Of a stretch of DNA of 41,137 nucleotides, positions 1 to 41,137 are shown one piece after another; position 1 is the stretch's first letter; every line of letters starts with the position of its first letter. Below the pieces are notes generated by a model that saw only the letters and a list, made by a program, of their open reading frames with translations, ran no database searches and was not told the origin of the DNA. The translations under genes were made by a program, and so were the position numbers. This DNA comes from Candidatus Gastranaerophilales bacterium. GTDB lineage: Bacteria > Cyanobacteriota > Vampirovibrionia > Gastranaerophilales > Gastranaerophilaceae. Location of the stretch: NCBI GenBank assembly GCA_944324185.1, contig CALUVI010000015.1, positions 1-41,137 of the forward strand. The letters run 5' to 3'.

Positions 1-63
1 ACACAAAAAAGATTAAAAGTATAGATTATGCGCGTGATAGCTGCTAATTCATACACATTCAGC

Positions 64-125
64 AGTAGTGTGGAGCTTGCTCCACATATTTATATCATAT
101 TTTGTGGAGCAAGCTCCACACTACT
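64..125. repeat. REP pair (family A), left of the RAYT gene
   Basis: Two 23-bp copies of a palindromic repeat (64-86 and 103-125) face each other in opposite orientation, 16 bp apart. Each has the core GTGGAGCTTGCTCCAC with an AGTAG flank. The same unit recurs at 719-780, 10326-10348, 10467-10489, 20716-20738, 40001-40022 and 40331-40353. An inverted REP pair beside a RAYT transposase is the arrangement known from bacterial REPtrons. Confidence 0.9.
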
Positions 126-189
126 GGTTTAAGTTGTTCAGGTTTATGTATCCTTGTTTTATAGATAGTATTTTGCTAGTATTAATTTC

Positions 190-717
190 ATGAATCATTA
201 TAGAAGATATTATAATTCTGATTTTGGCAAAATAGTCTTTATTACAATTGTAACTTACGATCGCATTTCCGTATTAACAGAAAATATTGATTTAATTCGC
301 GAGGCTTTTAAAAGCGTAAAATATGAGTTTAAAATTATTGCAGGATGTGTACTAAAAGACCATATTCATATTCTTATTGAACCTGTAAATATGAGTGACA
401 TTCCTTATATTGTAAGTTTTTTTAAGCAATATGTCTCTAAAAATATTGCTAATCCGCCGCTTCAAAATGATTTACAACGGAGGCGTAATGAAAAAGGGTT
501 ATGGCAAAGAAGGTATTACGACCATATAATAAGAAATGAAAAAGATTTTAATAAACACTTGGATTATATACATTATAATCCAATGAAGCATTATAATATT
601 GCACCCAAAAACTGGAAATATTCTTCTTTTAAAAAATTTGTGCAACTTGGTTTTTATGATGAAAACTGGTGTAATTTTGATGATTTTAATAATATCTCAG
701 AAATGAATTTAGAATAG
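190..717 (+). CDS. REP-associated tyrosine transposase (RAYT, Y1/IS200-like)
   Basis: A 175-residue Y1_Tnp-type protein. The HUH motif is His-Ile-His at residues 58-60, preceded by the usual KD and followed by ILIEP. The C-terminal part has the RAYT signature WQRRYYDHIIR (105-115) and DYIHYNPMKH (125-134), which supplies candidate catalytic tyrosines (Y110, Y126 or Y129). RAYTs nick single-stranded REP hairpins and are thought to spread them within one genome. The gene lies between two inverted REP pairs and its stop codon is 1 bp from the right pair, so gene and repeats form one unit. No ribosome binding site stands out. Family assignment is firm; activity is inferred. Confidence 0.92.
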   Translation: MNHYRRYYNSDFGKIVFITIVTYDRISVLTENIDLIREAFKSVKYEFKIIAGCVLKDHIHILIEPVNMSDIPYIVSFFKQYVSKNIANPPLQNDLQRRRNEKGLWQRRYYDHIIRNEKDFNKHLDYIHYNPMKHYNIAPKNWKYSSFKKFVQLGFYDENWCNFDDFNNISEMNLE

Positions 718-718
718 C

Positions 719-780
719 AGTAGTGTGGAGCTTGCTCCACAATTTTTGAAACATTTATGCGGAGCAAGCTCCACACTACT
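719..780. repeat. REP pair (family A), right of the RAYT gene, at the queA 3' end
   Basis: Second inverted pair of the 23-bp REP (719-741 and 758-780). It separates the convergent RAYT and queA genes and ends 3 bp from the queA stop codon. The two palindromes, and the longer stem formed by the whole pair, could also end or stabilise both transcripts. Confidence 0.88.
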
Positions 781-783
781 TTA

Positions 784-1827
784 CTAGTTAATAAACATAC
801 AGTCACCGTAACTGTAAAAACGGTATTTTCCCTTTATTGCTTCTTCGTACGCTTCAAAAATAAAGTCTTTTCCCGCTAAAGCACTAACAAGCATAAGAAG
901 CGTTGATTTCGGCAGGTGGAAATTAGTAATCAGTTTATCTATAACTTTAAATTCATAAGGGGGATAAATGAATAATTCAGAAGCTCCGCGGCAGGCTTTT
1001 ATTTCTCCAAACATTTTGTAAGCGCTCTCTAATGTTCTGACGGTTGTTGTCCCGACTGCAACAAGTTTTTTGCCTTCCGCTTTGGCTCTGTTAATCAAAT
1101 TGGCAGTCTCTTCTTTGATTTCAAAAGTTTCTGAATCCATGTGATGTTCAAGAATATTATCACACTTGACCGGTCTGAATGTTCCTATTCCGACGTTCAA
1201 AGTTACATATCCGATTTCAACGCCTTTATCTGAAAGCTTCTTCAAAATATCCTGAGTAAAGTGTAATCCTGCTGTAGGAGCAGCTACAGAGCCTTCTTTT
1301 TTTGCATAAACCGTCTGATATCTTTCAAAATCCAGTTTCTTAAGCTCTTCATTTGACATTTTTCTTTCGATGTATGGCGGAAGCGGAATATTTCCGACCT
1401 TATGTAAAATCTCAAAAATATCTCCTTCATAAACCATCTGCACAAGCCATTTCCCGTCATCAGGCAAAGGCATTTGAACTATGCAGGATAATTCATCTGA
1501 AATTTTTATCTCTGTACCGACCCTTACACGCTTTGAAGGTCTTATCAAAACTTCCCAGGTTTTATTCTCTCTTTCTTTAAGCAAGAAAACTTCTATTTTT
1601 GCTCCGGTATCTTTGTAGCCGTACAATCTTGCCGGAATAACTTTTGTATCGTTAAGAATCAGAATGTGATTTTCGTCCAGCAGGTCAACAATGTCATAAA
1701 AATGTTTGTTCAGAATCTCGTGTTTATCACGGTTAAGAACCATCATGCGAGAGTTTTCGCGCTTATCACTCGGACGCTGTGCTATTAATTCTTCCGGTAA
1801 TTCATAATCAAATTCTGATAGTAACAT
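784..1827 (-). CDS. queA: tRNA preQ1(34) S-adenosylmethionine ribosyltransferase-isomerase QueA
   Basis: A 347-residue protein of normal QueA length. It transfers and isomerises the ribosyl part of S-adenosylmethionine onto 7-aminomethyl-7-deazaguanine at the wobble base of tRNA, giving epoxyqueuosine. Family motifs are visible: N-terminal FDYELPEELIAQRP, LNDTKVIPARL, the APTAGLHFT block near residue 184 and GTTTVRTLES near 259. The ATG follows an AGAGG ribosome binding site. It stands alone on the minus strand, divergent from the 1912 gene and convergent with the RAYT gene. No other queuosine gene is in the window. Confidence 0.97.
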   Translation of the reverse strand: MLLSEFDYELPEELIAQRPSDKRENSRMMVLNRDKHEILNKHFYDIVDLLDENHILILNDTKVIPARLYGYKDTGAKIEVFLLKERENKTWEVLIRPSKRVRVGTEIKISDELSCIVQMPLPDDGKWLVQMVYEGDIFEILHKVGNIPLPPYIERKMSNEELKKLDFERYQTVYAKKEGSVAAPTAGLHFTQDILKKLSDKGVEIGYVTLNVGIGTFRPVKCDNILEHHMDSETFEIKEETANLINRAKAEGKKLVAVGTTTVRTLESAYKMFGEIKACRGASELFIYPPYEFKVIDKLITNFHLPKSTLLMLVSALAGKDFIFEAYEEAIKGKYRFYSYGDCMFIN

Positions 1828-1870
1828 TTTATAAACCTCTTTTTAATACTAACATAAAAATACTTTAAGT

Positions 1871-1899
1871 TTGCCAAAAAAGTCTACTTCTTTTATAAT
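1871..1899 (+). promoter_or_regulatory. sigma70-type promoter of the 1912 gene, very short leader
   Basis: TTGCCA at 1871-1876, a 17-bp spacer and a perfect TATAAT at 1894-1899. A start site about 7 bp downstream leaves a leader of only 5-7 nt before the ATG at 1912, and no Shine-Dalgarno sequence is present. Confidence 0.6.
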
Positions 1900-1911
1900 A
1901 TACCTTAAATT

Positions 1912-2307
1912 ATGGATGAAATATCAGCGCTAATAGAAAAATATAACTTTGACAAGCAGTTTCCGAAACTTGTTAATAAAATAAGAAACAAAACAGTTGT
2001 TGTCTATGGAACAGGACTGCTTTTCAGAAAACTTACAGAAACTTATGATTTTTCAGGTTTAAATATTATAGGAGTTTCGGACCTGAAATATAAACCCGAA
2101 GATGAAGGAAAGAAAGATTTTGGATATACAATAATTCCCGTGACAAAAATAAAAGAATATAATCCGGATTATGTATTAATATCCGCTTTAAAATTTTTGA
2201 AAATTATAGATAATTTTACCAATAATTTGTTTAAAGGAACTGATATTAAGGTTTTACCGTTAATGGATAAGCCTTTATTGACTTTGTTTAAAGAGTTATT
2301 AATATGA
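1912..2307 (+). CDS. Rossmann-like nucleotide-binding protein, glycan-pathway partner
   Basis: A 131-residue cytoplasmic protein without membrane segments. Residues 27-40 (TVVVYGTGLLFRKL) form a beta strand with a GTG glycine turn, typical of the first unit of a Rossmann or CoA-binding-like fold. A second strand, NIIGVSDLK, ends in an acidic residue as in nucleotide-binding folds. Such small domains often accompany sugar-nucleotide and glycosyltransferase genes. The stop overlaps the next start (ATGA at 2304-2307), so the two genes are translationally coupled. The substrate is unknown. Confidence 0.7.
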   Translation: MDEISALIEKYNFDKQFPKLVNKIRNKTVVVYGTGLLFRKLTETYDFSGLNIIGVSDLKYKPEDEGKKDFGYTIIPVTKIKEYNPDYVLISALKFLKIIDNFTNNLFKGTDIKVLPLMDKPLLTLFKELLI

Positions 2308-3587
2308 TGGATAATAAATATAATTTTAAATATATTGACAACTGTCTTTTGTCAGAATATGAAATGGCTTTAAATATTAACTATTACAGAAATCATTCAT
2401 TAAAACTTTTTGAAAGAGAAAATGCATTTGTGCTGCCTGTGGTGAGAAAGAGAGGAATGGTTTTTGAAGGCGGAATTTGTGATTCTTGCGGAAATATTTT
2501 TGATGAATCCAGATTTTATCCTGACAGATTGATGAATCCGTATAAATTTGACCCCGAAAAAGCTGTATGTAACAATGATACAGTTGTTTATGCAGGTATG
2601 TTCTGGTCTCACTGGGGACATTTTTTGATAGAGCAAATCTCGCGTTTATATTATTTTCTGGATGAAAAGTATCCCGGAATTCCTATTATATATACAGCGA
2701 CAGAGCCTCTGTCTGGAAATTATCTCCGATTATTTGAACTTATTGGTATTGATACGGCAAGATTGGTATATGTGAATAAACTGACCCGTTTTAAAAAAGT
2801 TTATATTCCGGAAGTTTCTACAGTTGCAAAAACATACTTTACATCAGAATTTACCCGAGTCTTTGATTTTTTGAAATCCCGAATAGCATCCCCAAAAAAG
2901 AATTATGACAGGGTATTTTATTCTACATATAAATTGAGAAAAAACACAAAAAAAGATATGGGGCAAATACAGGAGATAGAAGATTTTTTTGCATTGAACG
3001 GGTATAAAATTGTTGCTCCGGAAACTTTAACACTGGATGAACAAATCGCTATGTTGAAATACTGCAAAGATTTTGCAGCTGTAGCAGGCACATTGCCGCA
3101 TAATCTTTTGTTTGCATCTCAAAATGTAAATGCTGTTGTATTAAATAAAACTTATAAAATGAATCCTTATCAGCAGCTTATTAATCAGGCAGCCGGTATT
3201 TATCCGGTATATATTGATACGCATTTGTCATTTTTACCTGTTCATCTTGGATACGGACCATTTTTCTTTTACTTCTCGGATAATTTAAAAAAATATGCTG
3301 CCGACAATAATATGCAAATTTCCGGAGAAAACAAGCCGGAAAAAGATTATTTGATAAAATTTTTAGATGTCTATATAAAAAATTTAAAATTTTCTTATCC
3401 TGTGCCCGAAGTTACCGGAGAAGAAAAGAAAATTTTGAAAATATACGGAGAACATCTGCAACATTTATTTCCAGATATGAAAACAAAATACCGCCGGTTA
3501 TTACGTACATTGCGGCTAATGAATATTATCAATATTATCAGAATAATCAGAACGATAATAGAATATAAAATCCATAAAAATTTCTGA
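2304..3587 (+). CDS. GT61-family glycosyltransferase (DUF563, capsular polysaccharide type)
   Basis: A 427-residue protein resembling GT61 (DUF563) glycosyltransferases. Recognisable blocks are VVYAGMFWSHWGHFLIEQISR near residue 95, where the family has its N/W-x-x-H-F motif, a central RVFYSTYKLRKN block corresponding to the SR...R segment, and EQIAMLKYCKDFAAVAGTLPHNLLFA near 250-275, matching the ls..EQi.l...a..i.g.hGa.l.n motif. It is probably a cytoplasmic enzyme adding a sugar to a surface glycan. The acceptor cannot be told. It is coupled to the upstream Rossmann-like gene and converges with yidC, with only 5 bp between stops. Confidence 0.8.
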   Translation: MMDNKYNFKYIDNCLLSEYEMALNINYYRNHSLKLFERENAFVLPVVRKRGMVFEGGICDSCGNIFDESRFYPDRLMNPYKFDPEKAVCNNDTVVYAGMFWSHWGHFLIEQISRLYYFLDEKYPGIPIIYTATEPLSGNYLRLFELIGIDTARLVYVNKLTRFKKVYIPEVSTVAKTYFTSEFTRVFDFLKSRIASPKKNYDRVFYSTYKLRKNTKKDMGQIQEIEDFFALNGYKIVAPETLTLDEQIAMLKYCKDFAAVAGTLPHNLLFASQNVNAVVLNKTYKMNPYQQLINQAAGIYPVYIDTHLSFLPVHLGYGPFFFYFSDNLKKYAADNNMQISGENKPEKDYLIKFLDVYIKNLKFSYPVPEVTGEEKKILKIYGEHLQHLFPDMKTKYRRLLRTLRLMNIINIIRIIRTIIEYKIHKNF

Positions 3588-3592
3588 AGATT

Positions 3593-4675
3593 TTATTTTT
3601 CTTTTATTTGTTTAGCGTTAGCTAAGTCAACATCATCAACTTTTGCTTCTTTTTTTCTGTCCTCTTCTTCAAGCTGCTTGTTTATAATAACAGTCTGTAT
3701 AACCTGAAATACGTTGCTTGAAATTAAATAGAGAAGCACACCGGCAGGTATCGGAATGATAACAAAAGTGAATGTAAGCATTATTGGCATAAATGTGTTC
3801 ATGGATTTTTGCATCTGCTGCTGGGCAGGATCCTGCGGAACATTCTTATTCATTGCCATCATTGCTCTTTGTGAAAATACCATTGTTACCGCAAACAGAG
3901 CAATCAAAAGCAATACATCATAATGGAATGCCTGTTTTACTTCTTTTGTCGGGATTGAACTTATTAAAATGCCGTCTTTTCTTACGAAAGTCATTTTTTC
4001 AGATTCTTTTGTCTGAATATCTGTTACGTCAATTTCAGCTTTTTCAATCTGGTCAAGCTGGCTGAATTTGAGATTCAAATTATCGAGACTGATTTTGAAA
4101 TCAGCAGGTTCGCCGGGCATTAACTCACCCTGAACTTCTACAGCTTTATTTGGTTTTTCGATTTTTACGTTTTCTAAAGGTTCGTCAACTCCTTTTAAAT
4201 AAACTTTAGCGGTTTTGCCGGTCATAAAAGTATCATATTTTGAAACCCCGAGAGTTCCGTCATGAGAGACTCCGGCAGAAGTTTTAAGAGTTGCATCAAG
4301 TCTTTTTATGAATAAAAATTGTGAGTCGCCTGCCATCTGAATAAATTGCGGGCTCATAAGTGTTGAATATAACAAAATAAAAATAGGCATTTGAATTAAC
4401 AGAGGAAAGCAGCCTGCCATCGGGTTGAACTTATGTTCTTTATAGAATTCCATCATTTTTTGCTGCATCATCTGCGGATTGCTTTTATAGCGTTCCTGAA
4501 TTGCTTTCATTTTTGGCTGGAGCATTTGCATTGTGCGCATAGAACGCTGCTGCGAAAGACCTAAAGGCCACATAAAAGCTCTTACAATAACTGTAAGTAA
4601 TATAATTCCTATACCGTAACTTCCTGCAATAGAAAGCATTTTTAAGACTTTGATAGTTAGTGTTGTAAAATCCAT
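3593..4675 (-). CDS. yidC: membrane protein insertase YidC/Oxa1, cyanobacterial-type
   Basis: A 360-residue insertase helping membrane proteins fold and insert. I place the start at the ATG at 4675, 9-10 bp downstream of AGGGAAGAG; a longer frame would begin at a TTG at 4705 without a better site. Membrane segment 1 (14-35) carries the conserved groove arginine R32 (VRAFMWPL). The basic QQRSMRTMQMLQPKMKAIQ loop and FPLLIQMPIFILLYSTL follow. About 130 mostly polar residues then precede the last helices. E. coli YidC instead has its large domain after helix 1; the position here matches cyanobacterial YidC. The usual rpmH-rnpA neighbours are absent. Confidence 0.95.
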   Translation of the reverse strand: MDFTTLTIKVLKMLSIAGSYGIGIILLTVIVRAFMWPLGLSQQRSMRTMQMLQPKMKAIQERYKSNPQMMQQKMMEFYKEHKFNPMAGCFPLLIQMPIFILLYSTLMSPQFIQMAGDSQFLFIKRLDATLKTSAGVSHDGTLGVSKYDTFMTGKTAKVYLKGVDEPLENVKIEKPNKAVEVQGELMPGEPADFKISLDNLNLKFSQLDQIEKAEIDVTDIQTKESEKMTFVRKDGILISSIPTKEVKQAFHYDVLLLIALFAVTMVFSQRAMMAMNKNVPQDPAQQQMQKSMNTFMPIMLTFTFVIIPIPAGVLLYLISSNVFQVIQTVIINKQLEEEDRKKEAKVDDVDLANAKQIKEK

Positions 4676-4706
4676 ATTCTCTTCCCTAAGTTGTGCTAGT
4701 TTCAAA

Positions 4707-4726
4707 AAGTGTACAAAAGTACACTT
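4707..4726. promoter_or_regulatory. inverted repeat upstream of yidC
   Basis: AAGTGTAC and GTACACTT form a perfect 8-bp inverted repeat around AAAA, 32 bp upstream of the chosen yidC start. It could be an operator or a small leader hairpin; no T-run follows on the yidC strand. Confidence 0.4.
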
Positions 4727-4859
4727 CTTAAGATACTTGAAATATGGTTTAATGTCAAATTAGTCGAGAAAAATGTTTCTGTTACTTAGGAGACGAAAAA
4801 ATAAATAGATCGTGTTTACCTGCTTTGATCTCATGCCTGTTTTAAAATGCCAGCTATTG

Positions 4860-4875
4860 TCGGGCTGAAGCCCGA
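4860..4875. repeat. short REP-like hairpin, family B
   Basis: TCGGGCT and AGCCCGA form a perfect 7-bp stem with a 2-base loop, followed by TAATAAC. Near copies occur at 40297-40310 and, degenerate, beside the family A REPs at about 10505 and 20690. The rest of 4727-4908 shows nothing recognisable. Confidence 0.6.
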
Positions 4876-4908
4876 TAATAACCCTAAAAGTAAGCCAAGC
4901 CTCTCACA

Positions 4909-4944
4909 TTACTCCACTTCATTTTTATTAGTATTAGAATTTGC
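4909..4944 (-). pseudogene. duplicated remnant of the fliN 3' end
   Basis: Read on the minus strand, this stretch encodes NSNTNKNEVE and a TAA, matching the fliN C-terminus SNTNKNEET. It lies in the same frame as fliN, downstream of the fliN TAG and two further in-frame stops. It looks like debris of a local duplication or of a longer ancestral C-terminus. Confidence 0.55.
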
Positions 4945-4998
4945 AGGATATGGTACATCTTTGATTTACCGCATCTAATGCATCTGAATACCATGTCT

Positions 4999-5496
4999 CT
5001 ATGTCTCTTCGTTTTTATTGGTATTGGATAGAGTATTTAATCTTCTTGCAGGGTCTGTGATGTGGGTAATCCTTAATCCAAAGTTGTCTTCAATAACTAC
5101 AACTTCTCCGTATGCAATTAGTTTTCCGTTTGCGTACAATTCTACTGGCTCACCCGCTGCTTTATTCAATGTTACAATTGAACCTTTTGTTAATTCCAGA
5201 ACTTTTTTAATAGGAAGTTCCGTCTTACCAAGTTCTACCGTAAGCTGCAATTTGACATCCAGAAGAATATTTAAATTCTGGTTCGGAGGTCCCTGAACCT
5301 GATCTAAATCTTCAAAAGAAGCAAATTGAACCGGTTGGACAGTAACAGTTTTGTCTTCGCTATTCGGCTCTTCCTCTTTTTCGTCAGAAGTCAATGCCGG
5401 CTCTGAGGGTGCAGCGTCATTAATGTCATCTCCGGCATCAATATCCATATTATCGTTGTCGTTATTTGTCCCTTTTATATCGTCGTCATCCAGCAT
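4999..5496 (-). CDS. fliN: flagellar motor switch protein FliN
   Basis: A 165-residue FliN. The C-terminal SpoA/surface-presentation domain spans about residues 73-148, with the FliN hallmarks LLDVKLQLTVELGKT, VLELTKGSIVTLNKAAGEPVELYANGKLIAYGEVV and FGLRITHI. It forms the lower C-ring on which motor torque and switching act. The first 65 residues are very acidic (runs of D, E and N) and disordered-looking, longer than in minimal FliN. The ATG follows AGAGAGG, which overlaps the fliM stop region; only 12 bp separate the genes, so they are cotranscribed. Confidence 0.95.
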   Translation of the reverse strand: MLDDDDIKGTNNDNDNMDIDAGDDINDAAPSEPALTSDEKEEEPNSEDKTVTVQPVQFASFEDLDQVQGPPNQNLNILLDVKLQLTVELGKTELPIKKVLELTKGSIVTLNKAAGEPVELYANGKLIAYGEVVVIEDNFGLRITHITDPARRLNTLSNTNKNEET

Positions 5497-5508
5497 TATA
5501 AACCTCTC

Positions 5509-6489
5509 TTAAAAATAGTTGCGCAGCAATTCATGCATTTCATCATACACATCTGTTATTTTAACACAAATTTTATCTTTCATAGTCCCGGGGCGTGCAA
5601 AGAATTTTTTCTCGCCGTTAACTTTAACTATCAAATCATCCTGTACTTTGTTATCAAGTTTTATTATATCGCCTTCCGTAAGCTGCAGAAAATCATCCAG
5701 AGTGATGCTGCATTGCCCGAATTGAACTCTTAAATCAACATTAGAAGTATTGATTTTAGAAATCATTTTCATTCTCTCATCATTAGAAGCAACAAGACCT
5801 TTTGTCTGGAAAATATGCTGGGTGCTTAAATGACCCAAAACTGTTTCCAGAACCGGATAAGGGAAGCATAAGCTGAAAAGACCGAAGTGTTTGCCTGAAA
5901 TTTGAACCTCAAAAGTCAGAAGTGCAACAATTTCCCCTGCTGTTGCCACCTGAATTGATTGATAATTGTCATCAAGGCTTATGAACTTACCCGAAACCGG
6001 AATAATTGCATTCCAGGAATCTTCCAATGATTTTATTATTATATTAATAACTTTTTTTGCAAGAGCCTTTTCAATATCCGTCAGCTCTCGGGTTTGTGCT
6101 TCAATATTCCCGACACCTCCGAGCATTCTGTTAACAATGCAGGATATAACTTCAAAACTTATTCCGAGCAGTATTTGACCTGACAACGGTTCAAATTCAA
6201 AGACGCCGACGCTTATAGGAGACGGCATAGAACGGACAAATTCTTCATAAGTGAGCTGGTCAACAGATACAATTTCGATTTCAACTCTCATACGCAAATA
6301 ACCGCTAAGAACAAGAGAAATCGCTTTAGAAAATTCTCTGTGTATGTCTCTTAAGGCGCGCAAATTATCCTTTGAAAATTTATCCGGTCTTCTGAAATTA
6401 TAGAGCTTATAACTCTTGTGTTCCGAATCGGAAAAATCTTCATCAAAAAAATCCGTTTCTGATATGTTTTTATTAACACTCTTTGCCAT
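5509..6489 (-). CDS. fliM: flagellar motor switch protein FliM
   Basis: A 326-residue FliM. The middle CheC-like domain (about 45-225) carries the NRMLGGVGN block near residue 120, equivalent to the GGxG motif that contacts FliG, and the C-terminal SpoA domain (about 245-318) pairs with FliN. It builds the C-ring and in other bacteria binds CheY-P through an N-terminal LSQxEIDALL peptide. That peptide is not visible here: the N-terminus reads KNISETDFFDEDF, so switching input may differ. It lies between fliL and fliN in one minus-strand operon. Confidence 0.95.
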   Translation of the reverse strand: MAKSVNKNISETDFFDEDFSDSEHKSYKLYNFRRPDKFSKDNLRALRDIHREFSKAISLVLSGYLRMRVEIEIVSVDQLTYEEFVRSMPSPISVGVFEFEPLSGQILLGISFEVISCIVNRMLGGVGNIEAQTRELTDIEKALAKKVINIIIKSLEDSWNAIIPVSGKFISLDDNYQSIQVATAGEIVALLTFEVQISGKHFGLFSLCFPYPVLETVLGHLSTQHIFQTKGLVASNDERMKMISKINTSNVDLRVQFGQCSITLDDFLQLTEGDIIKLDNKVQDDLIVKVNGEKKFFARPGTMKDKICVKITDVYDEMHELLRNYF

Positions 6490-6532
6490 TTTACTTTTTA
6501 TAATCCTTTATCCCTTGTTTACTCCTTTAGTC

Positions 6533-7135
6533 TTACTGGATAATGAATTGCCCGAAGCTTACTCTCAGGACCTCTCTTTCGCCGCCGAGAATAGAATTAA
6601 TATCATTTGTAATCTGCTCTTTTGCAAGTTCTTTTCCTGCTGCAGTTGCAAGTTCTGTAGAAGTCTTGCTTGAAAGATTTGTAATAACCGCATCACGAAT
6701 TGCAGGTTTATACTGATTCATTTCTTTTTGTATAGCCTCCATCGGATCTACAGGAGCAGGAGCTGCTCCATGCCCGCCGTGTCCGCCGCTTTTTTCCTCT
6801 TCAACTACAGGGAAATCAGTGTCTTTTTTTGTAACTTCTATTGCAACATTAACTTTTAAATATTTTTTCTGGCTTTCATCGCATAGGTTCAGGATAAAGT
6901 CTCCCAGGTCAACAATGATCCCTCTCTGAATTTCATCTTCACTTCCGCCGTCATCTGCAAGCTCTTCCTGAGAAGTGTTTATTGTGTTGAGCTTCTGGGT
7001 AATCAAATTTTCCATAACAACATAATTGACGCCAGCAAAAACTACAAACATAATAACAATAGAAGCAATTGTCATTATTAAAAATTTGGTTATATCCTGC
7101 TGCTTATTATCTCCTGCCTTATCGTTTTCAGCCAT
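6533..7135 (-). CDS. fliL: flagellar basal body-associated protein FliL
   Basis: A 200-residue single-pass inner membrane protein: short polar N-terminus, membrane helix at about 17-40, then a periplasmic stomatin-like FliL domain beginning at IIVDLGDFILNL, where LGDFILNL is the usual start. FliL surrounds the stators and supports torque. An unusual His/Gly/Pro/Ala-rich insertion (GGHGGHGAAPAPV, about 117-129) interrupts the domain. The C-terminus, VLRVSFGQFIIQ, is the typical FliL ending. The ATG follows GCGGAGAA. First gene of fliL-fliM-fliN. Confidence 0.93.
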   Translation of the reverse strand: MAENDKAGDNKQQDITKFLIMTIASIVIMFVVFAGVNYVVMENLITQKLNTINTSQEELADDGGSEDEIQRGIIVDLGDFILNLCDESQKKYLKVNVAIEVTKKDTDFPVVEEEKSGGHGGHGAAPAPVDPMEAIQKEMNQYKPAIRDAVITNLSSKTSTELATAAGKELAKEQITNDINSILGGEREVLRVSFGQFIIQ

Positions 7136-7303
7136 ACTATTCTCCGCTCTTACCTGTTTTAGTATTATTATACTGCTCTGATACTCTTATTAACACCATT
7201 ATTTGATGTATTTATTCTTCCCCGAATACGATTAGTAAATTTGTTTAACGCAATTCTATTATACCAGAATATAATGTTTTTGTCAGCGTACGATAAAGTC
7301 TGG

Positions 7304-7332
7304 TTGCTTATAGTTGTATATCTATATATAAT
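7304..7332 (+). promoter_or_regulatory. leaderless-type promoter of the histidine kinase gene
   Basis: TTGCTT at 7304-7309, a 17-bp spacer and TATAAT at 7327-7332. Only 6 bp separate the -10 box from the ATG at 7339, so the expected transcription start coincides with the start codon. No Shine-Dalgarno sequence is present. Confidence 0.6.
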
Positions 7333-7338
7333 ATTGTT

Positions 7339-8988
7339 ATGGGGAAGTTTGATTTATTTAATAAATTCAATAGTGCTGTAATCGTTATTAATTCAGAAAA
7401 GGAAACCGTTTTTAGAAACAATGTTTTTAAAAGAATTTTTCCTGATTTTAATTCACTGGAAAAATTTTCCCACAAACTGAATTATAACGTATGCGCCCTT
7501 GTAAGTAATGACATAACCGTTCATTCACCAATAACTCAGGCTATAGAATCAAGAGAAGATTTTTCGGCATTTATTACTTACCAGACTTCAAACAATGATT
7601 TATATTATTATGATATGAATGCCACTAAAAAAGGGGCGTACAATATTATTGTGTTTACGGATGTTACGGCAAAAGAAGAGCTGGAAAATATTGGCAAAAG
7701 AAATCAAAATCTTCAGAAAAAAATATCATTGCTGGAATCAGACAATAAAAATTTATCAAAGATAAAACTTCAGGCTCAGTCGCAGGCAATGAAACTTTTG
7801 CTGCTTAACAATATTTCTAATATTATAAGAGAATCCATTGATACATCTGTAATTCTAAATTCCGCCCTGGAAGAGATTGCTCAAATGTTCGGCGCATTCA
7901 GGGCTTATTATGCATCATCTTTAGGCGGAAATAAATTTAAAATTGCGGAATCACTTGAGAGAAAAGACATAAATGCAGAGATTTCTTTTGATAAAGATGT
8001 AAACGATTGTATTAAAAAGAATAAAGTTTCCTGTTCAACCTGTATGAAAGAATACAAAGAGGCAAAACCTTTCAGAGAAATCGTTCAGAGAATTATTCTT
8101 CCTATTTATCATCTAAACAAACTTCTTGGAATAATTGTACTTTCGACAAAACAAAAAACAAAACTTGATGACACGCTGGAAGTCTTAAACGGAGTTTCTT
8201 CCCAGCTTGGAAACGCAATTATTCAGGCGGAGTTGTACAAAAAAAATGAACAGATGGTTAAAGATTTAACAAAAACATTAAAAGAATTAAAAGACACCCA
8301 GTTAAAACTAATTAATTCCGAAAAGATGGCATCTTTAGGTCAGCTTGTTGCCGGAGTTGCGCATGAAATTAACACTCCGGTTGCTTCAATAAAATCTAAT
8401 AATGAGATTACAAAAAAACTTATTTCTAAAATAAAAGATGATGAAATTCTAAATCTTTTAAAAGAAATAAATGAAATAGACGGAGAGGCAATTGGCAGAA
8501 TAAACCGTCTTGTTGTTTCTTTAAGAAAATTTGTAAGGCTCGATGAGGCAGAATTGCAGGAAGCTGATATCAATAAAGAAATCGATTTAACACTGGATTT
8601 AATCCGGCATGAGACAAAAAACAGAATTGAGATTGTAAAAAATTATTCAAAACTTCCGCCGGTCAAGTGTTATCCGAATATGCTGAATCAAGTGTTTATG
8701 AATATACTTGTAAATGCGGTCCACGCAATAAAAGACAGAGGAACAATAACCATTGACACAAATTACAAAAATGATAATTTATCAGTCAAAATTAAAGATA
8801 CCGGATGCGGAATAAAAGAGCCGGATAAAATTTTCTTTGCAGGGTATACAACAAAAGGTGTCGGCGTCGGAACAGGCTTAGGGCTTGCAATTTCACAAAA
8901 AATTATAGAAAAACATAAAGGAAAAATTTCTGTAAAAACAAAAATCAATGAGGGGAGCGAATTTACTATTACTATCCCCGGGAAGTAG
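7339..8988 (+). CDS. soluble PAS-GAF sensor histidine kinase
   Basis: A 549-residue cytoplasmic kinase with no membrane segment. Order: PAS-like domain (about 5-112), coiled coil (113-150), GAF domain (about 165-300) containing a Cys cluster (C224, C232, C235), a second short coiled coil, HisKA with phospho-acceptor H342 in GVAHEINTP, then HATPase_c with N box (N455/N459), DTGCG (487-491) and GTGLGLAI (511-518). It should autophosphorylate in response to a small molecule or redox cue. No response regulator is adjacent, so it is an orphan here. It has a leaderless-type promoter and lies divergent from fliL. Confidence 0.92.
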   Translation: MGKFDLFNKFNSAVIVINSEKETVFRNNVFKRIFPDFNSLEKFSHKLNYNVCALVSNDITVHSPITQAIESREDFSAFITYQTSNNDLYYYDMNATKKGAYNIIVFTDVTAKEELENIGKRNQNLQKKISLLESDNKNLSKIKLQAQSQAMKLLLLNNISNIIRESIDTSVILNSALEEIAQMFGAFRAYYASSLGGNKFKIAESLERKDINAEISFDKDVNDCIKKNKVSCSTCMKEYKEAKPFREIVQRIILPIYHLNKLLGIIVLSTKQKTKLDDTLEVLNGVSSQLGNAIIQAELYKKNEQMVKDLTKTLKELKDTQLKLINSEKMASLGQLVAGVAHEINTPVASIKSNNEITKKLISKIKDDEILNLLKEINEIDGEAIGRINRLVVSLRKFVRLDEAELQEADINKEIDLTLDLIRHETKNRIEIVKNYSKLPPVKCYPNMLNQVFMNILVNAVHAIKDRGTITIDTNYKNDNLSVKIKDTGCGIKEPDKIFFAGYTTKGVGVGTGLGLAISQKIIEKHKGKISVKTKINEGSEFTITIPGK

Positions 8989-9280
8989 GAAATTTAAAGT
9001 TTTGTAAACCGCCATTTTCTTGACTATTATTAAGTTATAAGAATATATTAATTATAATAATAATTAATTTTTGTAAAAATATCTGGCAGGCTAGTTATAA
9101 AAATGTCAAAATATGTTATATTAATACTACCGAGATTAAGTGTAAATTTTACCCTAATTCAAAAGGGATTGTAACAAAAAATTTACAAATTAAATAGATA
9201 AAGGCAATTTTTATAAACAAGAAAACTTTATATTACTGTGTAGAAGTTAAAAATATGTTTACATATTGGAGGTAACGTGT
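8989..9280. other. AT-rich intergenic leader before the HEAT gene
   Basis: 292 bp without a plausible gene. Several TATA-like stretches around 9030-9125 could serve as promoters, but none has a clear -35/-10 pair, so I do not choose one. The last 12 bases before the ATG contain the GGAGG ribosome binding site at 9268-9272. Confidence 0.4.
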
Positions 9281-10138
9281 ATGGCAATTACAGTAAACAG
9301 CAAAAAAAAGCAGGTTAAGAAAACTTTTCAGGAATTAATTAATGATTTGATGACATCAAGTTCTGAAAAAGTTAGATATAATGCTGCCCGTGTTCTTGGA
9401 GAAATGGGCGATTCAAAAGCTGTTGAACCGTTAATCGAAGTATTAAAGAATGATAAAAACGGTTCTGTTCGTTTATATGCCGCTCGTGCATTGGGCGAAT
9501 TGGGTGATTCTAAAGCCACTGAACATTTGATTGAATCTTTAAGAGAAGATCGTAACGTTGACGTAAGAGTTCGTGCAGCACGTGCACTCGGACGTCTCGG
9601 CGGTAAAATCGTAGTTGAACCTCTTGTAGAAGCTCTTAATGATGAAAACTCTCAGGTTTGTATAACTGCAACCGATGCTTTAATTGAAATCGGTGATGTT
9701 GCAACTGACGCATTAATGAAATCATTAGACCACGAAAAGGTTAACGTAAGATGTGATGCAACCCGTGCTCTGGGTGAAATCGGGAATAAAAAATGCGTTG
9801 ATAAAATTATTAACATGTTGTATGACGAATGGGTTAACGTAAGAATTTATGCAGTAACTTCTTTAGGTAAATTAAATGACAAAAAAGCAGTTCCTGCCTT
9901 GATTGATGTTATGAAAAACCGTTCTGAAAATGATTTAGTTAGAGCCGGTGCAGCAGCAGCTCTGGGCGTTTTAAGAGACCAGAGAGCACTCCTTCCATTA
10001 AGAGAATTGATTATGGAAGCAGAAGAACTCGGTGAATTAGAAGATACAGCTTTAAAATCTTTCAAAAAGATTATGGCAGCTAACTGGCAGGCAATCCCCG
10101 GTGCAACACAGCAAAAGAAACCTGCTCAAACATTCTAA
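9281..10138 (+). CDS. HEAT-repeat (PBS-lyase-like) scaffold protein
   Basis: A 285-residue all-helical protein. The ATG at 9281 lies 8 bp after GGAGG; the in-frame TTG at 9266 falls at the ribosome binding site and is rejected. After about 20 residues, roughly eight 31-residue repeats of the form V(R)xxAAxALGxxGDxxAxxxLIxxL are visible, the short HEAT type found in phycobilisome lyase-like proteins (CpcE, NblB) and many scaffolds. No catalytic residues are apparent and no phycobiliprotein gene is near, so a protein-binding or regulatory role is likelier than lyase activity. Unusually GC-rich for the window. Monocistronic, ended by a strong terminator. Confidence 0.88.
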   Translation: MAITVNSKKKQVKKTFQELINDLMTSSSEKVRYNAARVLGEMGDSKAVEPLIEVLKNDKNGSVRLYAARALGELGDSKATEHLIESLREDRNVDVRVRAARALGRLGGKIVVEPLVEALNDENSQVCITATDALIEIGDVATDALMKSLDHEKVNVRCDATRALGEIGNKKCVDKIINMLYDEWVNVRIYAVTSLGKLNDKKAVPALIDVMKNRSENDLVRAGAAAALGVLRDQRALLPLRELIMEAEELGELEDTALKSFKKIMAANWQAIPGATQQKKPAQTF

Positions 10139-10158
10139 TTGAAATTATAATTTATCAA

Positions 10159-10194
10159 CAAGAGGCGCCGGCAGCTGCCGGCGCCTCTTGTTTT
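10159..10194 (+). terminator. intrinsic terminator of the HEAT-repeat gene
   Basis: A perfectly self-complementary 32-bp GC-rich palindrome (10159-10190; arm CAAGAGGCGCCGGCAG) followed by TTTT, 20 bp after the stop codon. Confidence 0.9.
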
Positions 10195-10325
10195 ATATAG
10201 ATTTTTCACCAATGAAGAGATAAATGTATTTAAAGTGAGGGGGGAGGAGCAAAGCGCTTGCTTTTCCATTGAAATAGAAAAGTTATTGTCAGGTAAAACT
10301 TGACCTACTATTCTTACACAATGCT

Positions 10326-10348
10326 TGTGGAGCAAGCTCCACACTACT
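10326..10348 (-). repeat. family A REP copy
   Basis: One 23-bp REP unit. Its flank (CTTACACAATG on the left, GCTT on the right) is shared with the copy at 40331-40353, so a block of about 40 bp is conserved beyond the REP. The surrounding 10139-10580 is otherwise without a credible gene; short frames there are translations of REP sequence. Confidence 0.85.
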
Positions 10349-10437
10349 GCTTCCCACCAACATAAAACAGTTATTGTTGGGTTTCGTCTTCTTTGCTTTC
10401 AAAGAAGAAAAAATGAAGACATATAAATCAAAAAAAA

Positions 10438-10516
10438 GTAACAAAATATACAAAGAATTGCATTATAGTAGTGTGGAGCTTGCTCCACAAGTAAACAAGC
10501 CGTGCTTTAGTCCGAC
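10438..10516 (+). repeat. composite repeat R1 with an internal family A REP
   Basis: About 80 bp containing a REP (10467-10489) flanked by GTAACAAAATATACAAAG on one side and a degenerate family B hairpin on the other. It matches, in reverse orientation and with few differences, 20688-20770. The AAAGAAGAAAAAATGAAGA stretch just upstream (about 10400) also recurs near 20823. Confidence 0.75.
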
Positions 10517-10580
10517 AAAACTTGTTAAACCTATATTTCTTTATTGTTTAGAATACTCTAACGGGTATTTGAACGATAAA

Positions 10581-11063
10581 TTATAAGTTCAATTTTTTTC
10601 GTAAAATTTTTCCCAAAATCTCCCAAAATGTAAAGATACTGCCCAAAATTAAAATAATAAGATATATACAATGGATTATATTATTTTTTTCTATTTGGAT
10701 ATCATTATGTGTTTTGAGAAAATACTTAATTGTTTTTAAATCTCTTTTTGCGTTATCTTCTGAAAGATAACCTGTCTCAAAAGGAAAACTTTTATAATAA
10801 TATTTATCTTGCGGATAGGCTATTTCATAGTAGTTCATTAAACGGCGTTGTATTTGATAATGTACGGTGAGTTTTTTATTAGCTAACGTATTCATATCCA
10901 AGCCGGAAGATACAGGACGTTTAAAGATATAATAAACCATACAGGTACATTGCCCTTGTGTACAACTTAGACTTTCTTTTATAGGAGTTTGCATAAAGAT
11001 TACCCAGCATCCTATTATAAGACATGCTAAAAGCCATATTTTATAGGTAAATTCTCTAATCAT
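10581..11063 (-). CDS. hypothetical membrane protein, two membrane segments
   Basis: A 160-residue protein I do not recognise. The ATG follows GAGG. A membrane helix at about 8-27 is followed by an extracytoplasmic part of about 100 residues with four cysteines close to the helix (SCTQGQCTCMVYY and one before), which could bind metal or form disulfides, and a second helix at about 130-150 with a basic tail. Both ends are probably cytoplasmic. It has lower GC than its neighbours and stands between a repeat-rich gap and the rne operon, so it may be acquired. Confidence 0.65.
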   Translation of the reverse strand: MIREFTYKIWLLACLIIGCWVIFMQTPIKESLSCTQGQCTCMVYYIFKRPVSSGLDMNTLANKKLTVHYQIQRRLMNYYEIAYPQDKYYYKSFPFETGYLSEDNAKRDLKTIKYFLKTHNDIQIEKNNIIHCIYLIILILGSIFTFWEILGKILRKKLNL

Positions 11064-11139
11064 TAAAACCTCATTTTATCTAAAAAGTTCACAGGGGGCG
11101 TTCACGACCCGGGCAACAGAATTTTTGTACATCAATATT

Positions 11140-11565
11140 TCAGTTATCCCACCGGGTTTTATCTAAAAAAGTTTTAACAGCATCTTCCAGATTATCCGGA
11201 GTTGTGAGAGAAGTTATGTTTTCCGGCGTTTCTTCCTGTCCGGAAATCCCTAAAGACTCGCGGAGTTTATTATACAGGCTCAAAATTGCAAACAAAAGTA
11301 TTGAAGATATTGCAACACCTGCCATTGCAAGCAGAAATTTCTTTGCAATCTTTCTTTTGCTTACAGGCTGCTTGTATTGAATACTCTCAGGTGCCGGCGG
11401 AAGCTCCTGAACAGTGCTTGGAGTCTCTTCAGCCGCATTAATCGGCTCAAGCGGAGTCTCCTGAGAAACACCGGTCAAAGGTCCCTGAATATTCTCCGGC
11501 TCAGCTATAGCCGGAGAAATCAGAGTAATTATAAGTAATAATACTAAAATTTTATGTTTCAGCAT
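11140..11565 (-). CDS. secreted/membrane-anchored hypothetical protein downstream of rne
   Basis: A 141-residue protein of unknown function. I choose the ATG at 11565 because it starts a clean signal peptide, MLKHKILVLLLIITLISPAIA. A Pro/Glu/Thr-rich stretch follows, then a membrane helix at about 75-95 and a C-terminal tail ending DNLEDAVKTFLDKTRWDN. A longer frame to 11736 only shadows rne codons. The start lies 14 bp inside the end of rne, so translation is probably coupled to it. The last gene of the radical SAM-rne operon. Confidence 0.7.
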   Translation of the reverse strand: MLKHKILVLLLIITLISPAIAEPENIQGPLTGVSQETPLEPINAAEETPSTVQELPPAPESIQYKQPVSKRKIAKKFLLAMAGVAISSILLFAILSLYNKLRESLGISGQEETPENITSLTTPDNLEDAVKTFLDKTRWDN

Positions 11566-13363
11566 TCTTTTTTGTAGTCCTTCTTGTTCTCTTCTGAGAA
11601 TTCCTATTCGGTCTTCTGGTTCGTTTTGCCGGTTTTGCATCTGTCGTTTCTGCGGCAGCTTCTCCATCTCCTGCAGGTGCTGCAGTTTCAGTATTTTCAA
11701 CAGGAGCCGTGCTTTTTTCGCTGCTGCCTTCCTCATTTACCCCATTATTTTCACCTTTTAGAGTAACGTCAGCGTCCGGAGCAATTACCGGAGCAATTTC
11801 AGAAGTTTCATTGATAACTGTTTGTGCAGCATTTTCAGCAAGAACATCGGCTTCTTTTATTTTCTTTCTGTTATTTCTGCCTCTGCCTCTGGATTTTCTG
11901 GTTTCTTTTTCTTCCTTAATTTCTGTTATTTCAGCCTGTGCTGCAACAGAAGGGTTTTCGGTAATTGTATCTAATTTTTCTTCCTGAACCGTTTCTATTG
12001 TCTCTTCCGGTTTTGTTTCAGGCTTGTTATTAAATTTATTATTGAATTTCTTTTTATTATTCATCGGAAGCTTAAGCTTGGCGGCTTTTGCTCTGTATTC
12101 ACCTTCTGCTGTAGGAGAAGCAAACTTAATATCTTCCATAATGTAGCCGTTACCCTGGCAGTGCGGGCAGCGTTTTGCAAAAATTTCACTAAGTGCCTGA
12201 CCTTGACGGTGACGCGTCATTTCAACAAGCCCTAAATCAGACAACTGACCGACTTGCGGCTTAGCTTTATCAGCTTCTATTGCAAGTTCAAGCTCTTCCA
12301 TCATAGCAAGCTTATCGACGCGGGAGGTCATATCAATAAAGTCAATAATAATCATACCACCGATATTTCTTAATCGTAACTGCCTTGCAATCTCGTGAAC
12401 CGCTTCAATATTTGTTTTAAGGATTGTTTCATCCTGAGTTGCAGAGTTTGTAAACTTACCGCTGTTAACGTCAATAACCGTTAAAGCTTCAGTTGTCTGG
12501 ATAAACAAATATCCGCCTGACGGAAGGTTAACTTTCATCTGCAGTGCTGCTTTAATTTCTTTATGAATATCCATTGCTACAAGCAGAGGCTCAGAGCCTT
12601 TGTACAGAGTAACATTGATATTCTTATTCATATGCCAGTTCTGGAGAATATTCTGGACTCTGTTCAGAGCAAAAGCCGTATCAACAACTATCTCCTGTGT
12701 TTCTTCGTTGCAAGCTTCTCTTATAACCCTGTATAATAAATCCTGATCTCTGTATAACAGGCTTGGCGGAGTCATACTCTCTGCAGAAGTTATAATATTA
12801 TTCCACTTTTCAAGCAGAATTTCTAAATCCTCCTGAATATCAGCTTCAGTCTGCCCTTCGGCTTCAGTTCTTACAATAACCCCCACTCCTACAGGTTTTA
12901 GGAGGTTTAAAATTGATTTGAGTCTGGCTCTTTCTTTTGTTGAAGTAATTTTCTTACTAACGTTAATTCCCGGCTCGTTCGGCATAAGAACAAGAAAACG
13001 TCCCGGAAGCGAGATTTCGGTTGTAACTCGAGGTCCTTTATGCCCTACAGGCTCTTTAACAACCTGAACAACAAGTTTTTGCTTCGGTTTTAACTTATCC
13101 TGCAAAGCGCCCTTTCCCATAACATCCTGAGCGTGCAAAAAGCCCATTTTGTCGGAACCTACGTTTACAAAGGCGGCTTCGATTGAAGGCAGGATGTTTT
13201 CAACCTGAGCCAGATAAACATCTCCAAGGATAATCTCTCCTCTATGTACATAAAACTCGGCAACTTTGCCGTTTTCTATAACCGCAGCAATATTGTCGCG
13301 CTCGGCTATAACTATTTTGTTAGCGACTGCATCTTTCATTGTTTCTAAATCCTTCTTTTTCAT
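11552..13363 (-). CDS. rne: ribonuclease E/G family endoribonuclease
   Basis: A 603-residue RNase E/G. An S1 RNA-binding domain (about 42-125) with GDVYLAQVENILPSIEAAFVNVG is followed by the 5' sensor and RNase H-like regions, the DNase I-like catalytic part with metal ligands D298 (TVIDVNSGKFTN) and D341 (IIIDFIDM), and the zinc link C399PHC402. It cleaves single-stranded AU-rich RNA for rRNA processing and mRNA decay. Beyond about 420 the tail is disordered, first acidic, then with two Arg/Lys-rich patches (RKSRGRGRNNRKK and the last 25 residues), likely RNA or degradosome contacts. The start may instead be the ATG at 13339, 8 codons later, which has AAGAAGGA upstream. Confidence 0.95.
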   Translation of the reverse strand: MKKKDLETMKDAVANKIVIAERDNIAAVIENGKVAEFYVHRGEIILGDVYLAQVENILPSIEAAFVNVGSDKMGFLHAQDVMGKGALQDKLKPKQKLVVQVVKEPVGHKGPRVTTEISLPGRFLVLMPNEPGINVSKKITSTKERARLKSILNLLKPVGVGVIVRTEAEGQTEADIQEDLEILLEKWNNIITSAESMTPPSLLYRDQDLLYRVIREACNEETQEIVVDTAFALNRVQNILQNWHMNKNINVTLYKGSEPLLVAMDIHKEIKAALQMKVNLPSGGYLFIQTTEALTVIDVNSGKFTNSATQDETILKTNIEAVHEIARQLRLRNIGGMIIIDFIDMTSRVDKLAMMEELELAIEADKAKPQVGQLSDLGLVEMTRHRQGQALSEIFAKRCPHCQGNGYIMEDIKFASPTAEGEYRAKAAKLKLPMNNKKKFNNKFNNKPETKPEETIETVQEEKLDTITENPSVAAQAEITEIKEEKETRKSRGRGRNNRKKIKEADVLAENAAQTVINETSEIAPVIAPDADVTLKGENNGVNEEGSSEKSTAPVENTETAAPAGDGEAAAETTDAKPAKRTRRPNRNSQKRTRRTTKKNAET

Positions 13364-13412
13364 TCAACGGGGTAGTTTAAGACTGCAATAAAAGTCTTTA
13401 CCATTTACCCCA

Positions 13413-16106
13413 CTATATATCGTTGAGGTTTTCATTCAAGAATCTGACTCTGGTTATATCAAATATCTGATTAGGATTAACCAGCTTCATCAAGTCATCT
13501 GCCCGAAGAGCCGGAATGTCAGACCCCTGACCGGTTTTTAGACATATAAACAGACTGTCTTCATCAAATCTATGCGTTCCGATAGATTTCTTAAAATCTG
13601 TTGTTTTTTCAAAACCTTTCTTGTTTTTCTTTGTGATTAAAACTTCTTCACAAGACAAAACCTTATCTACATCATAGCGGAATTTTTCAAAATTGTAAAG
13701 GGATTGCGCATTTGATTTCAAATATGGAGTTATGCGATATTCTGCCCACTGTGCTTCAATATCCACGGCATCAGCAAACTGTTCTATTCTTTTTACGCCG
13801 ATTATTGCAGCGCTTGCAGGCAGATTCGGATTGATAATATTTTTAACCTCTTCTTCACTCAGGTTATCAAAAATCTCAATATCAACAAGTTCGCCTTCGC
13901 TCTCGGCAAACAGAGGAAGTGCAATTCCCATTGAAACTTTCATTGTAGGGTTAAATCCGAGAGTATAAACCATATTCAACCCGCTTCTTGCAAGAACTTT
14001 ATGGAAAGTGTTCTGCCAGTCAAGGTGGGAAAAGTATCTTAAAAGCCCTTTTTTAGTCACTTTTAGCCTGTATCTGTAAATCGGGATATTAGGGTCTCTA
14101 TGCGCTCTTGAAGGGTCTTGCGGCTCTAAAGACACAATTTTTTGTGCTTCATCAGAAGCCGTATAAGGTTTTGCCGTTACTTTATGCGTTTTTAAAGACG
14201 GGCAAACCCCGCAATTTACGCATTTGTTTTCGCACGTCGGGGTAAAAATGAGGGGCTGGTTTGCACCTGCTTCCGGCTTAGCGTTTTTGAAAGCGTCTTT
14301 GTATTCATTTTGCAGCCATTCTTTGGATAAACCGATATTTATAAAATCCCACGGCAGGGGTAAATTTATATCAAACTCACGGTTCGCAAGTTCTGAAAGC
14401 GTAAACCCGCATTCTTTTGCAGTCTCCGCCCAGACATTTTTGTCAAAATATTCGCCCCACGCATCTAAGTAGCATCCTTTTTTATAAAGAGCTTCTATAT
14501 ATTTGCAAAGACTTGCATCTCCTCTTGTTAATACAGCTTCTATTTGTGAAACATATTTTTCGTGGTAATTAATTTTCACACCTTTTATATGTTTTGTTTT
14601 TTCTTTCAAATAATTTATATGTTCCGTAACTTCGTCTAAATCCATCTGCGGACACCACTGAAACGGCGTAAATGGTTTCGGAACAAAAATTGAAAGCGTG
14701 CAGGTTATTTCAAACCCGTGGTTTAGACCTTTTTCACGTTTTATAAGCTTTGAGCGGTACTTAATTTTATTCAACAACTCTGCCATCTCGTCCATATCTT
14801 CAAGTGTTTCTGTCGGAAGTCCCGCTATAAAATAGAATTTAATCTTTGACCAGCCGTTCTCGTATAGTGTAAGGGCGGCATTAATAATCTGCTCTTCCGA
14901 AATATTTTTCTTAATTAAGTTCCTTAGCCTCTGGCTTCCTGCTTCCGGCGCAAGCGTCATACCGGATTTTCTAACTGTATGCATAAGATTTGCAAGCTCA
15001 AGATTAAACCCGTCAATCCTCTGACTTGGAAGAGATACTGACACTTTTTTCTTATTAAAATCAACTGCCAGCTCTTTTATAACCTCTTTGATATTGGAAT
15101 AATCGTTTGAAGACAGAGACAATAGCGAATATTCATCATAACCCGTATTTTTAACGAGTTCTTTTGTAATCTTAATTATATCCTCAGCAGAGCGCTCTCT
15201 AACAGGCAAAGTTACATGCCCAGGCTGACAGAAACGGCACATTCTTCCGCAACCGCGCCTGATTTCCACAATAGCTCTGTCGTGGACGGAACTTGAAAAC
15301 GGTATCGGGTAGGCAGTCGGGGTGTATTCCAATTTTAATGGTGAAATACGTTTTTCGACGGTTTTATACAGTACCCCCCTACCCCCTTCGGGTACTTCCC
15401 CCGCAAGGGGGGCAGATGCAGCTGCGCCGGCTTGATTGGATAAAGATTTAACTGCCGTGTCGGAAGCTTCCCCCGCCCCTTGTGGGAGGGGGTTAGGGGG
15501 AGGGGTTAGCGCACTGTTCCAGCATCCTTTTATTTTACATAAATCTTCAATTCTTTCTTTTCTCGGAAGCCCTTTTGTTCTCTCAAGAGATTCGCAAACC
15601 TCGACCATCATTTCTTCGCCGTCACCGATGCAGAAAACGTCTATAAATTCCGACAAAGGCAGCGGGTTAAATGCACAAGGACCGCCAGCCAGAACAATCG
15701 GCTCTTCCTCGCGCCTCTCATCATTCCTTACCGTTATACCGCCCATCTCCAGCATTTTTAAGACAGTGGGATAGGATAATTCATATTGGAGTGAAAAACC
15801 GATTCCGTCAAAATCTTTTAGCGCTCTTTTAGATTCAACGGCATAAAGATACTCCGGCTTAAAATCCGGCTCCGGCGCATAAGCCCTGTCAGCGAGCATG
15901 TCAGGCTGAGAATTTACTCTGTCGTAAATAATCCTAACACCTAAATTACTTATACCGATTTCATATTTATCCGGAAAAACAAATGCAAAGCGGACTTTTG
16001 CGCTTTCCCAGTCTTTGTTGTACGAGAAAAACTCTCCGCCCACGTATTGATACGGTTTTGTCGCTTTGAATAACGCTTCCTGCTGATCTCTAAAAAAACA
16101 ATTCAT
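13413..16106 (-). CDS. TIGR03960-type radical SAM protein fused to DUF2344 (TIGR03936)
   Basis: An 897-residue two-part protein. Residues 1-195 form a B12-binding-like domain (IGISNLGVRIIYDRVN, GIGFSLQYELSYPTVLKML, VLAGGPCAFNPLP). The radical SAM core carries C286-x3-C290-x2-C293 for the 4Fe-4S cluster. A second cysteine cluster near 620 (TCENKCVNCGVCPSLK) precedes the DUF2344 domain, starting at YRYRLKVTKKGLLRYFSHLD, about 680 to the end. The family neighbours rne/rng in many genomes, as here (49 bp upstream of rne); its reaction is not established, though tRNA or RNA modification is often guessed. Residues about 199-245 are a translated repeat. Confidence 0.9.
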   Translation of the reverse strand: MNCFFRDQQEALFKATKPYQYVGGEFFSYNKDWESAKVRFAFVFPDKYEIGISNLGVRIIYDRVNSQPDMLADRAYAPEPDFKPEYLYAVESKRALKDFDGIGFSLQYELSYPTVLKMLEMGGITVRNDERREEEPIVLAGGPCAFNPLPLSEFIDVFCIGDGEEMMVEVCESLERTKGLPRKERIEDLCKIKGCWNSALTPPPNPLPQGAGEASDTAVKSLSNQAGAAASAPLAGEVPEGGRGVLYKTVEKRISPLKLEYTPTAYPIPFSSSVHDRAIVEIRRGCGRMCRFCQPGHVTLPVRERSAEDIIKITKELVKNTGYDEYSLLSLSSNDYSNIKEVIKELAVDFNKKKVSVSLPSQRIDGFNLELANLMHTVRKSGMTLAPEAGSQRLRNLIKKNISEEQIINAALTLYENGWSKIKFYFIAGLPTETLEDMDEMAELLNKIKYRSKLIKREKGLNHGFEITCTLSIFVPKPFTPFQWCPQMDLDEVTEHINYLKEKTKHIKGVKINYHEKYVSQIEAVLTRGDASLCKYIEALYKKGCYLDAWGEYFDKNVWAETAKECGFTLSELANREFDINLPLPWDFINIGLSKEWLQNEYKDAFKNAKPEAGANQPLIFTPTCENKCVNCGVCPSLKTHKVTAKPYTASDEAQKIVSLEPQDPSRAHRDPNIPIYRYRLKVTKKGLLRYFSHLDWQNTFHKVLARSGLNMVYTLGFNPTMKVSMGIALPLFAESEGELVDIEIFDNLSEEEVKNIINPNLPASAAIIGVKRIEQFADAVDIEAQWAEYRITPYLKSNAQSLYNFEKFRYDVDKVLSCEEVLITKKNKKGFEKTTDFKKSIGTHRFDEDSLFICLKTGQGSDIPALRADDLMKLVNPNQIFDITRVRFLNENLNDI
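15372..15512 (-). repeat. palindromic repeat inserted in frame in the radical SAM gene
   Basis: A GC-rich insert of about 141 bp with C- and G-rich arms (CCCCCGCAAGGGGGG on one side, CCCCTTGTGGGAGGGGG on the other). On the coding strand it reads TPPPNPLPQGAGE...PLAGEVPEGGRG, the translation of a dispersed intergenic repeat. It falls between the B12-binding-like domain and the radical SAM core, in an apparent linker, and keeps the frame open. Related GCAAGGGG/CTTGTGGGAGGG motifs occur in the MITE-like copies at 25.2, 27.9, 35.9 and 40.7 kb. Confidence 0.8.
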
Positions 16107-16515
16107 AATTATATTTTAACAGAAAGATAATAAGAGTTAATGTTTGGTTAGTAAACCCAACCTGCATTTTTATCTTTTTATACGTAAATCAATTGATTTT
16201 TATATAATCTATTCAATTATCAAATTTTACTTGTTTAAATGTAGGTCAGCTTTACCAAGCCGACATTATTCAGTTAGCAGTTATTGTCAGGTACTGCAGG
16301 ACCTTAATCACTCAGTTACCAATGAAATACATTTACCCCTTGAATTTAAAATTTCAGGTGATATTATCATTAAGGATTTAATAAACTTCTTTTGGGAAGA
16401 TGAACATTAACAGCTTTATAAATAGCAAAAAATAAAACATAATTTCCCGAACCGTTTCGGGAATATTTTGTTGTCTTCTAAAGAGGAGATTTTTGGTACA
16501 TAGGAGAAAGGAAAA
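16107..16515. other. intergenic region upstream of the formate channel gene
   Basis: About 409 bp with no convincing gene; a TTG-initiated frame at 16144-16410 lacks a ribosome binding site and domain similarity. A hairpin with arms CCCGAA and TTCGGG lies at about 16446-16461, followed by an AT/T-rich stretch, and may be a leader hairpin or the terminator of an unrecognised transcript. The focA ribosome binding site AGGAGAAAGG is at 16502-16511. Confidence 0.4.
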
Positions 16516-17385
16516 ATGGAAACAGAAACAGTAATTTCCACACAGGACAGCTTAACACCAAATGAAACTGTTCACGAGATAAGTGACAAAGTTATGACAG
16601 GAAAAGCTGATTATAGCAAAACAAAAATGTTTACACTGGCAATTGCGGCAGGCGCATTTATCGCGTTCGGCGCGCAGGTTTCATTAACAGTAATGACCGG
16701 TGATTCTAATATGGGCTGGGGCTTTACCAAACTTATCGGAGCAATGACATTTGCAACCGGCTTGATGCTTGTAACCTTAACCGGTGCGGAACTTTTTACC
16801 GGTAATGTTATGATGACTTTTGCCGTATTGGAAAAGAAAATCAGCCTTATGAAACTTTTAAGAAGCTGGACTGTTGTTTATATTGCAAACTTTATCGGCT
16901 CAATTCTTCTTGCGGCTCTTGTTTATTTTGCGGGAATGGGGCATAACGGCGGCGATGCTGTAGGCGTAACTGCTATGCAGACAGCTTTAGGCAAACTCAA
17001 TTTAACATTTACGGAAGCTTTCTTCAGAGGTATTCTTTGTAACTGGCTGGTTTGCTTAGCAATCTTTATGGCATCGACTTCTAAAAGGGTTATCGGTAAA
17101 ATATTCGCAATATTCTTCCCGATTATGACCTTCGTTGCATCAGGTTACGAACACTCTGTTGCAAATATGTTCTTTATACCGAACGGTATTTTGATGAAAC
17201 ACTTCCCTACAATCGTTGCAGCTTCAGGCTTTACTCCTGACCAGCTTGCAGTTATGACATGGAAAAACTTCTTTGTTCATAACCTAATCCCTGTTACTTT
17301 AGGTAACATTGTAGGTGCATTTGTATTTGTTGTTCTTTTGTTCTGGACAGCATACTTAAGAGAAGAACGCAGACAAAATCATTAG
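16516..17385 (+). CDS. focA: formate/nitrite transporter family channel
   Basis: A 289-residue FNT-family channel, a pentamer moving formate (or nitrite, hydrosulfide) across the inner membrane. Six membrane helices follow a 30-residue cytoplasmic N-terminus. The family signature LTGAELFTGNVMM is at about 94-106, and the second half has the conserved RGILCNWLVCLAIFMA block and SGYEHSVANMFFIP with the pore histidine. Similarity is nearest FocA, but there is no pyruvate formate-lyase gene here, so substrate assignment is inferred. Strong AGGAGAAAGG site; monocistronic with its own terminator. Confidence 0.9.
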   Translation: METETVISTQDSLTPNETVHEISDKVMTGKADYSKTKMFTLAIAAGAFIAFGAQVSLTVMTGDSNMGWGFTKLIGAMTFATGLMLVTLTGAELFTGNVMMTFAVLEKKISLMKLLRSWTVVYIANFIGSILLAALVYFAGMGHNGGDAVGVTAMQTALGKLNLTFTEAFFRGILCNWLVCLAIFMASTSKRVIGKIFAIFFPIMTFVASGYEHSVANMFFIPNGILMKHFPTIVAASGFTPDQLAVMTWKNFFVHNLIPVTLGNIVGAFVFVVLLFWTAYLREERRQNH

Positions 17386-17394
17386 TTTACATAA

Positions 17395-17427
17395 TAAAAG
17401 ACCGGACTTTTGTCTGGTCTTTTTTCC
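17395..17427 (+). terminator. intrinsic terminator after focA
   Basis: AAAAGACCGGAC and CTGGTCTTTT form a 12-bp stem with one G-U pair around TTTTGT, followed by a T-run, 12 bp after the stop codon and just ahead of the porin gene. Confidence 0.85.
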
Positions 17428-17449
17428 CCTTAAAATATAGAATATAGGT

Positions 17450-18697
17450 ATGAAAAACAAAGTTTTATTAGTAATACTGGCTTTAATATTTATAGCGGCA
17501 GCTCCTGCTTATGCGGCAAGAAAACAACAGGTTGAGCCGATGAGTGAGCTGGAAGAAGTTATTCTGGAATCTCCGGAAGATATTGAATCAGAGGACGGAG
17601 AGGTTGAAGTTCCTCAGGCAATTTCAATCACGGAACAGAAAGCTCCGACAGAAGAAAAGAGTTTGAAAGAAAAACTGCAGGATGTTTATCATCTTGAAGT
17701 CGAAAAGTATGACAGACCAACCTATTTGTTTGAAAATATTTTTACCCACAAGTTTGATGAAGATTCTATTATGGATCATACCCAGTTCTGGGCAGGATAT
17801 AACGGTGATATCGGGTTGAATTTTACATCAGGAAGCGTAGGAAGCGAGCATACAACTAATCATTATGATATTAATACAATAAATGTCGGCTATGACGGAT
17901 TCTTGAAAAACAACAACGCCGATTTCAGAATAATGTTTAACATTTCCCCGTATTCATCAAGAAATGTTATTCAAAACCTTTTTGCGGATATGTATGTTGC
18001 GACAAACAAAATTCCGCATCATAGAATTTTAATAGGTCATTCCCGTCCTCCGGTCGGTATGGAAGGCGGTTACGGACCTTTTGTTCTGCCGTTTATTGCA
18101 CGCTCGCAAATTTCAAGAAATTTTGGTACCGTACGTAAACTCGGTGCAAGAGTTTCCGGAAATTACAGTCTTATGGACTACGATTTTGGTGTATACAGCT
18201 CTGATACATATTTTGAAGAATTTTTCCCCGGCGCTGAATTCATCGGCTGGGTAAACTTTAAACCGTTAGCCAAAACCGACGGCAGATACGGAAGCTTAAA
18301 AATAGGCGGAGGTTTGCAGGGCGGACACAGAACCAATAATTACTGCGTAACGGGTGCTTACATCGGATACGAATACAAAAGATTTATGGCAAATGTAGAA
18401 TGGGCAAATGCTAACGGATACAACGGTCCTGCCGGACATTCAATTGACAAACACGCAAGCGGTTTTTACGCAACTTTAGGGTATATGCTTACTAAAAAAC
18501 TGCAAATACTTGCAAGATACGACCAGTTTGACCCGGATCACGATATAGGTAACAACAAAACCCGCGAATATTCTGTCGGTTTAAACTACTTTATTAAAGG
18601 TCAGGGCTTAAGACTTATTTTAAACTACGTATTTTGCCAGAATGATGGGACCAGAGACTCACACAGGCTTATGCTCGGGACACAAATTCTGTTATAA
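17450..18697 (+). CDS. outer membrane porin, OprO/OprP (phosphate-selective porin)-like
   Basis: A 415-residue exported beta-barrel protein. A signal peptide, MKNKVLLVILALIFIAAAPAYA, precedes about 60 acidic linker residues, then alternating hydrophobic/aromatic strands from about 105 to the end. The block HRILIGHSRPPVGMEGG...RSQISRNFGTVRKLGARVSG and the ending HRLMLGTQILL resemble Pfam Porin_O_P barrels. It implies an outer membrane and passive uptake of small anions, with phosphate or pyrophosphate possible but unproven. The acidic linker could be periplasmic. The ribosome binding site is weak (ATAGGT). Confidence 0.8.
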   Translation: MKNKVLLVILALIFIAAAPAYAARKQQVEPMSELEEVILESPEDIESEDGEVEVPQAISITEQKAPTEEKSLKEKLQDVYHLEVEKYDRPTYLFENIFTHKFDEDSIMDHTQFWAGYNGDIGLNFTSGSVGSEHTTNHYDINTINVGYDGFLKNNNADFRIMFNISPYSSRNVIQNLFADMYVATNKIPHHRILIGHSRPPVGMEGGYGPFVLPFIARSQISRNFGTVRKLGARVSGNYSLMDYDFGVYSSDTYFEEFFPGAEFIGWVNFKPLAKTDGRYGSLKIGGGLQGGHRTNNYCVTGAYIGYEYKRFMANVEWANANGYNGPAGHSIDKHASGFYATLGYMLTKKLQILARYDQFDPDHDIGNNKTREYSVGLNYFIKGQGLRLILNYVFCQNDGTRDSHRLMLGTQILL

Positions 18698-18740
18698 AAG
18701 AGAGAATTTCTATAATCGGCGTATTAAACATATAATATAT

Positions 18741-18786
18741 AATTGCTACAATGTAACAATTTTGTTACATTGTAGCAATTATTTTT
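18741..18786 (+). terminator. intrinsic terminator after the porin gene
   Basis: AATTGCTACAATGTAACA and its complement form an 18-bp perfect stem (18741-18780, loop ATTT) followed by ATTTTT. Confidence 0.85.
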
Positions 18787-18829
18787 AATTTCTGTACTTT
18801 ATATACTCAGTGTAGTAAGGTGTGGAACT

Positions 18830-19249
18830 ATGAATAATATTGCTAAAATTTATGATGCCAATAATAAATTTTATGCCGGAATGACTCTTCAAGAGGCAGA
18901 AAAGCTGGGTATTGATAAAAGTTTCTGGCGCAGAGACTTTCATAACCTTGATAAAAACGGTGATGGAGTATTATCTGCCGGAGAAATTCTTAAAGAAAGA
19001 CGTCGTTCTTCCAAAGTAAATAAAATAACTGCTGCCGTGTTTACCGGATTAGGAATTCTGGATGCTATTACAGAAAAATCAAAAAAGTGGTTGATAGTAG
19101 ATCTTGCAATAGATGCGTTTATCGCTGCAAGCGCTCTTTCCAAAGCTTTAAAAACAGATAATCAAACACAAAAATATGAAAAATTTTTGCTAATGTCGCA
19201 GACTGATAAATTTGAAAAATCTACTTCTGAGGAATTAATACTGAAATAA
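18830..19249 (+). CDS. EF-hand calcium-binding hypothetical protein
   Basis: A 139-residue protein with one canonical EF-hand loop, D41-K-N-G-D-G-V-L-S-A-G-E52, whose Ca2+ ligands at loop positions 1, 3, 5 and 12 are all present, flanked by helices. Two hydrophobic helices at about 66-80 and 87-104 suggest membrane association. The C-terminal 30 residues are polar. No signal peptide. A single EF-hand would need a partner or dimer. The ATG follows an AAGGTGTGGA region. Its 3' end overlaps the convergent M16 peptidase gene by 29 bp. The role is unknown; calcium-dependent regulation is a guess. Confidence 0.7.
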   Translation: MNNIAKIYDANNKFYAGMTLQEAEKLGIDKSFWRRDFHNLDKNGDGVLSAGEILKERRRSSKVNKITAAVFTGLGILDAITEKSKKWLIVDLAIDAFIAASALSKALKTDNQTQKYEKFLLMSQTDKFEKSTSEELILK

Positions 19250-20546
19250 CAGCATGATTCAAATTCAAATATTTATTTGCGGCTTGTTTTAAGTCCTCTT
19301 TTGTCATGCCGTCACAAATTGGCAGATAATCTTCCGCAAGAGTCAGATCATCACAAACCGTCATATAATACCCTATAGCTTCACCTATATCCGAAACCGT
19401 TTCAGCTTCGCAAGCAAAACGGGATTTTAATTTTTTCTTAGCTTTATTTATTTCTCTGTTAGTTACGTTTTCACCCAGTTTTACAATTTCTTCTTTTACA
19501 AGTTCAATAGCTCTGTCTTTGTATTCGGGATTAAAATTTGCCTGAACAAAGAAGTTACATCCGTCGCGGAAAGAGTAATTTTCAGCATCAATAACATTAA
19601 ATATGTGTTCCGGTTGATTCTCTATTAAATTATTATAAAGTCTTGAACTTGCGCCTTCTCCCAGAATAATAGACAGCATCTCAAGCGCAATGAGATTTTT
19701 CAAATCTCTTGCAGGAGCGCCTAAAAATCCAAACATCATAAATGAAGAATTTATGTTTGCTTCATTTTCTACATAAACAGTATTCTTTACAGGCTCATCA
19801 GGCTTAATATTTCTTTCCGGCGGATGCGGTCTTTCGCCCCAGTCAAAACTTTCTGTAATACGGTTTAAAATATCTTCCGAATTAAAATCCCCAACTACGA
19901 TTGTTGTAACATTTTCAGGAGAGTAGAAAGTCCTGTAATAATTCATTACTTCCTCCTGCGAAACCTGAGAAATAATTTCCGGAGTTCCGATTACATCTCT
20001 TTTATATGGATGAGAAGTATACATTGCGTTATTCGTAGCATTATAAACCTTTGTCCACGGCTGATCCTTCCGCATACGAATTTCTTCTATAACAACATGA
20101 CGTTCTCTTTTATCGGTTACTGTCTTATCGTTAACATCAAAAGGGGCTCCCATTTCATAATCAGGAATAACAGGGTCTGTCATCATATCAGCGTGTAGTT
20201 CAATTGCTTTGTAAAGATTTTCATTATTCTCACCTTTGGGAAGTGTTACATAATAGAAAGTGTAATCTTTCCAAGTTGCAGCATTAACAATCGCACCCCT
20301 TGATTCAAGGATTTTGTCAAATTCTCCGGCTTTGTGTTTATGAGTACCTTTAAACATCAAGTGTTCAAGGAAATGCGAAATTCCGTTATTTTGATCGTTT
20401 TCGTTAATTGAGCCTGTTTTAACCCAGGAGGAAATATTAACCATGCCGCCTTCTTTATGAGCCATTACAATTTTATGACCGTTCTCTCTTTCATAAATTT
20501 CAACGTCACGGGTTAAAAACGGATACTTAACTAAAGTTTTCTTCAT
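19221..20546 (-). CDS. M16-family zinc metalloprotease (insulinase/processing peptidase)
   Basis: A 441-residue M16B-type peptidase with the inverted zinc motif H58-F-L-E61-H62 in GISHFLEHLMFKGT and a downstream third-ligand glutamate at 154/155 (HVVIEEIRM). The C-terminal M16 lobe includes FGFLGAPARDL and the LxxGxSSRLYxxL-like LGEGASSRLYNNLIE. Such proteins degrade peptides in the cytoplasm or periplasm; no signal peptide is seen. I start at the ATG at 20546, which has AGAGGTG upstream. A frame extending to 20747 only translates a REP (HYSSVELAPQ). About 15 extra residues near 135-150 lengthen the ligand spacing. Confidence 0.92.
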   Translation of the reverse strand: MKKTLVKYPFLTRDVEIYERENGHKIVMAHKEGGMVNISSWVKTGSINENDQNNGISHFLEHLMFKGTHKHKAGEFDKILESRGAIVNAATWKDYTFYYVTLPKGENNENLYKAIELHADMMTDPVIPDYEMGAPFDVNDKTVTDKRERHVVIEEIRMRKDQPWTKVYNATNNAMYTSHPYKRDVIGTPEIISQVSQEEVMNYYRTFYSPENVTTIVVGDFNSEDILNRITESFDWGERPHPPERNIKPDEPVKNTVYVENEANINSSFMMFGFLGAPARDLKNLIALEMLSIILGEGASSRLYNNLIENQPEHIFNVIDAENYSFRDGCNFFVQANFNPEYKDRAIELVKEEIVKLGENVTNREINKAKKKLKSRFACEAETVSDIGEAIGYYMTVCDDLTLAEDYLPICDGMTKEDLKQAANKYLNLNHAVISVLIPQK

Positions 20547-20687
20547 AAACACCTCTTTTATTACTATTATACTCCAAACTAAATTACCGGCATAGAAAAT
20601 TTTATCTGATGTTATTGCAGGCAGCGGATAGTGTAATGCACTAACTGTATTGGAACTTATTTTTATAACAGGTAAGAAAAGCAAATT

Positions 20688-20770
20688 GGTCGCGCTAAAG
20701 CCCGGCTTGTTTGCTTGCGGAGCAAGCTCCACACTACTATAATGCAACTCTTTGTATATTTTGTTACTTA
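20688..20770 (-). repeat. composite repeat R2, reverse copy of 10438-10516
   Basis: The inverted counterpart of the composite repeat at 10.4 kb: degenerate family B hairpin, family A REP (20716-20738) and the TTTGTATATTTTGTTAC flank in the same order. It lies just upstream of the peptidase gene. Confidence 0.75.
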
Positions 20771-20867
20771 TTCTAATTTATATCTCTTCTTTTTTGCTTC
20801 GTTTTTTCTTCTTTGCTTTTTAAAGAAGAAAAAATGAAGATATATAAATTAAAAAATGTAACAAAAA
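20759..20867. repeat. AT-rich long inverted repeat
   Basis: About 109 bp whose ends, TTTTGTTAC and GTAACAAAA, and inner parts (AATTTATATCTCTTC against GAAGATATATAAATT) are complementary with small gaps. It forms a MITE-like imperfect palindrome abutting the REP composite and lies upstream of the RelA/SpoT-like gene. Confidence 0.6.
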
Positions 20868-20921
20868 GGCAATTTATTCTAATTTTTTTACTTTTTAATA
20901 ATACAGGGGATTATTAATAAG

Positions 20922-22235
20922 ATGGGATACCAGTTTTTAATCAAAAAATTTATACAAAAGCCGGAACTTTCACTTAATGTTAACTTCACAAGATTAACGT
21001 CAGGTTCTAAAAAGATGGATATTGCTCTTACATCTTCTGAAAAAAACCTCAGAAACGCGGATTTGGGAACGACTGCATATCAAATCGGAGAAGATGTTAA
21101 GCTGCAGTTTGGTAAAGCAAAAGAGCAGGTTGATAATATATTTGGTGATTTACGTGCTGTTCAGGAAATTATGAATCGTCCGAAGGGGGCTGTATCAATA
21201 TACACCAAGCTTGAGCGCGGTATTAAAGAAAATAAAATTAATTCTTATGAAACAGCAATGAAATATATAGGCGACGGAGTCGGTTCAAGGGTTATAACTC
21301 AAAGGCTTCGGAGATTAGATAATACGCAGATTAATACCATGGTCGAAAACTTGAAAATAAATGGCAATTCTCTGACAAAAGAAGAAAAGATTTTATTAAA
21401 AAAATATATTTACAATCATCCAATGTCGGAAAAAGACGTAGACAGAGCGTTTCCGCTTTTCGAAAAATTTGCGCAGCCGCTTATTGAAAGACGTTCTAAG
21501 CAGGTTGTAGATGAACTTTCTTTATCTATTGCCGCAAATAGAATAAAGAAAGGAGAATTAAGCATTAAAGATATAAAAGAACAGCGGCTTTTGTCTGATG
21601 AATTAATTAAGCGTCTTGAGACAGAAGAGTTTGAACCGCTTGAGGTTTTGTTAATTAATAATTACCGCGGCGGACACGGACTTCCTGAATTCAGCAGCCG
21701 TCAGATTCAAGCTCTTAGAAAAATTTGCGGAAACGGCGTGATAATAAATTCCCGTCCGGAATTAGCAGGCTACAGCAAGTTCCCTAACTATAATTATACA
21801 AAAGATGAGGCTAAAAGATTTGCTATCAAAGCTTCCGGATACAGAACCGGTCAAATGAATGTTATTCATTCAAACGGTGCCAGAGGTGAAATTCAGTTTA
21901 GGGGTGCACTTACAAACGATTTCGGCGAATACGAACATATTGCTTATGACTTAAGACAGGGTAAAAATACTTTAGGTCCGCTTTTTGAGGATTATAAACG
22001 AGAAATTTCTAAATTATCGGAATATAAGTATGAAAAGTATAACAAATATCTGGAAGAGTGTTATAATTACTATAACAGGCTTGAACTCGGACTTCCTGCC
22101 AGTAAACCAAAACTTCCGAGGGGGGTTAACAAAATTTTATCGGAAGAAAATATGAGAAACCTTCACGAGGCAAATGAAAGACGGCTTGCAAGACTAAAGG
22201 AAGGATTTTCTTCTCATTTTGAAGAAGTTGCATAA
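20922..22235 (+). CDS. divergent RelA/SpoT-like nucleotidyltransferase-fold protein
   Basis: A 437-residue soluble protein not assignable by overall similarity, but carrying RelA_SpoT-like landmarks in order: R86-x-K88...S92-x3-K96 (RPKGAVSIYTK), D118-x2-G-x-R123 (GDGVGSRVI), G-Y307-R (ASGYRTGQ), E323-I-Q325-F-R (GEIQFRG) and E338-H (EYEHIAYDL). In alarmone synthetases these bind ATP phosphates, Mg2+ and the acceptor base. The G-loop histidine is replaced by Q311, and about 180 residues, mostly helical, separate D118 and Y307, far more than usual. A basic helical tail (365-430) follows. Activity could be (p)ppGpp/(p)ppApp synthesis, another pyrophosphate transfer, or none. Coupled to the next gene. 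Confidence 0.55.
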   Translation: MGYQFLIKKFIQKPELSLNVNFTRLTSGSKKMDIALTSSEKNLRNADLGTTAYQIGEDVKLQFGKAKEQVDNIFGDLRAVQEIMNRPKGAVSIYTKLERGIKENKINSYETAMKYIGDGVGSRVITQRLRRLDNTQINTMVENLKINGNSLTKEEKILLKKYIYNHPMSEKDVDRAFPLFEKFAQPLIERRSKQVVDELSLSIAANRIKKGELSIKDIKEQRLLSDELIKRLETEEFEPLEVLLINNYRGGHGLPEFSSRQIQALRKICGNGVIINSRPELAGYSKFPNYNYTKDEAKRFAIKASGYRTGQMNVIHSNGARGEIQFRGALTNDFGEYEHIAYDLRQGKNTLGPLFEDYKREISKLSEYKYEKYNKYLEECYNYYNRLELGLPASKPKLPRGVNKILSEENMRNLHEANERRLARLKEGFSSHFEEVA

Positions 22236-22247
22236 AGGCGGTAATAC

Positions 22248-22658
22248 ATGATAAAATACGATATTAAAAAAATAAGCAGCAAAAATATAAGGATGATACC
22301 GAGAAAAATGGAAAATTTTTCCGAAGAGCTTAACAGTGTTATATCAAAGATGAAAGATCGCATATCAAGGGAAGTTCCTGATAGAGGGTACTTTAGAAAT
22401 TTTGCCGAGGATTTTGAAAATAACAATAAAAATATTTTTGCCCGTGCAATTTCTTTGAGCGTTGAAAAAGATGAAAATATTGAAGGCAGTGCACTTTTAC
22501 TTGTATCGGCTCTTCACCCTTCGATGAATATTGACGCGTCTTCAATGCTTGTATGCGGCAAGCGCGATGAAATTTTAAAGTTTATGAACAAAGATAATTT
22601 TATCGGGAAAGTTGCAGAAGAGATATACAAACTATCAGATTCTTTGAAGAAAGTTTAA
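22248..22658 (+). CDS. hypothetical partner of the RelA/SpoT-like gene
   Basis: A 136-residue soluble protein I do not recognise. It begins 12 bp after the upstream stop, with AAGGCGG as ribosome binding site, so the two are one operon closed by a shared terminator. It appears alpha/beta: a basic N-terminus (KKISSKNIRMIPRK), amphipathic helices at 24-40 and 45-75, a hydrophobic strand/helix GSALLLVSALHP and a final helix. Position and size would fit an antitoxin, regulator or chaperone of the upstream enzyme, but nothing in the sequence proves it. Confidence 0.6.
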   Translation: MIKYDIKKISSKNIRMIPRKMENFSEELNSVISKMKDRISREVPDRGYFRNFAEDFENNNKNIFARAISLSVEKDENIEGSALLLVSALHPSMNIDASSMLVCGKRDEILKFMNKDNFIGKVAEEIYKLSDSLKKV

Positions 22659-22659
22659 T

Positions 22660-22692
22660 AAAAAGCGGAAATTTGAAAAATTTCCGCTTTTT
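22660..22692. terminator. bidirectional intrinsic terminator
   Basis: AAAAAGCGGAAATTT pairs perfectly with its complement (15 bp, loop GAA), with an A-run on one side and a T-run on the other. It serves the RelA-like operon and the convergent dehydrogenase gene. Confidence 0.9.
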
Positions 22693-22697
22693 AGTTG

Positions 22698-23663
22698 TTA
22701 CATTTTAATCAAAATCTTTATGCTTTCTTTTGATTTATTTGCCTCAAACGCTTCTATAGCATCATCAATTGAATAAATTCCGCTGATAAACGGAGTGAAA
22801 TCTATTCTTTTGTTCTTTAAAAGTCTTAGTGCCGGCGGAAATTGTCCGCAGCGGGAGCCTAAAACTGTTATTTCATCAATAACAATCGGAGCAAGGTTTA
22901 ACTCTTTACCGCTTGCAACCGTGCTTTTTAAAACCAGTGTTCCTCTCGGTTTAGTTAGAGACATTGAGGTTTCAAAGCCGGAGGCTGTACCTGTTGCTTC
23001 TACTACAACATCATAGATTTTTTGAGGGGTAAAAGTTTCTAAAAGCTGCGTTTTTACTCCCTGAGCTTTTGCTATGTCAAGCTTGTTTTGGTGTTTTCCG
23101 ATAAGCAGAACATCTAAATTCTGAGAATTAAGAGTTAAAGCAGTTGTAAGCCCGAGTTTACCGTCGCCTAAAACAACAACTTTCTGCATAGGTTCTATAT
23201 GGAGCTGCTCTGTTATTTCACATGCTGCAGCAAGCGGTTCTACAAAAACTGCCTGCTCATCGGTTACATTATCCGGAACTTCAAACAAAACATTAACCGG
23301 CATGGTCATGTATTCTGCAAAACATCCGTCTTTTCTCCAGATTCCGAGTGTATGGCGGTTCGGGCAGTGGCGGTAATTCTTTTTTGCACACCATTCGCAC
23401 TCCGGGTCATTGCAGCCGTAGCTTATTTCTGCAACAACTCTTTTGCCGACGAGTGATTTATCTTCTCCGTTAACTTCTTCCACTACTCCGACAAATTCGT
23501 GTCCTAAAATACCTTTATAGCCCATGTAGCCTTTTGTGATTTCATAATCGGTGTTACAAATTCCTGCAAGAGTGACTCTTATTAAAGCTTCCCCTTTTTG
23601 AGGAGTCGGTTTCTGGTAATTTTTATCAAGTTTTAGTCCGTTATCAAATACGATTGCTTTCAT
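22698..23663 (-). CDS. zinc-dependent alcohol dehydrogenase (MDR superfamily)
   Basis: A 321-residue medium-chain dehydrogenase. The catalytic zinc site is C36 (AGICNTD), H55-E56 (GHEFVGVV) and E142 (VEPLAAA). A structural zinc lobe has four cysteines, C84, C89, C92 and C100. The Rossmann domain starts at VVVLGDGKLGL (163-172). It should oxidise or reduce an alcohol, polyol or aldehyde with NAD(P). At 321 residues it is shorter than the usual 340-370, mainly in the Rossmann half. Its substrate cannot be deduced. Monocistronic, converging on the RelA-like pair. Confidence 0.92.
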   Translation of the reverse strand: MKAIVFDNGLKLDKNYQKPTPQKGEALIRVTLAGICNTDYEITKGYMGYKGILGHEFVGVVEEVNGEDKSLVGKRVVAEISYGCNDPECEWCAKKNYRHCPNRHTLGIWRKDGCFAEYMTMPVNVLFEVPDNVTDEQAVFVEPLAAACEITEQLHIEPMQKVVVLGDGKLGLTTALTLNSQNLDVLLIGKHQNKLDIAKAQGVKTQLLETFTPQKIYDVVVEATGTASGFETSMSLTKPRGTLVLKSTVASGKELNLAPIVIDEITVLGSRCGQFPPALRLLKNKRIDFTPFISGIYSIDDAIEAFEANKSKESIKILIKM

Positions 23664-23812
23664 TTTTACTCTCCTTATCTATAATAAAAATACCATAAAC
23701 ACTGAATTCTGGGTTAAGATGTAAAAAAGTCTTAACAATCTTATGGTGAAAAATAAAAATGTAGTAATATAATTTTGTACTTGATTTTGAAACAAAGCCC
23801 AAACGCTGCGTA

Positions 23813-23920
23813 GGATAAATCTTTCAAGAGTATGAGGGCGTAAAATGCCCTTAGCCGGCAGGGTGTGCTCACCCGGTGCCGCTAAGTTATTCCAACACAA
23901 AGGTTCACCCTGCCTTTTTT
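23813..23920 (+). promoter_or_regulatory. riboswitch-like leader: three-way junction plus terminator
   Basis: Reading the bases gives P1 (GGATAAATCTT 23813-23823 with AAGTTATTCC 23884-23893, small bulges), P2 (TGAGGGC/GCCCTTA, 23833-23853) and P3 (GCCGGCA-GGGTG, loop TGCT, CACCC-GG-TGCCGC, 23854-23882). The 5' arm of P3, GGCAGGGTG (23857-23865), is also fully complementary to CACCCTGCC (23906-23914), directly followed by six T. P3 and the terminator are therefore mutually exclusive. UCAAGAG, CCGGCA and GGUGCC recall S-box/SAM-clan elements, but the GGCAACC element is incomplete, so no class is assigned. It leads into the 23963 gene. Confidence 0.5.
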
Positions 23921-23962
23921 GTAAGGAAAAGGGCAAAAGTTAATAGTTTTAGGAGGTTAATT

Positions 23963-24334
23963 GTGCGTCATTGCTGTCAATTTAACCCTGATGATGTTTA
24001 TTATCTCAGGGATAATGATTTGTTTTCGTCCAGAAAATTATCCATAGGGTTTTGCCCGATATGTTCAAAACCGGTTGCGGAGCTTTCGGAATGGAGATTT
24101 GACGGAGTGATGAACAAAGTCTCTGTTTCAGGAGTGAGAGCTAATGACTTGATGCTGGGGCTCAGGGAGGAAATTGTTTATTCTTTGCGTGAATACAATT
24201 ACTCTAAATTCAAATCCAAACCTTTTGGCTGGGTTTACGGCGTAAATAAAAGCGTAAAATCGGGCAGACGCGAATTAACAAAACAGTATGCCTGCGATTT
24301 TTACGGTAACAAAGAATTGGTAAAAAGTTTTTAA
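23963..24334 (+). CDS. small zinc-ribbon-like protein, probable phage gene
   Basis: A 123-residue protein of unknown function. I place the start at GTG 23963, 8 bp after AGGAGG; a longer frame from 23876 would run through the leader terminator. It starts with an RHCC pair and has a C-P-I-C knuckle at about 32-35 (GFCPICSKPVAELSEW), together plausible as a zinc ribbon, then a polar region and basic tail (KSVKSGRRELTKQ). It lies behind the riboswitch-like leader and ahead of two small genes that look phage-derived. Confidence 0.65.
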   Translation: MRHCCQFNPDDVYYLRDNDLFSSRKLSIGFCPICSKPVAELSEWRFDGVMNKVSVSGVRANDLMLGLREEIVYSLREYNYSKFKSKPFGWVYGVNKSVKSGRRELTKQYACDFYGNKELVKSF

Positions 24335-24343
24335 AAGATTTCT

Positions 24344-24426
24344 GACCGGAGAACATCGTTTCACCTTTCTCTCTCGTCACAAACTCCTTGTGAAGATTAC
24401 CCCTTTTTTCTCCGGTCTTTTCTTTT
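24344..24426 (+). terminator. long-loop intrinsic terminator with internal hairpin
   Basis: GACCGGAGAA (24344-24353) pairs perfectly with TTCTCCGGTC (24408-24417), followed by TTTTCTTTTT. The 54-nt loop holds a second hairpin, TCACAA/TTGTGA (24377-24393). The loop is much longer than in ordinary terminators, so it may be a small structured RNA end or conditional attenuator before the 24442 gene. Confidence 0.6.
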
Positions 24427-24441
24427 TATTTTGAGGTTTTT

Positions 24442-24741
24442 ATGGCTAAGAGTGCTAAAGATAAAAAACATAAAATTAACGAAAAACATATCGAATTGTA
24501 TGACAAAGCGCTTTCTGTTCTGGAGTTTCTTCTGACGGAGTTTGCGCATGATATAAAGTATGCGGAATTTGAGTTTTTGGATATTCCAAAAAACACAATA
24601 GGAACTATTGATTTTATAGTCTCTGCAATCGGGAAAGTGCAAAAAGGGCAGCGGCTTGCACTTGGTTTGGACAATGAACTTCCGCAAAATGAGGAGCCGG
24701 AGATTAATATTGTAGAGGGTTTGAGCAAAGAAAAGATATGA
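24442..24741 (+). CDS. small helical protein, possible terminase small subunit
   Basis: A 99-residue protein with a very basic N-terminus (KSAKDKKHKINEK), a helical middle, and the segment FIVSAIGKVQKGQRLALGLD (about 59-78), which resembles the oligomerisation/basic part of some phage small terminases, though the similarity is short. The ribosome binding site is GAGG. The stop overlaps the next start (ATGATAAG at 24738). Its place before a GNAT-like gene and upstream of a head module suits a packaging gene, but no large terminase follows in the window. Low certainty of role. Confidence 0.55.
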   Translation: MAKSAKDKKHKINEKHIELYDKALSVLEFLLTEFAHDIKYAEFEFLDIPKNTIGTIDFIVSAIGKVQKGQRLALGLDNELPQNEEPEINIVEGLSKEKI

Positions 24742-25142
24742 TAAGAGTTTTGATACCGAAAGACAGAGAATTTTCTCTTTATGAAAGAGAAATAAAAGAG
24801 CTGTACGAAAAATCTCAAGACAAAATTAAGGATACAAACTCTTTTGAATTCATCAGAGATAACACTTTTTTCTATACATTTCTTGATGATGACAAACTTA
24901 TCGGCGGGATTTATTATTTTGTGGATGAAGAAGGGCTTCTTTTTCTTAACGGCTTTGCAAAAAGAAAAATGTTTAAAATAAATCTTGAGTGTTTAAAGCT
25001 TTCTTTAAGCTGGTTCAATTGTAATATTTATGCGGAAGCGCAGAATAGAGCTTCCGCGCTCTGCCTTTTAAGATGCGGGTTTAAGCGAAAGTCTGGAAAA
25101 ACTTTTATGTTTTCAGGCAGGAATTTTTTGAATGGGGCTTGA
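24738..25142 (+). CDS. GNAT-fold protein, phage-like
   Basis: A 134-residue protein with the layout of a small GNAT acetyltransferase: beta strands FYTFLDDDKLIGGIYYFVDEEGLLFLNGFA (about 46-75), then helix and IYAEAQNRASALCLLRCGFKRKSGKTFMF (about 97-125), where N-x-A-S-x-x-L-x-x-x-GF matches the C-terminal GNAT motif. The acetyl-CoA loop is degenerate (FAKRKMFKIN). GNAT-like proteins (gp13 type) occur in T7-like phages, so a virion or assembly role is possible. Coupled to the 24442 gene, and followed by a MITE-like element instead of further phage genes. Confidence 0.65.
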   Translation: MIRVLIPKDREFSLYEREIKELYEKSQDKIKDTNSFEFIRDNTFFYTFLDDDKLIGGIYYFVDEEGLLFLNGFAKRKMFKINLECLKLSLSWFNCNIYAEAQNRASALCLLRCGFKRKSGKTFMFSGRNFLNGA

Positions 25143-25172
25143 TGTAAACTGTATCTTATTTTCATTTATTGT

Positions 25173-25505
25173 CACCCACCCTCTTTTAGGCACAACTGTC
25201 CATGATAATCATATAAACGAAAGCCTTATACTACCACATATCTATGCTTGCGTTATATTTAATGATGTCTGGATATAAAAACAGACCCCTCACCCGAATT
25301 TCTAAGTTTCGCCTTAGCTCAACTTGAAATTCTTCCCTCTCCCGCAAGGGGCGAGGAGACTATTACGCTTTGCGTTCAGCCAACCCTCCCCTTGTGGGAG
25401 GGTCGAAATCTTTGATTTCGGGGAGGGGTTTTATACAGACATTTCGTTAGTAATTTTAATACCTAAAATTATCATGAACAGTTGTGCTCTTTTAGGGAGG
25501 GTGAG
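25173..25505. mobile_element. MITE-like element M1 (family M), complete
   Basis: About 330 bp bounded by terminal inverted repeats of about 35 bp: left (25173-25209) contains GCACAACTGTCCATGATAAT, right (25467-25505) contains ATTATCATGAACAGTTGTGC. Inside are GC-rich palindromes with CCCTCTCCCGCAAGGGGCGAGG (broken at 20 bases: CCCTCTCCCGCAAGGGGCGA) and CCTCCCCTTGTGGGAGGGTC. Parts recur at 27880-28035, 35897-36015 and 40688-40765. No transposase is encoded; short frames in it are translations of repeats. Confidence 0.75.
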
Positions 25506-25587
25506 CTGCAAGTTTGGCGTATTCCTTCCTTGGAGGGAATGGTTGTTTACATAATAAACATTATGCAATTTTAATCAAAAAAAATCC

Positions 25588-26451
25588 TTACCAGCTGAAC
25601 CATCTGCCCAAAATACATAATCTCCGCTCTTTTAATCTGAAACGGAAAAAGATTCCTTTTACAATACGAATATTATAGCTCAGCCTCTTCGGCTCGCTGT
25701 ATTTTTTCAGATAATTAAAAATCAATTCTTGAGGATATTTGAGTTTGTATTTGTTGTATAAAATATTTAATACAATCCTGTAAATGAAAGTATAAGCTCT
25801 TTTTGCAAGACTTATTTTTATAAAAGGCGGCATTATTTGGGAGAACATTAATTCGCCCGCTATATCACCTGCATACTTCAAATATGTTTCAGGCAGAAAT
25901 TTATTATCAATGAGGATTTGTGATAATTTTATCTCATATTTTTTAACAATTTCATCTTTGGATTCCTGTTTAGTTATTCCGTGTATAAAATCTTTGAATA
26001 CATCGGATTTAAAAACCTGAGATTTGAAAACAAGAAAATAACTTTGCACATGTAGTAATAAGCCGGATAGATTATAACTTATGCCCCAGTAGTCGCAAGG
26101 CTTCTTATCCATTTCCTGCCAGAGGTTTTCCGGTTCGAATAAAGGACCGAAACAACTGTCGTTTGCAAAAATTAATTCATCGATATTATTTAACATTCCT
26201 TCAGTTTCAAGATATTGGAAACCTCTTTTGTATGAACCAAAATCATATTCACCATGCGGTTTTGCTATAATGACTTCTGTAAAATCTTTTATCTTATTTT
26301 GTTCAAAATCCGGCAAATCACTGTCTGATACAAAAATTATGGTATCAGCAATTTTCTTTAACTCTTTTATGTAATATACTACATAATCCTGTATAAGATT
26401 ATTTTTATCATAATGCGCAAAAACCGCAGCTCTATTTAGAGTTTTTTGCAT
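25588..26451 (-). CDS. rhamnan synthesis protein F (RgpF)-like glycosyltransferase
   Basis: A 287-residue protein resembling the RgpF family, which build rhamnose-rich surface polysaccharides. It begins NRAAVFAHYDKNNLIQDYVVYYIKEL, then IIFVSDSDL, the GEYDFGSYKRGFQYL block (about 87-101) and LIFANDSCFGPLF (about 112-124), equivalents of RgpF's aspartate-containing motifs. The C-terminal 90 residues are helical and basic. The ATG follows GGAGG and overlaps the upstream GT2 gene by 20 bp, a two-gene operon. It could be a surface-glycan modifier carried by the prophage, or host cargo bracketed by M1 and M2. Confidence 0.8.
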   Translation of the reverse strand: MQKTLNRAAVFAHYDKNNLIQDYVVYYIKELKKIADTIIFVSDSDLPDFEQNKIKDFTEVIIAKPHGEYDFGSYKRGFQYLETEGMLNNIDELIFANDSCFGPLFEPENLWQEMDKKPCDYWGISYNLSGLLLHVQSYFLVFKSQVFKSDVFKDFIHGITKQESKDEIVKKYEIKLSQILIDNKFLPETYLKYAGDIAGELMFSQIMPPFIKISLAKRAYTFIYRIVLNILYNKYKLKYPQELIFNYLKKYSEPKRLSYNIRIVKGIFFRFRLKERRLCILGRWFSW

Positions 26452-27208
26452 AACTTTTTCCTCCGGTATCCTTCTTTATCCTAAAAGTTAATCCAAACAT
26501 TCTGAATTTGTGATAGTCCCATAATTCTTCGTAAGAAAATAATCTGTCATACCATTTTACGGTAAGTTTTTTATAAATTTTGGAATCATTTTTTGCAATC
26601 GGATTAAACTCCTTTATTCCGGATGACAGGCTTCCCCAGTGATAAATTGTACATCCGCTGATTCTGTAATTCTGTTTCTTTTGTTTTTTACAGGATGTAA
26701 AAATCCAGCTGTCTCCGTACACAATTTTTATTTCATCAGGAATCTTGCAAAAACCGGTTTTATAAAAAAACATTGCTATTCCGTAGTAATAATCCATATA
26801 TGACGCCGGTTCCAAATAAATATTTTCTGCCGCCGGGATTTGATTAATATCGGAAATTGATTCAATTTTTGTCCCGTTCATACCTACAATTCCCATCTCC
26901 GGTGACATCCGGTTTATTACTCTGCTGCAAAAATTATCAGGTATGATTATATCATCATTAAGAAGGGCAACTATTTCATTTTTCGCCCTCTCAACACCAA
27001 GATTCCACGATGGATTGACATACAGATTGCATTCAGGCTTAACAACTTCAAGTTTTTTGCTTGTATTCAAAAACCCTTGACAGGAATTATCAATCAACAA
27101 AATTTCATCAACAGCGTTGTCCTGCTCAAGTGTACTTATCAGCTTGTTCAGGATGATTGTATTCTTTTGCAGTGTTGGTATTACTACCGTAACTTTTCTG
27201 TCGCTCAT
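26432..27208 (-). CDS. family 2 glycosyltransferase
   Basis: A 258-residue GT2 enzyme. The N-terminal nucleotide-sugar domain starts with VTVVIPTLQKN (6-16), has the ILLIDNSCQG strand (about 35-44), NLGVERAKNEIVALLNDD with the metal-binding acidic pair (about 90), and GDSWIFTSCKKQ near 165 as the acceptor-side acid region. No membrane helix. It probably transfers a sugar in surface-glycan synthesis together with the RgpF-like enzyme downstream. It is transcribed divergently from the XRE regulator, so the 27208-27385 region may control both. Confidence 0.85.
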   Translation of the reverse strand: MSDRKVTVVIPTLQKNTIILNKLISTLEQDNAVDEILLIDNSCQGFLNTSKKLEVVKPECNLYVNPSWNLGVERAKNEIVALLNDDIIIPDNFCSRVINRMSPEMGIVGMNGTKIESISDINQIPAAENIYLEPASYMDYYYGIAMFFYKTGFCKIPDEIKIVYGDSWIFTSCKKQKKQNYRISGCTIYHWGSLSSGIKEFNPIAKNDSKIYKKLTVKWYDRLFSYEELWDYHKFRMFGLTFRIKKDTGGKSYAKNSK

Positions 27209-27237
27209 AACTAAAATCCTTAAATTTTACAAAGCAT

Positions 27238-27317
27238 TGTATACATTACTTTTTGATACATGGTATCACAAACAAGATATTTTATTATCGCATTCGATAC
27301 TTTAATGTATTTAGTAT
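27238..27317. promoter_or_regulatory. cluster of inverted repeats, candidate XRE operators
   Basis: Three palindromes share a GTAT/ATAC core in the divergent promoter region: TGTATACA (27238-27245), TGATAC-ATG-GTATCA (27254-27268) and ATACT-N11-AGTAT (27297-27317). Spacing and position between gt2 and the XRE gene are as expected for repressor binding sites. Confidence 0.5.
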
Positions 27318-27384
27318 TGTATTAGGGATTAAACCGTTTTTATAAGTGATGTAATCTAACAAAAAGTATGAAGGACGATACCAA

Positions 27385-27723
27385 ATGGCTTTTGATGATA
27401 AAGATTATATAGGTCGCAAGATAAAAAATTTCCGCAGAAAAAGACACGTAACTCAGGCTAAGCTTGCAGAACTTGTTGACTTAAGTGAAAAACATATAAG
27501 TAAGATAGAAGCAGGTATTCATCAGCCTTCAATTTCTGCATTCTTTAAAATAATACAAGTTTTAGACATCGGGCTTGAAGAGTTTGGATTGACAATGTTA
27601 ACAGAGGAAAACAAAGTCAGAAATGAAATACTGGAATGTATATATGATTCTACGGATGAGGAGTTGAGTTTGTTGTTACCTCTGATTAAGTGTCTGAAGG
27701 ATAATCTTCGGAAGAAATTGTAA
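27385..27723 (+). CDS. XRE-family transcriptional regulator
   Basis: A 112-residue DNA-binding protein. A Cro/C1-type helix-turn-helix occupies residues 9-64 (IGRKIKNFRRKRHVTQAKLAELVDLSEKHISKIEAGIHQPSISAFFKI, shown here in parts: TQAKLAELVDLS is helix 2, EKHISKIEAGIHQP helix 3). The C-terminal 45 residues are helical and acidic (EELSLLLPLIKCLKDNL), a probable dimerisation part without peptidase or sensor domain. The ribosome binding site AAGGAC precedes the ATG. It may regulate itself and the divergent glycosyltransferases through the adjacent palindromes, or be the prophage repressor; the sequence does not settle which. Confidence 0.88.
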   Translation: MAFDDKDYIGRKIKNFRRKRHVTQAKLAELVDLSEKHISKIEAGIHQPSISAFFKIIQVLDIGLEEFGLTMLTEENKVRNEILECIYDSTDEELSLLLPLIKCLKDNLRKKL

Positions 27724-27828
27724 GATATTTTCTCCTTTTTTTCTCTAAAACCGGTATTTTAAATAATATAGAAATGCAGCAGGGTTTATTAATCCGATAA
27801 TAACTTTTTACACACTGATAAAGTTTTT

Positions 27829-28035
27829 GTTGGGTTTCACCCAACCTACGGTTATTTTAACATCCCCTCGCCCCTTTGGGGCACAACTGTCTGTGATAAT
27901 TTTAGGCATAAAAATTATTAACGTAATATCTGTATAAAACCCCTCCCCGAAATCAAAGATTTCGACCCTCCCACAAGGGGAGGGTAGGCTGAACGCTAAG
28001 CGTGATAGTCCCCTCTCCCCTTGCGGGAGAGGGAA
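27829..28035. mobile_element. MITE-like copy M2, inverted relative to M1
   Basis: 27880-28035 matches the reverse complement of the right half of M1 nearly base for base: GCACAACTGTCTGTGATAAT end, CTGTATAAAACCCCTCCCCG, the palindromic GAAATCAAAGATTTC and CCTCCCACAAGGGGAGGGTA. One end is truncated. A separate hairpin GTTGGGT-TTC-ACCCAAC lies at 27829-27845. Together they fill the gap between the XRE gene and the portal gene. Confidence 0.75.
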
Positions 28036-28132
28036 AATAGAAAACCAACTAACTTTTTTACAACGATTAAAAAGGCGTTTTTACGCTGCTTATGTATAAG
28101 AATTGGAGCAAAGCTCCGGAAAGGAATAAAAA

Positions 28133-30187
28133 ATGGCATTTGAATACACTATTGTTGAGGATAACTCTACTAAAAATTTGAGCAAGGAAGAAGAAGGAAG
28201 ATTAATCAAAAAAATTACTTCCGATTTTACTTCACTTAACTCAAAAAGAGCCTCAAACCTTGAAATGGCTTCCAAACTCGCTAATGAAATCTTTTTCAAA
28301 AACGATTTTAAATCGATTTCCGACAAAAATCAGAAATGGAAAGCCAAGGTTAAAATGTGCAAGACATTTATGTTTTATCAGACTTTGAAAGCTTATATAT
28401 GGAGAAATACTTATGCGAATGTTAATTCTATGTTCGACGTATCCGGAGAAAACCACGATTCAAACAACGCTTCCAACAAACAAAAAGCAATGCTTGTGGA
28501 CATCCTTGAAAAAATGGATTACCAGAGAACCTGTGACCAGATTATCGATAACGCTCTGCTTTATGGCGAATTGATTTCTTATACTTCCTGGAAAAAGAAC
28601 TACGAAGAATACCGCCGCCCTATCGACTTTTTTAAAAACCTTTTTACAACGGATGTCCAAAAACTTCCGCTTATTATGGAAGCAATTTCTAAGGGTAAAA
28701 ACTACTGGACTGATACAAGAAAAATTTACGATAACCCGTACATTTATCCCGTAAATCCGGCAGATCTGGTATTTGATTCTTCACAAAAAGATAACTGGGA
28801 TTCTTGTCCTAAAATCTACAGGGTTTATAAAACTCCGGCAGAGATTCTGGAGAATAAATACTACACTTTTTCAAAAGAACAGAGAGAAGAAATCTCAAAA
28901 ATGGTTAATGACAACAACTCCAAATACACAAATTCTAAAGACGATGTTGTCAAAGGTTCAACTATAGAAGTTCTTGAGCACTGGGGAGATTTGAAACTCT
29001 CTGACGGAACACTGCTTAAAAACTGGCATGCAGTTGTTGTCGGGAGAAAATATCTGGCTTCTTTCGGCAAAAACGAAGGCATAATTAATCCGTTTTCTTA
29101 CGGAGCATTCATTACCGATCCGGAAACTAAACGAGGCATAAGCCCGCTGTATTCCATACTTTCGCTGGCACATTTTCAGGAAGAATTATTAAACCGTACC
29201 TGCAATCTGCAAGCGCTTAATGAAAATCCGCCGCTTCTTGCTCCGGAAGGCTTTTTTGATGAGGATGAAATTAACCTCTATCCGGGTAAAATCATTGAAT
29301 ACGGCGATAACCTGACTCCGGCTGCCGCATTCCAGCAGCTTACGTTTAATCCGACAGTCTTTTTAGACGATATTTCTTTCCTTAATGATCTGATGGCGGA
29401 AGTTTCGGGAATTTTCCCGAACATGATAGGCGCGGTTGAAACTTCCGCCTCTAAAACTGCAACAGAGATTAACACAAAGACTCAAGGGCAGATGATTAGG
29501 CTTGCTATGCTTGTGGATACAATCAATCAGGATTTGATCATCCCGAATGTCGAAAAAGTCGCAAAGCTTTGTGCAGACTTTAAATCCGGTATAGAAACAG
29601 TATTTGTAAACCACGAAAATCAGCAGGAAGTTATTGAAGTTGACGATTTTGTGCGTCAGGGTGATTACAAATACATGTATTCAGATTCTTCCATGACAAC
29701 CCAGAAGTCGCAGCAGGCAGATATTGTAATCCAAGCCGTGGAACGTTTTGCATCGCTTATCCCTCTGAACCTTCAGGAAATATTTGTCTGGTACTTTGAG
29801 CAAAAAGGTGTCGATAATCCTGAAAGATTCCTCTCGGGGGTAAATGTATCTTTAGCCGGTAGTCAGAATACCATGCCTAACGTCGCAGGGGCAGGGGTAG
29901 GGGTAGGGGTAAATAATCCTTTGGCAGGTAGTCAGAACACCTTACCTGGCGCCGGAGGGGTAAATGTACCTTTAGCCGGTAATCAGAACTCTAAGCTTAA
30001 TGTCGGAGAAAATAGTCCGGCGGACGAAGCGCAAAATGCTCTTGTGAATAATAATCCGGCGGCAGTACAGAATATGAACAGAGCCGGCTTCTCTTCCCGC
30101 AAACTTTTACAATTGCTGGGAATTCTTCTGACAAATCCTAAAGTAAGAAAATTTATAAAAAATAATGAAGAAAAAATAAATAAGTAG
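28133..30187 (+). CDS. phage portal (head-to-tail connector) protein
   Basis: A 684-residue portal-like protein of podovirus type. N-terminal helices (20-60), a segment with aromatic residues ending YIWRNTYANVNSMFDV, the wing region with DNALLYGELISYTSWKKNY (about 140) and IYPVNPADLVFD, and a stem region ISFLNDLMAEVSGIFPNMIGAVETSASKTATEINTK (near 410-450) typical of connectors of this class. Twelve copies would form the DNA-translocating ring at the head vertex. The AAAGGA ribosome binding site lies behind a GGAGCAAAGCTCC hairpin, copied before the next gene. Residues about 568-640 are a repeat-derived Gly/Asn/Val-rich insertion before a helical C-terminus. Confidence 0.85.
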   Translation: MAFEYTIVEDNSTKNLSKEEEGRLIKKITSDFTSLNSKRASNLEMASKLANEIFFKNDFKSISDKNQKWKAKVKMCKTFMFYQTLKAYIWRNTYANVNSMFDVSGENHDSNNASNKQKAMLVDILEKMDYQRTCDQIIDNALLYGELISYTSWKKNYEEYRRPIDFFKNLFTTDVQKLPLIMEAISKGKNYWTDTRKIYDNPYIYPVNPADLVFDSSQKDNWDSCPKIYRVYKTPAEILENKYYTFSKEQREEISKMVNDNNSKYTNSKDDVVKGSTIEVLEHWGDLKLSDGTLLKNWHAVVVGRKYLASFGKNEGIINPFSYGAFITDPETKRGISPLYSILSLAHFQEELLNRTCNLQALNENPPLLAPEGFFDEDEINLYPGKIIEYGDNLTPAAAFQQLTFNPTVFLDDISFLNDLMAEVSGIFPNMIGAVETSASKTATEINTKTQGQMIRLAMLVDTINQDLIIPNVEKVAKLCADFKSGIETVFVNHENQQEVIEVDDFVRQGDYKYMYSDSSMTTQKSQQADIVIQAVERFASLIPLNLQEIFVWYFEQKGVDNPERFLSGVNVSLAGSQNTMPNVAGAGVGVGVNNPLAGSQNTLPGAGGVNVPLAGNQNSKLNVGENSPADEAQNALVNNNPAAVQNMNRAGFSSRKLLQLLGILLTNPKVRKFIKNNEEKINK
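29836..30000 (+). repeat. in-frame repeats in the portal tail
   Basis: Three imperfect units of about 55 bp, each starting with GGGGTAAAT and continuing CCTTTAGCCGGTAGTCAGAA, encode GVNVSLAGSQNT-like peptides; a small GGGGTA tandem lies between. The same GGGGTAAATGTA-type sequence recurs as an intergenic repeat at about 36090, 39905, 40210, 40435, 40480, 40855 and 40960. Confidence 0.65.
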
Positions 30188-30247
30188 CAAAGTAAAAAAT
30201 ATATGGAGTAAAGCTCCGGAAAGGTTTTTATGCAATAACGCAGTTCT

Positions 30248-31375
30248 TTGGAAGAATATATTGAGAGTCTTATGTATGAAGAATCACTTAATGATTTGAT
30301 AACTATTTTGTCTGATACAATAGATTCTTTACCGATAGGAGATAATATTGCAGGCTATAACGCCGGATTAGGCGGCGGGACCTCAAATGGCGGCGGCTCA
30401 GAGTGCGTCGGCTCTTATCCTGTAAGCGGATATACACGTTCTGACGGAACCGAAGTCAGCGGTTATATCCGCACTTGCGGTGCGGCACATGCAGGAAGCA
30501 GCAGTGAAACAAGAAACAATAATCAACAAAATACCAATACTGAAAATGATTGGGATTATGTTAATCCGGATGATTTGGATGACGTTTTAGATAGAGAATT
30601 ATTGGAAGATTATTATAACAACCGAACACCGCTTTTGGAAGGAAAAGTTGAACAAATCAGATATGTTCAGCCTAAAGCAGCGACGGAGATTTATAGCCGT
30701 GATGAACTAACTGTAGAAGAAAATTTACAAAAAACACTGACTGAAAATCTTCCGACAGATGCATTTGTTATAGCGCAAGATTATTATACAATATCATTTG
30801 ATTTAGCCAATAATCCAGATGCTGTAAAAGATAATGCAAGAAATAGGTTTTATAAGGTAGAAAATTTACCTGATTTTGTAAATAAACAAATTGTATATGA
30901 TAAAATAGAAAAATCATTAAATGTAGACTTGGAGGATTCAGGGGTAATTAAAAATACAATGGTTGTTATTCCCAGAGAAAATTCACCTATTGTAAAAAAA
31001 CTTAAAAATGCAAAAGAAACTAAAAGACTTATAAGAAAATATGCAGAAGAGTTATCTGATGAAAACACAAGTATACGTACCAGTGTGATTTATACTGAAG
31101 GATTATTTGATTTATATGGTACATTAAAAAAAGCCGATATAGAAAATTTACATAAGAATAAAGACGGGTCTATTGAATTTACTGTAGTAGATTATTATGA
31201 TTTTGAGTATTTAAATATGCAGTCTACAGATAAGCTTAAAATAAAAGCAGCGAATCATATAAATAACAATGCCTTTTATCAGCAGGCAGCAAAGAAATTA
31301 AAACCTTATGTGATTTATATTCCAGTAAAAATCCCAAAGGAAGAAGCTGATGAAATTTTAATAAAACCAAGGTAA
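30248..31375 (+). CDS. putative phage-borne toxin 1 (minor head position), start disrupted
   Basis: A 375-residue protein if started at TTG 30248. Residues 59-75 (VSGYTRSDGTEVSGYIR) form a motif seen in phage head-associated proteins, within a Gly/Ser/Asn-rich linker (36-105). The C-terminal domain (about 130-375) is alpha/beta and unrecognised. The best ribosome binding site (GGAAAGG) leads to ATG at 30230, but codon 3 there is TAA, in the same frame, so translation must restart at TTG 30248 or ATG 30272, or the gene is damaged. Position right after portal, multi-part make-up and an overlapping convergent membrane-protein gene suggest a polymorphic toxin; its activity is not predicted. Confidence 0.55.
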   Translation: MEEYIESLMYEESLNDLITILSDTIDSLPIGDNIAGYNAGLGGGTSNGGGSECVGSYPVSGYTRSDGTEVSGYIRTCGAAHAGSSSETRNNNQQNTNTENDWDYVNPDDLDDVLDRELLEDYYNNRTPLLEGKVEQIRYVQPKAATEIYSRDELTVEENLQKTLTENLPTDAFVIAQDYYTISFDLANNPDAVKDNARNRFYKVENLPDFVNKQIVYDKIEKSLNVDLEDSGVIKNTMVVIPRENSPIVKKLKNAKETKRLIRKYAEELSDENTSIRTSVIYTEGLFDLYGTLKKADIENLHKNKDGSIEFTVVDYYDFEYLNMQSTDKLKIKAANHINNNAFYQQAAKKLKPYVIYIPVKIPKEEADEILIKPR

Positions 31376-31810
31376 GCTATATATAATACGAAATGGAAAA
31401 TATAAAATAGCCCCTAAATCAATGTATTGGGGTCTAATTATAAGAAGTAATATAGTAAAAGTATTTATTATCAATCCAAAAAAGAATATAGCATTATAAA
31501 ACCAACTATATAATACTATATGTGATTTTACAAAATATCTGCATCCATACTTACTTAATAACTTTAGTATAATAGCAACACAAATAGCAAGTATAGAACA
31601 TATCGTTAAAATGACAAAATAGATTATGAATACTATTTCAAGGAAAAATTCTACTGCTCCTGGTTCATGCACGCATCCAATATCACTATATATACATATA
31701 ATGTAACCTGCAATAAAACAAAGAGCCGGCGGCATAACAAATGTATTCATTGCGTGATATTTTTTGAGATCTGTAATCCAATTATATAGTTTGCGTATTA
31801 TATTTAACAT
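31358..31810 (-). CDS. putative immunity membrane protein 1
   Basis: A 150-residue polytopic membrane protein with about three to four helices (about 25-43, 53-85, 95-128) and no signal peptide or known domain. Its 3' end overlaps the 3' end of toxin 1 by 18 bp in convergent orientation, the same topology as the lipase toxin and its neighbour. It is unrelated in sequence to the four-member array downstream. The promoter TTGACT-N18-TAAAAT lies 6 bp before the ATG, with no Shine-Dalgarno. I infer an immunity role from context only. Confidence 0.6.
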   Translation of the reverse strand: MLNIIRKLYNWITDLKKYHAMNTFVMPPALCFIAGYIICIYSDIGCVHEPGAVEFFLEIVFIIYFVILTICSILAICVAIILKLLSKYGCRYFVKSHIVLYSWFYNAIFFFGLIINTFTILLLIIRPQYIDLGAILYFPFRIIYSLPWFY

Positions 31811-31816
31811 AAGTAG

Positions 31817-31846
31817 ATTTTACAGTATAACTATATTGATAGTCAA
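31817..31846 (-). promoter_or_regulatory. leaderless-type promoter of immunity gene 1
   Basis: On the minus strand, TTGACT (31841-31846), 18-bp spacer and TAAAAT (31817-31822), then 6 bp to the ATG at 31810. This fits initiation at the start codon. Confidence 0.5.
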
Positions 31847-31865
31847 TCGGCTAAAGGGCTGAGAG

Positions 31866-31935
31866 GTAGGTTTTGGTAATCTCAGATTACCGAAACAATA
31901 ATTGTTGCGGTAAATTGAAATTTACCACAACCTAC
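31866..31935. repeat. clover-like palindromic repeat D1
   Basis: Outer arms GTAGGTT (31866-31872) and AACCTAC (31929-31935) enclose two hairpins, GGTAAT-CTCAG-ATTACC and GGTAAAT-TGA-ATTTACC, so single strands can fold as a three-way junction. A similar copy in the same orientation is at 35811-35886; the two bracket the lipase toxin and the immunity array. Confidence 0.7.
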
Positions 31936-31968
31936 TTGCTTGCTACACCAAGAAGAAAGGATATAATC

Positions 31969-32940
31969 ATGTCGAATAAACTTTTAAAAGGCGGAATAAG
32001 TAATTATATTTATAAATGGAATACTAATTCAGGAGCTTGTGATGAGTGTCAGAGCTTAGATAACACTGTTTATGATAATCCAAATGATATTCCGCCTAAG
32101 CCTCACCCTAATTGCAAGTGTTCGGTTGATATTGTTGAAGATAGTGAAAGCGATGATTCTGCGGAAATTATGTATCACGAAAAATTAAAACAGGCTTCTA
32201 TATATGTTTATACGGGTAATAGTGAAAATTTACCGGTAGAATATCGGGTAATTGAACGTAGAGAAAATTCAAATAACGGATTTTATGCAGATGTCCTGAC
32301 GAATGGAAAAGATATTATTATTGTGTACAAAGGAACAACTTTTTGGCCTCCATTAAGCGATGCCAGAAATGATATAGCAATGGCACGCTCCAGAATACCG
32401 GCTCAGGCTGCGGATGCAATTTCTCTTTATGATAAAATAAAGCGTGAAAATCCTGATAAGAATATCACGGTTACAGGTCATTCTCTTGGTGGGAGTTTAG
32501 CTGAAATTGTAGGTGCAGTAAGAGGAGCTAACGCTGTAACATTCAATGCTTATGGCGTAAGAGATATGTTTAAAAATGGCACCAGATTAAATGAGAGAAA
32601 TATTACTAATTATGTCAATGAGCTGGACTCTATTGCTGTAATAAATGGAGAAAATCACCTTGGAAGTATTTATGTCGTACCAAATATAGGGGCAGGCAAA
32701 ATAGGAATACATAAGGCAGAAGGTATGGGAAATTTGTTCCAAAGAGTTGAAAGACAGCGTGAAGAAATTATAAAAAATCGTGAAAGATTACATCCCAGAA
32801 CATTATGGGGTAAAAATAAAATTTCTTCTATACATGATACAAGAGAAAAAATAGCCAATAAGCTTAGAACAGAAATAGAAGAATTACACACAAAACTGGA
32901 TAAAAATCTAAGAGAATTTAAGCATTCCTTGAGATATTAA
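31969..32940 (+). CDS. MuF-tail/class 3 lipase fusion, putative phage-borne toxin 2
   Basis: A 323-residue protein; start at ATG 31969 with AAAGGA. Residues 15-52 carry the zinc-type tail of MuF/SPP1 gp7 minor head proteins: YKWNTNSGAC24DEC27 ... PH46PNC49KC51. The remainder is a class 3 lipase domain (about 75-255): VYKGTT strand, the nucleophile elbow G170-H-S172-L-G-G, acid D220 (NELDSIAVI) and H248 (IGIHKAEG), a complete-looking Ser-Asp-His triad. A coiled coil (256-323) ends it. The head-protein body is missing. Phospholipase activity on membranes would suit the membrane-bound putative immunity proteins beside it. Overlaps immunity gene A by 23 bp. Confidence 0.8.
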   Translation: MSNKLLKGGISNYIYKWNTNSGACDECQSLDNTVYDNPNDIPPKPHPNCKCSVDIVEDSESDDSAEIMYHEKLKQASIYVYTGNSENLPVEYRVIERRENSNNGFYADVLTNGKDIIIVYKGTTFWPPLSDARNDIAMARSRIPAQAADAISLYDKIKRENPDKNITVTGHSLGGSLAEIVGAVRGANAVTFNAYGVRDMFKNGTRLNERNITNYVNELDSIAVINGENHLGSIYVVPNIGAGKIGIHKAEGMGNLFQRVERQREEIIKNRERLHPRTLWGKNKISSIHDTREKIANKLRTEIEELHTKLDKNLREFKHSLRY

Positions 32941-33514
32941 AAGCGATTGAAAAAATTGTTAAACCTGTTATTCCAAGCATAAAAGGAATATATAATATCC
33001 AGAAATAGCAGTAAAAAATTTTAACCCATAATCTATAATATTTATTATTAATTAGCCGGGTATTTTTTATCTGGAATTGTTTTTTATCATCAATAATGCA
33101 AAAGGTAAGCAGGCTTAGAAATATTAATAATAAAATTATGGAATAATTCCAATAAATATCTACTATTCCTAATAAATTACACTTTATGAGGAGACAAAAT
33201 ATAATAGCAGTAAGTATAGAAAGAAAACATAATGTGGATATTAATGTGATTATTTTTCTTTTAGATAGTAATAATGCAAAAAAAGGTATTGATAAAAGAG
33301 CTATTACAGGAATTGAAGTAGTTCCAAAAATTGCTGAACTAAGTAAGAACATAAAAATTATGTTCTTAAAAAACTCTGAAATAGGAATAATTGTATATAA
33401 CAAGTACTTAATATTAGTGAGTACCAAACAAGAAAAGTTTACAAAAGCCAGAAGTGCAAAAAAGTTGGCACTCAATCGGTCGGGAGATTCTTCTATATAT
33501 TTTCTTATTTTCAT
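32918..33514 (-). CDS. putative immunity membrane protein A (array member)
   Basis: A 198-residue polytopic membrane protein with about five to six helices. The N-terminus KYIEESPDRLSANFFALLAF is shared with the other array members (core LSAN), and the last 70 residues (KKQFQIKNTRLINNKYYRLWVKIFYCYFW onward) are nearly identical to member C, whereas residues 31-130 differ. It converges on the lipase gene with a 23-bp 3' overlap, so it is the cognate candidate. Promoter TTGTCA-N17-TATAAT lies 6 bp before the ATG, without Shine-Dalgarno. The role is inferred. Confidence 0.65.
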   Translation of the reverse strand: MKIRKYIEESPDRLSANFFALLAFVNFSCLVLTNIKYLLYTIIPISEFFKNIIFMFLLSSAIFGTTSIPVIALLSIPFFALLLSKRKIITLISTLCFLSILTAIIFCLLIKCNLLGIVDIYWNYSIILLLIFLSLLTFCIIDDKKQFQIKNTRLINNKYYRLWVKIFYCYFWILYIPFMLGITGLTIFSIAFNISRNA

Positions 33515-33520
33515 AGATTA

Positions 33521-33549
33521 ATTATAGCTAATGCCGGTTGAAATGACAA
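33521..33549 (-). promoter_or_regulatory. leaderless-type promoter of immunity gene A
   Basis: Minus strand: TTGTCA (33544-33549), exactly 17 bp, TATAAT (33521-33526), 6 bp, ATG at 33514. The same arrangement and sequence occur before member C. Confidence 0.65.
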
Positions 33550-33565
33550 CTGCCGGTATATTTCG

Positions 33566-34150
33566 TCAGCTAAATAAAATATAACATATAAAAATTCCAA
33601 AAAACAGCAGGTTAAGGGATAGGAAGTACCAGTAAAAAATATTTACAAACTTTTTGTAATAAACATTTTTAACAAGAGCTTCATTTTTTATATTAGTTTT
33701 ATTAGTCAAATCTAATAAAAGCAGAATAAAATATATTCCCAACGTAAGCAATACTACAGGTAATCCGTAGATTGGTACGAATGCAAAAAATATCCCGCCG
33801 CCATTATTGTAATTAAATGTACTGATAAAAGGATTGACACAGATAAAAACTGTAAATAACAGAATGAAAATTTGCGTTTTTATTTGGAATTGCGGTTTTA
33901 CCAGAAACTTAAACAAAACTATTATTGGTATGATTGCAAGCAGACAAGTTATTGGTATGAAGCATACTATTATTGATAAAAATATAACAGGAATATCTAT
34001 TATTGGTGTCGAATTGTTGTTTGTAAGAATTTGTATGTATGTGCTTATTGTTCCGACGGTCGGAAACATAATATTTACAAACCCGAGCATTGCAAATAAA
34101 TTAGCACTCAATCGGTTAGGTAAATCTGCAAAATAGTTCTTTAAATTCAT
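33566..34150 (-). CDS. putative immunity membrane protein B (array member)
   Basis: A 194-residue polytopic membrane protein, about five helices. Its N-terminus, NLKNYFADLPNRLSANLFAMLGF, is close to member D and related to A and C; the centre is unique (PTVGTISTYIQIL, FNYNNGGGIFF) and the end has a YYKKFVNIFYWYF segment equivalent to the constant tail of A and C. No toxin remains at its 3' side, so it is an orphan. Likely role by family: immunity to a different toxin variant. Confidence 0.6.
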   Translation of the reverse strand: MNLKNYFADLPNRLSANLFAMLGFVNIMFPTVGTISTYIQILTNNNSTPIIDIPVIFLSIIVCFIPITCLLAIIPIIVLFKFLVKPQFQIKTQIFILLFTVFICVNPFISTFNYNNGGGIFFAFVPIYGLPVVLLTLGIYFILLLLDLTNKTNIKNEALVKNVYYKKFVNIFYWYFLSLNLLFFGIFICYILFS

Positions 34151-34156
34151 AGCGGA

Positions 34157-34184
34157 ATTGTAGCATATTTACAGAAGAAATCAA
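34157..34184 (-). promoter_or_regulatory. leaderless-type promoter of immunity gene B
   Basis: Minus strand: TTGATT (34179-34184), 16 bp, TACAAT (34157-34162), 6 bp, ATG at 34150. Weaker than those of A and C but in the same position. Confidence 0.4.
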
Positions 34185-34214
34185 AGAGAATTTAAGCATT
34201 CCTTGAGATATTAA
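34179..34214 (+). pseudogene. 3' stub of a lipase toxin gene next to member C
   Basis: Reads NQREFKHSLRY and TAA, matching the C-terminus NLREFKHSLRY of the intact lipase gene. It overlaps the end of member C by 23 bp (34192-34214), exactly as the intact toxin overlaps member A. Everything upstream of the stub is lost. Confidence 0.6.
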
Positions 34215-34806
34215 AAGCGATTGAAAAAATTGTTAAGCCCGTTATTCCAAGCATAAAAGGAATATATAATATCCAGAAATAGCAGTAAAAAATTTTAACC
34301 CATAATCTATAGTATTTATTACTAATTAGTCGGGTATTTTTTATTTGGAACTGTTTTTTATTATCAATAATGCAAAAAATTAGCAGGCAAAGATATATAA
34401 GAAAATAATATCCGCTGTAGCTGCCATATATAGTTACTAGCCCTATTAAAGTAGAAAAATCAGAGAATATACTATATCTTTGGCTCAAAACTAAAATAGC
34501 AGCATATATTAAAATAAAACATATTATTGAAATTAATATTATTGATTTTCTTTTAGAGAGTAATAATGTAAAAAATGGGATTGAAAGAAGAAATATCACG
34601 GGAAGCGAAGTTATACCAAGATTAGCAGCACAAATCAGACAAGAAGCAATTGTGTTCAAGATGAAATCAGAAGTAATCATTGACGGTAATGCTTTGATAA
34701 AACTTTTTTCGATTATTAGACAGGAAAAATTTACAAAAGCCAGAAGTGCAAAAAAGTTGGCACTCAATCGGTTGGGAGATTCTTCTATATATTTTCTTAT
34801 TTTCAT
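34192..34806 (-). CDS. putative immunity membrane protein C (array member)
   Basis: A 204-residue polytopic membrane protein. Residues 1-30 and the last 70 are almost the same as member A, while the middle (about 31-135) is different, including SFIKALPSMITSDFIL and RYSIFSDFSTLIGLV. This constant-variable-constant pattern suggests a mosaic gene whose centre decides what it recognises. About six helices. Promoter TTGTCA-N17-TATAAT, 6 bp before the ATG. Its convergent partner has been reduced to the stub at 34179-34214. Confidence 0.62.
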   Translation of the reverse strand: MKIRKYIEESPNRLSANFFALLAFVNFSCLIIEKSFIKALPSMITSDFILNTIASCLICAANLGITSLPVIFLLSIPFFTLLLSKRKSIILISIICFILIYAAILVLSQRYSIFSDFSTLIGLVTIYGSYSGYYFLIYLCLLIFCIIDNKKQFQIKNTRLISNKYYRLWVKIFYCYFWILYIPFMLGITGLTIFSIAFNISRNA

Positions 34807-34812
34807 AGATTA

Positions 34813-34841
34813 ATTATAGCTAATGCCGGTTAGAATGACAA
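34813..34841 (-). promoter_or_regulatory. leaderless-type promoter of immunity gene C
   Basis: Minus strand: TTGTCA (34836-34841), 17 bp, TATAAT (34813-34818), 6 bp, ATG at 34806; nearly identical to the promoter of member A. Confidence 0.65.
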
Positions 34842-34949
34842 CAGTCTAATCTGTTCTGTCAAACCAAGGAAAGTTACTGATGTGTTTTATTCAATCTACA
34901 AACTATTAAATAAAAAGAGATAGTAATCTATCGACAACAACGACAGGCA

Positions 34950-35000
34950 AATTTAAGAGAATTTAAACATGCATTTAACAGTATATCAAATAGTAATTAA
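34950..35000 (+). pseudogene. 3' stub of a lipase toxin gene next to member D
   Basis: Reads NLREFKHAFNSISNSN and TAA. The first seven residues equal the end of the intact lipase toxin, the last nine differ. It overlaps the end of member D by 15 bp. The frame is open upstream only to a TAA near 34910. The remaining 34807-34949 shows no gene. Confidence 0.55.
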
Positions 35001-35588
35001 TAATATCAATAATATGATAAATAGAAATGGAATATAGCAAAGAGAAAAATATAAACTGAATACATATACAAAAAAACGATAATATTTATTATTGATTAAA
35101 TATTTACTTGAAATCAAAACTTGTTTTTTATCTAAAACATAACATATCAAAGGAACAATAAGAAACAGCGGTAGTATGATATGAATATTTCCCCGGTACA
35201 GAAATACAATTAATAAAGAACTGCCCAATTCTCTTACAGAAAAGTGTTTTGCCAAATATTGAAAAAGTAATAAGAGTAAAATAAGTAAAGATATAAAATA
35301 TAACCATACAAATTTTTTCTTATGATTATTGTGTATTAGAAAAAATAGTATAGAACAAGGGAATATAGCTGGAGTTCCGGTTATTCCCAAAAATATGATA
35401 TTACTAAATATTTTACCAATTACCATCTCTTGAAAGTTTTGCAAATTATACCATTTATTCGTAACACTGCATAAACTAAGATCTGAAGTTATAGCAATTA
35501 AGAAAATAAAACTTATAAAACCGAGAAATGCTAAGAAATTAGCACTCAATCGGTTAGGTAAATCTGTAAAATAGTTCTTTAAATTCAT
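34986..35588 (-). CDS. putative immunity membrane protein D (array member)
   Basis: A 200-residue polytopic membrane protein, about six helices. Its N-terminus, NLKNYFTDLPNRLSANFLAFLGF, is nearly that of member B; the centre (SLCSVTNKWYNLQNFQEM, HFSVRELGSSL) is unique; NNKYYRFFVYVFSLYF near 170 corresponds to the constant C-terminal segment of the family. TATAAT lies 6 bp before the ATG without Shine-Dalgarno. It converges on the toxin stub at 34950-35000, so its own toxin was probably lost. Confidence 0.6.
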   Translation of the reverse strand: MNLKNYFTDLPNRLSANFLAFLGFISFIFLIAITSDLSLCSVTNKWYNLQNFQEMVIGKIFSNIIFLGITGTPAIFPCSILFFLIHNNHKKKFVWLYFISLLILLLLLFQYLAKHFSVRELGSSLLIVFLYRGNIHIILPLFLIVPLICYVLDKKQVLISSKYLINNKYYRFFVYVFSLYFSLCYIPFLFIILLILLITI

Positions 35589-35594
35589 AGTGGA

Positions 35595-35600
35595 ATTATA
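35595..35600 (-). promoter_or_regulatory. -10 element of immunity gene D
   Basis: TATAAT on the minus strand, 6 bp before the ATG at 35588. A -35 box is poor (TTCTTA-like at 17 bp). Confidence 0.4.
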
Positions 35601-35633
35601 GCATATTTATAAAAAATTAAGAAAGGAAATTCA

Positions 35634-35783
35634 ATGGCTGATTTAAAAGTTGGAAAAGAGGAGGAAATGCCTGTTTGGGGAAATTTTACCAAAACAGATT
35701 TGCTCAAGACAATTTACAGAGAAAAGAACCAGGAAGAAATGAGTGACAAAGAGGTTGAGCAAATGCTGGAAGATTTGATTTGA
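35634..35783 (+). CDS. small acidic phage protein, 49 residues
   Basis: ATG 35634 follows AAGAAAGGA, the ribosome binding site used by the other phage head genes here. The product, starting MADLKVGKEEEMPVWGNF and ending EVEQMLEDLI, is acidic with a C-terminal helix. Lies between the immunity array and the scaffold gene on the strand of the head operon. Function unknown. Confidence rests on the ribosome binding site and sensible composition. Confidence 0.6.
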   Translation: MADLKVGKEEEMPVWGNFTKTDLLKTIYREKNQEEMSDKEVEQMLEDLI

Positions 35784-35810
35784 AGGAGTACCTTGCAGGA
35801 CAGGTAGTAA

Positions 35811-35886
35811 GAGGTAATTCCGGTAATCTTAGAACCGAAACATTTTATTGTTGCGGTAAATAAAAATTTACCACAACCTGCTTGCT
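35811..35886. repeat. clover-like palindromic repeat D2
   Basis: Copy of D1 in the same orientation: CCGGTAATCTTAGAACCGAA, then TTGCGGTAAAT...ATTTACCACAACCTGCTTGCT. The first hairpin is more degenerate than in D1. Confidence 0.65.
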
Positions 35887-35896
35887 AATGTGCACT

Positions 35897-36015
35897 GAGT
35901 GGACTATTACGCTTAGTGTTCAGCATACTCTCCCCTTGTGGGAGGGTCGAAATCTTTGATTTCGGGGAGGGGTTTTATACAGATATTTTAATGCCTAAAG
36001 TTGTCTTGAACAGTA
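35897..36015. mobile_element. MITE-like copy M3, same orientation as M1
   Basis: Matches the right half of M1: GGACTATTACGCTTAGTGTTC, CTCCCCTTGTGGGAGGGTCG, GAAATCTTTGATTTC, GGGGTTTTATACAGAT and a degraded end ATGCCTAAAGTTGTCTTGAA (string given in parts). It stands in inverted orientation to M2, with the portal and toxin island between them. Confidence 0.7.
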
Positions 36016-36124
36016 GTGTCATAGGCGAGGGAATATGTGCTGTCGTTCAATTAATACCTTCTTCTTGCACGCAAAAATTTGCGTCATTGCAGGGGTAAAT
36101 CTTTAGGCTGGTAGGTGAAACTAC

Positions 36125-36243
36125 AAGCTTTACGTCATTGCGAGGCGCGTGAGCGCCGTGGCAATCCATTTTTTTCAACTGTCAAATTTGTTATAGATTG
36201 CTTCGGGCTGTTCCGGCTGCTCCCTCGCAATGACGCAGACGTA
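36125..36243. repeat. dispersed 'GTCATTGCGAGG' repeat, full unit
   Basis: Inverted-repeat element of about 119 bp: left end CGTCATTGCGAGGCGCGTGA, right end CTCCCTCGCAATGACG with GATTGCTTCGGGCTG inside. Its translation (RHCEARERRGNP) is an artefact often seen in databases. Half copies are at about 40135-40170, 40470 and 40785-40812. A GGGGTAAATCTT repeat abuts it at 36090. Nothing else is apparent in 36016-36321. Confidence 0.75.
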
Positions 36244-36321
36244 GCAGACGTAGGATGTGGTACCTTGACCGCATTAAAATTACTTTTAATATCAGAAATT
36301 AAAACAAAGAAAGGACGTTTT

Positions 36322-36927
36322 ATGGAAGAAATTCAAGAAAAAGATACCATTCAGGAGCCGGTTTTAACCGATAACTCCGCTGTTGTATCAAATGAAGCGG
36401 AAGGACAAGCGGCAAACGCCCCTTCTGATGAAAAACTTATTTTAGGCAAATTCAAATCTGTCGACGAACTAACAAAAGCTTATGCGGAGCTTGAAAAGCT
36501 ACAGGGCTCTCAGTCAAAGGAGCTCGGGGCTTTGAGGCAGAGAAACGGATTTTTCAATGCAATCGGGGAAATGCTTAATAAGCAGCAGGAAGTTAAAAAT
36601 GCTCAGGACGAGATTTCAAAAGATATGGAAAAATACAACACTCCCGAGTATTTTCAGAACCCGATTTTCAGGGAAATTTACAAAGAAGCTTTTCAAATCT
36701 TAGGTAATAATCTGGATACGGAAAGGCTTGTAGACTTGGCAGAAAACTATGTTAAATCCAGAATTTTCGCGGCTGAAAAAGCAAAAGCCGCGCAGGCAGA
36801 GACGGATAAGGCAATTGATTCTATGACTTTTTCTAAAAACAAGGTTTCATCGCTTACACCGCCTAAAAAACGGCTGGATGAGATGACGTCTAAAGAAGTT
36901 GATGATCTTCTGGAACGGCTGATTTAG
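36322..36927 (+). CDS. phage capsid scaffolding protein
   Basis: A 201-residue protein; start at ATG 36322 behind AAAGGA, because the frame further upstream is translated repeat. An acidic, disordered N-terminus (1-45) is followed by LGKFKSVDELTKAYAELEKLQGSQSKELGALRQ (about 48-80), the motif common in podovirus and siphovirus scaffolds, then coiled coil and a basic, helical C-terminus rich in Lys/Glu ending DEMTSKEVDDLLERLI. Scaffolds template capsid assembly and then leave. Located just before the major capsid gene, as expected. Confidence 0.8.
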   Translation: MEEIQEKDTIQEPVLTDNSAVVSNEAEGQAANAPSDEKLILGKFKSVDELTKAYAELEKLQGSQSKELGALRQRNGFFNAIGEMLNKQQEVKNAQDEISKDMEKYNTPEYFQNPIFREIYKEAFQILGNNLDTERLVDLAENYVKSRIFAAEKAKAAQAETDKAIDSMTFSKNKVSSLTPPKKRLDEMTSKEVDDLLERLI

Positions 36928-37044
36928 TTTAGAAGGGGATAAGTTTAGAAGTTTAGAAGAAAATAAATTCGCTAACGCTCATAAATTTATAACTTCTTCT
37001 CAACTCCTAAACAGAAAGCTCCTAATAGTAAAGAAAGGAACATT

Positions 37045-37935
37045 ATGACTACATCAAAACAAATGATAGCAACCGCTTTTTCAAAAGCGTTTAACAAACA
37101 TTTCTATGACGAACTCGTTGTAGGCAAACTTGCTCATTCAGAGATGAAAGAGCATATTAATAAAGGGGATGAAGTTGATATTATTATGCCGGGTCTGGTA
37201 ACTTTATTCGACTATGACGGCGGTGACCTTCCGGATGCGGAAGCAGCATTAACTTCTACCTGCAAAGTTAAAATTGACAGAGGTAAAGCCTTTCACTTTG
37301 AATTATCGGAAATGGAAGAAAAGATGATGGAGAAATCTGCTGATAATCCGGAAAGTCAGGTTGAGCTTGCAAAAGATTACACAAGTGATGCCATCAAGCA
37401 ATTTGCGGCGGCTGTTGATACTGCTTATGCAAACTTGTATACAAGAGCAGGACATTATCTTGATAATAACGGCGAAGCTATTACACTTACCGCACAGAAT
37501 GCAAAAGATATTTTTGCATATATGCAGGCAAAATTCCAGAGAGGCGACGGGAAAGGTCATACAAACTGGCTTGACGGCGCAATGGTCTGCGTTATCCCTC
37601 CGGAGTATCAGTTCTATTTAGGTAAATTAGATGAACTAAAATACACCGAAAGCGGCAAAGATGAAATCAGAAAAGGTTACATCGGTAACTTATGCGGCTG
37701 GGAAATCCTTGTATCAAACAATATTGCGCAGCCGGAAGACGGTATATTTTATCCGCTTTTCGGTGTAAAAGGCAAAACACTTGCAGGTGGAATTTCTTCT
37801 GACTTGAACACAGTTTTATATACTCCTGAAAAGAACTTTAATACCTGCTACAAAGGTTACGGCTTGTTCGGAGTAGGTGCTCCGAGAGCGGATTATCTGG
37901 GTACAGTCAAGGTTTCCGCAGCGCTTTCACTGTAG
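37045..37935 (+). CDS. phage major capsid protein
   Basis: A 296-residue protein matching short HK97-fold capsids of podovirus type. It has N-terminal helix TSKQMIATAFSKAFNKHFYDELVV, the E-loop/strand region GDEVDIIMPG, an alpha-spine KDYTSDAIKQFAAAVDTAYANLY (about 112-134), and the A-domain with AMVCVIPPEYQFYL, GWEILVSNNI and the final VGAPRADYLGTVKVSAALSL. It is preceded by AAAGGA, and its GC-richer, A/G-rich codons resemble a highly expressed gene. It follows the scaffold gene; identity is inferred from order and fold-like features. Confidence 0.8.
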   Translation: MTTSKQMIATAFSKAFNKHFYDELVVGKLAHSEMKEHINKGDEVDIIMPGLVTLFDYDGGDLPDAEAALTSTCKVKIDRGKAFHFELSEMEEKMMEKSADNPESQVELAKDYTSDAIKQFAAAVDTAYANLYTRAGHYLDNNGEAITLTAQNAKDIFAYMQAKFQRGDGKGHTNWLDGAMVCVIPPEYQFYLGKLDELKYTESGKDEIRKGYIGNLCGWEILVSNNIAQPEDGIFYPLFGVKGKTLAGGISSDLNTVLYTPEKNFNTCYKGYGLFGVGAPRADYLGTVKVSAALSL

Positions 37936-37973
37936 GGATAAATGTTTGGAGGAATAGTTTATTAAGATGTAAA

Positions 37974-38007
37974 AGTTAATGCCGGCTTTGTAAAGCCGGC
38001 ATTAACT
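37974..38007. other. strong hairpin between capsid and decoration genes
   Basis: AGTTAATGCCGGCTTT pairs with its perfect complement around GT. No T-run follows, so it is more likely an RNA-processing or mRNA-stabilising hairpin behind the capsid gene than a terminator. Confidence 0.6.
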
Positions 38008-38032
38008 CAATAAAAAGAAAGGAAAATTATTT

Positions 38033-38419
38033 ATGGCAAGAGATATTATAGAAGTTCAATATCCTGAATTAGACCACACGGAATCTGTTGCAAATATCGG
38101 GATTACCACAAAAACTGTTGTTCAGGCAAACGGAATTACAATAAAAGATGCTTTTTCCAACAAGAATAACTCTTTGTTTATTGTAATAACAAATTCAGGA
38201 GAATCAAGTTCCGCTTTGACAGTAAAAGCGGGTGATGCTTATCCTAATTCAATGCTTGGAGATATTGTAATAGAGCTTCCGGCTGGAATTTCTGCAATCC
38301 AACTTCAGGATTTGTCAAGATTTGAAAAAGCTGACGGGTCTATTGATTTAGATTTCAAAACCGGATTCACCGGAACAATCTTTGCAATTGCAAAATGGGC
38401 AGGCGTAAGAGAAGTATAG
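38033..38419 (+). CDS. phage head decoration-like protein
   Basis: A 128-residue beta-rich protein, starting MARDIIEVQYPELDHTES, with regular strand-like stretches (SLFIVITNSGE, ALTVKAGD, DIVIELPAGISAIQL, TIFAIAKWAGVREV). No membrane segment or signal. Small beta proteins directly after the capsid gene commonly decorate the capsid surface. I see no exact family motif, so the function is positional inference. Ribosome binding site AAAGGA. Confidence 0.6.
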   Translation: MARDIIEVQYPELDHTESVANIGITTKTVVQANGITIKDAFSNKNNSLFIVITNSGESSSALTVKAGDAYPNSMLGDIVIELPAGISAIQLQDLSRFEKADGSIDLDFKTGFTGTIFAIAKWAGVREV

Positions 38420-38436
38420 GAAAATTTTTAAAGGCG

Positions 38437-38466
38437 GGAGACAAAAGTCTCCTGTCTTTTTTAAGA
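38437..38466 (+). terminator. intrinsic terminator in the head operon
   Basis: GGAGAC-AAAA-GTCTCC stem (38437-38452) followed by TGTCTTTTTT, between the decoration-like gene and the 63-residue gene. It may be partial, reducing expression downstream of the capsid genes. Confidence 0.7.
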
Positions 38467-38476
38467 AAGGTTTCTT

Positions 38477-38668
38477 ATGTATAAGATTAAATTTTTACCG
38501 ACAGGACACATCTTTATTCTGCCGGAGAATGAAGCTAAAAAATTAAAAGAAAAAAGTCCTGATGAATACTTAATTCTGGAAAAAAACGGGAAAAAGTTTA
38601 AGGACAAAATAGGTAAACAAAAAACGGAAGATACAAAAAGTATTTTATCTAAAGTGCTGGATAACTAG
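38477..38668 (+). CDS. small basic phage protein, 63 residues
   Basis: Starts MYKIKFLPTGHIFILPENEA and is very Lys-rich (KKLKEKSPDEYL, GKKFKDKIGKQK). AAAGG ribosome binding site. Resembles the short head-tail region proteins of phages that carry an IxFxPTGxxxxxP N-terminus, but I cannot name it. It lies 12 bp before the lysozyme-like gene. Confidence 0.6.
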   Translation: MYKIKFLPTGHIFILPENEAKKLKEKSPDEYLILEKNGKKFKDKIGKQKTEDTKSILSKVLDN

Positions 38669-38680
38669 GCGGAGGCAGGT

Positions 38681-39178
38681 ATGAAAACATTACAGGATTT
38701 TTTGGATGCTTTAGGAAAAAGAGAATCCGGCGGGAATTACAAAGCTTTCAACAAATACGGCTATGCCGGAAAATACCAGATGGGCGAAGCTGCGCTTATT
38801 GATGCGGGGTATTACAAAAAACAGGGTAAATACAATAATGACTGGACAGGAACTTTTACCGGAAGGGATAATGTGTATTCTATTCAGGATTTTTTGAATA
38901 ACCCTAAAGCACAGGAGAATGCTCAGATTTCATATAAAAAACGCCAGTGGCTTTATCTTAAAGCCGTCGGGGCGGATAAATTTTCAGGAAAATTTATCAA
39001 CGGATATATGATAACCCAATCAGGACTTCTTGCGGGAGCACACCTTAAAGGTGCCGGCGGAGTTATTGAATACCTTAAATCTAACGGAAGGGCTAATCCT
39101 AAAGATGCCTTCGGAACATCTGTTGAAAGCTATATGAAGAATTTTAGCGGATATGATGTATCTTCTATTTGCATTTAA
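38681..39178 (+). CDS. virion-type lysozyme/transglycosylase-like protein
   Basis: A 165-residue protein with the SLT/lysozyme-like opening FLDALGKRESGGNYKAFNKYGYAGKYQMGEAALIDAGYY (quoted here in parts: GKRESGGNYKAFNKYGY and AGKYQMGEAAL). E15 in RESGG is the candidate catalytic acid, and the YQxG block is typical of transglycosylase motif II. A later LAGAHLKGAGGVIEYL segment fits motif III. No signal peptide or holin neighbour, so a virion-associated enzyme opening peptidoglycan during DNA entry is likelier than a lysis endolysin. Ribosome binding site GGAGG. Confidence 0.75.
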   Translation: MKTLQDFLDALGKRESGGNYKAFNKYGYAGKYQMGEAALIDAGYYKKQGKYNNDWTGTFTGRDNVYSIQDFLNNPKAQENAQISYKKRQWLYLKAVGADKFSGKFINGYMITQSGLLAGAHLKGAGGVIEYLKSNGRANPKDAFGTSVESYMKNFSGYDVSSICI

Positions 39179-39190
39179 TAAGGAGAGATT

Positions 39191-39847
39191 ATGACACTAA
39201 CATTATTAGATTTATATAATGCGGCTGCAACGCAGGAGTGGTCGATGTATGATAATGATGCGGAGAATAAAAGCGAGTTTGAGTCCTCGCTTGTTCTTGC
39301 AATAAATAAAGCAGCTACAGAGATATTGTACTCTTATCCGTTCAATTTCAGAGAGCGGACTCATATTATGATAACAGTTCCTAATATTAATTCTTACAAA
39401 CTCCCTGCAGGAATTATTATGAAGGACGAAAACGGGGATTATTGTATAAAAATTAATTCAAAACCGCTTAAGCTGCTTAAAACCAAGCCTTCCGGCAGCA
39501 AATTCGGTATTCCGGAATCCTTCTATATTCAAGGTGATAAAATTATCCTGTATCCGGTTCCTATTGCTCAAAGCATTATTACTATTGATTATATTACTCT
39601 TGCAATCGGAGAAAATGCTTCCGGAGAAGAAATTTTTGCACTTAAAGACGATACAGATACAATAACCGTGCCGACTCATCTGGAAGAGCTTTTAAAAAAT
39701 GCGGTTATTGCAAGAACAATGCTTAATTCAATAGCTTCGGAAGGTGATGAAAACTATTCTGCGTACAAAAAACAATCCGAAGTAGCGTATAGACAACTGG
39801 TAAAATATGCAAAGGGGGTGGGGCAGGATAAGGCAGTTAAGTTTTAA
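39191..39847 (+). CDS. phage head-tail adaptor / tail tubular protein-like
   Basis: A 218-residue protein of the gp11/gp6-like adaptor type. It opens with a helical part (LTLLDLYNAAATQEWS; SSLVLAINKAATEILYSYPFNFRER), then beta strands (YKLPAGIIMKDENG; IQGDKIILYPVP; ITIDYITL), and ends with helices containing VPTHLEELLKNAVIARTM and YSAYKKQSEVAYRQLVKYAKG. This helix-beta-helix plan and the phrase 'VP-x-x-L-x-x-x-L' near the end are common in podovirus tail-tube A adaptors. It is the last phage gene visible; the expected tail nozzle gene is not downstream. Confidence 0.7.
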   Translation: MTLTLLDLYNAAATQEWSMYDNDAENKSEFESSLVLAINKAATEILYSYPFNFRERTHIMITVPNINSYKLPAGIIMKDENGDYCIKINSKPLKLLKTKPSGSKFGIPESFYIQGDKIILYPVPIAQSIITIDYITLAIGENASGEEIFALKDDTDTITVPTHLEELLKNAVIARTMLNSIASEGDENYSAYKKQSEVAYRQLVKYAKGVGQDKAVKF

Positions 39848-39868
39848 GGGGGGGGGATTTTTTCAACA

Positions 39869-39900
39869 GTGATCAAGTGACCAAGTGATCAGGTGATCAA
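39869..39900. repeat. 4 x 8-bp tandem repeat
   Basis: GTGATCAA, GTGACCAA, GTGATCAG, GTGATCAA in a row directly downstream of the adaptor gene, beside two runs of G. Confidence 0.75.
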
Positions 39901-40591
39901 GAATAGGGGGGGGAATGTATTAGGTTGGTTGGTAAAACTACAGGTGTTTCGTCCTACGGAAGGGGTGATTGGTGACTGAGTTACTGAGAAAATAAAAATA
40001 GCAGTGTGGAGCTTGCTCCACAAGGTAAGAAATATAGGTGTAGGGTGGGAAAAGCGTCAGCGTCCCACCGGAATAGAAAAGTGCAGAACTGTAGGTGCAG
40101 AACTGTAGGTTTGGTGAAACCCAACAATAACAATATGGATTGCCGCGTCGCTCCCGCTCCTCGCAATGACGCCCAGCCGGTAGTTTCACTTACCATCCCA
40201 ATATATTTACCCCCCCCCCGCAGTGAAAACAAATCTGGAGTTTTACCTACCAACCCAAATACATTTATCCCCGCAATGACACTAAGAAATATAAGTCGGG
40301 CTTTAGCCCGGCAATAACTTACACAATGGTTGTGGAGCAAGCTCCACACTACTGCTTAAACCACTGAATAGAAATTTTTTATAAGTTATAGAGATTCTTC
40401 GGGCTTACGCCCTCTGAATAACGGCAGGGGTAAATATATTTGGGTTGTCAGGTGAGACTACAAGCTTGGCGTCATTGCGGGGGTAAATGTATCGGGCGGG
40501 TATTAAGACTTCCAAATGAGCCGTCATTCTGAACCCGATAGCAATTCAGGAAGAATCTCTAAAACATTCTCAATAAAAACTTTAATATTGC

Positions 40592-40614
40592 AAAAAAAAG
40601 CTCCCTTTCGGGAG
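40592..40614 (-). terminator. intrinsic terminator on the minus strand
   Basis: Read on the minus strand: CTCCC-GAAA-GGGAG followed by C and eight T. It supports a transcript arriving from the right-hand end of the window. Confidence 0.7.
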
Positions 40615-40687
40615 TGAAACTTAGTTTAGTAAGATGTAAGATTATATAAGAGAGTTGTGTTGTGTTTGAGTTATAGAGATTCTTTTT

Positions 40688-40765
40688 TCCCCTCGCCCCT
40701 TGTGGGAGAGGGAAGAATTTCAAGTTGAGCTTGAGCGAAACTTAGAAATTCGGGTGAGGGGTCCC
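40688..40765. mobile_element. MITE-like fragment M4
   Basis: CCCCTCGCCCCTTGTGGGAG, GAATTTCAAGTTGAGCTTGA and AATTCGGGTGAGGGGTCCC match the reverse complement of the left-middle part of M1 (25291-25362). Confidence 0.65.
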
Positions 40766-41067
40766 TCGTTTAAGCTTGCTTCGGGCTGTTCTGGCTGCTC
40801 CCTCGCAATGACGTTTCTTTTTATCTTTTCCGACCAATTATCTACGTGCTTGGGGGGGGAAATACATTGGGCTTGTAGTTTCTCTTTGAGGAACACCGGT
40901 AATTTTAAATCCGACTCGTAGTATCACCAATGTGTTCCGACCAATAGTCTACGTGCGTGGGTAAATACTTTAATCTTGTAGTTTTACCTAAAGGGTGACT
41001 TGTAGTTTTTATTTATGTCTAGTAGTTATAACTTTTGTCACCCGCCCAGAGGGCTACGTGCGTAGCA

Positions 41068-41137
41068 CTAGGCGATGAAGTTGTTGCCGAATCTGTTAGC
41101 GCCGTAGAAGAAAGATTCCTGCATAACCTGCTGGAGA
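41068..41137 (-). CDS. 3' end of a minus-strand gene, truncated by the window edge
   Basis: The minus strand is open from the window edge to TAG at 41068-41070 and encodes LQQVMQESFFYGANRFGNNFIA. Codons (AAC, TTC, GGC) are like those of well-expressed genes here, and a minus-strand terminator lies 450 bp downstream. The + strand is also open over this stretch (GDEVVAESVSAVEERF) but has no start codon in its frame outside repeat sequence. The product is unknown. Confidence 0.4.
   Translation of the reverse strand, partial: LQQVMQESFFYGANRFGNNFIA

Follow-up and report, generated by a model that had tools for sequence, protein, structure and literature searches.

A divergent RelA/SpoT-fold gene with a near-obligate orphan partner in a gut Gastranaerophilales genome

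The window analyzed here is a 41,137-nucleotide stretch of Candidatus Gastranaerophilales bacterium (contig CALUVI010000015.1), in which two co-directional genes lie 12 bp apart; all features of the pair given below are on the plus strand. The first gene (20922-22235), characterized by its ORF, an AlphaFold model, PDB matches and dN/dS, encodes a standalone 437-aa protein with a predicted RelA/SpoT fold (SYNTH). The second (22248-22658), defined by its ORF, model and adjacency to the SYNTH gene, encodes a 136-aa protein of an orphan family. Both reading frames lie where a previous sequence-only reading of this DNA had placed them. By sequence reading, a ribosome-binding-like AGGCGG (22236-22241) precedes the partner gene. 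Folding also confirmed the single terminator proposed for the two genes, a hairpin 3' of the partner, AAAAAGCGGAAATTT...AAATTTCCGCTTTTT (22659-22693; −17.6 kcal/mol, z −5.45), which none of 200 shuffles equaled. A terminator consensus scan missed this hairpin, probably because its T-run sits within the stem. Elsewhere in the window, an ORF of 139 aa (18830-19249) that weakly matches an EF-hand is located two genes upstream of the pair on the same strand, a radical-SAM-like ORF (13413-16106) contains an in-frame TPPPNPLPQGAGEA...APLAGEVPEGGRGV that resembles a dispersed palindromic repeat within coding sequence, and a PLPQGARR stretch (25324-25554) is similar to the repeat-like stretch of the radical-SAM-like ORF.

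The AlphaFold model of the 437-aa protein, generated with 77 homologs as input, had a pLDDT of 92.6 and a pTM of 0.90. In comparison with solved structures, the top matches of the model were all small alarmone synthetases (Z 10-11, 160-186 residues aligned), led by SaEAS (8vx3; Z 11.0, 3.4 Å, 186 residues) and followed by RelP (6ewz; Z 10.7), RelQ (Z 10.6) and CapRel (7ztb; Z 10.4); unrelated DNA polymerases reached Z 5.3 at most. The Pfam search gave a mixed answer, in that RelA_SpoT (PF04607) was the only match to the window protein and a weak one (E = 1.9e-4), its 22.1 bits falling short of the curated gathering cut-off of 27 bits, which is an operational threshold rather than a structural feature, but relatives pass this cut-off (L042, 32.7 bits; L199, 30.6 bits). 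Moreover, a profile built from 24 relatives matched solved synthetases, with YwaC first (E = 1.4e-5). Because relatives pass the cut-off, the profile matches solved synthetases and the predicted fold agrees, the assignment is more than chance, and a RelA/SpoT-fold pyrophosphokinase domain is a well-supported prediction for this protein. Pfam found no HD, TGS or ACT domain, consistent with the view that the protein is not a long RSH; the same genome also encodes a complete, normal long RSH. The accompanying view that it is not a typical small synthetase was right about the inserted sequence, of which there are two pieces, but the core itself is of the small-synthetase (SAS/SaEAS) type. The SYNTH enzyme had no PADLOC match, searches of PHROGs and NCBIfam returned nothing useful, and no hydrophobic segment was found in the window protein.

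Fold and catalytic residues agree on a divergent RelA/SpoT-like enzyme. The five synthetase landmarks recognized earlier, including DxxGxR, GYR, EIQFR and EH, are invariant or nearly so in an alignment of 77 homologs. In the ATP-donor motif R86-x-K88-x3-S92-x3-K96 (21177-21209), R86, K88 and S92 are invariant and K96 is kept in 76/77, with a spacing identical to that of R64/K66/S70/K74 in FaRel2 (residues per PMC11782079). The Mg2+ aspartate motif D118-G-V-G121-S-R123 (21273-21290) retains D118 and R123 in 76/77 each, the G306-Y307 landmark is present with Y307 kept in 76 or 77 of the 77, and the E323-I-Q-F-R327 and E338-H339 motifs (21888-21938) retain E323 in 76/77 and both Q325 and H339 in 77/77. 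Each of R86, K88, S92, K96, D118, R123, Y307, E323 and Q325 is therefore kept in at least 76 of the 77 homologs.

The G-loop departs from this pattern of conservation with known synthetases. It reads GYRTGQ (21837-21854), with T309 and Q311 in place of the Ser and His of the GYxSxH found in (p)ppGpp synthetases (RSH/SAS). The His-to-Gln change noted earlier extends to the whole family, as position 311 is Gln in 77/77 homologs, with Ala or Thr at position 309 in 76/77, giving T/A-x-Q in 76/77, whereas the long RSH of the same genome keeps SLH (MYQSLH). The SxH at this site recognizes guanosine in RSH, and adenosine 3'-pyrophosphokinases carry GxN there (PMC12226406). From this reading of SxH and its replacement by Gln with Thr or Ala, we infer that the SYNTH acceptor is probably not a guanosine nucleotide. 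However, the G-loop motif alone is no proof of the acceptor, because motif swaps at this site did not switch specificity (PMC12226406).

Between D118 and Y307 lie 189 residues, whereas the long RSH of this genome has 44 there, a difference of about 145 residues. The large insertion previously described between the Mg2+ aspartate and the G-loop is thus present, but as two inserts rather than one. Insert 1 (about residues 131-240; 21312-21641), delimited by alignment and model, is variable and mostly helical, with model helices at 134-143, 153-163 and 170-209, and the D118-N247 spacing ranges from 67 to 172 residues across the family. Insert 2 (about residues 247-300; 21660-21800) is a conserved NYRGGHGLPEFSSRQ element starting at N247 and constitutes a family trait, NYRGxxGxPxFSxxQ, in which N247, Y248 and Q261 are invariant in the 77 homologs.

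The partner protein (model pLDDT 86.6) is predicted to adopt an α-4β-2α fold with a disordered N-terminus, and showed no convincing match to a Pfam family, DUF4065 included. Its model gave only weak PUR-alpha/Whirly matches in the PDB (Z about 6); Tis1, ATfaRel2 and type III chaperones were absent among the matches listed, which is not evidence of absence. PADLOC returned one weak, unconvincing match, and comparisons with the PDB, PADLOC and Pfam revealed no convincing resemblance to a known toxSAS antitoxin or immunity domain, with pZFD, Tis1/IapK, Panacea and hydrolase folds as the reference set. A role of the partner as an alarmone hydrolase was rejected on its predicted fold and the lack of any hydrolase match.

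Matches to the SYNTH family were found in 128 of 386 genomes of the phylum and 27 of 142 genera, nearly all within one Gastranaerophilales family, and its presence within the genus is patchy. The coupling of the two genes, claimed earlier from the window alone, holds across the family: among the 78 SYNTH reading frames not cut by a contig end (80 fetched loci, named assemblies), 76 have the partner directly downstream within 320 bp, among them frames for giants that reach about 3,700 residues. One of the two exceptions is a fragment of a disrupted gene, whose other fragment has the partner beside it. Likewise, 103 of 104 partner-bearing genomes in the 386-genome sample also carry SYNTH, counts that are inflated by genome relatedness. 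Orphan partners distant from any SYNTH gene do occur (L281:1652-2047, L192:11788-12231 and L193:4741-5187; G013, G014 and G111 are among them); these are expected of immunity genes, though they are no proof.

Relative to the closest relative (L108), dN/dS is 0.085 for SYNTH and 0.27 for the partner, and the SYNTH gene is under purifying selection. In at least 12 members of the genus, the neighbor of the pair is the alcohol dehydrogenase that also flanks it in the window. A phage or plasmid origin was rejected, as no match was found in phage/plasmid records or viral contigs. In the tree, the standalone SYNTH copies form one clade and most large-protein copies another. The SYNTH family is lineage-restricted, not a classic mobile TA family, and doubles as a payload within giant multi-domain proteins; the window copy is a standalone, vertically inherited form. 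A separate His-type SYNTH group without the partner occurs elsewhere in the same genomes (L199, L200, L201, L202 and L205); its members are about 360-400 aa long, lie mostly by acyltransferase-like genes and have an N-terminal DTVSF-like stretch. The short motifs DTVxF and I/VxFxG also recur near the N-termini (within the first 60 residues) of many unrelated ORFs in the fetched loci (e.g., L025, L115, L151, L188 and L200), in counts biased by homologs, and may possibly act as a sorting signal; in the genome studied here the DTVxF pattern has 6 sites versus 4 control sites.

In relatives, SYNTH is also a terminal or internal domain of proteins whose lengths range from 740 to over 5,000 residues. 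Some of these giants share a 640-residue N-module, with an EF-hand-like start and Ala/Gly-rich hydrophobic hairpins, with a giant (L189) that has a different C-terminal domain, A5. Giants with the N-module are common within the genus; the genome studied here gave no match to it, and the window protein is standalone without an N-terminal delivery module. The second payload domain, A5, sits at the C-terminal end of giants or close to it (L189:3928-4731; L148:8347-9171; also L190), and L148 carries both SYNTH and A5. It had no identifying match in the PDB or Pfam, and we call it kinase-like on the alignment motifs GxGAFGxGY, VVLKxFH and IIDYGD(VH). HExxH metallopeptidase-like stretches were also seen within SYNTH giants (L031, residues about 1358 and 1896; L034, about 1701), and those of L031 (about 1358) and L034 weakly match Pfam ATLF below its cut-off (E = 1.3e-4 and 0.0062).

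The partner stands beside 7 of 8 N-module giants with SYNTH or A5 versus 0 of 18 with neither (Fisher p = 1.2e-5), where A5 was checked in fetched loci and 0 of 18 means no partner on the contig, so that a few of the 18 are uninformative because their contigs are short. This contrast indicates that the partner goes with the payload (SYNTH, rarely A5) and not with the N-module, and a role as an N-module chaperone was rejected on the 18 partnerless giants. Since homologous partners also follow giants with the kinase-like A5, the partner is not strictly SYNTH-specific.

Several described systems resemble the pair in part. In the exported alarmone synthetases (EAS) SaEAS, VpEAS and AaEAS, SYNTH is the payload of larger proteins, and those linked to a T7SS are followed by a small immunity-like gene (PMC12691689). 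The present family shares with EAS the SAS-type fold, with SaEAS as its top match, and the use of SYNTH as a payload of larger proteins; the placement of SYNTH behind a shared N-module with exchangeable payloads, a polymorphic-toxin/EAS feature, was found in giant relatives only. As differences from EAS, Pfam found no WXG, MuF, Rhs or DUF4157 domain in the giants scanned here, the G-loop motif reads TxQ/AxQ, the protein has two additional inserts, and neither the N-module nor the partner family belongs to those described. The Pfam scan of these giants likewise gave no match for a Sec signal, LXG or PAAR. The toxSAS pairs (FaRel2/ATfaRel2, FaRel and CapRel), a group with RNA/adenine acceptors (PMC11782079), are similar in their SYNTH toxin fold, the FaRel2 donor-residue spacing and a small neighboring partner, which here is co-directional and conserved with the 76 of 78 frames. 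In contrast to toxSAS, the present enzyme is larger (437 residues), and the pair has its own partner fold, gave no match to known antitoxin domains, is lineage-restricted and is mostly syntenic. The adenosine 3'-pyrophosphokinases named Apk2 belong to MuF polymorphic toxins whose immunity proteins are IapK/Aph1 (PMC12226406). Both families have C-terminal SYNTH payloads followed by a small immunity or partner gene, and in both the syn3 SxH is replaced, by GxN in Apk2 and by TxQ/AxQ here, whereas here there is no MuF and no Aph1-like hydrolase gene, and syn4 keeps the RSH-type Arg. Finally, one Panacea antitoxin fold pairs with toxins of different folds (PMC8832971), much as the partner family here pairs with SYNTH and a kinase-like payload, although the partner has no convincing match to DUF4065 or any other Pfam family.

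Taken together, a toxSAS-like toxin-antitoxin role for the pair is plausible, and we somewhat favor the reading that it forms a toxin-immunity unit (type II toxin-antitoxin-like), standalone in the window, whose SYNTH enzyme uses a non-guanosine acceptor. This reading draws on the fold, the catalytic residues, the Gln G-loop, the co-transcription layout, the near-obligate linkage and the tracking of payload by the partner, along with the stable locus, the separation of standalone and large-protein copies in the tree and the dN/dS values; the activity, acceptor, toxicity, direct binding and neutralization that it proposes would proceed as follows. With ATP as donor, the SYNTH enzyme would pyrophosphorylate the 3'-OH of its acceptor, probably a non-guanosine one (for example ATP/ADP/AMP or the tRNA CCA end), and this modification would stop growth unless the partner bound the enzyme and held it off. 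SYNTH also occurs inside giants, accompanied by a relative of the same partner, as one of several exchangeable payloads. Telling against the toxin-immunity reading are a partner unlike known antitoxins, the mid-giant position of SYNTH in some loci, the small number of orphan partners and the association with A5; the last argues against strict specificity, but Panacea is a precedent for one fold with many toxins (PMC8832971).

The main alternative, which fits the data almost as well but which we consider rather unlikely, is that the partner acts as a payload-specific chaperone or export adaptor keeping SYNTH ready for export, SYNTH being a secreted effector instead of an intracellular TA switch. 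Partners behind giants with payloads as different as SYNTH and A5, the EF-hand and hairpin make-up of the N-module, and the INxIxFxG-like stretch with which giant-type partners often start would all suit such an adaptor. However, the partnerless N-module giants argue that it does not serve the N-module, standalone SYNTH proteins retain it despite having neither N-module nor hydrophobic segment, and no secretion chaperone was among the PDB matches of its predicted fold. An ordinary small alarmone synthetase that regulates the endogenous stress response, and in which the partner serves as an allosteric subunit, would be in line with the SAS-type fold, the stable chromosomal locus, the purifying selection and the lack of mobile-element signs. 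This explanation is improbable, as the guanosine-reading SxH is lost in 77/77 homologs, a complete long RSH with SLH already exists in the genome, and the family is patchy within the genus and supplies payloads to giants. If the SYNTH fold had lost catalysis and persisted for binding, to sense nucleotides or RNA, while the partner acted as its effector, the His-to-Gln change and the weak Pfam score would be accommodated, but this reading is very improbable given donor-site and Mg2+ residues that stay invariant across 77 divergent homologs.

More broadly, the toxin-immunity reading could be extended, tentatively, to an undescribed polymorphic-effector system of gut Gastranaerophilales, in which giants with the EF-hand/hydrophobic N-module would carry exchangeable payloads (a RelA-fold pyrophosphokinase with a non-guanosine acceptor, a kinase-like domain and an ATLF-like HExxH peptidase) alongside immunity proteins from a new fold family that track the payload; the window pair would be the stripped-down standalone form of this system. 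Exported and toxic alarmone synthetases are already known (PMC12691689, PMC11782079, PMC12226406); new here are the lineage, the invariant Gln G-loop, the two inserts, the orphan partner fold and the undescribed N-module. In a literature search that mostly left out subscription journals, we found no description of this SYNTH-partner family and no described effectors for non-photosynthetic gut cyanobacteria. With this pair, the toxic and exported alarmone synthetases would gain a lineage-specific branch in these bacteria. Because Gln invariably replaces the guanosine-reading His, acceptor specificity can be tested directly, and the partner, an orphan family in which genomic association sets payload apart from delivery module, provides a clean case for distinguishing immunity from chaperone function.
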